38,032 bases of DNA from Anaerolineae bacterium (GTDB lineage: Bacteria; Chloroflexota; Anaerolineae; B4-G1; SLSP01): contig JALOOJ010000015.1 of NCBI GenBank assembly GCA_025454475.1, positions 2,797-40,828 on the forward strand, given 5' to 3'. Shown in pieces: positions 1-38,032 of the stretch (positions are counted from its first letter, which is position 1; each line of letters starts with the position of its first letter). The translations under genes were made by a program, and so were the position numbers. The notes beneath the pieces are model-generated. The model was not told the origin of the DNA. It did no database searches and was given only the letters and a program-made list of their open reading frames with translations.

Positions 1-794
1 CCAAACTGGGGCGCCGAGATCCCGACATTCCGCACCGCCCACACGACGGCGAAGGCATAGGGGATCTGCTCACAGAAGCGAATCAGGATGTCTGAAACTA
101 GCAGGTTGCGCAAATCAGGCGACATGATGCGGTGCATCGCCAACGGGCTGCCCTCCGCCGTCCGCGATCCCGGCGCATCCTCAATCAGCACCTGCTGCAG
201 GATCAGAGCCACGGCCCCCAGGACCATCGCGACCACGAACGCGAGTCGCACCCCGTTGCGTTCGCCATACGCCGCGATCATGAAGCCCCCGACGACCGGC
301 CCCAGGGCCATCGGGATCCGCCGCACCAGCGAGTGCATCGACACGCCCATCGTGCGCTTGTTGGTGGGCATTGCTTTGGAGACCATGCTCATCGTGGCCG
401 GCAGCGAGATCGCGGTCCAGGACAGGAAAAAGACCGATCCGATGATCACGGCGTACCAGACCGGGAAGAGGATCACGATGCCATAGCCACCCATGGCGAT
501 GAGGTTGAACAGCAAGAGCGCGCGCTTGTGGCCCAGCCGATCGCTAAGGTAGCCCCCTGGGAACGAATAGAGTGCGCTCAGCAAGTTGTCCATCCCATTG
601 AGGAGCCCGATCGATAGCGTGCCACCGCCCAGGGCCAGCAGGTAGATCGGCAGGAAGCGCTCGGCCATCTTCTCGCCCATCCCCACGAGAATCACCATCG
701 TCAGCAGCGCCGCGATGTTGCGGCGTAGGCCAAGGAATTCCACAAGGCGCCGAGTCAAACGCGGTCTGCTCACAGGCTTCTCATCTGAACGCAC
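1..794 (-). CDS. MFS transporter, C-terminal part outside window
   Basis: The gene runs off the left edge of the window, so only about 264 N-terminal residues are visible. They form alternating hydrophobic helices typical of the major facilitator superfamily. The loop after the second helix reads GGYLSDRLGHKRAL, a good match to the family motif A (GxLaDrxGrk), and a later segment, GPVVGGFMIAAYGER, fits motif C/helix 5. The likely role is proton-coupled import or efflux of a small solute across the inner membrane; the substrate cannot be read from the sequence. I chose the GTG at 794 because GAGG lies 7 nt upstream; an in-frame GTG at 800 sits too close to it. It lies 82 nt downstream of the glycosidase-like lipoprotein gene on the same strand and may take up products released by that protein, which is inference. 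Confidence 0.85.
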   Translation of the reverse strand, partial: MRSDEKPVSRPRLTRRLVEFLGLRRNIAALLTMVILVGMGEKMAERFLPIYLLALGGGTLSIGLLNGMDNLLSALYSFPGGYLSDRLGHKRALLLFNLIAMGGYGIVILFPVWYAVIIGSVFFLSWTAISLPATMSMVSKAMPTNKRTMGVSMHSLVRRIPMALGPVVGGFMIAAYGERNGVRLAFVVAMVLGAVALILQQVLIEDAPGSRTAEGSPLAMHRIMSPDLRNLLVSDILIRFCEQIPYAFAVVWAVRNVGISAPQF

Positions 795-852
795 AGACAC
801 ACCTCATTGACGCGAAAGAGTGGGATGCGCGCCACTCCAGACGCACTGCTAG

Positions 853-880
853 AGAATAACCACGTCCACGACCACGTCAA
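853..880 (-). promoter_or_regulatory. Candidate sigma70-type promoter for the MFS gene
   Basis: On the minus strand TTGACG (875-880) and TATTCT (853-858) are separated by 16 nt. The -35 matches the consensus at five of six positions and the -10 at four. It overlaps the stop codon of the lipoprotein gene and would give a leader of about 50 nt, so the transporter could be transcribed apart from the lipoprotein. Confidence 0.4.
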
Positions 881-2118
881 CCGCTGTTATCGATGGCTTC
901 GACAAGCGCTTCATAGTCGTCAATGGAAGCGTAGTCGGCTGTACTGTCGTAGAGTTGCTCTTCGAAGGCCCAGTAAAGACCGGTCAGGCCAAAGGCCGCA
1001 ACTCGTTCGAAGCACAACTGCATGGCCTCCGCCGATCCCCACCCCGTGTTCTCGCCCCAGACCTCGAGCGCGGGCCTATGATTGCCGGCAAGCCACGCCA
1101 GGTAGTGCGCAGGGCTCCAACCTGTCGGGTCGTCACCTGTGTCATTACCAAATGCAGGCGACGCATCCAGCCACGTGGTGTAGACCACGACCTTGGGGTC
1201 GGATAGGCCGGCGACGTGTCGCGCGAAATCGTGCCCGCGCTGGGTTTCGCCGTTCTGCTCCGCCGAGGTGAAACCGCTCAGATCCTTGGCAATTGCCGCA
1301 TCAAGCTGCCCTGGACGCAGTCCCCACGAGGGGTAGAGCACAGCAAGCCTGCCACGATAGTGCTCTCGCACAGTGGCAATCTGCCAGTTCTGGTAGTCAG
1401 TCATCGCGCCGAGGTACCATCCCGCGAACTGCCGGGCTGCGGCGTGGTCCGCGCTTGGGTCGCCGGGCTTCCAGTCTGGGACGGGGTTCGGCGATAGCGT
1501 GACGGCAAGCCCCTCAGCCTTGCCCAGCGCCAGCGCATCAAAGCCCCAGTAGGTGTTGATCCGGTTGTTGTACTGGTGGCTCGGGTAGGAGAGCTCGCCG
1601 TAGTAGCCCCAGCCCAGCCGCACAGCATAGAAGTCGTCACCAAGCTCTGTGAAGGCCCGGGCGACGTAGGCGGCCTGGAGGTCACGAACCTGCTGGCTGA
1701 AGACCGCGTTGAGCCCGTTGGCACCCGGCTCGTCGCCGACGTAGGGTTCTCTATACTGGTTGACGTAGCGACCGTGAGGCGTGTCGAAGGCCCATCCCGG
1801 AGGGTACTGCATCCCCAGGCTGAGCACGATCTGCATTCCTGCCTCACGGAAGGTCGCCAGGTCGCGCCGCGCCTGCTCGAACTGACCAGTGTCGAAGCGA
1901 TCACGCGCCGGCTGGAGGCGATCCCAGTAGACCTCGTATGTCACCGCACGGAGTCCCGCTGCATAGCCCGCCACAGCGTTGCCAGGCCGGCTAGCAACGG
2001 TGCCATAGATCGGTCCGCTGCTGCTCCAGGTGCACCCGGTTGCCCACAAGAGGAGAATGCCCACCAGCAGCGCGACCGTTTGGAGTGCCTTCACACGCCT
2101 GCGAAACCCGTTCCTCAC
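877..2118 (-). CDS. Lipoprotein with glycosidase-type TIM barrel
   Basis: A protein of about 413 residues. The N-terminus has a basic stretch and a hydrophobic helix ending in LLWATGC, a lipobox, so it is probably a lipid-anchored exported protein. The mature part resembles clan GH-A/GH42-like glycoside hydrolases. It opens with a segment on the vertical order of the barrel (YEVYWDRLQPARDRFD, as in beta-galactosidases that track a woman-or-man-made solute is not implied), has RLGWGYYGELSYP mid-protein, where the Glu is a candidate acid/base, and LEVWGENTGWG near the end, where the Glu is a candidate nucleophile. These catalytic assignments are inferred from position. Substrate is unknown; a beta-linked sugar is the default guess. 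I prefer the GTG at 2118, 5 nt after GGAGG, over an in-frame TTG at 2130 that has no ribosome site. It precedes the MFS gene on the same strand, suggesting hydrolysis followed by uptake. Confidence 0.65.
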   Translation of the reverse strand: MRNGFRRRVKALQTVALLVGILLLWATGCTWSSSGPIYGTVASRPGNAVAGYAAGLRAVTYEVYWDRLQPARDRFDTGQFEQARRDLATFREAGMQIVLSLGMQYPPGWAFDTPHGRYVNQYREPYVGDEPGANGLNAVFSQQVRDLQAAYVARAFTELGDDFYAVRLGWGYYGELSYPSHQYNNRINTYWGFDALALGKAEGLAVTLSPNPVPDWKPGDPSADHAAARQFAGWYLGAMTDYQNWQIATVREHYRGRLAVLYPSWGLRPGQLDAAIAKDLSGFTSAEQNGETQRGHDFARHVAGLSDPKVVVYTTWLDASPAFGNDTGDDPTGWSPAHYLAWLAGNHRPALEVWGENTGWGSAEAMQLCFERVAAFGLTGLYWAFEEQLYDSTADYASIDDYEALVEAIDNSG

Positions 2119-2224
2119 GCGACCCTCCAACAGCCAGATCTGGCAAGCTTAGGCCGGATTGCGCAGTCCACAAGAGCGGCGCTTTCCTGCAGAGGGCGAG
2201 CGCCCGCGTATCCAGGTTCGGTAG

Positions 2225-2245
2225 TAGAATGAGGTTGCACAACCT
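2225..2245 (+). promoter_or_regulatory. -10 element and inverted repeat before the zinc-ribbon gene
   Basis: TAGAAT at 2225-2230 matches the -10 consensus at five of six positions, but no convincing -35 is seen. Just after it, at 2232-2245, is the inverted repeat AGGTTG-CA-CAACCT, which would cover the transcription start and could be an operator. The site lies in the 163-nt divergent gap between the lipoprotein gene and the zinc-ribbon gene. Confidence 0.35.
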
Positions 2246-2281
2246 GAGCACGATCACTTTCTGGTGTGAGGAGATACAGGT

Positions 2282-3028
2282 ATGGCTGAACCGAGTCGTA
2301 TGCCAAGATATGATGTCCGGAATGATGGAATCGGCCCATATGCGGTCTTCTACTGCGAGACGTGCGACCGGGAGTACCGGAGCCAGCCGGAAGTCGGCGC
2401 GACAGTCGCACAGGACCTGGGTCGGCAGGCTGTGGGGGGACTGCTCCGCAAGGTACCGCTATTCGGGCGTACCATCGCCGAGAATGTCACGGGCGAAGAC
2501 CCGCGCTACACAAATCACCTGACGCCCCAACAGCTGGACAAGGCGTGGGGCCAGGTGAAGGACCGCTTCCGCGAGTGCCCCACGTGCCTCAGGACCGTCT
2601 GCCTGTCCTGTTGGGACGAGCAGAGTGGCTTCTGCACCGAGGACAGCCCGCGCCGCGACGAGATCGCCGAAGCTAGCGCCGAGCAGGCCGGCGCGATGGT
2701 CAAGGGCTTCGCCAGCGCACTGGGCTTTGGCGGTGTAGTCAAGCAGGTCACTGAGGCAGCCAAGCAGGCGCAGGCCAATGTGGTACGCTGTCCCAAGGAC
2801 GGCACCGTTGCCCCCGCAGGCACCAAGTTCTGTCCGGAGTGCGGCGGCCCGATGCCCCAGCCGGTGGCAGACGCATGCCCCAACTGCGGCAAGGAGACCC
2901 ACGGCGCGAAGTTCTGTCCCGAGTGCGGCACGAAGATCGAGCGCGCCCCCGCGGGCGTGTGCCCCAAGTGCGGAGCGAAGACCGAGGGTGCCAAGTTCTG
3001 TCCGGAGTGTGGCGCCAAACTCACCTGA
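2282..3028 (+). CDS. Multi-zinc-ribbon protein
   Basis: A 248-residue soluble protein, ATG start, with GAGGAG 8 nt upstream. The N-terminal half carries CETC near residue 27 and CPTC...CLSC near residues 95-107, spaced like a treble-clef or split zinc ribbon. A central segment rich in Ala and Gly looks amphipathic. The C-terminal 80 residues hold three near-identical double-zinc-ribbon units, each of the form CPxxG...FCPECG (CPKDG/FCPECG, CPNCG/FCPECG, CPKCG/FCPECG). Such tandem ribbons usually mediate protein-protein or nucleic-acid contacts; no enzymatic domain is visible. It is the only plus-strand gene in the first 13 kb and is convergent with the six-hairpin gene. Function is unknown. 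Confidence 0.8.
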   Translation: MAEPSRMPRYDVRNDGIGPYAVFYCETCDREYRSQPEVGATVAQDLGRQAVGGLLRKVPLFGRTIAENVTGEDPRYTNHLTPQQLDKAWGQVKDRFRECPTCLRTVCLSCWDEQSGFCTEDSPRRDEIAEASAEQAGAMVKGFASALGFGGVVKQVTEAAKQAQANVVRCPKDGTVAPAGTKFCPECGGPMPQPVADACPNCGKETHGAKFCPECGTKIERAPAGVCPKCGAKTEGAKFCPECGAKLT

Positions 3029-3053
3029 ACGCGAGCCGCCCAACGCCCGCCAC

Positions 3054-3081
3054 GTGGGCCGGGTCAGGCGACCCGGCCCAC
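3054..3081. terminator. Perfect 12-bp GC hairpin between convergent genes
   Basis: Arms GTGGGCCGGGTC and GACCCGGCCCAC flank a 4-nt loop. No U-tract follows on either strand. It lies 26 nt after the zinc-ribbon stop and 71 nt from the stop of the convergent gene, so it could end transcription in both directions. A short palindrome (CATCCGGATG) adjoins it. Confidence 0.6.
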
Positions 3082-3151
3082 ATCCGGATGTGGGGCGAGC
3101 TGTCTTGCCTGCACCCGGAACGGGCGTTCGTCTCGGGAATCGTATGAAAGG

Positions 3152-4489
3152 TTAGCGTGACCCGGTTGAGCCGGGAAGCCACCCCATCCGCTTGAACGCT
3201 CCCAGGGGCGCCGTGACGGTGCACATGTAGACGGGATTCTGGCGGTGATCACCTTCCGGGTGCATGCACTCCCAAGGCGCGCCGTAGTCAGGCCCCTGCC
3301 GGTAGTCGCCCTGACGCAGGTCGTCCACGAAGTCGAGCGCCAGCCGCTGCGCCGCCGCTGAGTCCGTACGTGCAACCGCATCGCAGACCCAGCCCACCGG
3401 TGTGCCCCAGTACGCGCCATTCTGGTAAATGTTCTTGGATCGCGCGTCGACGGTTCGCTCCCACGCCGTGACAGCGCTGAAGTCCGCGTCGGTCGGCACG
3501 TGACGGATACTGCCCCTCCACGAGATCGTCCCCGACGCCAATGCTCGACTTAGGGCGAGGCTCACGCCAGTCGCCACAGGCTCCGCGAGAGCACCGATGG
3601 TCACGGCGAACGCCGAGCCCCATACGTCCGGCTGCGCGCTCACGCCGGTGCTTGCCACCAGAAAACCCGAATCCGCTACAAAGGTGCGAGGAACTTGGTC
3701 CGAGATCGTTGATGCTATCCTCTCGTACCCCTCGGCGCCGACAGGATCGCGGGCTCGAAGGCACAGATCGGCCATCCGCAGCGCGGCGCGATATCGCAGG
3801 AGCGAGCAGAAGAGAAGCTTCCCCGTGTGCACCACGATATCGGTGAAGCCAAATGAGACACCGCGGTCGTTCTCGTCACAGACCACAAGCTGGGACTCAG
3901 GATCGACCCTGGGCACAGCAAAGGCCAGCGCCAAGCGCTCGAGAAGAGGAATTCCGGCAACCACAGCGTGAAGTAGCCTCTCACGCCCGCAGACGACTAT
4001 GGCGTGCCAAGCCATCTCGATGAAGTAGTAGTGGTCATCGAGCGACGGGTAGAACCCGAATGGCTGGCCCTGTCGCTCGACATCGTCGAGCGTACCGGGA
4101 TAGTAGACCGGCTGCCCGCCGAAGGTAACGTGGTCGGCAATCGCGCCGCGCGGTACGAAACTCCCGCTACGGAGGCGCCGATCCTTCTCAGCCTGCAGGC
4201 GCGCGGTCAGCAGTAGCGCGTGGTTGGCCTCGTCGGGCGTGATGAGGCCGCTGTCCAGCGACATCACAAAGTCTCGAATCCAGAAGGCCGGGTAACAGTC
4301 GCGACCGCCCGGGCGCACGAGCGTCCCACCGGTCGTGTTCGGACCGTGCCCGGCGACACTCTCACCGGGACGCACTCGCGAGTCCTCGACAATCGCGTCT
4401 CCGAGCTCAACGAGGTAGCGCAGCGAGTCAGTCACGGCCGCACGGCCGTCGACTGCGCTCCCACCGGAAGCTGACTCCCCGCTATCCAA
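3152..4489 (-). CDS. Six-hairpin glycosidase-like protein
   Basis: A 445-residue cytosolic protein (no signal peptide) that looks like an (alpha/alpha)6-barrel glycosidase. Near residue 70 is FWIRDFVMSLDSG, like the FWxRD segment of clan GH-G/GH-L type enzymes, and aromatic- and Asp-rich helical segments follow (YPSLDDHYYFIEMAWH, YQNGAYWGTPVGW, GAPWECMHPEG). A catalytic pair cannot be assigned with certainty; the RD motif near residue 73 and the WECMHPEG region are candidates. The TTG start at 4489 overlaps the stop of the upstream zinc-ribbon gene by 8 nt, which supports coupling, but the ribosome site is weak and an internal GTG (VTDSLRYL, about residue 19) is an alternative start. It is the last gene of the ManA/URO-D run. 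Family-level call only; substrate unknown. Confidence 0.6.
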   Translation of the reverse strand: MDSGESASGGSAVDGRAAVTDSLRYLVELGDAIVEDSRVRPGESVAGHGPNTTGGTLVRPGGRDCYPAFWIRDFVMSLDSGLITPDEANHALLLTARLQAEKDRRLRSGSFVPRGAIADHVTFGGQPVYYPGTLDDVERQGQPFGFYPSLDDHYYFIEMAWHAIVVCGRERLLHAVVAGIPLLERLALAFAVPRVDPESQLVVCDENDRGVSFGFTDIVVHTGKLLFCSLLRYRAALRMADLCLRARDPVGAEGYERIASTISDQVPRTFVADSGFLVASTGVSAQPDVWGSAFAVTIGALAEPVATGVSLALSRALASGTISWRGSIRHVPTDADFSAVTAWERTVDARSKNIYQNGAYWGTPVGWVCDAVARTDSAAAQRLALDFVDDLRQGDYRQGPDYGAPWECMHPEGDHRQNPVYMCTVTAPLGAFKRMGWLPGSTGSR

Positions 4490-4958
4490 CGTGCGTCACC
4501 AGCCCCGCCCCGCAGCTCGTACAGCGCTCGACCGTGCGCACGTACCGCATCCCGCACGCCGGGCACGTCCTGACCCCAGCCCCCGCCGCTACCGTGACGG
4601 TATGGTCCGCGCTGTTGTCGTGTATGCCTTCATTGACCAGCTTCTGCTGAGCCATCTGCAGCGGCATACCTGCGTCAAGATCGCGCCGGATCGACACGCG
4701 GAGGCGATCCATCTCCGGAATCACCGGGGCGACCGCGGGCTGGTAATCCAGCACGGTGAGCTCATACTTCTGGTGGCACGTCTGGCACTCTATGAACTCA
4801 CCGTGATCCTTGACGCGCACGATCGGGATGAAGAACAGCGTGAAATACGTACCCACACGCTTGCGGACATACCCGCGTTCCGTCTGACACCGCGGGCAGT
4901 AGAAGGCACCGGTCCCGATCTCGGTCTCGCGACCGCGCGTCCCCGCGATGATGATCAA
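4482..4958 (-). CDS. Zinc-ribbon domain protein
   Basis: A 158-residue protein beginning MIIIAGTRG. It fits a known family of small zinc-ribbon proteins that start with a hydrophobic strand and GTRG, then a ribbon (FYCPRCQTERGY...FIECQTCHQKYEL, residues about 16-60), with the YFTLFFIPIV segment between the two knuckles. A second ribbon, CPACGMRY...CTSCGAG, closes the protein. The start is the TTG at 4958, whose bases overlap the TGA of the upstream membrane protein gene (TTGA). Longer in-frame extension upstream runs antiparallel to nothing useful and would lie wholly inside that gene in another frame, so I rejected it. Role unknown; such proteins often accompany membrane proteins of unknown function, as here. 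Confidence 0.7.
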   Translation of the reverse strand: MIIIAGTRGRETEIGTGAFYCPRCQTERGYVRKRVGTYFTLFFIPIVRVKDHGEFIECQTCHQKYELTVLDYQPAVAPVIPEMDRLRVSIRRDLDAGMPLQMAQQKLVNEGIHDNSADHTVTVAAGAGVRTCPACGMRYVRTVERCTSCGAGLVTHVG

Positions 4959-5404
4959 GGCTCGCGGCTCGCGCCAAAAGCCGAGAGCAGCGCCCCCAGC
5001 CCGAGAAGGATCAGGAACACCGGCAGTATGATGGCCCACTTCAGGTCGAACAGAAGCGCCAGCATAACCATCGTCAACGCCAAAGCCCCGATGGCTGTCC
5101 CGCTGACCTCGCTCGTCATCCGCTGCCCGTTGCGTTGATACGCACGCCACGCGCGATCGAACGAGGTCACAACTGGGATCAGGATGAAGAGCGCCCACCA
5201 GTTGTCCAGAACCGGCAGGTCGAACCCCAGGTTTCGCAGCAGAAAGATGACGCCCATCGCCAGCAAGATGAGACCCCCAAGGACTGGCCCCCTGCGTGTA
5301 TTACCGGCGGCCTCGGGCTTCTGCATCACGTCCCCGCTTCTGGGCTCGCTCTCAACTACAGGCGGCTGCTCTACCTCAACAAACGGTGAAGGCTCTTCTA
5401 CCAT
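4955..5404 (-). CDS. Small membrane protein, DUF5668/LiaF-TM-like
   Basis: A 149-residue protein. Residues 1-50 are acidic and Pro-rich (cytosolic). Then come four hydrophobic helices arranged as two pairs (GGLILLAMGVIFLLRNLG, WWALFILIPVVTSF, GALALTMVMLALLF, IILPVFLILLGLGALL). The LGxLLLxxGxxxLLxNLG pattern and the WWxLxxI motif are typical of DUF5668/LiaF-type membrane modules that are widespread in Gram-positive and Chloroflexota genomes; function is unclear, possibly envelope-stress sensing. I place the start at the ATG at 5404, 7 nt after AGGAGGAG, instead of an in-frame start 13 codons upstream. Its stop overlaps the start of the zinc-ribbon gene. Confidence 0.7.
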   Translation of the reverse strand: MVEEPSPFVEVEQPPVVESEPRSGDVMQKPEAAGNTRRGPVLGGLILLAMGVIFLLRNLGFDLPVLDNWWALFILIPVVTSFDRAWRAYQRNGQRMTSEVSGTAIGALALTMVMLALLFDLKWAIILPVFLILLGLGALLSAFGASREP

Positions 5405-5491
5405 GGCTCTCTCCTCCTGATCGTGTCGGGACTCCTCATACATTACGCAGCATTCCGCGCTGGGTTGCGCGCGGCGGCTGCATATACTGGC

Positions 5492-5902
5492 CTAGAGCTC
5501 GTAGGTTCTGGCCTCGATGAAGTTCCTCTCTGGATCCCGGAAGTAGATCGAGGTACCCACGCCGCGCGCGCCCCATCGCGGCGTAGGACCCACTTCGATC
5601 GCGACGCCGTTAGCCGCAAGCCGATCTCGCAATGCGTCCCAGTCGTGTCTACCGAGGGTCATGCAGAAGTGATTGAGGTTCTCGCGTCCAGGCGTCGCGG
5701 CGCCCGATCCGCCCCACATGCTTTTGGGGAAGAGGTCGATGATGGTGTCCGGGTTTAGCCGCATCGACGGAAACGGCACTTCGCCCCGTCGATAGGCCTC
5801 GACGCGCTCCGGCGCCAGCTCGAGAACGCCTTGGTAGTAGCCGATCATAGTCTCGATGTCCGTGACGTTGAGCACGATATGGTCCATTTTCGCGATCATC
5901 AT
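5492..5902 (-). CDS. VOC (glyoxalase/bleomycin-resistance) family protein
   Basis: A 136-residue single-domain VOC protein with two beta-alpha-beta-beta-beta modules. The first begins MDHIVLNVTDIE (His8) and the second ENLNHFCMTLG (His78); the protein ends with YFRDPERNFIEARTYE (Glu130). His8, His78 and Glu130 are at the usual metal-binding positions. The family includes lyases, isomerases and ring-cleavage dioxygenases, and the substrate is not evident. AGGAGGTGGG lies directly before two tandem ATGs at 5902 and 5899; either could be used. It follows the acetamidase gene by 27 nt on the same strand, so it likely belongs to that operon and may process a related small metabolite. Confidence 0.85.
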   Translation of the reverse strand: MMIAKMDHIVLNVTDIETMIGYYQGVLELAPERVEAYRRGEVPFPSMRLNPDTIIDLFPKSMWGGSGAATPGRENLNHFCMTLGRHDWDALRDRLAANGVAIEVGPTPRWGARGVGTSIYFRDPERNFIEARTYEL

Positions 5903-5929
5903 CCCACCTCCTGGGTGCGTGCCTGGAAC

Positions 5930-6895
5930 TCACCGCCTATACTCTGGAAAGATGGATTTGGGAAGAGCCCCGACTACGGCAACATCCCTGTCGACCTGGT
6001 CTGGCTGCTTCCCCTCTTTCTGCACGAAGTTACCCAGGCCGTACAGTGCACAGTTCCGGATATCTAGGGCGGCGGCGACGACTGGGTTAGCGCCATCGAT
6101 CGGACCTCCGACCTTCTCCGCAACTATCTTGCGCATCTCCTGGTAGGCCAAACGCACTACATCCACGAACTGCTGGTCGGTCGTTCCGTCCAGTAGGTTA
6201 GTGTCCGAACAGAACACCATCACCTCATCCTGCGTCTCGATCAGGGGCCAGTCGACGTACCAGCCGGCCGATCGCTCCACGTAGAGCTGCACACTCGCAG
6301 CCACCTCGATGCCGGCGAAAGCCAGCTCGCCCTGACCAATGTAGCCGTGGACGTCAGCAAGGCACAGGCCTGCCAGGTCCACCTGAGCCCGCAGATGGAT
6401 AGCCGCACCGGCCGTCAGGTACCGACAGTCCTGGTGGCAATGCTTGCCCCTGGGGTCATTCACGATACCCCGCCACCCCCACCCCCGGCGACGCTGTCCC
6501 GGAGGACCGATATCCCGCCGCGACAGTGCCAACACCGACGGCGTGGGTGCCGGCAACACGGCCACATTGCCGACAGACGGCCTGGCCTGCAGGGCAATCC
6601 CGTTGGGATAGAGAAACACTCCATCTCGAAGCTCCAGGCTCACCAGGCCACCCATGCCCTCGTAGAAAGGTCCCCCATTCGGCGACTCAAACGGGGGGAG
6701 CACCTCGATCGCCTCGATGTGAACGGCAATAGCATCGCCCGCTCGGACGCCTTCGACGGCAATGGGACCATTGACACGGTTGAACCGTTCCGTCTCGACA
6801 ACGAAGCGCTCGCCCAATGCCACCCGACCCAGAAAATCGGGCCACTCGAGTCCCACACAATGCGTCTCGACCAGGTCACGCGTGAATACCTGCAT
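5930..6895 (-). CDS. Acetamidase/formamidase family amidohydrolase
   Basis: A 321-residue cytosolic protein of the FmdA/AmdA family, which hydrolyses formamide, acetamide or similar short amides to ammonia and a carboxylate. The family signatures visible are NGPIAVEGVRAGDAIAVHI near residue 43, the segment HCHQDCRYLTAG near residue 152, and LADVHGYIGQGELAFAG near residue 178, equivalent to the GDxHaxQGDGEv motif. The sequence is divergent: the usual NMD in the middle motif reads HQD here, so substrate specificity may differ. The ATG at 6895 is preceded by GAAGGCG and lies 17 nt after the URO-D-like gene. Its position between a URO-D-like protein and a VOC protein suggests a small catabolic operon for a nitrogen-containing compound, which is inference. 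Confidence 0.8.
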   Translation of the reverse strand: MQVFTRDLVETHCVGLEWPDFLGRVALGERFVVETERFNRVNGPIAVEGVRAGDAIAVHIEAIEVLPPFESPNGGPFYEGMGGLVSLELRDGVFLYPNGIALQARPSVGNVAVLPAPTPSVLALSRRDIGPPGQRRRGWGWRGIVNDPRGKHCHQDCRYLTAGAAIHLRAQVDLAGLCLADVHGYIGQGELAFAGIEVAASVQLYVERSAGWYVDWPLIETQDEVMVFCSDTNLLDGTTDQQFVDVVRLAYQEMRKIVAEKVGGPIDGANPVVAAALDIRNCALYGLGNFVQKEGKQPDQVDRDVAVVGALPKSIFPEYRR

Positions 6896-6912
6896 CGCCT
6901 TCGCTTCTCTGG

Positions 6913-8061
6913 CTACTCACGTCGTGCCGCATCCACCGCGGCCGCATAGTCTGCCTCGCCCAACACGGCACGCAACATCGCCAAGACGTTTTGAGGGGGC
7001 GTTCCCACCTGAACGGCGTGCGTCGGCGCGGCAACGTAACCGCCTCCGGCGCCGAAGACCTGTACCAACTTCCGGCATTCGGCATAGACCGCCGGTGCGT
7101 CTGCGTTGGGCAACAAAGACTGCACGGGGATGCCCCCGTGGAAGGCAAGCCGATCGCCATACGCCGCCTTCAGGCGTTCGGGCGCCATCCCGGCGGCGTC
7201 CGTCTGCACTGCTTCCAGCACGTCGACGCCGGCGTCCATCAGATCCGGCAGCACGTCAAAGACCGCCCCATCAGTGTGAAACATTGCCGCAGAATGAGGC
7301 GCCAGCGCCTTGCCTAGACCAAACAGCCTGGCGTGATAGGGCTGAATGACGTCTATGTACGCGCGGCGCGACAGCAGCAGGCCTCTTTGGCCCCCAAGAT
7401 CATCGGCGAAGTAGAGGATATCAATGAGATCGCCAGCCGTAGCCAACGCCTGCGTCATTTTCGAAGCAAAGTAGCTCGAGATTCGGTCCAATGCAGACCT
7501 GACCAGGTCGGGGTTCAACAGGACGTTGACCAGCGACTCCTCCAGTCCTGTCATCCAGCAATAGATCTCGAACGGGTTGCCGCAGACGCTGATGGCGAGT
7601 TTCGCCGCGCGGAATGAGGCTCGCCCGTCAGGCCCGCTGATCTCGGCGATCACTTGGTCGCGGAAGCCAGTGAAGTCGTATGCAGACGGATCAGGCCAGG
7701 GGTAATCATCCAGGAACGCCGGATCGGTGACCCCTGCCAGCGGATAGGTCGCAATCTCCTGGTAGGCGCCGATGCCGTAGGACTGCGACCGCCGCCGGAT
7801 GCCCCAGATATCCGTATCCGGCGGGAGCTCCGGACCAGTGTACCTGGGCGCCACGTTGCGGATGTCATCCACCACGTCGCGGAGCCTCTCCCAATCAAGC
7901 CCGCTGGCGGCGAGTGCCTTGGCAAGCACGATCGCCATTTCCTTGGTCGGCCCGAAGTTCCATGAGAATGGCACTCGCCCGCCAGGGCGGGCGCTATCAG
8001 GCGCTTCGTGCCTCAGTGCAGTCAGGACTCGTTCACGGGGTGATATACGACCGTCTGGCAT
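6913..8061 (-). CDS. URO-D/MtaA superfamily protein
   Basis: A 382-residue TIM-barrel protein of the uroporphyrinogen decarboxylase / corrinoid methyltransferase superfamily. It begins with SPRERVLTALRHEAPD, the standard N-terminal helix, and has YFADDLGGQRGLLLS, AMFHTDGAVFDVLPDL, VDVLEAVQ and LAFHGGIPVQSLLP in family order. In the methyltransferase branch (MtaA/CmuA) zinc is held by HxC and a distal Cys; here the first site is HTD and the distal segment (GGYVAAPTHAVQVGTPPQNV) has no Cys, so zinc-thiolate methyl transfer looks unlikely. It also lacks the haem-substrate residues expected of HemE. Cytosolic; reaction unknown. It lies 33 nt after the ManA-like gene and 17 nt before the acetamidase gene. 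No corrinoid-binding protein is encoded in the window. Confidence 0.8.
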   Translation of the reverse strand: MPDGRISPRERVLTALRHEAPDSARPGGRVPFSWNFGPTKEMAIVLAKALAASGLDWERLRDVVDDIRNVAPRYTGPELPPDTDIWGIRRRSQSYGIGAYQEIATYPLAGVTDPAFLDDYPWPDPSAYDFTGFRDQVIAEISGPDGRASFRAAKLAISVCGNPFEIYCWMTGLEESLVNVLLNPDLVRSALDRISSYFASKMTQALATAGDLIDILYFADDLGGQRGLLLSRRAYIDVIQPYHARLFGLGKALAPHSAAMFHTDGAVFDVLPDLMDAGVDVLEAVQTDAAGMAPERLKAAYGDRLAFHGGIPVQSLLPNADAPAVYAECRKLVQVFGAGGGYVAAPTHAVQVGTPPQNVLAMLRAVLGEADYAAAVDAARRE

Positions 8062-8093
8062 TGCACACGCGCCGTTCAGACCCTTTCCGAAAC

Positions 8094-9215
8094 TCAGGTT
8101 CCCTGACTACTCACCAGTATCGCCAGATCGTTCAGAACCGTCCGACCACCTAGCGCCACGATCGCCTCATCCGGTACACCCAAGAGGCGCAGCGGCCGGA
8201 TCACGTCCTCGACCAGGTCGGGGACATACGCCTTGAGGAACACACTGGGCTCGGTGGGCACAAGCGTCACCATACCCAGCGACGCCGGCAACAGCACCGT
8301 GTGCCCGGGCCGAAGTTGCTCACGACGCTCGCCATACACTAACGTGCACGCGCCCTCGATCAGCGACAGCACAAAGAAGCGCTTGCCGTTGCAGGCCACC
8401 ATCGTGGGCGCCATCAAGTTCAGCCGCTCCAGCGCGAAGTAGCGGCAAGCGAACACGAAGGTACGCTGGTTTGCCCCGCTCCCCAGCACGATGGGCGTCG
8501 CCTTGGCGCTGAAGCCTTCCTCTACGTGGACACCCCGCATCGCCTTGCGGACGATCGCCTCCCGTTCCTCGGCGTTGAGCCCCGGATCAGGGGCGCGCAG
8601 GCCAATGTAGACATCGGAGTTCTGCATGATCTCGTAGAAGAGCACGCCGCCGGCAGAATAGTGCATAGTGCCTGCGTAGAGTAAGAACCCATCTCCGGGC
8701 GCGACGGCAACCTCCTGCATCAACTCCTTGATCGTTCCACCAAGGATCGCATCGTGCACCTTGTCCAGTGTCACGCCGTCCTTATTACCAACGCGGATCG
8801 TCGCCCCCGCGCGCACCTTTAGCATATACCATGCCTCGGTCTTGCCCGGGTCAATCAGCCCCTGCTCCGCGGCTAGAGCATCGGAGTGGTGCGCCTGCTC
8901 GCCCAGCACGTTTGAGGCGTCGAGGAACTTGATCAGCAGGGGAAAGCGCGTGCCGCATCGCGCCACGACATCGGAGCCCAGCAGCGTCCCGCCGTAGGTA
9001 TCGATTAACGCGTGCAGAGTCTGTCCGGCAAGTGGCCCATCGAGCACCTCGCTTGACTCGCCGTTGGGGCGATCGCAGACCTCCCACGTCTCACCTACGT
9101 GATGTGGGGCATCGGGGAGGTCGGTCTTCTCGAAGGCCTCGACGATCCATCGATTGCCAAAGCGATAGTCACGCACGATCTCCCTAAAGCGGAGAGGGTA
9201 GAGCGGAGTTGACAT
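8094..9215 (-). CDS. manA: Class I mannose-6-phosphate isomerase-like cupin
   Basis: A 373-residue cupin that interconverts mannose 6-phosphate and fructose 6-phosphate, if it acts like its family. Zinc ligands are in the expected order: Gln107 and His109 in EQAHHSD (usual form QVHPDD), Glu127 in GKTEAWYML and His185 in YAGTMHYSAGG. The core strings FPLLIKFLDA and GKTEAWYML are near-identical to class I enzymes. The change of QVHPDD to QAHHSD is a small departure at the active-site rim. The C-terminal 120 residues form a second cupin-like domain. The ATG at 9215 has GAAAGG upstream and its own promoter. It is the first gene of a seven-gene minus-strand run, which gives that run a sugar-phosphate context. 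Confidence 0.8.
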   Translation of the reverse strand: MSTPLYPLRFREIVRDYRFGNRWIVEAFEKTDLPDAPHHVGETWEVCDRPNGESSEVLDGPLAGQTLHALIDTYGGTLLGSDVVARCGTRFPLLIKFLDASNVLGEQAHHSDALAAEQGLIDPGKTEAWYMLKVRAGATIRVGNKDGVTLDKVHDAILGGTIKELMQEVAVAPGDGFLLYAGTMHYSAGGVLFYEIMQNSDVYIGLRAPDPGLNAEEREAIVRKAMRGVHVEEGFSAKATPIVLGSGANQRTFVFACRYFALERLNLMAPTMVACNGKRFFVLSLIEGACTLVYGERREQLRPGHTVLLPASLGMVTLVPTEPSVFLKAYVPDLVEDVIRPLRLLGVPDEAIVALGGRTVLNDLAILVSSQGT

Positions 9216-9256
9216 TGTGTGCCTTTCGGGACGGTAGATCTGCGATGGTCAGCCAC

Positions 9257-9265
9257 ATTGTAGCA
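9257..9265 (-). promoter_or_regulatory. Extended -10 promoter of the manA-like gene
   Basis: The minus strand reads TGCTACAAT, an extended -10 (TGn plus TACAAT, five of six). No good -35 is seen at 17 nt, as is common with extended -10 elements. The start would be near 9250, giving a leader of about 35 nt. The same nine bases occur before the pirin genes at 25130. Confidence 0.5.
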
Positions 9266-9376
9266 CCGAAACTCCGGCGGGTACGCGCCAACCGGAGCGG
9301 CACCGGGACCTCGAAGTGCAGTGAGACTGCGACATTCCCAGCACCGAACACAGGTCGGCACCGAATCGTGCCGCGC

Positions 9377-10270
9377 TCACCGCGCACTTTCACCCGGATG
9401 CGCCAGGGGCGCAGGAGGCCGCACCTGCGCCAGCACCATGCCGGCCATCATCATGGCGGCGCCAATCGCACCCCGAGCGCCCAGTCGCTCGCCAAGCAGG
9501 AGCCATCCCCCCAGCGCCGCAAAGGCCGACTCCAGGCTCATGATGATCGCCGCTGGCGTTGGATGCGCGTGCCGCTGCGCTACGACCTGCAGCGTGAACG
9601 CCACCCCAACGGACATAATACTGCCGTAAGCTAGCGGCCAAACCGCGCCCGTCACGCCTGCCCAGCTGATCGTCTCAACCGCCAGGGCCATAGCCCAACT
9701 CAGCAACGAGCAGACAGCGAACTCGGCAGCCGCAAGCGGCAATGGATCGATGACCCGCGTCAGGCGCGCGATGAGATGAATCTGCACCGTCCACAGGAAC
9801 GCGCTCAACAGCACCCACGCGTCGCCCACCGACAGAGTGAACGTCTCGGTCACGCTGATGAAGTAGAGCCCCGCCGTTGCCAGAAACGCCCCAACCCACG
9901 CGACCCAAGACGCGCGGTCGCCCCAGGCCAGCGCAGCAAGCGGAACCAGGACCACGTACAGCCCGGTAATGAACCCTGCCTTGCCGGCAGTTGTCGTCAC
10001 GATGCCGATCTGCTGGGCTGACGCTGCGGCGAAGAGTGGTAAGCCCACCAGGAGGCCACCGAGCCAGAGCGTGCGCCGCGAGGCGGCGTGTTCACGCTGC
10101 GTTCGTGTTCCCCAGATCAGCGGAAGTAGCACGATCGATCCCAGACCGAAGCGGATCGCGTTGAACGTGAACGGGCCCACGTGCGCCATACCCATTCGCT
10201 GGGCGACGAACGCGAAGCCCCAGATGGCCGCGGCAAGAAGCAGAAGCAGGTTGGCAGTGAGTGGCGTCAT
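9377..10270 (-). CDS. DMT (EamA) family transporter
   Basis: A 297-residue membrane protein with about ten helices in two EamA repeats. The first repeat starts with LLLLLAAAIWGFAFVAQRMGM, the second near residue 150 (WVLLSAFLWTVQIHLIARL), and the protein ends with GAAMMMAGMVLAQVRPP. Such proteins export amino acids, nucleotides or other metabolites; the substrate is unknown. The start is the ATG at 10270, 18 nt after the WbsX-like gene, so the two are probably co-transcribed. The 161-nt gap downstream carries the promoter of the manA-like gene. Confidence 0.85.
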   Translation of the reverse strand: MTPLTANLLLLLAAAIWGFAFVAQRMGMAHVGPFTFNAIRFGLGSIVLLPLIWGTRTQREHAASRRTLWLGGLLVGLPLFAAASAQQIGIVTTTAGKAGFITGLYVVLVPLAALAWGDRASWVAWVGAFLATAGLYFISVTETFTLSVGDAWVLLSAFLWTVQIHLIARLTRVIDPLPLAAAEFAVCSLLSWAMALAVETISWAGVTGAVWPLAYGSIMSVGVAFTLQVVAQRHAHPTPAAIIMSLESAFAALGGWLLLGERLGARGAIGAAMMMAGMVLAQVRPPAPLAHPGESAR

Positions 10271-10288
10271 CGGAAAACCGCCCCGGGT

Positions 10289-11452
10289 CTAGTCGCCAAT
10301 GGCTGATGAGGCCCGCAGGCCGAAGACATCGCGAACAGACTCGAGATAGCCGTAGCCGTAGTGCGTGTCTGGCTCCAGATAGCTCCCCTCAGTCCACTCA
10401 TTCCAGGCGTTGAGCGTCAGCACAGCGGGCTCCAAGCGACTGGCGGTAAGCCGCTCCTTCGCCAACTCGAGCGCGGCGCGGAAACGCACCGGTGTGTTAT
10501 TGACCAACACCGGCGTGAACGGGTACCCGGCATTGACGTACGCGTCGGACTGGACTGTGCGCGGGCTCGGATCCCAACCCACTGTAACATTCGGGAAATA
10601 GGGCAGGTCGAAGCTCGCCTCGGCCTCGTCCCAATACGCCACATAGCGGTCGCGGGCCGCATCATAGTCCGTCACCGGAAAGTGTTGTAGTGCGCCGTGG
10701 TGTACCCAGACATAGGACGTGATGCTGTCGAACCCGAGGGCGTGGAGCAGCTCGTTGGGGCTCCCGACGCCGATCTCACCGGGCAAGACGCTAACGCTCC
10801 AGACCACGGCGTTGAGATGCAGGTCAGGGTATCCTGCGGCGCGCACCCTGGCACGGAAAGCATCGAGTGCCTCGCGGGCTCCCACGATCCCGCCACAACT
10901 CTCCAGCAGCTTGGATATCTCATAGATAGAGAAAAAGGGGCACCCGGCGATGCGCCAGTAGCCGGGTTGGGCAAAGTAGCGCTCGATCGCGACAGCGGCG
11001 ATCTGCTCCAGCGTCTCGCGGCTTACCTTCCCCGGATAGAGAAGCCTCGCTCTCGCCGCCGTCTCGTGCAGTTTGGCGGGATGGATATCCACCCAGTCGT
11101 GGTTCGCCCACATTAGCGCGAATGATATGCGGCTGTTGTTCGTCGCACCCAGGAAACCCTCATCGAGGGCACGTGACAGATAGGGACCATCGTCATACCA
11201 GTACCAGTCGAATAGGAACGTATCGATGCCATGGTCTGCCGCCGCGTCGATCTTCTGCGCCATCACGCGGGGATCGGCCTCATCGGTCTCGCCCCACACA
11301 GGTATGTGGGGTAGCCTGTGCCCCGAAAAGCGGGGCTCCGCCCGTCGCACAAGCTCCCACTCGCTCCAGCCCGGCCCATGAATGCGCTCGTTCCGCGCAT
11401 CAACGTGATAGTTCGGGAAGTAGTAACAGGCAATCGTCGGTCGTGTTGGCAC
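10289..11452 (-). CDS. WbsX-like (GH99-like domain) glycan protein
   Basis: A 387-residue soluble protein of the WbsX/glycosyl hydrolase 99-like family, often found in polysaccharide loci. The hallmarks are YYFPNYHVD near the start, GPGWSEWELVRRAEPRF, the helix-strand GIDTFLFDWYWYDDGPYL, FALMWANHDW, and the C-terminal LNAWNEWTEGSYLEPD followed by HYGYGYLE, where the two Glu in NEWTEG are the likely acid residues. Family members act on, or build, bacterial surface glycans; endo-alpha-mannosidase activity is known for true GH99 enzymes but is not established for this subgroup. It has no signal peptide. The 187 nt upstream hold no clear promoter; it is followed closely by the DMT transporter. 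Confidence 0.8.
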   Translation of the reverse strand: MPTRPTIACYYFPNYHVDARNERIHGPGWSEWELVRRAEPRFSGHRLPHIPVWGETDEADPRVMAQKIDAAADHGIDTFLFDWYWYDDGPYLSRALDEGFLGATNNSRISFALMWANHDWVDIHPAKLHETAARARLLYPGKVSRETLEQIAAVAIERYFAQPGYWRIAGCPFFSIYEISKLLESCGGIVGAREALDAFRARVRAAGYPDLHLNAVVWSVSVLPGEIGVGSPNELLHALGFDSITSYVWVHHGALQHFPVTDYDAARDRYVAYWDEAEASFDLPYFPNVTVGWDPSPRTVQSDAYVNAGYPFTPVLVNNTPVRFRAALELAKERLTASRLEPAVLTLNAWNEWTEGSYLEPDTHYGYGYLESVRDVFGLRASSAIGD

Positions 11453-11601
11453 GGATGCGTTCCTCTCAGCTAAGCAGCCGGACGAGAGCGCCGGCCAAGA
11501 TCGTCATCATTCCGTCAGATTCGCGTCAAGCAGGCAACGCTTGATAGGATACACTAGAGGTAGCAAGCAACTGGGGCCGCAAGAGATTCTCCTCCTTCTG
11601 A

Positions 11602-11633
11602 GAACCGGGCGCGACGGGACAAGCGCCCGGTTC
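11602..11633. terminator. Perfect 11-bp hairpin downstream of the DUF401 gene
   Basis: Arms GAACCGGGCGC and GCGCCCGGTTC flank a 10-nt loop. It begins 7 nt after the stop of the minus-strand DUF401 gene. No U-tract follows on the minus strand (TCAGAAGGAG). The rest of the 187-nt gap (11453-11639) shows no gene or tRNA. Confidence 0.55.
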
Positions 11634-11639
11634 GACATG

Positions 11640-12854
11640 TCAGCGAAGCACCACGATCCCAAACGCCACAGCCACCACCAGCGCTACCGATGGCACGATA
11701 CGACTGTAGATCGGGCCCCAGCTCGCGCGGAAGTATTCCTTCGTCAGAGCCAGACACAGATGCAGCGGCGAGAGCAGTACGCCGCTGAACCCGGCCACGA
11801 ACAACCATAGGCCTGCCGTCAGCGCATCCATCGGCCCGCCGGCAAGCAGCGGGGCGACGAGCGGAACGCTCAGCGCCAGCGTAGCTGCTGCGGTACCGGT
11901 CAAGAGCCCGGCGATCAGAGGCACGACGAAGGCTACGAACATCGCTGGAAGTCCCAACGAGCTCAGCGCCTGGGGAATCTGATTCACCGCCCCGGCATCC
12001 TCCATGACGTGCTTGAATATCATCACGCCGGCCAGCGCCGAGAAGGTATTCAGTGGGAAACTGCGGCGCAATGCGTTCAACCACTGGTCCGGCCCTACCT
12101 TCCGTACCACAACGAACAGCGCTAAGACGCCCATCAGGCTGAGCACCATATTCAGCTTGAACATAACCACGGCCAGCACAACAAGCAGTAGGGGCCACGT
12201 GCTCCTGAGAAAGGCCCTCCAGGCCGCTGGCCGGTCTCGTTCAGCGCTCGTCCGATCCTGTCTGCGGATGCCGACGAGCCCCCAGAGCACCCCACCTGCC
12301 AGCGCAACGAAAGTGAGAGGCCACGAGACCCGCACAAACTCGAACACCGATATTCCCAGCAGCGCAGCCATCATCAGCAGCGACGAGTACAGCGGGAACA
12401 CGTACTCCATCGCATGGCGAAACCAGTAGTTGATGAAGGTCTTGCGCTCCGGACGCAGCTCAAGCCGTGACCCTACCTCGTTTACCATCGGTGCTGAGAA
12501 CATCGCGCCACCGATCATGGGCAGGAGGCCGATCATCAGCGGTATCAGCGCCAGCGTCCACCGTGGGTCGGGGACCAGGACCTGAAGCGAGGCGACGAGG
12601 TCGTCGGAGGCCCCCGTGCGGCGCATCATCTCCGCCAGCACCAGCACCAGGAACACCGAACCGATGAGCATCACGGTGTCCGCGGCGATGAGACCACCCA
12701 CAATCGACCGTACCCAGTCGAGAACCGGATAGCCAAACAGCACAGCAACAAGCGCCGTGTTCAGCAGCAGAACCAGCCCCAGGTCCCACTTCCGCATCAG
12801 TAGCACAACCGTCAGCCCAAGGATAAGCAGCAGCTTCAGTAGATCGATCATCAT
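11640..12854 (-). CDS. DUF401 family membrane protein
   Basis: A 404-residue polytopic membrane protein with about ten to eleven hydrophobic helices. The family-typical strings are present: LLPMIGGAMFSAPMVNEVG near residue 125 and RPERKTFINYWFRHAMEY near residue 155, followed by VFPLYSSLLMMAALL. The layout, with a long basic loop near residue 210 and a second half rich in GLLTGTAAATLALSVP, resembles ion-transporter-superfamily carboxylate permeases; the substrate of DUF401 proteins is not known to me. Two ATGs, at 12854 and 12851, are possible starts; the second is better spaced from the weak GTGGG. It follows pstB1 on the same strand but a strong hairpin separates them, so it is probably transcribed alone. 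Confidence 0.8.
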   Translation of the reverse strand: MMIDLLKLLLILGLTVVLLMRKWDLGLVLLLNTALVAVLFGYPVLDWVRSIVGGLIAADTVMLIGSVFLVLVLAEMMRRTGASDDLVASLQVLVPDPRWTLALIPLMIGLLPMIGGAMFSAPMVNEVGSRLELRPERKTFINYWFRHAMEYVFPLYSSLLMMAALLGISVFEFVRVSWPLTFVALAGGVLWGLVGIRRQDRTSAERDRPAAWRAFLRSTWPLLLVVLAVVMFKLNMVLSLMGVLALFVVVRKVGPDQWLNALRRSFPLNTFSALAGVMIFKHVMEDAGAVNQIPQALSSLGLPAMFVAFVVPLIAGLLTGTAAATLALSVPLVAPLLAGGPMDALTAGLWLFVAGFSGVLLSPLHLCLALTKEYFRASWGPIYSRIVPSVALVVAVAFGIVVLR

Positions 12855-12877
12855 CCCACGCTATCTGCATGATATGA

Positions 12878-12904
12878 CGAAGACGCCTCGGCGAGGCGTC
12901 TTCG
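12878..12904. terminator. 12-bp hairpin between pstB1 and the DUF401 gene
   Basis: Arms CGAAGACGCCTC and GAGGCGTCTTCG flank a 3-nt loop, a very stable stem. It lies 34 nt past the stop of the minus-strand PstB-like gene. The following minus-strand bases, GTCATATCATG, contain few U residues. It probably ends pstB1 transcription. Confidence 0.6.
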
Positions 12905-12937
12905 ACACGCGGAGTATCCAGGCAACGCCTATTCCCT

Positions 12938-13714
12938 CTACCCAACCCGACCGGTGACGTAGGCTTCGGTGCGCTCTTCATCGGGGTTGGTGAACAGCTT
13001 GGTGGTCGCCGCGTACTCCACAAGCTCGCCCAGCCAGAAGAACGCTGTCCGGTCTGAAACCCGAGCCGCTTGCTGCATGTTGTGGGTCACGATCACGATC
13101 GTGTACTCGGCCACCAGCTCCTTCATGAGGTCCTCGACGCGCAGCGTGGCGATCGGGTCAAGCGCAGAGCAGGGCTCATCCATGAGGATGATCTCCGGCG
13201 CCACCGCCAGCGTGCGGGCGATGCAGAGCCGCTGCTGCTGTCCCAGCGCCAGGCTGAGCGCCTGGATCGACGTATCGCCTTTGATCTCGTCCCACAGACT
13301 GACGCGGCGCAGGTACGTCTCCACCAGGTCCTCCATATCCGCAGGCGCCACCAAACCGAGTGACCGCGGACCCATCGCCACGTTGTTGAAAACAGACTGC
13401 GGAAACGGGTTGGGCTTCTGAAACACGAGACCGACCCGCTTCCTGAGATCGGCGACATCGACATCCGGCGCATAGATATCGGCGCCATCGATCAGGACCG
13501 TGCCCTCTACCCGCGTTCCGCCGATCTCGTCGTTCATACGATTCAGACAGCGAAGGAACGTGGACTTTCCGCAGCCCGAGGGCCCTATGAAAGCCGTGAT
13601 CTCCCGATCGTGGATCGCAAGATTGATATCGAGCAGCGCCTGTACGCTGTCGTAGAAAAAGTTCAGATGCCTGACGTCGATCTTGGGATTGGGCTCGGTG
13701 ATCGCAACTGTCAT
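12938..13714 (-). CDS. pstB: PstB-like phosphate ABC transporter ATPase with altered signature motif
   Basis: A 258-residue ATPase of the phosphate importer. Walker A GPSGCGKS (44-51), Q-loop VFQKPNPFP (Gln99), Walker B ILMDE (Glu180) and the H-loop (His211) are canonical. The C-loop is not: where PstB has LSGGQ this protein has LALGQ (155-159), so the Ser that contacts the gamma-phosphate is Ala and the next Gly is Leu; the DNA reads CTGGCGCTGGGACAG, with no ambiguity. The flanking SL and QQRLCIAR are normal. The ATG at 13714 has GAAGG 9 nt upstream; a longer in-frame reading to 14008 would run through the promoter and the start of the divergent pstS. It is transcribed away from pstSCA and a second PstB-like ATPase, with which it likely pairs. 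Confidence 0.9.
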
Positions 13715-13752
13715 ACGTATGTGGCCTTCTAGTCTGAGCTTGGCTAGACCGA

Positions 13753-13780
13753 AGTATAAAGCACGCCCACTCGCTGTCAA
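13753..13780 (-). promoter_or_regulatory. Near-consensus promoter of pstB1
   Basis: On the minus strand TTGACA (13775-13780, perfect) and TATACT (13753-13758, five of six) are separated by 16 nt. The start would be near 13746, giving a leader of about 32 nt. This is the strongest sigma70-type promoter I see in the window. Confidence 0.65.
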
Positions 13781-13828
13781 CGGTAGAGGGTGGCTCGCGG
13801 CGACCGCAGACTCCTCCCGTTCACTCGG

Positions 13829-13857
13829 TTTGCAGCCCGGCGGCAAGGGTGTAGAAT
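13829..13857 (+). promoter_or_regulatory. Promoter of pstS, probably leaderless
   Basis: TTTGCA (13829-13834, four of six) and TAGAAT (13852-13857, five of six) are 17 nt apart. Only 8 nt separate the -10 from the GTG of pstS at 13866, so the transcript should begin at or within a base or two of the start codon. No ribosome site is present before this GTG. Confidence 0.55.
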
Positions 13858-13865
13858 CCTGCCTC

Positions 13866-14759
13866 GTGAGAAAACACTCCGTGCTGCGTATTCCGGTCCT
13901 GTTAGCGGCGCTCAGCGTGCTCGTGCTCGCCGGGTGTAGGCCCGGGTCGGATAGTGAGGGCTTGCCGGTAGTGCTGACATCGATCCAGAACAAGGGATCC
14001 GATACCATCGTGAACCTGGCGCTTGCCTGGGCCGAACGCTATCAGACTGTCCGCCCGGAGGTGAGCGTCGCGGTGACGGGCGGCGGCTCTGGTACCGGCA
14101 TCGCCAGCCTGGCGAATGGCACCGTCGACATCGCCAACGCATCGCGGGCCATCAAACCGGAAGAGATTGAGACAGCCCGGACCAATGGCGTCGAGCCTAT
14201 GGAGTTCATCATCGCCCGCGACGCGATCGCGATCATCGTCCATCCCAGCAATCCCGTCGACCATCTCACACTTCAACAGCTCTCGGACATCTACAGCGGA
14301 AAGATCACCAACTGGCGAGACTTAGGGGGTGAGGACCGGCCGATTGTGGCGCTCTCGCGCGAGACCAACTCCGGGACGCATGTATACTTCCTCGAGTCGG
14401 TTATCCGGCTGGGCGATAGCGATGACCAGACGCTCTTCTCGCCGAATGTCCTTCTCCTACCGTCGTCAGAAGGCATCGGTGCAGAGGTGCGCCTGAACCC
14501 GAACGCCATTGGCTACGATGGCCTTGGCTACGTCACGGATGACATGAAGACCCTCTCCATCGGCATCGAATCCAGTGGGCCTTTCTGGGCGCCGAGCGCT
14601 GACACGGTCAACGATGGGCAATACCCTATCTCACGTGACCTGTATATGTACACTGCCGGCGAACCTACGGGGATCATCAAGGACTATATTGACTGGATCA
14701 TGCAGCCTGAGGCGCAGGCCATTGTGCTGGATCTGGGCTTCGTGCCCAACCTGGAGTGA
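13866..14759 (+). CDS. pstS: Phosphate-binding lipoprotein PstS
   Basis: A 297-residue periplasmic-type binding protein that captures phosphate outside the membrane for PstC/PstA. The N-terminus ([17 protein letters not shown]) leads to the lipobox VLAGC, so it is a lipoprotein. The phosphate-binding segments are present: [15 protein letters not shown] near residue 42, [20 protein letters not shown] near residue 75 and [13 protein letters not shown] near residue 165. Start choice: GTG 13866 gives exactly a signal peptide; the frame is open further upstream to 13683 but that part overlaps the promoter and pstB1. Leaderless expression is likely. It heads pstS-pstC-pstA-pstB2. Confidence 0.9.
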
Positions 14760-14762
14760 CCG

Positions 14763-15731
14763 ATGACTGAAGATCAGCCCAGCAGCTCTGGGATAGGCGC
14801 CGCCCAAGGTGTCGCCACCTCGTCCCGCGGGGCTCGCGCCCCGAGTGGCTCGCTCGCTGAGCGCTTGATCGGGCGAGCCATCCAAGTCACCGGTATCAGC
14901 ACCGTGGTTATGGTCGTGCTCATCTTCGCCTTTCTGATCCGGGAGGGGCTGCCCGCGTTCGTCAGGGTTCCGCTATCCAGCCTGTTGTCAGCCCGCTGGT
15001 ACCCAATCGAGGGTTACTTCGGGCTTCTGCCGCTGATCGCCGGCTCGCTCATTGTCACCGTCGGTGCGGCCCTGATCGCATTGCCCCTCGGCGTGGCGAC
15101 GGCTATCTTCATCGCGGAGATCATTCCCGATTGGGCACGTGATATCCTCAAGCCTGTGGTCGAGGTGCTAGCCGGGATCCCCTCCGTCGTCATTGGCTTC
15201 ATCGGAATGCTGGTTATCGTGCCGGCGTTCCGCGTGGCTCTGGACATCCCCACAGGACTGACGGCATTCACCGGCATTGTCCTACTGGCATGGATGGCCC
15301 TACCCACAGTGGTAAGTGTTGTCGAGGACGTGCTCGATACAGTGCCCAAGACCTACCGGGAAGCCGGACTTGCTCTTGGCATGTCCCGGTGGCAGACGAT
15401 CGCCAAGATCGTCGTCCCGGCGGGGAAATCAGGCATCCTCACGGCCTTGATGCTGGGTGTCGGGCGCGCGATCGGGGAGACTATGACCGTGATGATGGTC
15501 ACCGGAAACGCCCCACGCCTTCCCAGCAGCCCGTTCGACATCTTCCAGCCGGCACGCACTATGACCGCGACGATTGCTGCTGAGATGGGTGAAGTGGCCC
15601 AGGGCAGTACGCACTACCACGTGCTCTTCGCGGTCGGGTTAACCTTGTTCGTGATCACCTTCGCGATCAACATGGCGGCCGCCATGGTCGTCTTCAGGCG
15701 CACGAAGCGCGCTGAGCGGATGCTCTCCTAG
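14763..15731 (+). CDS. pstC: Phosphate ABC transporter permease PstC
   Basis: A 322-residue inner-membrane permease with about six helices after a hydrophilic N-terminus of roughly 35 residues. The cytoplasmic coupling loop that docks with the ATPase is EAGLALGMSRWQTIAKIVVP near residue 200, a clear EAA motif. FGLLPLIAGSLIVTVGAALIAL and GVGRAIGETMTVMMVTGN are typical PstC strings. The ATG lies 3 nt after the pstS stop, indicating coupling. With PstA it forms the membrane channel. Confidence 0.93.
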   Translation: MTEDQPSSSGIGAAQGVATSSRGARAPSGSLAERLIGRAIQVTGISTVVMVVLIFAFLIREGLPAFVRVPLSSLLSARWYPIEGYFGLLPLIAGSLIVTVGAALIALPLGVATAIFIAEIIPDWARDILKPVVEVLAGIPSVVIGFIGMLVIVPAFRVALDIPTGLTAFTGIVLLAWMALPTVVSVVEDVLDTVPKTYREAGLALGMSRWQTIAKIVVPAGKSGILTALMLGVGRAIGETMTVMMVTGNAPRLPSSPFDIFQPARTMTATIAAEMGEVAQGSTHYHVLFAVGLTLFVITFAINMAAAMVVFRRTKRAERMLS

Positions 15732-15733
15732 CC

Positions 15734-16582
15734 ATGATATCCAGACAAGTCTCAGAGCGCATCGCCTTCGGCGTGATCTCGCTGACAGCAGTGCTCGTTA
15801 TTCTGCCCATCGTCGGGATCATTGCCTACATTGTCGTTGAGGGCGCCGGCGCGATCTCTTGGAGCTTCCTATCCGAGATGCCGCGCGACGGCATGAAGGC
15901 CGGAGGGCTCCTACCGGCCATCATCGGCACCCTCGCGCTGACAGTCGGAACCGCCATCGTTGCGGTCCCGATTGGGCTGGGCGCCGCGATCTACCTGTCC
16001 GAGTACTCAAAGGATAACGCCACGACGCGCGCCATCCGCATTGCCATCATCAACTTGGCTGGTATTCCCTCGGTCGTCTACGGTCTCTTTGGACTGGGCC
16101 TCTTCGTGATCTTCCTGAACTTCGGCACGTCTATCGTCGCCGGATCCCTCACCTTGGGCATTATGACGCTACCTGTGATCATCAGCACCGCTGAAGAGGC
16201 GCTCCGAGCCGTACCGCAGTCTTTCCGTCTCGTGAGCACCAGCCTTGGCGGAACGCGCCTGCAGACGATCCGACGGGTCGTGCTGCCTCAGGCGCTGCCG
16301 GGCATCATAACTGGCATCATCCTCGGCATCGAGCGCGCTGCGGGCGAGACCGCACCCATCCTGTTTACCGCAGCCGCGTTCTTCCTGCCGAAACTCCCAA
16401 GCTCGATCTTTGACCAGACCATGGCCCTCCCCTACCACCTCTTCGTCATCAGCACTCAGGTGCCGGGGATGCCGCTTCAGATTCAGTATGGGACCGCGAT
16501 GGTCCTGCTGACTTTCGTCCTATCGCTGAACCTCATCGCCACCCTCATCCGGCGATACTACCGCCAGAAGCGCGTCTGGTAA
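15734..16582 (+). CDS. pstA: Phosphate ABC transporter permease PstA
   Basis: A 282-residue permease with six predicted helices. Typical PstA strings are GGLLPAIIGTLALTVGTAIV near residue 57, GLFGLGLFVIFLNFG, the coupling loop STSLGGTRLQTIRRVVLPQA and GIERAAGETAPILFTAAAFF. It partners PstC. The ATG is 2 nt after the pstC stop, so the genes are translationally linked; pstB2 starts 21 nt later. Confidence 0.93.
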   Translation: MISRQVSERIAFGVISLTAVLVILPIVGIIAYIVVEGAGAISWSFLSEMPRDGMKAGGLLPAIIGTLALTVGTAIVAVPIGLGAAIYLSEYSKDNATTRAIRIAIINLAGIPSVVYGLFGLGLFVIFLNFGTSIVAGSLTLGIMTLPVIISTAEEALRAVPQSFRLVSTSLGGTRLQTIRRVVLPQALPGIITGIILGIERAAGETAPILFTAAAFFLPKLPSSIFDQTMALPYHLFVISTQVPGMPLQIQYGTAMVLLTFVLSLNLIATLIRRYYRQKRVW

Positions 16583-16603
16583 GGCGCCCAGACATCAGGG
16601 AAA

Positions 16604-17398
16604 GTGAGTGTCCGTACAGTGACAACGCCTGACGGTGCATCCGACGTCAAGATCCATGTTCAGGACCTGGCGGTTGCCTACTCTGACGGCACGGAGAGCC
16701 TGCAGGGCATCACGATGGACATCTATGCCCATCAGATCAACGTGCTCTTCGGTCCTTCCGGCGGCGGCAAGAGCACGATGCTGCGTACCCTCAACCGGCT
16801 TAACGATCAGGCGGACGTGGCCGCGCAGAGCGGGCAGATCCTTCTGGACGGTGAGAACATTCTCGCACGCGACTATGATGTGACCCAGCTCCGACGGCGC
16901 CTGGGAATCGTCTTCGCCCGACCTGTGCCGCTACCGATGTCGATCTACGAGAACGTCATCTACGGGCTCCGCCTGGCAGGCGTCAAGGACCCGGCAACGC
17001 TCGACGCGGCTGTCGAGCGAGCGCTGAAACAGGCCGTGCTCTGGGATGAGATCGCTGACCGCCTCGGGGACAACGCCTACGCGCTGTCCGGCGGGCAGCA
17101 GCAGCGGCTCTGCCTCGCGCGGTCGCTCGCGCTGCAGCCCGAGGTGATTATGCTCGACGAGCCTACCTCGGGGCTCGATCCCATCTCAACGTTCAAGGTT
17201 GAGCGGACGCTCCAGGACCTGAAGCAGGACTACACGATCCTCATCGTGCCCCATAGCGTCCAGCAGGCGGCGCGCATCGCGGACTGGGCCGCCTTCTTCC
17301 TGCAGGGACAGCTCATCGAGTGGGGCCCTGGCCGCCAGGTCTTCACCGCCCCGAAGAACAAACGCACCGAGGAGTACATCACCGGTCGGTTCGGCTGA
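16604..17398 (+). CDS. pstB: PstB-like ATPase lacking the Q-loop glutamine
   Basis: A 264-residue ATPase. Walker A GPSGGGKS (50-57), signature LSGGQ (161-165), Walker B IMLDE (Glu186) and the H-loop (His217, in IVPHSVQQAAR) are canonical. The Q-loop is altered: the usual VFQKPNPFP reads VFARPVPLP, so the Gln that senses nucleotide and couples to the permease is Ala105. The DNA reads GTCTTCGCCCGACCT. This is the mirror image of the lesion in the divergent PstB-like protein, which keeps the Gln but has a damaged signature. The GTG start has AGGG upstream. It is the last gene of the pst operon; no phoU follows. Confidence 0.9.
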   Translation: MSVRTVTTPDGASDVKIHVQDLAVAYSDGTESLQGITMDIYAHQINVLFGPSGGGKSTMLRTLNRLNDQADVAAQSGQILLDGENILARDYDVTQLRRRLGIVFARPVPLPMSIYENVIYGLRLAGVKDPATLDAAVERALKQAVLWDEIADRLGDNAYALSGGQQQRLCLARSLALQPEVIMLDEPTSGLDPISTFKVERTLQDLKQDYTILIVPHSVQQAARIADWAAFFLQGQLIEWGPGRQVFTAPKNKRTEEYITGRFG

Positions 17399-17431
17399 CC
17401 CGGCGCGCCTGAAGTGTTCACCCGGACCTCT

Positions 17432-17450
17432 CGGCCGAATCCTTCGGCCG
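17432..17450 (+). terminator. 8-bp hairpin after the pst operon
   Basis: Arms CGGCCGAA and TTCGGCCG flank a 3-nt loop, starting 34 nt after the pstB2 stop. The 12-mer TCGGCCGAATCC is also directly repeated here (17431-17442 and 17444-17455). There is no U-tract. Probable operon end. Confidence 0.45.
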
Positions 17451-17541
17451 AATCCGCCCAAGGCCTAGGCGCCGGCCGTGTTCGTGTGAGCGCATGTGTC
17501 GTCTCCCTGGAGATGGTAGTGTGGGCGATCCAGCGCCATAG

Positions 17542-17550
17542 TGGTATCCT
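17542..17550 (+). promoter_or_regulatory. Extended -10 promoter, leaderless exporter gene
   Basis: TGGTATCCT is an extended -10 (TGn plus TATCCT, four of six). Only 7 nt separate it from the GTG at 17558, the same geometry as at pstS, and no ribosome site is seen, so the transcript is probably leaderless. Confidence 0.4.
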
Positions 17551-17557
17551 GTAACAA

Positions 17558-19369
17558 GTGAAACTTCCCCTGCGCGCCTATGTCGGTCTGCTCGCCCAGT
17601 ACCTCAAGCCCCAATGGCTTCGGGCCAGCCTGCTAGGGCTGCTGCTCCTGGGCGACATCGCGCTGCGACTCGTGAACCCACAGATCGTCGCCGGCTTCAT
17701 CGACGGGGTGACTACCCAGGCAGCGCCAGGGCTACTCCTGCGGTACGCCGGGCTCTACCTTTCGCTGGCGCTGCTCCAACAGGGCATCGCGGTGCTGACG
17801 ACCTATCAAAGCGAGGCTGTCAGTTGGACGGCAACCAACGCCCTCCGCACTGACCTCGTGGCCCACACGTTAGGCCTGGACCCGAGCTTCCACAAGGCCC
17901 ACCGACCTGGGGAGATGATCGAGCGCATCGACGGTGACGTCACCGCAATATCGAACTTCTTCTCGCAGTTCATCATCCAGATCCTGGGCAACAGCGTGCT
18001 CGTTGTGGGCGTGATCATCGTGCTCGTGCGAGTTGACTGGCGAGTGAGCGCCGTGGTGGGTAGCTTTGCCGTGGCGACGCTGGCCGTGCTGCTTGGCCTG
18101 CGCAACATCGCCGTTCCCCACTACGATGCCGAACGCCAAGCTGCGGCAGATCTCTTCGGGTTCCTGGAGGAGCGGTTGGCAGGTACCGAGGACATCCGCG
18201 CCAATGGCGCTCGGGCCTACGTCATGCGAGGTTTCCAGGCGCTGATGCGCGACTTGCTACGAAAGTCGCTGAAAGCCGCTCTGATGATCAACTACGTGTT
18301 CAATGCCACATTCATCCTCGTGGCGCTTGGCATCGCGGGCGCATTCGCCGTCGGCGCCTTTCTATATCGGCGCGATCTCATCACGATCGGTACGGTCTTC
18401 CTGGTCTACACTTACACGAGCATGCTCGAGACTCCCCTACGGGCGATCTCGCACCAACTCCAGGAGCTCCAGCGGGCCAGCGCCGGAATCGGGCGGGTGC
18501 GACTGCTGCTGGAGGCGCGCAACCGACTGGACGAGGTCGACGCAGGCCACGCACATGGACTACCTTCCGGCGCGCTGGCCGTGCATGTCGACGGTGTAAC
18601 CTTCGCCTACAGCGACCAGCCCCATCAGACTGTCGACGGGTACAATGGGGGCCAGCCACTCACGTCCGAAGCCGCCCTGCGTGACATCACTTTCAGCCTG
18701 GCGCCCGGCACGGTGCTGGGCCTACTCGGGCGCACCGGCAGCGGCAAGACGACGCTGACCCGCTTACTCCTGAGGTTCTACGATGTCGATGAGGGCAGCG
18801 TGCGTCTCGGCCCAGTGCCCGGAACCGATGTTCGTGAAGTGCACCTCGCAAGACTGCGCCAGCGGGTGAGCATTGTGACCCAGGACATCCAGCTCTTCAG
18901 TGCTTCGGTGCGTGACAACCTCACATTCTTCGACGGGACGGTCCCGGACGAGCGCCTACATGAGGCCATAGAGGCTCTCGGTTTGGGCCCGTGGCTAGCC
19001 AGCCTGCCCAATGGGCTGGACACGATGCTCGAAGGCGGGGGAGGAGGACTCTCCGCGGGCCAAGCGCAGCTCCTGGCCTTTGGGAGGATCTTCCTGCGAG
19101 ACCCAGGTCTGGTCGTGCTCGACGAGGCATCGTCGCGCCTGGACCCGGCGACGGAACAGCTCATCGAGCACGCGGTGGATCGGCTCCTCGAGGGACGCAC
19201 GGCTATCATCATCGCCCACCGGCTGAACACCATCGCGCGGGCTGACGAGGTGATGATTCTCGAGGACGGCAGGATCCTGGAGCGCGGAACTCGAGACTTC
19301 CTCGCTGCTGACCCGGCGTCGCACTTCCATGGGCTCCTGGAGACAGGGCTGGAAGAGGTGATGGTGTGA
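17558..19369 (+). CDS. ABC exporter half-transporter, catalytic-site subunit
   Basis: A 603-residue type IV ABC half-transporter: six-helix membrane domain (about 1-310) fused to an ATPase domain. Walker A GRTGSGKT (391-398), Q-loop Gln442 in TQDIQ, signature LSAGQ (498-502), Walker B VVLDE (Glu523) and H-loop His554 in IIAHRL. The Walker B Glu is intact. The signature is slightly off consensus (LSAGQ for LSGGQ). Residues about 350-370 contain an extra hydrophilic insertion before the first ATPase strand. It would export a lipid, peptide or drug-like compound; substrate unknown. The GTG start lacks a ribosome site. It overlaps the next half-transporter gene by 4 nt (GTGA), indicating a heterodimer. 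Confidence 0.9.
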
Positions 19370-21225
19370 TAACCGAGCGTGGCACGGTGACGTCCGCGCC
19401 GGAGCCGTGGATGGATCATCCCACATGGTGGTACCTCTGGCGCATGGCACGCCATCGCCCAATGATCTATGTGCTCCTGGGAGTCCTTGAGATCCTTGCG
19501 TGGGGTGTTTCTCCTCAGATCGGCGCGCTGATCACCCGCCGCATCTTTGATGCGCTGCCGGCCCAATCACCGACCGGAGAGGCGCTCTGGACGCTGATCG
19601 CGCTCTTGGTCGCAGTGGCGTTGGCGCGTGCGTTCATCATCTTCGGCGATGTTGTTGTCTATTTCAGCTTCCAGTACAACCTGACGACCCTGCTCCGGAC
19701 GAACCTGTTCGCGCACATACTGGCGCGACCTGGCGCAAAGGCAGTCCCGGGTTCCCCAGGTGACGCCGTCAGCCGTTTCCGGGACGACGTGATCGAGATC
19801 GGGATCTTCATGGCGGAGTCGCTGCTAACCCTCGGCTTTGGCATCTTTGCCATAGTGGCTGCAGTGGTGATGGTGCGCATTGATGCCTGGATCACGGCTG
19901 TGGCCTTCGTCCCACTGCTCATTGCTGTAGCATTGAGCAACTGGGCGTCACAGAAAGTGGAGGGGCTGCGCGTCGCCAGCCGCGAGGCCACTGCGCAGGT
20001 CTCAGGCTTCGTTGGCGAGATGTACGGGGCTGTTCAGGCCATTCAGGTTGCCACAGCCGAGTCTCGAATCGTGAAGCGCTTCCGCCAACTCGGGCTGGTG
20101 CGCGGCCAAGCCGTCGTCAGAGATCGCGTTTACAGCACGGTCCTGAATGCGGCCTACAGGAACACGGCGAGTCTGGGCGCCGGCCTGGTTCTCGTACTGA
20201 TCGCTCGGGCAGCCTACCGAGGTGAGTCGCCCCTCAGCATCGGTGATCTGGCACTGTTCATGGTTTACCTCGCCTACGTCACAGAGTTCCCCGCGACTTT
20301 CGGAGGAAAGCTGGCCTGGTACAAGCAGGTTGGTGTCTCAGTCCGACGTCTGCTGGACCTTATGCCGGGGGCTCCACCGGCTCAACTCGTAGCGCCGGCA
20401 AGGCAGAGCCCGTCCGCTGCTGGGCTGGACGTAGCGCCCAATGCCGCGAGACAGCCAGTGGGCGCCCTCACGACACTGGATGTGACCGGCCTGACCTACA
20501 CGTACAACGAGTCGGGCCGCGGCATTCACAACATCGATCTTCACCTTGAGGCCGGTTCGTTCACCGTCATCACGGGCCGCGTAGGCTCGGGAAAGACGAC
20601 GGTGCTGCGAGCCTTGTTGGGCCTTCTGGACGACAGAACAGCGCGTGGGCTCGATGACACATCCGCTGGGTTCGAGGGCGAGATCCGTTGGAATGGAAAC
20701 CCAGTCGAACGCCCTGCTGAGTTCTTCACGCCGCCGCGGAGCGCATATACACCACAGGTGCCTTTGCTCTTCAGCGAGAGCCTGCTAGACAACATCCTGA
20801 TGGGGCTTCCGGAGGACCGCGTCAACTTGGCGGAGGCGCTATGGTTGGCGGTGCTCGACCAGGACGTGGGCGACTTGCCCGCCGGCCTTGACACGCTGCT
20901 GGGCGCCAAGGGCGTGCGCCTCTCAGGGGGACAGCGTCAACGTACAGCTGCCGCGCGGATGTTCATCCGTCAGCCGGAGTTGCTCGTGTTCGACGATCTG
21001 TCCAGCGCCCTGGACGTGGAGACGGAACGGTTATTGTGGCAGCGCGTCGACAAGCTACGAGAGCGGGGCGCCACCTGCCTGGTCGTCAGCCACCGGCGGC
21101 CCGCGCTACGGCGCGCGAGCCAGGTCTTGGTGCTCAAGGACGGTCGGGTGGAGGCGTGCGGGCCACTCGACGCCCTGCTCGAGACGTGCGAGGAAATGCA
21201 GCACCTCTGGCGTGGCGAAGGTTAG
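19366..21225 (+). CDS. ABC exporter half-transporter, degenerate-site subunit
   Basis: A 619-residue half-transporter, membrane domain about 1-320 and ATPase domain after a 40-residue Pro/Ala linker. Walker A GRVGSGKT (404-411), Q-loop Gln464, signature LSGGQ (519-523), H-loop His576 are canonical. Walker B reads LLVFDD, with Asp544 in place of the catalytic Glu. In heterodimeric exporters (TM287/288, BmrCD) this Glu-to-Asp change marks the degenerate ATP site. Here that site would pair Asp544 with the LSAGQ of the partner, and the other site would pair Glu523 of the partner with LSGGQ, so one site is fully canonical. It starts with GTG in a GTGA overlap with the first subunit. Its stop is 9 nt from a convergent gene. 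Confidence 0.9.
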
Positions 21226-21234
21226 TGAGTCGGC

Positions 21235-22245
21235 TCAGGGCGCCAACTGCCGGTCACATGCAGCTGACAGCTCGGTCAGTGCGTCCGCGGCCTGGAGCTG
21301 CAACTCGGCGAGGGTGTGGAAGTCCCGTCCCAGACCGGCTCGGAAGCCGGCATCGGCCCAGCTGGTGTGGAATTCCTGCCAGTCGCAGTAGACACCCGTG
21401 ATCTCGGCCATCGCCTCAAACGTTGCGACCGCCGCATGCCAGGGCAGATCATCACCCACCAGCTCGCGCGCATACTCAAGGAACCCTACCGCGCTGCGCT
21501 GTGTGCCCAACATACGCATCAACGTGCGGTGAGCGCAGCTATCCGCGTCCGCGCCACACGAAGGACAGAACTCAGCCTCGTGCATCCGCGCTGCGGCCGC
21601 GGTGTAGAGGGCTGCACCATACTCCAGACTCTCCTCCGGCCCGCGCCCCCGCGCGATTTTGGCACCGTAGCGAAGAGCGCTTGTGATGCTCTGCTCCAAG
21701 GGTTTGCAGGGATCGATCGGGTTGAGCAGATAGGCCAGTTGCGCCCGGGCTGGCCCCCAGATCGTCTTCACAAGATCGGCAAAACCGGGGACCGTGGCAA
21801 AGCGCAGCGAGTCGAGATCATCTCCCCAACCGGTCAACACGCTCCAAGAGGGCCAGGTACGGAGCACCACGGCGTCACCACGGTCGTATGCTGCGCGCAG
21901 TCTGGCAAAATGCTGCTCGTGAGGAGCAGGGAGCAGCCCCGTGGCGGCGAAGGCCGCCCGGGCATCGTCATCCCACTGTGCTTCGCGCATCACCCGGTCG
22001 ACGGTGAAACCCAAGGCGCAACCCAGAAACCCGATACGCGATTCGGACCCGGACTCCATCCACCAGGCTGTGCAGTCCTCTCCATGGTCGAGCACCGGCG
22101 AGAAGGCCACACCCGCCAGCCCTGCCACCCAGTCGTAGCTCTCGGGGCGATCCCAGGCATGAAGCACGGCTACGAGACACGCGACGAATGAGTCGATCTG
22201 ATTCGGGTCACCCTCCACACAGGCCAGCTCGCGCCGTAGGGCCAT
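21235..22245 (-). CDS. Hypothetical protein, BtrH_N/C39-like pattern
   Basis: A 336-residue soluble protein I cannot name firmly. The N-terminal half has the look of the BtrH_N (papain-like, C39-related) group: YDWVAGLAGVAFSPVLD near residue 38, GEDCTAWWMES with Cys57 as a candidate nucleophile, AVVLRTWPSWSVLTGWGDD near residue 125 and YLLNPIDP near residue 167. The C-terminal half is helical and holds a Cys/His cluster, FCPSCGADADSCAH near residue 222, that could bind zinc. I chose the ATG at 22245, 8 nt after GGAAGGAG, over an in-frame start 21 codons upstream. It has its own promoter and is convergent with the exporter operon. An amide-bond-forming or -cleaving role is only a suggestion. 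Confidence 0.6.
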   Translation of the reverse strand: MALRRELACVEGDPNQIDSFVACLVAVLHAWDRPESYDWVAGLAGVAFSPVLDHGEDCTAWWMESGSESRIGFLGCALGFTVDRVMREAQWDDDARAAFAATGLLPAPHEQHFARLRAAYDRGDAVVLRTWPSWSVLTGWGDDLDSLRFATVPGFADLVKTIWGPARAQLAYLLNPIDPCKPLEQSITSALRYGAKIARGRGPEESLEYGAALYTAAAARMHEAEFCPSCGADADSCAHRTLMRMLGTQRSAVGFLEYARELVGDDLPWHAAVATFEAMAEITGVYCDWQEFHTSWADAGFRAGLGRDFHTLAELQLQAADALTELSAACDRQLAP

Positions 22246-22282
22246 CGCTCTCTCCTTCCGCCTGGGCGTTCCTTGGGTTCCG

Positions 22283-22310
22283 ATTGTAGTCAGGGCGGGA
22301 AATGGCACAA
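22283..22310 (-). promoter_or_regulatory. Promoter of the BtrH-like gene
   Basis: On the minus strand TTGTGC (22305-22310, weak) and TACAAT (22283-22288, five of six) are separated by 16 nt. The start would fall near 22276, giving a leader of about 31 nt containing the GGAAGGAG ribosome site. Confidence 0.4.
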
Positions 22311-22355
22311 GTCAGCACAGGACAATCAGAACGGCTATCCACGGTCTCGCGGAGA

Positions 22356-22805
22356 TCACGTGTCACGCGGCATCGTCCCCTTCTCGAGTCCCAAGACCAT
22401 CACGCGGAACCCATAGGCCGTGTAGAACGCGATCGCGTCCTCGTTGTGGGCAAGAACGTCCAGGCGAACGGGTTTGTTTGGCCAGACGTTAGCGAAAAGC
22501 CAGTCCAGGAAGGTCCTGGCAATTCCCTGACGCCGATGGCCCCGCTCGACGTAGAGATGGCGCAAGTAGAAAGCATCACCATCGTCCCGGCACAGGGCAT
22601 AGCCTACGGGTTCGTCTCCCCGCAACGCCAGATATCCGGTATAGTCAGCCGCCAGGAAGCTCGCCATCCGGTCCGCGAGTTGTGCCACCGTCATCGGGTT
22701 GGGATGGCCCTCGTCCTCGATCAGGCGCTTGTTCATCGCCGCCAAGGTCGGGATGTCGGCACTGCTTGCCCGCCTGATCCGCAGCTCTAGCGGCTCCAGA
22801 ACCAT
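22356..22805 (-). CDS. GNAT family N-acetyltransferase
   Basis: A 149-residue single-domain GNAT enzyme that would transfer an acetyl group from acetyl-CoA to an amine. Motif A is HLYVERGHRRQGIARTFLDWL (about residues 83-103), with the RRQGIA pyrophosphate loop; motif B ends with NEDAIAFYTAYGFRVM, the usual NxxAixfYexxGF. The substrate cannot be told. The ATG at 22805 overlaps the end of the alkyltransferase-like gene by 19 nt and lacks a good ribosome site, so it is probably translated by coupling. Confidence 0.85.
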   Translation of the reverse strand: MVLEPLELRIRRASSADIPTLAAMNKRLIEDEGHPNPMTVAQLADRMASFLAADYTGYLALRGDEPVGYALCRDDGDAFYLRHLYVERGHRRQGIARTFLDWLFANVWPNKPVRLDVLAHNEDAIAFYTAYGFRVMVLGLEKGTMPRDT

Positions 22806-23143
22806 GTCACATCAAACCCGTTCGCTTCGAGCCAGGCATCCTCGGGTCCAGACCACCCAAAGCGCTTCAGGTCGATCCTGCCCTGGGCATCGAACACCAC
22901 GCCCTCAGCCTCCAGCATGTGTTGCTGATCGCTACCGGGAAGACTCACCTTTCCCTGGCTGTTGACCACACGTTGCCATGGCACGTTCATGGCCTCACGG
23001 ACAGCGGCAAGGGCATATCCCACCTGCCGCGCGCTCACCGTCCCGACGATCTTGGACACCTGTCCATAGGTCGTCACCTTCCCCGGCGGCACCTGCCGGA
23101 TGACCATGTAAATCCGCTCATTGACCGACGGCCCTGTTGTCAT
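22787..23143 (-). CDS. Alkyltransferase-like protein (ATL)
   Basis: A 118-residue protein of the O6-alkylguanine-DNA alkyltransferase fold. It keeps the DNA-binding part (IRQVPPGKVTTYGQVS, then ARQVGYALAA) and the RVVNSQGKVS strand, but where MGMT has the acceptor Cys in PCHRV it has PWQRV, with Trp56 in that place. This is the defining mark of ATL proteins, which bind alkylated guanine without repairing it and recruit nucleotide excision repair. Length is normal for ATLs. The ATG at 23143 follows GGAGG by 5 nt. The overlapping GNAT gene downstream is probably co-transcribed. Confidence 0.9.
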   Translation of the reverse strand: MTTGPSVNERIYMVIRQVPPGKVTTYGQVSKIVGTVSARQVGYALAAVREAMNVPWQRVVNSQGKVSLPGSDQQHMLEAEGVVFDAQGRIDLKRFGWSGPEDAWLEANGFDVTWFWSR

Positions 23144-23204
23144 GCAAACCTCCAGTCGAGAACCGCACCACCATGCCTAGTCCAAAGTGCATATAGCCTG
23201 AGCC

Positions 23205-23687
23205 CTACTGGATTCCGTGCCAGTCGCCTCCCTGAACGTCACCCTCGAAGATGCTCCTGTCGTCTGGATCCAGGATCTCCGATCCTGCCCTCATCGCCTC
23301 CGCCAGGTAGTGCCGGGCATCTTGGTCGCGTCCAGCCAGAGCGTGGGCCCGAGCAAGGCCCTCATAGGCATATGCCAAGTCGAAGTCCGTCATCTGGCCG
23401 CGGTGCGCCTCGGTCGTCGCCATGCAGCGCTCGGCATACGCCACCGCAGGACGCACATCACCCAGAACGGTGAACACGTGTGCGATCAGCCACTCACCAC
23501 GCTGGTGATGCACAGCCTGACCCACAGCCCGCCAGTGATACAGCGACGCAAAGGCCGCCACAACCATGGCGTGATCCTCATCCGCCGATCGGTCGGCCTT
23601 ATCCAGAAGCGACCATACCTCACCATTCGCCTGCTTCGCGAATGCGAGGTGTGCCTCATCCAATGTCATCTCCGTTGCACCAGCCAT
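23205..23687 (-). CDS. Small TPR-like helical protein
   Basis: A 160-residue, apparently all-helical soluble protein without signal peptide. Two or three helix pairs look like TPR repeats (WRAVGQAVHHQRGEWLIAHV, DVRPAVAYAERCMATTE, FDLAYAYEGLARAHALAG followed by DQDARHYLAEAMRAG). TPRs bind partner proteins; no catalytic motif is seen. The ATG at 23687 follows GGGAGGGA. It sits between the second URO-D-like gene and the ATL gene on the same strand with gaps of about 60 nt. Function unknown. Confidence 0.7.
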   Translation of the reverse strand: MAGATEMTLDEAHLAFAKQANGEVWSLLDKADRSADEDHAMVVAAFASLYHWRAVGQAVHHQRGEWLIAHVFTVLGDVRPAVAYAERCMATTEAHRGQMTDFDLAYAYEGLARAHALAGRDQDARHYLAEAMRAGSEILDPDDRSIFEGDVQGGDWHGIQ

Positions 23688-23747
23688 TCCTATCCCTCCC
23701 CGTAGCCTCTCTCTACTTCGACCATCTCCCCAGTCACCGATCCCGAA

Positions 23748-24710
23748 TCACCATTCCCTGGGTGTACTCAGCCGCACAAACTCCTCGCTCATAGCCTCGA
23801 TCGCTTCGGCGCGATGCCCTGCGCCTACCGGATCTCCATACCACTGCGCGATGAACCCACCCTCGGGGCGCCCAAGCGTCTGCACCAACTTTCGGCAATA
23901 GGCGCGTATCTCATCCAAAGTCCCCCGCACCATCGTCTGCTGGATGTCCACAGGACACCAGAACGTGATCCGGCCCCCGAAGCGCTCACCCAGCAGCTCG
24001 ACGCCCATGTTCTCCTGTTGGTCCATCTGGATGACATCGAGGCCTATCTCGATCAGATCGTCCATGATCTGCGTGATGTCGCCGCAACTATGGAGCAGCG
24101 TCAGAAGTCCTGCCGCGTGCGCCGCCCTATACACCCGCTCGTAACGTGGCTTCCAGATCTTGCGCCACGAGGCTGGTGAGATCATGAGCCGATGCTGGAG
24201 TCCCCAGTCGTCGCAGAACATGAACCCGTCCACGTCAGCCGCGGCATAGCGCTCGATGGCGTACAGGTTCATCTCGACCAGGACGTCGATTAGCCGTCCT
24301 AGCTTCTCCGGCGCAAGGTAGATATCCATCCATACGTTTTCGAGACCGCGCACAAAGTGCGTCCGCTCATACAGAGAGATCCCGCTCCCGATCAGAAACT
24401 TATCGCCGGCAACCTCGCGTGCCCCGTCAAGGCTCTCCCAGCGATGAGGCTCGCGGATGTCAGGAATGGTCAGGGCATCCCAGTCGGCCCAGTCCTTGAG
24501 GGGTACATCCTTGACCTCGCCGAGGTTGGACACACCGATGTTGGCCCAGACCGCGCCCCATTCATCAATGCCTTGCCGGGGGCGGGCATCGGGCGAGGGC
24601 GTCATGCCGATCCAGGCGATGTCAGTCCCGTAAGGCTGAGGCAGGCTATAGGGCATCCGATCGGCTCCCTCGAAGCGTATGGTCCGTCGCACGATCTCAC
24701 GTGGTGTCAC
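23748..24710 (-). CDS. URO-D/MtaA superfamily protein
   Basis: A 320-residue TIM-barrel protein of the uroporphyrinogen decarboxylase-like superfamily. Visible hallmarks: TPREIVRRTIRFEGADRMP at the N-terminus, DGFMFCDDWGLQHRLMISP near residue 160, LLTLLHSCGDITQIMDDLI near residue 205, IGLDVIQMDQ and FWCPVDIQ. It keeps HxC of the MtaA zinc site (HSCG) but the C-terminal segment (GGFIAQWYGDPVG) has no third Cys. It is shorter than HemE (about 350). Reaction unknown. The GTG at 24710 follows TAGGAGG. A consensus-like promoter lies about 260 nt upstream, leaving a long leader. Confidence 0.8.
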   Translation of the reverse strand: MTPREIVRRTIRFEGADRMPYSLPQPYGTDIAWIGMTPSPDARPRQGIDEWGAVWANIGVSNLGEVKDVPLKDWADWDALTIPDIREPHRWESLDGAREVAGDKFLIGSGISLYERTHFVRGLENVWMDIYLAPEKLGRLIDVLVEMNLYAIERYAAADVDGFMFCDDWGLQHRLMISPASWRKIWKPRYERVYRAAHAAGLLTLLHSCGDITQIMDDLIEIGLDVIQMDQQENMGVELLGERFGGRITFWCPVDIQQTMVRGTLDEIRAYCRKLVQTLGRPEGGFIAQWYGDPVGAGHRAEAIEAMSEEFVRLSTPREW

Positions 24711-24970
24711 GACCGCCTCCTACAGGTGTTCATATCGGCGAAGAGATCCACCGGACGGCCGCATACTGCGCCTGGGTGCTCTAGCCCGAATCGCAACCGA
24801 GCAAGCCCGCCAGCTCCCTCAGGTTGCCCTCGAAGCTGCTGTACCCTCGCACCGCTACGGCTCGCCTGGAATACGAATCGCGCGACTCTCCGACGGATTG
24901 TTCTGTCGCCATACCATCTTGATGATCCGGCACCCCGACCAGCTCACTGTCGAGCGTTCGGGCCTCTGTC

Positions 24971-24999
24971 AAGATAGACCGTGGTACTCCTGTTGTCAA
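24971..24999 (-). promoter_or_regulatory. Promoter facing the second URO-D-like gene
   Basis: On the minus strand TTGACA (24994-24999, perfect) and TATCTT (24971-24976, four of six) are exactly 17 nt apart. The start would be near 24964, giving a 5' leader of about 254 nt before the GTG at 24710. Confidence 0.5.
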
Positions 25000-25129
25000 G
25001 CCGAGCTGATCTGTGGAGACGGTTCAGTGCGGGGCCAACTGTCATCTTTGCCCGCGCCAAGTGTGACGTTGGCGCGTGCACGCCTGGCGGCACGGACGCG
25101 CCATTCCGTATCCAGCAGTTGCCTGGACG

Positions 25130-25138
25130 TGCTACAAT
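25130..25138 (+). promoter_or_regulatory. Extended -10 promoter of the pirin genes
   Basis: TGCTACAAT is an extended -10 identical over all nine bases, and the next two (GT), to the one before the manA-like gene. Transcription would start near 25145, about 69 nt before the first pirin ATG. Confidence 0.5.
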
Positions 25139-25213
25139 GTTGTGGTCATTGGCCATACCGGCAAGGCAATGGCGACCCGATGATCGGATACCCAGGAAGT
25201 GAAGGAGGCCCAG

Positions 25214-26113
25214 ATGACCGTACGACCCGTCGCTCAGATAATCAAGGCAAAGCCGGCGCTCGAAGGCGCGGGGGTGCACCTGCGACGCGCCTTTGGGTTC
25301 GGTGACACCAGCGCATCCGACCCCTTCCTTCTCCTCGACGACTTCCGCAACGACATCCCCAGGGACTACCTGGCAGGTTTCCCGTGGCATCCGCACCGAG
25401 GTATTGAGACGATTACGTATGTGCTCGCAGGCACCGTCGAGCACGGGGACAGTCTGGGCAACAGCGGCGTGATCGGTCCAGGTGACGTCCAGTGGATGAC
25501 AGCAGGCCGAGGCATCATCCACCAGGAGATGCCCAAGGGTGACGCCGCAGGCCGTATGCACGGGTTCCAGCTCTGGGCTAACCTCCCCGCGGCGCTGAAA
25601 ATGATGCCGCCCCGTTACCAGGGCGTGACCGCGTCCGAGATACCCGTGGTCATCGAGGAGGATGGCACCGAGGTCCGCGTCGTGTGTGGGGCCTATAACG
25701 GGACAACCGGCCCGGTCGACGGTGTAGCAGCTGCACCCATCTATCTCGATGTCTCAGTTCCACCACGAACCCGGAGAGCGTTCGCGGTCGAGGCAGGTCG
25801 CAACGCCTTCGCCTACGTCTTCGCCGGTGCGGGTGAGTTTTGCAACGCCTCGGGGCCCCTAATGGTTCCCACCGAGCCAGTGGGCTGGGCGGACACCAAG
25901 CCGCCATCGCAGGCCGACAACCGCTCGCTCGTACGGTTCGGCGAGGGCGATGAGGTCGTGGTTCAGGCCGCCGATGAGGGCATCCGCTTCCTTCTCGTCT
26001 CTGGGAAGCCGCTACGGGAGCCTGTGGCGTGGTATGGACCAATCGTGATGAACACACAAGAGGAGCTCCGCCGGGCATTCGAGGAGCTGCAGGCCGGCAC
26101 ATTCCTTGGATAG
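25214..26113 (+). CDS. Pirin family protein 1
   Basis: A 299-residue bicupin of the pirin family; known members are metal-binding, some acting as quercetin 2,3-dioxygenases, others as regulators. The N-terminal cupin holds the four metal ligands His59, His61 (WHPHRGIETITYV), His103 and Glu105 (IIHQEMP) at the spacing of human pirin, so it should bind Fe(II). The C-terminal cupin (VSVPPRTRRAFAV...) is typical. I start at the ATG at 25214, just after AAGGAGG, not at the in-frame GTG five codons earlier. It precedes a second pirin by 17 nt. Confidence 0.9.
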   Translation: MTVRPVAQIIKAKPALEGAGVHLRRAFGFGDTSASDPFLLLDDFRNDIPRDYLAGFPWHPHRGIETITYVLAGTVEHGDSLGNSGVIGPGDVQWMTAGRGIIHQEMPKGDAAGRMHGFQLWANLPAALKMMPPRYQGVTASEIPVVIEEDGTEVRVVCGAYNGTTGPVDGVAAAPIYLDVSVPPRTRRAFAVEAGRNAFAYVFAGAGEFCNASGPLMVPTEPVGWADTKPPSQADNRSLVRFGEGDEVVVQAADEGIRFLLVSGKPLREPVAWYGPIVMNTQEELRRAFEELQAGTFLG

Positions 26114-26130
26114 CATAGCAGGAGGGCTAC

Positions 26131-27033
26131 ATGAGTACCAGCCACACCTTTGAGTCGTACGCCAGCCGGGACATCCGGCTCGGCGACCTGCAGATCGCGC
26201 GGGCGCTTCCCATCCGACAGCGGCGGATGGTTGGCCCCTGGTGCTTCCTGGACCGCTTCGGTCCGGTGTCATTCGGCGAGGTCAGCCCGATGGACATCGC
26301 GCCCCACCCCCACATCGGTTTGCAGACCATAACGTGGCTGCTTGCCGGTGAGGTGCGCCACAATGACAGTCTGGGCTATGAGGCCGTGGCCACACCGGGC
26401 GTCGTGAATGTGATGACGGCCGGCCGGGGCATTGCTCACGCCGAGCGGACACCAGTGGCAAACAGCGGTCGGCTCAGCGGTGTGCAGCTCTGGGCCGCTC
26501 TACCCGACGCGCACCGCGCCATGGAACCTGCGTTTGAGTCCATCGCCCAGGTGCCGGCGGTCGAGCTTCCCGGTGGCGTGATCCGGTTGTTCTCTGGCAC
26601 ACTCGAAGGCACGACCTCGCCCGCGACCCACTATTCGGGGATCCTTGGCGCCGATCTGACGATCCATTCGGGGGCTGCGCTGGCGTTCGACGTGCAGCCG
26701 TCCTACGAGCACGCCCTCATGCTTCTGGAGGGGAACTGCGAATTCGAGGGTAATCCGCTACAGCAACAGAGGCTGTACAGTCTGGGGACGCACCGCGCGT
26801 CAGCGGCTTTCAGGAGCAAAGGCGGGGGGCGTGTGCTGCTGATCGGAGGGATACCGTTCGCTGAGCAGATCCTGATGTGGTGGAACTTCGTGGCACGGAC
26901 CCACGACGAGATCGTGGAAGCCCGCACGGACTGGGTGGAACACAGGCGCTTTGGCGAGGTGCCCGCCCACCCGGGACCACGCCTAGAGGCTCCCGACCTG
27001 TCCGACCTGGCTCGGCCCAATCCAATCAGCTAG
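26131..27033 (+). CDS. Pirin family protein 2
   Basis: A 300-residue pirin. The metal ligands His59, His61 (PHPHIGLQTITWLL), His103 and Glu105 (IAHAERTP) are all present and fall at the same residue numbers as in pirin 1, but the sequences outside the core are clearly different, so the pair is an old duplication or two separate acquisitions. The ATG follows AGGAGGG. The C-terminal cupin ends near residue 235, and the last 40 residues form a helix with FARTHDEIVEARTDW-like character typical of pirins. Convergent with the methyltransferase gene 7 nt away. Confidence 0.88.
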   Translation: MSTSHTFESYASRDIRLGDLQIARALPIRQRRMVGPWCFLDRFGPVSFGEVSPMDIAPHPHIGLQTITWLLAGEVRHNDSLGYEAVATPGVVNVMTAGRGIAHAERTPVANSGRLSGVQLWAALPDAHRAMEPAFESIAQVPAVELPGGVIRLFSGTLEGTTSPATHYSGILGADLTIHSGAALAFDVQPSYEHALMLLEGNCEFEGNPLQQQRLYSLGTHRASAAFRSKGGGRVLLIGGIPFAEQILMWWNFVARTHDEIVEARTDWVEHRRFGEVPAHPGPRLEAPDLSDLARPNPIS

Positions 27034-27040
27034 GGCCCAT

Positions 27041-28096
27041 CTATCCGGCGCCCGGCGGTTTTGGCCGGAGGGCCGCGGTCACCTCGCTGCGGTTGTGGAA
27101 GAGTTGGCGCACGCCAATCAGGGTGTAGCGCCGACGCAACAGCGTGAGGGCCGCGGAAAGCACCTGCGTCACGCCGCCCTTCGGCAGCTTGAGCGTCACG
27201 AGCGCCCATCCGGCGGGGCCGAGGCGATCGGCGGCCAGGCTCATCACCCGCGCCGAGTCTCGGGCATCCATCCGCATGTCGTTGAGGATAACGTCGAAGC
27301 GCTGGCGCGCATCTGGTAAATAGACCTGCGCAAGGCTGCGCACGTGGCGTACCTGAGGGTCGCGCGCGAGCACCGGGGCCAGGTCCGCGGGATCCACGGC
27401 AACGACGCTCGCGCCGCCCGATCGCATCACCCGTGTCCAGCCACCGGGCGCCGCCCCGAGATCCAGCACCAGGCCCTCATGGGGCGCGTCCAGGTGAAAG
27501 ATCTCCATCGCTTCTAGCAGCTTGAATTCGGCTCGGCTGATCTGGTCAGGCTCCCGGCGGAACCGCCGCGCCCCGCCGGCCCAGTCGCTCAGATTGTCAG
27601 CAGCGCACGATACCCCAAGGAATCCCTCGTCCGGCGTCAGAACGACTGATAGCACGTCCACCGGGTTCCGGACGTCAAGGGTCGCCCCCAGCCCAACGCA
27701 CATCTCTGCCAGCCGTGTGTTGACGAGGTACGGACCGAAGGGCCAGCCCCTGCCAAGCAGCCGAGTCTGCACCGAAAACGGCCGCTCAGGGATGAGACGC
27801 TGGGCCAGAGACGCGCTCGCGTCGGCAAGAGCCTCGAGGTCAGCAGAGTCCTGCATCAGGGGAACACGCACCTGCGCCGGGTACATGTGGCGACAGAAAA
27901 TCGGTGGACGTTCGTAGAAAGAGGCGACAAGGTCCGACCACCCATGCACCAAGGTCACCCATCCCACGTCTGTCGCTAGCCAGTGCCGGATCGATGCTCC
28001 CGGCGCCGCAGCCAGCACCTCGGACAGGGCCAAGGCCCGCGAATCCGGATCGGCGGTGAACAGAACTTCACGATCGACTGCGTCAGCCATCGTCAC
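27041..28096 (-). CDS. RlmM/FtsJ-type rRNA 2'-O-methyltransferase-like protein
   Basis: A 351-residue protein with an N-terminal region of about 180 residues (THUMP-like, partly recognisable: PFSVQTRLLGRGWPFGPYLVNTRLAE) and a C-terminal RrmJ/FtsJ methyltransferase domain. The SAM site is LDLGAAPGGW (211-220). The catalytic K-D-K-E tetrad is visible as Lys192 (EFKLLEA), Asp273 (NDMRMD), Lys303 (LKLPK) and Glu338 (NRSEVT). It probably methylates a ribose in rRNA, as RlmM does at C2498 of 23S rRNA, but the target here is inferred. It starts with GTG in a GTGA overlap with the DegT gene stop; an ATG two codons on is an alternative. Confidence 0.8.
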   Translation of the reverse strand: MTMADAVDREVLFTADPDSRALALSEVLAAAPGASIRHWLATDVGWVTLVHGWSDLVASFYERPPIFCRHMYPAQVRVPLMQDSADLEALADASASLAQRLIPERPFSVQTRLLGRGWPFGPYLVNTRLAEMCVGLGATLDVRNPVDVLSVVLTPDEGFLGVSCAADNLSDWAGGARRFRREPDQISRAEFKLLEAMEIFHLDAPHEGLVLDLGAAPGGWTRVMRSGGASVVAVDPADLAPVLARDPQVRHVRSLAQVYLPDARQRFDVILNDMRMDARDSARVMSLAADRLGPAGWALVTLKLPKGGVTQVLSAALTLLRRRYTLIGVRQLFHNRSEVTAALRPKPPGAG

Positions 28097-29397
28097 TCGA
28101 AGAGGACGGGATCGCCACGCTCCTCCGCGTCCTTTAGCTCTTCAACACTTGTGCCGGACATCACCTTGTGGAAGGCCTCAATGATCTGGTCCAGCAGCGG
28201 GAACTGTGGCGTGGTATACACCGGGAGCGCCAGAAGCTGTTGGTGAAAGCATTCGGTGGCGGGGAGGTCACCCGATTCGTAGGGTGTGGCGTCAAAATCC
28301 GGTCGCGCGGTCGGCGCAAGATAGCCATCGTAAGCCCGTTGGCGGTTGCGGTAGTAGGGCGTGAGGTGGAGCAGCGGATAGCGCTCGACGTCGACCTCTA
28401 CCCCTTCGGCCCGTAGCGCCTTTAGCAACGCGCCGCGTGAGATGCCCACAAGCTTCGCATGGTCGTAGAGGAGGCGCGTACCGTAGTACCCGCCGCGCAC
28501 CGCTCCCGCGTGCGTCTGGGTGATCTTGAGTGCAGGGAGATCCGCCAGCCCCGTCATCAGGTAGTCGTAGTTGTCGCGGCGCCCGGCATTCCAGACATCG
28601 AGGCTCCTGAACTGCTCCAACGCGATCGCCGCGCCGAGGGGGTGTGGACGGTACTTGAAGCCGAGGCCCGTAGTCAGCTCGCGCACAGTATCATCGTGCG
28701 CGTGGTACTGGATGCGACCATGACTGCCGAGGACCAACGCTCGGTCGAAGATGGTGGGATCATTGGTGATCAGCATCCCACCCTCCCCAGCGACAAGCAC
28801 CTTGCTCCCCTGCAGGCTGAAGGCGCCTACATCCCCGATCGTCCCCACGTGCTTAGCGCACCAGGTCGCGCCGTGAGCGTGGGAGCAGTCTTCGACCACC
28901 GCAAGGCCCCGCGCCCGCGCCAGATCCATCACGGCATCCAAGTCAGCGACGTTGCCCCACATATGAACCACGGCGATGGCCTTGGTCCTGGGCGTGATCC
29001 GCCGTGCCGCGTCATCGACGTCGAGGTTGAGCGTCCGTGGGTCACTCTCGCAGAAGACCGGCACCCCGTTCGCCGCCACGACAGCACCCGCCGTCGCGTG
29101 CCAGGTGTAGGAGGGGACCAGAACCTCATCGCCCGGACCGACGCCAACGCCATAGTAGGCCGCGTGGAGTGCAGCCGTCCCACTATTATGCATCAGGGCG
29201 TACCGCGCGCCAGTGTATCTCGCGAACGCCGCCTCCAGATCGCCGATTGGGCCAGACCCATCGCCGATCGAGATGCGCCCCTCGCGCATCAGCCCAACCA
29301 CCGCATCGATCTCCGCTTGGCCTAACACAGGCCAACGGTAATCCTGTGCCAACGTAACCGTCTTTGGACCGCCAAACAGCGCCAGTCTGTCAGTCAT
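28093..29397 (-). CDS. DegT/DnrJ/EryC1/StrS aminotransferase
   Basis: A 434-residue PLP-dependent sugar aminotransferase-like protein. The family pattern is clear: SGTAALHAAYYGVGVGPGDEV, SYTWHATAGAVV, VVEDCSHAHGA (cofactor Asp), and the PLP lysine Lys199 in SLQGSKVLVAGEGGML. The C-terminal YRPHPLGAAIALEQF and a His-rich YPLLHLTPYY are typical. Members convert 3- or 4-keto sugars to amino sugars, or act as dehydratases; which applies is unclear. AGGAGG lies just upstream of the ATG at 29397. It is coupled to the RlmM-like gene by a 4-nt overlap, an odd pairing. Confidence 0.88.
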   Translation of the reverse strand: MTDRLALFGGPKTVTLAQDYRWPVLGQAEIDAVVGLMREGRISIGDGSGPIGDLEAAFARYTGARYALMHNSGTAALHAAYYGVGVGPGDEVLVPSYTWHATAGAVVAANGVPVFCESDPRTLNLDVDDAARRITPRTKAIAVVHMWGNVADLDAVMDLARARGLAVVEDCSHAHGATWCAKHVGTIGDVGAFSLQGSKVLVAGEGGMLITNDPTIFDRALVLGSHGRIQYHAHDDTVRELTTGLGFKYRPHPLGAAIALEQFRSLDVWNAGRRDNYDYLMTGLADLPALKITQTHAGAVRGGYYGTRLLYDHAKLVGISRGALLKALRAEGVEVDVERYPLLHLTPYYRNRQRAYDGYLAPTARPDFDATPYESGDLPATECFHQQLLALPVYTTPQFPLLDQIIEAFHKVMSGTSVEELKDAEERGDPVLFE

Positions 29398-29637
29398 TCG
29401 GCCTCCTGATCGTTCTGTCTACTTCGAGGTGGAAGCGGGTGCGCAAACCATGCGCGACTCCCTGGTCGCCGACAGTCCAGGCAGTCGGGCCGTTCGCGCC
29501 AGATCTATGATCCGCCGGTAACAAGACGCGAATCCCGACGGCGAATCATCGATCTGCCAGGAACCTACGGAGACGGGCGTAGCCAGCACCACGCACTCTC
29601 GACAGCATCCCAGCTTCCTCGCCTTTTCGCCGTTCGC
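29398..29637. other. 240-bp gap between the radical enzyme and DegT genes
   Basis: No convincing gene or strong promoter. On the minus strand a 20-codon open frame, MLSRVRGAGYARLRRFLADR, follows a GAGG-like site, but nothing supports its use. The ribosome site of the DegT gene (AGGAGG) is at the left end. No hairpin follows the radical-enzyme stop. Confidence 0.4.
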
Positions 29638-31785
29638 TCAGAATCCACCAAACTCCGTCCGCAGGATCAACTCGTCCTGCATCTCGGGAGAGAGCCTCGT
29701 GAAATAGTCCGCATACCCACCGATGCGCACGATAAGATCCCGGTACAGCTCGGGGTGGGAGCGTGCTGCCTTTAGCGTCTCGCCATCGACGACGTTCACC
29801 TGGACCTCGAACCCACCCCGTTGGAGATAGGTGAGGACCAGGGCCTTGAGTCCGGCGTAGCCATCGGGCGAGCCAAAGAGCGCACTGCTGAACTTCAGGT
29901 TGTAGGCCAGGCCGCCGATCATGCGGCTGTGATCCCAGCCGGTAACGGAGAGCACCGCCGCGGTGGGTCCGCAGGACTCCCGACCCTGGGCCGGACCGCA
30001 TCCGTCAGAAAACGGAAAGCCGGCACGTCGTCCGTCAGGTGTCGCCCCGGTCTGCCGCCCGAGCTGCTCGTGCATCACCCAGGCAAAGGCCCCCGGCACA
30101 TACGGACTGTCATCCGGCGCCATGGCGAAGCCGGCGCAGGTATCAGTCAGAAACGCAACTGTTTCCGCGAGCAGCACATCGACAGCATCGTTACCCTGCC
30201 CGTATTTGGGGTAGCCGTTGAGGAACCGCTGGCGCGTCGCCTCCAGTCCTGCGAAGTCGGCGTCAAGGATCGCCTTCAGTTGGGCCAGGGTTAGCCGCCC
30301 CTCCTGGTAGACCTCCTCCCGGATCACATAGAGCGCATCCGCAAGGTTCGCCAGGCCGATGAACGAGCACTCCACCCAGTTGTAGCGCGCCCCCCCTGTC
30401 TCGATGTCCTGCCCGCGGGCGAGGCAGTCGCGCGTGAAAACACTCTGCAGCGGGCGACGCATCCCAGCGGCACGAGCCTGACGTGCCGCGTTCTGCGTGG
30501 CGACACCTTCCGCGACCGCGGCCCCGAGCCTGTGATGGTAGCGCTCGACAAAGGCCTCGAAGGTCGCCGCAGGCCGATCGGCCTGCGCAGCTATCTCCTC
30601 GAGCAGCAGGCCACAGGTGTTGTAGTATGGCGAAGCCACCCACACATTGCTGGCACCTGAAGGCGTGATCTCCACGCACGTTGAGTTGATGTAGCGACAA
30701 GCTTCATCGTCGGGCACGCCCAGCGCGCGCAGCCCGCGCTGGATCGTCGCGTCGCCGAACAAAGCCGGCGTCGGGAAGCCGTGGCCCATCAGGTCAACGG
30801 TTAGATCTACCAGGGCATCAGGGGTCGCTTCGTGCCAGCAGACACCCACGGTTGGGTAGATCATCTTCGTCCGACGCAGGGCCTCAAGGCAGAGGTACGA
30901 GAGCGGGTTGGTGACATCACAGCCTTCGGTATCGCGACCGCCGACCATCACCGACATCGCCAGGCCATCGGGGATGTACGCGTTGATGGCAATGTAGAGA
31001 TGCTCGATCAAGAGCAGAGCGCGCTCGCGCGTTAGGGCACCGCGAGCGATGTCAACTTCGTAGTAGGGCCACAGCGTACGGTCCAGGTGGCCCGGTACCA
31101 CCAGCCAGGCGCGATCGGCGTTCATCACCCCGATGAGCGCGAACCAAAGGAGCTGGATCGCCTCCAGGAAGGAGTCTGGCGGCTTGTGCGCGACTGCGCT
31201 GCACGCGTCTGCCAGTACCTGCAGTTCACGTCGTCGCCCGTCATCGGCGCAGAGCATTGCGGCGTTCACCATAGCAGCAGCGTTCTCGATCATCGTCGAC
31301 AGGCCCTGCAGCGCGAGAAGGAAGCTCTCATACACAGCAGAATCGGTTGCGGGCTGCGCAAAGGTAAGTGCGTCACGCTGCACGCGGGTCTGCGCTGCCA
31401 GCCCATCGAGGCCGAGTCGCATCAGCGGTCCGAGGTCGAGCTCGCAATGACCCGTCTGGCCCGGAAAATCGAGTGTGTAGCTCGCCAGGTATGCCCGCGC
31501 GGTATCGACGTCCGCGGGTTTCGGTTCTGCGGCTTGGAGCCGGCCTACTAGTAGCTCGATTTCGTCGATCTCGAATCGCATCGCGGCAAGACGGTCGCGC
31601 GCCAGGACGCCGCGCCTTACGGTCCATGAGGGCTCGCCCTCCGAAGCACGCAACGAGCGCGCATCAGTGACAGGAGTGTCGCGCAGGCGATGGAGCTGGA
31701 CCGCATCCTTCGTGGACAGGACGCGATCCCGGAGCGTGGCAACACGCGTGTCATCGGAGAGCGGGTGGATGTTCGTCAGCATCAT
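29638..31785 (-). CDS. Glycyl radical enzyme, pyruvate formate-lyase family
   Basis: A 715-residue enzyme of the PFL/GRE superfamily. The active-site Cys is Cys370 in NSTCVEITPSG, with Glu372 after it; this CxE form marks the non-PFL branches (dehydratases, C-N lyases, decarboxylases) in contrast to the CC of true PFL. The radical site is Gly690 in VRIGGYADYF, close to the end as usual, with PEMQDELILRTEF after it. It needs a radical-SAM activase to install the radical; none is encoded in this window. Length is below the usual 750-850. Oxygen sensitivity implies an anaerobic lifestyle or niche. The second of two ATGs (31782) is better spaced from AAGGAG. Substrate unknown; the neighbours suggest a sugar-derived compound. 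Confidence 0.9.
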   Translation of the reverse strand: MMLTNIHPLSDDTRVATLRDRVLSTKDAVQLHRLRDTPVTDARSLRASEGEPSWTVRRGVLARDRLAAMRFEIDEIELLVGRLQAAEPKPADVDTARAYLASYTLDFPGQTGHCELDLGPLMRLGLDGLAAQTRVQRDALTFAQPATDSAVYESFLLALQGLSTMIENAAAMVNAAMLCADDGRRRELQVLADACSAVAHKPPDSFLEAIQLLWFALIGVMNADRAWLVVPGHLDRTLWPYYEVDIARGALTRERALLLIEHLYIAINAYIPDGLAMSVMVGGRDTEGCDVTNPLSYLCLEALRRTKMIYPTVGVCWHEATPDALVDLTVDLMGHGFPTPALFGDATIQRGLRALGVPDDEACRYINSTCVEITPSGASNVWVASPYYNTCGLLLEEIAAQADRPAATFEAFVERYHHRLGAAVAEGVATQNAARQARAAGMRRPLQSVFTRDCLARGQDIETGGARYNWVECSFIGLANLADALYVIREEVYQEGRLTLAQLKAILDADFAGLEATRQRFLNGYPKYGQGNDAVDVLLAETVAFLTDTCAGFAMAPDDSPYVPGAFAWVMHEQLGRQTGATPDGRRAGFPFSDGCGPAQGRESCGPTAAVLSVTGWDHSRMIGGLAYNLKFSSALFGSPDGYAGLKALVLTYLQRGGFEVQVNVVDGETLKAARSHPELYRDLIVRIGGYADYFTRLSPEMQDELILRTEFGGF

Positions 31786-31865
31786 AGCTCCTTGGCCTCA
31801 ACGTGTGGTCTGGTCGACGCTACGCTTGGGGAGCGAGCGCAACGGCCTCCAGCGAGGTCGATCTT

Positions 31866-33344
31866 CTAGCGCGTGCCCCGCCAGACGTCGGGCAGCGCGC
31901 GCCGCTCGGCGTGCACTTCCTCGAACCAGCGCTCAAGATCCTGCTGCATCGCGCGGAGCCGGTCCGGGAATCGCAGGGCCAGGTTCAGCTTCTCTGACGG
32001 ATCCTCGTCGATGCGGTAGAGCTCGGGGTTCCCCGATGGGGACACGGAGCGGCGGATCGGCGCGCTGTCGATCGTGGTCTCGAAGTGCGGCACACCGACC
32101 ATACCTCGGCGCCATACTTCGTCGATGGGTAGCTGGGCCATGGCCGCCGGAATGGCAGGCCAATACAGCTTCCAGGGCCCATCGCGCATCGCGGCGTTGC
32201 AGTTCGGGACCGGCTCATAGCGGTTGGCCTGCCAGAACCGCTTCTCAATCACGCTGTCGGAGTTGCCCTGCAGCACAGGGAGCACGTTGATGCCATCCAG
32301 AGCATTCGGCGGCCGCGTGGTTACGCCCGCCGCTGCAGTAAGTGTAGGCAGCCAGTCACAGAAGTGGGTCATCGCATCCACCGTTGTGGCCGCGTTCAGA
32401 CGACCATCCATCCGGTTCTGACCGGCTCTGCCGGCCGCGCTCGGACGCACCGTGCCAAGGCCTGCAGGCCACCGCACGATGGTCGGCACTCGGATACCTC
32501 CCTCGAGCACATCGCCTCGCATCCCACGGAGTCCACCATTGTCGCGATCAAGCCTCATCGTCCGGCCATCGCCCAGACGCTCGTTGCCCAGCCATGGGCC
32601 GTTCGCACTGGTGAAGAGCACGAGCGTGTCTTCGTACAGACCATGGTACGCCAATGCCTCCAGGATGCGGCCGACGCCGCTGTCGAGCCGGTGTATCATC
32701 GCGTAGAGACGGCAGAGCGCCTCGTTGAACCGAGCCATCTCACGCCAGGCGCGCACCTCGGCCTCGGGCGCCTGTAACGGGCGGCTCGGAGCGTTGTAGG
32801 CGACGTAGAGGAAGAACGGCTCCTGGTGGTGCCGATCCACGAAGTCCACCGCACCCTCGGTCAGCACGTCGGTCAGGTAGCGCCCATCCGCGTAGATGGG
32901 TTTGCCATTCGCCTCAATCACCCAGTCGAAGTAGTCACTTCCGCCGTTCAGGAAGCCCAGGAACTCATCGAATCCCCGTCGATTGGGATGGTAACGCAGG
33001 TCAAACAACCCGTTGTGCCACTTTCCGACCATACCCGTGGCGTAACCTGCCGCCCTGAATAGATCGGCGAGCGTGGCTTCGCTGAGCGAGAATCGATCCA
33101 GCCCGCGATTCGACTCTCCACTCAGCGCACCGGTCCGCTGGCTGTAGCGTCCGGTGAGGAGACCCGCACGTGCCGCCGCCGATCCGGGCGACGCGGTATA
33201 GTGCTGTGACAGCACCAACCCGTCGGCGGCAAGTTGATCGAGCACGGGCGTCGACGCGTAGCGGTTTCCGCCATAGCCCACATCGCCCCATCCCAAGCCA
33301 TCGGCAACGACAAGGACGACGTTGGTGTATCCTACTGCTGCCAA
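31866..33344 (-). CDS. Sulfatase-fold protein with disrupted active site
   Basis: A 492-residue, full-length alkaline-phosphatase-superfamily protein of the arylsulfatase type. Compared with the ten catalytic positions of arylsulfatase A, several are lost: the metal pair DD reads Asp15-Gly16; the formylglycine motif CxPxR reads SAAAR (55-59), a Ser without the essential Pro; the usual APHxP His is Ser187; the metal DN is Ala247-Asn248 in FTSANGP; and the conserved Lys of the GGKG segment is Arg276. Arg59, Lys108 and His110 (GKWH) remain. The frame is open and the fold motifs (GLLTGRY, GFDEFLG, EGGIRVPTIVRWPAG) are intact, so it looks like a pseudo-enzyme under selection rather than decay. Start is TTG, with GGGAGG 9 nt before. 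No signal peptide. No formylglycine-generating enzyme in the window. Confidence 0.88.
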   Translation of the reverse strand: MAAVGYTNVVLVVADGLGWGDVGYGGNRYASTPVLDQLAADGLVLSQHYTASPGSAAARAGLLTGRYSQRTGALSGESNRGLDRFSLSEATLADLFRAAGYATGMVGKWHNGLFDLRYHPNRRGFDEFLGFLNGGSDYFDWVIEANGKPIYADGRYLTDVLTEGAVDFVDRHHQEPFFLYVAYNAPSRPLQAPEAEVRAWREMARFNEALCRLYAMIHRLDSGVGRILEALAYHGLYEDTLVLFTSANGPWLGNERLGDGRTMRLDRDNGGLRGMRGDVLEGGIRVPTIVRWPAGLGTVRPSAAGRAGQNRMDGRLNAATTVDAMTHFCDWLPTLTAAAGVTTRPPNALDGINVLPVLQGNSDSVIEKRFWQANRYEPVPNCNAAMRDGPWKLYWPAIPAAMAQLPIDEVWRRGMVGVPHFETTIDSAPIRRSVSPSGNPELYRIDEDPSEKLNLALRFPDRLRAMQQDLERWFEEVHAERRALPDVWRGTR

Positions 33345-33375
33345 AGGTTAACGCCTCCCAGCATACGCACTCCCG

Positions 33376-34467
33376 TCACACGGCACGTCCCTGAACGATC
33401 AGTTCCTCCGCTCGCAACGCCTCAGCCGCGCGGATCATCGCCATATAACCCTCCACGGGGACGTAGTCCGGGATTGAGTTCCCCGATCCCAGAGCGTAGC
33501 CCCGCGCCTGCGAGCGGAATCGGCGCCCCATCTCAACAGCACGCTCGAAGACGGCCTGGGGGTCGTCGCGGCAGAGAATGTCGACGTCAATACCGCCAAC
33601 CAGGCCAATGCGATCACCGAAGCGCTCGATCCACGCCCCAAAGGGAGCGATCACGTCCTCATTCGAGTGCTTGGCGTCGATGCCAGCGTCAATCATATCG
33701 TCCATGATGGCAAAGATGTTGCCACAGGAGTGCCAGAGGAATGGGCGACCTGCTCGGTGCACCAGATCGATCACACGCCGGTACTGGGGCACCATATGCT
33801 GGCGGATCACGTGGGGCGCCACCAACGTACTCACCTTGTAGCCCTGATCGTCGCCCACGCGGCAGACCGCGAAGAGATCAGCGTAACGATCTAGGAACTC
33901 ACTCCAGATCGTGACCATCAAGTCGCCTATGCGCCGGTAAAGGTCCGCGTAGAGCTCCGGGTCATCGTGGGACATATAAGCCAGATGCTCGTAGCCCACG
34001 AGGTCTTCGCTGATCTCAAAGATACCGTTGCCCACACCCCCGAGCGCCTTCATCCCCGGTGGCATCGTTGCTGCGAGCGCCCTGAAGCGCCGGTCCGCCA
34101 CCGCCCAGAACCTCTGGGGCAGCTCGTCCCACGGGTAACGGTCGAAGTCGGCGCGGGTCTGGACCGGGCCAGGGTGCTCCCCCAACAACGCTCCGCCGCC
34201 GGGCAGGATCTCGGTAATGCACACCTCGAATGAGACAGTGTCATAGGTCATCGCGTGGTAGAAACCACAGTAGTACTCGAAGTAGCGCGCCAGGTCGGCG
34301 TCGTCGCCGCCCGCCAGCGCCTCGAACTGCGTCCCCGTGGCCTTCTCCATGAAGGCTACGTTAACCAGATGCTCGTAGACCGGCAGCCTGTCGGGCCGCC
34401 GGTTGTAGGCGACATCCACCATGCGTCGGTAGTCCGGCGCAGGCACCGTGTTAGGTAGATTTACCAT
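33376..34467 (-). CDS. URO-D/MtaA superfamily protein
   Basis: A 363-residue TIM-barrel protein of the uroporphyrinogen-decarboxylase-like superfamily. Family marks: RPDRLPVYEHLVN near the start, VGDDQGYKVSTLVAPH near residue 208, FLWHSCGNIFAIMDDMID near residue 245, LVGGIDVDIL near residue 293, and GYALGSGNSIPDYVPVEGYM near the C-terminus. The HxC pair of the MtaA zinc site is present (HSCG), and the third ligand position, Cys in PGCG of MtaA, is Ser in LGSG. A corrinoid methyltransferase role is therefore doubtful. The ATG lacks a strong ribosome site and lies 12 nt after the small basic gene, which suggests coupled translation. Confidence 0.82.
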   Translation of the reverse strand: MVNLPNTVPAPDYRRMVDVAYNRRPDRLPVYEHLVNVAFMEKATGTQFEALAGGDDADLARYFEYYCGFYHAMTYDTVSFEVCITEILPGGGALLGEHPGPVQTRADFDRYPWDELPQRFWAVADRRFRALAATMPPGMKALGGVGNGIFEISEDLVGYEHLAYMSHDDPELYADLYRRIGDLMVTIWSEFLDRYADLFAVCRVGDDQGYKVSTLVAPHVIRQHMVPQYRRVIDLVHRAGRPFLWHSCGNIFAIMDDMIDAGIDAKHSNEDVIAPFGAWIERFGDRIGLVGGIDVDILCRDDPQAVFERAVEMGRRFRSQARGYALGSGNSIPDYVPVEGYMAMIRAAEALRAEELIVQGRAV

Positions 34468-34479
34468 AGTGTCTGCGAT

Positions 34480-34632
34480 TCAGAACTTGAACAGGCATCC
34501 ACGCCGCCGAGGCTCTTCGGTCGACCCGGCGCCGCTCCGTCGCCCCAACAGGATCTCCCGCAGCTTCCTCCCAAACGCCTGTCCGCGATCGTAGTTGCGA
34601 TCCAGTCTTCGTGCAACCCGCTTCGGTTTCAT
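34480..34632 (-). CDS. Small basic protein of 50 residues
   Basis: An ATG at 34632 lies 2 nt past the stop of the GHL6-type gene, with GGAAAGAGGG 5 nt or so upstream, and the stop is 12 nt before the next gene. The protein begins MKPKRVARRLDRNYDRGQAF and ends GCLFKF. It has about 15 Arg/Lys and a likely amphipathic helix at residues 10-32, and no Cys pair or membrane helix. Tight spacing on both sides and a good ribosome site are the evidence that it is real; I know no family. It could be a nucleic-acid- or membrane-binding peptide, or a coupling element. Confidence 0.5.
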   Translation of the reverse strand: MKPKRVARRLDRNYDRGQAFGRKLREILLGRRSGAGSTEEPRRRGCLFKF

Positions 34633-34634
34633 CT

Positions 34635-36593
34635 CTACCCTCTTTCCTGTGCAATCTCCACCATCTGGTGCCCCTCGACCTTGGGCACAGTGAACACAAC
34701 GCGATCATCCTGTTGATCGAAGGACAGGACCTCGCCCTGCGGAACCAACGTCACGCGCGCGACTGGCGCATCAGCTTTCACCGACACGTTGACGCCATAC
34801 AGCGGCACCACATCCTCGACTACGTCGAATGCCTCACCGCGCCGCTCGGGCACGTAATGCAGGAGGTGAAGCACCTGGCGACCGTGCTCCTTCTGGACGT
34901 TGAGGGTCGCGATCGCGGTCTGATACTGGCTGAAGATGGGATGGCTGAAGTAGATGACCCGGCCGTTTTGCACCACGCCGGGCTGTGAGATCCGACCCGA
35001 TGATGGTGCCTGACGATGTGAACAGAAATGCCGGTACGTGCGGTCGAAGTAGGGCGCGACGACGTCAGCGAGTACTTCGGTTCCGGGCACTGCAGCGATC
35101 GCCATGCCGCGCATCGTCATTGCGTGCTCCGTTAAGGGCAGCCCCTTGCCCAGGCCTTCGCGCGGTCGTAGATACTCCGCATAGTTGTGAGCGGTATACT
35201 CCCGACCCCGGGCCAACACACCTGAGGCATCCCGAGGACCCTCCCCGGTCAGTGTGACGCCCAGCGCATCCCACCCGAACACCGTCTGTGCTGCATCCAT
35301 CCCCGAGGCGAACGAGGCGATCACGGCACCCCCGGCGTCAACGTAAGCCTGCAGCTTCGAAGCGAGTGTGCCTTCTACGGGGATCTTGTCCGGCAGTACA
35401 AGCACTCGATAGCGACTGAAGTCACTCAGGGAGTCGACCATGTCGAACTGCTGCTTGCCCTCCTGCAGCATTCGCACGGCACCCATCATCGGGCGAAAGT
35501 CGACCCCCACGCGATTGAGAGCGGGATCGAACTCTTCCGGCGTCAGCACGCCAATATCGACAAGCTGTTCAGCGCCGGCGCACCAGGGCTCCTTGGCCTC
35601 GACCTGTTCGTAGACTCCACCGATCAGATCGTAGGTCGCCGGCTCGAGCACGCCGCGCGGGTGGAGCTGATCTCCCACGCAGACCTTGGCGTTCAGCGCC
35701 AGCATATGGTAGCACTCGAAGGCGAGCGCCGCCTCGTTCTTGTACGAATGGAAGTCGCCCCACGACGTATGGAACTTGCCCGTCATTCCCAGATAGTCCA
35801 GACCCAGGTTGCGCACGTAGCGCGCCGCAATCGGGAAGTGGAGGTACCCCCATCCACCGCTGGGCAGTGATTCGAGCTCCAGATGGGTGAACGCGTCGAG
35901 AATGGGACGGTGGTGGGGACCTGCGTGCCCTGCATTGTAGAAGATGAGCGCCTCGGGCTTCGTCGCGCGCACGTGCGCGGACATGTCGTGAACGAAGGTG
36001 TTCAGGACCTGCCGAGCATACGCCATCCGGTCCTCGACCTTCGAGGGCTCCATCCCCTGCGCGATCATCCCCTGGCGGCAGTAGTGACAGGAGCAGTCAC
36101 GAGCGTCGACGATGTCGAACCAGAAGCCGTCCACCGGCACACTCGCCATCACATCGCTGACCACGTCCTTGAGCCACGTGACATAGGGCGTGTTGAGGCA
36201 GAGCAGGTGACGGAACCCGTCCTCATACGGGCCCGGGCCAAAGAGATGCCCGTCGGAATTTAGCACGCGCCATTCCGGGTGCTCCTCCATTTTCTGTTGA
36301 TTGCGCTGCACCGAGACGTAGATCGGCGCGGCGATGCCATGCGCATGGCACGCCTCGATCTGGCCTCTCAGCAGATTCGTCTCAAGGAATGGATGGCGGT
36401 ACGCGGCAAAAGCTTCCGTGTCGTAGTAGAGCCAGCCGTGATGGCAGAGCGCGAAGACGTTGATGGAGTTGACGTGCGCCTGCGCGAGCGTCTGGGCAAA
36501 TTGCTCTGGATCGAAGTCGGCGCCGATCCCGTCGATCGCCTCGCTCGTGTGGAAGTCAAGGTGGATCTGCCGAAACGGTAAGGATGTCGCCAT
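34635..36593 (-). CDS. GHL6-type glycoside hydrolase-like protein
   Basis: A 652-residue protein. The N-terminal 350 residues form a TIM barrel of the hypothetical glycosyl hydrolase 6 (GHL6) type: RQIHLDFHTSEAI at the start, VNSINVFALCHHGWLYYDT, PIYVSVQRNQ, VDGFWFDIVDARDCSCHYC near residue 155 (Asp in FWFDI is a catalytic candidate) and IFYNAGHAG. A middle domain of residues about 370-500 (YRVLVLPDKIPV, YVDAGGAVIASFASG) fits the beta-galactosidase trimerisation fold, followed by beta-strands. CSCHYCRQG suggests a bound metal. No signal peptide, so it acts in the cytosol on imported oligosaccharides. The ATG follows AAGGAG. It is 75 nt downstream of the alpha-galactosidase gene. Confidence 0.75.
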   Translation of the reverse strand: MATSLPFRQIHLDFHTSEAIDGIGADFDPEQFAQTLAQAHVNSINVFALCHHGWLYYDTEAFAAYRHPFLETNLLRGQIEACHAHGIAAPIYVSVQRNQQKMEEHPEWRVLNSDGHLFGPGPYEDGFRHLLCLNTPYVTWLKDVVSDVMASVPVDGFWFDIVDARDCSCHYCRQGMIAQGMEPSKVEDRMAYARQVLNTFVHDMSAHVRATKPEALIFYNAGHAGPHHRPILDAFTHLELESLPSGGWGYLHFPIAARYVRNLGLDYLGMTGKFHTSWGDFHSYKNEAALAFECYHMLALNAKVCVGDQLHPRGVLEPATYDLIGGVYEQVEAKEPWCAGAEQLVDIGVLTPEEFDPALNRVGVDFRPMMGAVRMLQEGKQQFDMVDSLSDFSRYRVLVLPDKIPVEGTLASKLQAYVDAGGAVIASFASGMDAAQTVFGWDALGVTLTGEGPRDASGVLARGREYTAHNYAEYLRPREGLGKGLPLTEHAMTMRGMAIAAVPGTEVLADVVAPYFDRTYRHFCSHRQAPSSGRISQPGVVQNGRVIYFSHPIFSQYQTAIATLNVQKEHGRQVLHLLHYVPERRGEAFDVVEDVVPLYGVNVSVKADAPVARVTLVPQGEVLSFDQQDDRVVFTVPKVEGHQMVEIAQERG

Positions 36594-36668
36594 TGGATTC
36601 GCTCCTTGATGTTGGAGAAGTGATTGGTCATTGGGCCATCCGGCCCCATCTTTGGTTCCCAGTACCGG

Positions 36669-37820
36669 TCACTGCTGGTTCATGGGCATGATCCGCAGGG
36701 CCACCACGTCGTGCCTATTGACGCGGGCAACGAAACTGCTGGTGAAGACGCCCAGGTCTTCGTGAGCCCAGAGGTCACGGACGAGACAGGGGCGCCGGTC
36801 GTGCAGGCCCAGCGTCTCCCAGGCCACAGCGATACGCCGGCCGTCACGCTCGCCAAGGTTGAACAGGCCCACGGCAATCGAGCCGTCCTGGAGCGGTTTG
36901 GCCCAGGTGACGGCAATGTCCGACGCCCAGGGCACGCGCCCCACCTGGTAGCCCTGGACGCCCAGCGGGTCCTGGTTCACGGCGATGAGCTCGCGGTTGA
37001 GCAGGATGTCCTTCGCCGCGGGGTTCATGCTGCGCACATCGCAGCCGATCATCAGCGGCGAGGCCATCAGGCACCACAGCGAGAAGTGGCTGCGGTACTC
37101 CGCGTCGGTGCAGCCGCCGTGGGCGACATTGCCCTTCCCGTACATCCCCACCACGAGCATGTCAGGGTCATTCCAGTGCCCGGGGCCGGCGTAGGCCTCC
37201 AGCCCGACCTGCTGCTCGAAGCCGATCTTGACGATTGACTCCCAGGAGTCGTTGATATCGCCGGTGGACCGCCACATATGCCCGCCGGTCCGCACACCCC
37301 ACTCCCACGGTTTGTGACTACCCCACTCGCAGAGGCTGAAGAGAATGGGCCGCCCGGTCGCGCGCAGCGCCTGGCCCATGCGCTGGTAGAGCATCGGGCC
37401 ATCAACGCCCGCCGGGGCATAGCAGAAGTCATACTTAAGGAAGTCGACGCCCCAGTCAGCGAACGTCTGGGCATCGACCTCCTCGTAGCCGTAGCTGGCG
37501 GGCTTGCCCGCGCAGGTGTGACTGCCCGCGCAGGAGTAGATCCCGAACTTCAGTCCCTTGCTATGAACGTAATCAGCCAGCGCCGGGATGCCGCTGGGGA
37601 AGATCGCGGGATCCCAGGTCAGCCGCCCACCGACCCGCTCATCGGCCTCCCAGAGGTCATCGATGACGACATAGTCGTACCCGGCGTCCTTGAGGCCCTC
37701 GCTAATGAAGGCGTCCGCCGTCTCGCGGATCACCGCCTCGTTGATGGCGCCGCCGAACGTGTTCCAGCTATTCCACCCCATCGGGGGAGTCAGGGCAAGC
37801 GGTCGAACCGGGTCGTCCAT
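36669..37820 (-). CDS. GH27 alpha-galactosidase
   Basis: A 383-residue enzyme that removes terminal alpha-galactose from oligosaccharides such as melibiose or raffinose. GH27 marks are complete: LTPPMGWNSWNTFGG near residue 10, YVVIDDLWE, KFGIYSCAGSHTCAG, nucleophile Asp131 in FLKYDFC, acid/base Asp188 in WRSTGDI, and WNDPDMLVVG. The C-terminal 90 residues form the usual beta-sandwich. It has no signal peptide and should act on imported sugars. The ATG at 37820 follows AAAGGAG. It is the first gene of the right-hand minus-strand run and has a putative promoter and operator upstream. A GH27 beta-L-arabinopyranosidase is a less likely alternative. Confidence 0.93.
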   Translation of the reverse strand: MDDPVRPLALTPPMGWNSWNTFGGAINEAVIRETADAFISEGLKDAGYDYVVIDDLWEADERVGGRLTWDPAIFPSGIPALADYVHSKGLKFGIYSCAGSHTCAGKPASYGYEEVDAQTFADWGVDFLKYDFCYAPAGVDGPMLYQRMGQALRATGRPILFSLCEWGSHKPWEWGVRTGGHMWRSTGDINDSWESIVKIGFEQQVGLEAYAGPGHWNDPDMLVVGMYGKGNVAHGGCTDAEYRSHFSLWCLMASPLMIGCDVRSMNPAAKDILLNRELIAVNQDPLGVQGYQVGRVPWASDIAVTWAKPLQDGSIAVGLFNLGERDGRRIAVAWETLGLHDRRPCLVRDLWAHEDLGVFTSSFVARVNRHDVVALRIMPMNQQ

Positions 37821-37854
37821 CTCGCGCTCCTTTCAGAACGGATCGTCGCAAAGC

Positions 37855-37892
37855 ACCATAAGCTTACGCCCAAACCGCGCAAGCTCAAGCTT
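37855..37892 (-). promoter_or_regulatory. Weak promoter with inverted repeat before the alpha-galactosidase gene
   Basis: On the minus strand TTGCGC (37877-37882) and TATGGT (37855-37860) are 16 nt apart, each a partial match. The inverted repeat AAGCT-CA-AGCTT at 37881-37892 overlaps the -35 and could be an operator for sugar-dependent control. Confidence 0.3.
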
Positions 37893-37918
37893 CCGCACTA
37901 ACCACCATCAGGAACGCA

Positions 37919-37949
37919 AGGTCGGGAGAGGGTGGTCCTCTCCCGACCT
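37919..37949. terminator. Perfect 13-bp hairpin near the right edge
   Basis: Arms AGGTCGGGAGAGG and CCTCTCCCGACCT flank a 5-nt loop. No U-tract on either strand. It probably ends a gene lying to the right on the minus strand, insulating the alpha-galactosidase operon. Confidence 0.55.
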
Positions 37950-38004
37950 GTGCAGACAGATGATGCGGCTGGCTCGGACGCAGCTCCGAGGTGCAGCCGG
38001 AAGC

Positions 38005-38032
38005 CTATTGCCCGCTTAGGACGACAGGCAGG
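38005..38032 (-). CDS. Possible C-terminus of the next gene
   Basis: The last minus-strand frame reads LPVVLSGQ and a TAG stop at 38005-38007, followed after 55 nt by the 13-bp hairpin. This fits the tail of a gene that lies beyond the window, but eight residues cannot establish it. Confidence 0.25.

Follow-up and report, generated by a model that had tools for sequence, protein, structure and literature searches.

The sulfatase-like gene and its locus

The window analysed here is a stretch of 38,032 nt from an Anaerolineae bacterium (assembly GCA_025454475.1, contig JALOOJ010000015.1, positions 2,797 to 40,828 of the forward strand). An open reading frame of this window, beginning with a TTG codon and preceded by a ribosome-binding-like stretch, encodes a protein with the sulfatase fold, which we call pseudo-sulfatase. 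Its gene lies between those of a URO-D-family protein and of a glycyl radical enzyme, all three on the same strand in the order URO-D, pseudo-sulfatase and glycyl radical enzyme (Table 1), and the URO-D and pseudo-sulfatase genes are likely contained in one transcript. Sigma-70-like promoters and terminators in this operon were no more than expected by chance.

Table 1. Features of the pseudo-sulfatase locus (positions are those of the window; residues are counted from the TTG start)
Feature	Position	Strand	Basis
Glycyl radical enzyme (PFL-like), 715 aa, downstream neighbour, 80-nt gap	29638..31785	-	Domain and structure matches
Pseudo-sulfatase gene, 492 aa, PF00884 fold	31866..33344	-	Open frame of 492 codons, TTG start
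R276 in place of the GxKG Lys	32517..32519	-	Lys in 119/119 homologues
A247-N248 (canonical DN; metal Asp to Ala)	32601..32606	-	Asp in 119/119, Asn in 119/119 homologues
S187 in place of the APH catalytic His	32784..32786	-	His in 119/119 homologues
K108-W-H110 of GKWH, active-site Lys and His kept	33015..33023	-	40 close homologues
Formylglycine core, now S55-A-A-A-R59 (C55S and P57A; R59 unchanged)	33168..33182	-	Homologue comparison
D15-G16 (canonical DD; second metal Asp to Gly, codon GGC)	33297..33302	-	D16 in 117/117 homologues covering the site
GGGAGG, ribosome-binding-like stretch, 9 nt upstream of the TTG start	33354..33359	-	Read from the sequence
URO-D-family protein (PF01208), upstream neighbour, 31-nt gap	33376..34467	-	Pfam match

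The pseudo-sulfatase matched the Pfam Sulfatase family with 176.7 bits (cut-off 25) over residues 8-341, and the codon GC profile of its frame (0.68/0.49/0.77) was the same as that of the neighbouring genes. No signal peptide was visible in the protein or at the starts of its homologues. Its AlphaFold2 model, built with 66 sequences, reached a pLDDT of 86.2 and a pTM of 0.90, and the low-confidence stretches, around residues 296-308 and 408-436, were outside the catalytic motifs. The best solved match was the S1_19 carrageenan sulfatase 9hh2 (Z 45.3, rmsd 2.1, 403 aligned); S1_19 was the best by sequence and by fold, with other chains, such as human 4-sulfatase 1FSU, within 1 Z unit. Both the Pfam match and the model bear out the initial annotation of a full-length sulfatase-fold protein with an intact scaffold.

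Among the family S1 sulfatases, the nearest solved ones are thus those of S1_19, namely PfS1_19A (6BIA/6B0J), PfS1_19B (6PSM) and ZgCgsA (9HH2). The likeness extends to the whole fold, with 34% identity over about 400 residues, and the spacing of the formylglycine core, the GKWH motif, the Asn of DN and the EGGIRVP motif are common to both. Unlike these enzymes, the pseudo-sulfatase has a Ser at the nucleophile position, the four replacements D16G, H187S, D247A and K276R, and no visible signal peptide.

The glycyl radical enzyme found its best structural matches in the diol and glycerol dehydratase type, scored below every NCBIfam cut-off for named members, and has three strong activase genes elsewhere in the host genome. 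Three different URO-D-family proteins are encoded within 28 kb (6913-8061, 23748-24710 and the neighbour of the pseudo-sulfatase), and the two of them that were scanned against NCBIfam fell far below the methylcobamide methyltransferase cut-offs. Further along, the gene of a hypothetical glycoside hydrolase with a GHL6 / GH42M domain (34635-36593, minus strand) adjoins an alpha-galactosidase-like gene (36669-37820), which suggests a sugar-use locus. Elsewhere in the window, two PstB-like phosphate ABC ATPases (12938-14008, minus strand, and 16604-17398, plus strand) stand on either side of a pst-like transporter set; LSGGQQQR, the canonical signature, is present in the second, whereas the first has other residues there.

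Active-site residues

The active-site motifs of the pseudo-sulfatase read D15-G16, S55-A-A-A-R59, GK108WH110, NAPS187, SA247N248G and GMR276G. The changes from the canonical residues are D16G, C55S/P57A, H187S, D247A and K276R, with D15, R59, K108, H110 and N248 kept, so that every one of the five altered motifs reported at first (DG, SAAAR, APS, AN and GMRG) was found in place. A sequencing or assembly error was rejected because the changes are multi-nucleotide ones that hit separate codons in an otherwise intact frame.

S1 sulfatases require the formylglycine, four metal ligands, a His and a Lys (PMC9096561, PMC5066984), and the catalytic His of APH is 99% conserved in SulfAtlas (PMC5066984). 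At the metal-ligand positions, where Asp, Asp, Asp and Asn are expected, the pseudo-sulfatase has D15, G16, A247 and N248, so two of the four ligands, both Asp, are lost; the catalytic His is Ser187, the GxKG Lys is Arg276, and the Cys is also replaced. In choline sulfatase, the H201A and K309L mutations lowered kcat/KM by a factor of up to a million or more, and C54S lowered it by about 4,000 (PMC5870055). By analogy with these mutants, normal sulfate-ester hydrolysis by the pseudo-sulfatase would be very unlikely, the Arg at the Lys position being a milder change than the Leu tested in choline sulfatase.

Homologues of the pseudo-sulfatase

A search of about 1,000 genomes (relatives, class, phylum and order) gave 40 close homologues, 39-50% identical by tblastn, and a profile scan of GTDB contigs gave 80, of which 79 were read, making a joint set of 119. 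Where covered, all 40 close homologues were canonical in DD, CxPxR, GKWH, APH, DN and the GxK Lys; two of them are 5'-truncated and do not reach the first two motifs. H187, D247 and K276 were found throughout the joint set, and D16 in all those covering the site. In the 79 GTDB relatives Asp16 was partly selected for, since DD formed part of one of the two patterns used in the scan; the 40 close homologues were found without that pattern. The His, Asp, Asn and Lys were kept in all 79 GTDB relatives.

The canonical members (L010-L049, L097 and L152) form a cytosolic subfamily, 39-50% identical to the pseudo-sulfatase over the full length and also with no visible signal peptide; they share with it a C-terminal substrate-side motif, but differ in having DD, CxPxR, APH, DN and the GxK Lys in all of them, as well as other gene neighbourhoods. 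The subfamily is small and has so far been seen for the most part in genomes belonging to the same phylum as the window, probably Chloroflexota, to judge by one named homologue, L152 from Chloroflexi, which fell among same-phylum sequences in the tree. The pseudo-sulfatase itself was placed as sister to the 40 close homologues (support 93/91), a placement that may be affected by its end branch, which at 1.12 is the longest in the subfamily.

No second degenerate copy was found, and plain-protein scans of genome contigs and of viral contigs gave no relative. Neither an ortholog in the four congeneric genomes searched nor a canonical paralogue of this subfamily in the host genome was detected, the next best host protein being about 35% identical. 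On the sequences compared, the pseudo-sulfatase is a lone derivative within a canonical subfamily. The expected clade of homologues sharing SAAAR and SANGP beside glycyl radical enzymes did not materialise, because all the close homologues are canonical and the copy is isolated; homologue residues, gene neighbourhoods and the tree all rejected it.

Near-invariant here means the 137 columns with a conservation of 95% or more across 40 full-length close homologues. The pseudo-sulfatase is changed in 20 of them, of which 5 are among the 10 catalytic columns and 15 among the remaining 127 (Fisher p 0.006). The largest number of near-invariant columns altered in any homologue was 10, none of them catalytic, and no catalytic column was lost in those tabulated, namely the 12 with the most changes and the 40 close ones. 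Other near-invariant positions of the pseudo-sulfatase that changed, possibly in the pocket, are V54G, E78S, G133N, W373A, R395W and Y417G.

Formylglycine core and the possibility of an altered chemistry

The published formylglycine consensus is C/S-X-P/A-S/X-R (PMC10154612), and the SAAAR of the pseudo-sulfatase fits its core, C/S-X-P/A-X-R. Therefore C55S and P57A alone do not amount to a lost formylglycine motif; the initial annotation was right in that both changes are real, but SAAAR is a permitted Ser-type core, and a destroyed motif was rejected. The longer SulfAtlas pattern (PMC5066984) fails only at Gly54, the residue before the nucleophile. Among 117 homologues, position 55 was Cys in 116 and Ser in 1, and position 57 was Pro in 110, Ala in 6 and Ser in 1. 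In the host genome, a true anaerobic sulfatase-maturating enzyme (anSME) is encoded at 15608-16714 of contig 213; its TIGR03942 score is 462 bits, with the cut-off at 349. The genome also has seven FGE-domain matches, and two further sulfatases in it carry C-x-A-x-R (CIASR and CSASR). On contig 127 of the same genome, two sulfatase-fold proteins carry Thr where the formylglycine Cys is expected (TIPER and TVPNR). Since SAAAR fits the core and a true anSME is present, maturation of Ser55 to formylglycine may be possible.

The pseudo-sulfatase could on these grounds be a working enzyme of altered chemistry, in which anSME would make formylglycine of Ser55 and a remodelled pocket, with another metal or none, would act on a different ester or put the aldehyde to another use. 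The fit of SAAAR to the consensus, the anSME, the two C-x-A-x-R sulfatases, and the retention of R59, K108, H110 and N248 are consistent with such an enzyme. However, the lost Asp pair, His and Lys are invariant in the homologues and have given way to Gly, Ser, Ala and Arg, and Gly54 lies outside the SulfAtlas pattern. With the exception of E41D, which is conservative, no Asp, Glu, His or Cys was gained at the 20 near-invariant positions that changed, and no new metal site was seen among these columns. We consider this reading unlikely.

Selection versus decay

A gene in decay, whose activity was lost and whose frame is still unbroken under relaxed selection, would agree with the isolation of the copy, with its absence from the congeneric genomes, with its long end branch and with the number of changed near-invariant positions, twenty against at most ten in any homologue. 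Nevertheless, the way in which the changes are distributed argues against it. Of the five lost catalytic codons, four (those of C55S, H187S, D247A and K276R) each differ from every homologue codon at two or more nucleotides, and nine or more changes are needed for the five replacements together. If a canonical ancestor had decayed neutrally, the five catalytic replacements, the lack of a stop codon and the retention of at least 112 of the 127 other residues would have had a combined probability that peaked at 3e-6 over all times; this value takes no account of the case having been picked for its losses.

A codon model of six taxa, with the catalytic codons removed, gave an omega on the pseudo-sulfatase branch 0.98 times that of the rest, and omega = 1 was worse by 54 lnL units; the estimate is loose because synonymous sites are saturated on this branch, so multipliers of about 0.3 to 5 were barely distinguishable. 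A neutral phase at the end of the branch was also disfavoured beyond a length of about 0.02-0.03 substitutions per nucleotide (2dlnL 1.5 at 0.010 and 5.9 at 0.033), and within such a short phase the probability of all five changes was about 1e-6 to 1e-5. Within the limits of saturation and of the single degenerate sequence known, the gene appears to have stayed under purifying selection after the catalytic loss, and a mild relaxation is possible.

The dN/dS check proposed at the outset, together with the Fisher test, thus agrees with the early argument that random decay would not keep such a frame. Of the contrary case that had been foreseen, an isolated decaying outlier among canonical homologues, the canonical homologues and the isolation proved true, but the conserved columns and the codon model do not fit neutral decay, and we regard decay as decidedly unlikely.

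Gene neighbourhood of the homologues

The adjacency of the URO-D, pseudo-sulfatase and glycyl radical enzyme genes is real but is not conserved. A relative of the glycyl radical enzyme was found in none of 13 neighbourhoods of canonical homologues, some of them cut by contig ends, and five neighbourhoods of its own relatives (45-60% identical) contained no relative of the pseudo-sulfatase, so the proposed link to this enzyme could not be upheld as a conserved one. A relative of the URO-D protein, 36% identical, occurred in one of the 13, in a genome of the same order (G041), beside a molybdopterin oxidoreductase.

These results bear on the notion that the protein binds no ligand itself and is a subunit, structural or regulatory, which pairs with the URO-D-like protein, the glycyl radical enzyme or an active sulfatase. 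In such a subunit the catalytic residues would be free to change, and the tight order of the three genes (gaps of 31 and 80 nt) is in keeping with it. But the gene order is not conserved, the genome has no canonical paralogue of the subfamily, and most of the strongly conserved C-terminal segment RFWQ..NRY.P..CNAAMRDG.WKL has been preserved, which makes the subunit quite improbable. Still more remote, and in our judgement highly improbable, is that an anSME-matured Ser55 with neither metal site nor general acid would act as a naked aldehyde in a chemistry other than hydrolysis, for instance by holding an amine or thiol ligand in a reversible covalent bond, which if true would make the pseudo-sulfatase a formylglycine protein that is no ester hydrolase.

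Proposed role of the pseudo-sulfatase

The reading that we prefer, with moderate confidence, is that of a cytosolic pseudo-sulfatase that has lost its hydrolase activity and is retained to bind a ligand, sulfated or otherwise anionic. A member of a formylglycine-sulfatase subfamily would have lost sulfate-ester hydrolysis in one lineage and then been kept under purifying selection. Turnover would be impossible because the metal and the general acid are missing, and the loss of two Asp and of the catalytic His should make the pocket, where R59, K108, H110, R276 and N248 are left, more basic and poor in metal. From a positively charged pocket lacking two acids we infer that a sulfated or anionic small molecule would be bound uncut, and the protein may serve as a ligand sensor, a carrier, or a partner for the products of the neighbouring genes. 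The ligand proposed is presumptive, as is any tie to the adjacent URO-D and glycyl radical enzyme genes, and the changes at the other near-invariant, possibly pocket positions could mean that the old ligand is no longer bound. The non-hydrolytic role suggested at first is thus the best reading, given the intact scaffold, the lost catalytic residues and the rejection of random decay, with the binding itself remaining conjectural. The observation of the altered catalytic positions is confirmed, its earlier interpretation is partly supported, and the protein is best read as a single-lineage pseudo-sulfatase.

Such holding of an uncut ligand would resemble that of the Cys-to-Ser sulfatase mutants which trap substrate in crystals. 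Crystals of PfS1_19A C78S held the bound substrate (PMC9096561), and this mutant and ARSA C69S have, as the pseudo-sulfatase does, a Ser nucleophile and the sulfate-binding Arg, Lys and His; however, they keep the metal site, the His and the Lys, whereas the pseudo-sulfatase does not, and it is a natural protein. Pseudoenzymes such as heparanase-2 (PMC12406646) have likewise lost catalysis while the fold and part of the pocket are kept under selection. No precedent of a bacterial S1 pseudo-sulfatase was found in the literature searched, which omits most subscription journals.

Sulfatases are well conserved and are often counted in environmental genomes, and these counts are used to infer the use of sulfated polysaccharides. 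A sulfatase that is kept but catalytically stripped means that PF00884 matches can be non-hydrolytic. The coexistence of a Ser-x-Ala-x-Arg core and a true anSME in one genome offers a direct test of the reach of anSME substrate recognition, and the pseudo-sulfatase would be a natural test of the sulfatase pocket as a binder.
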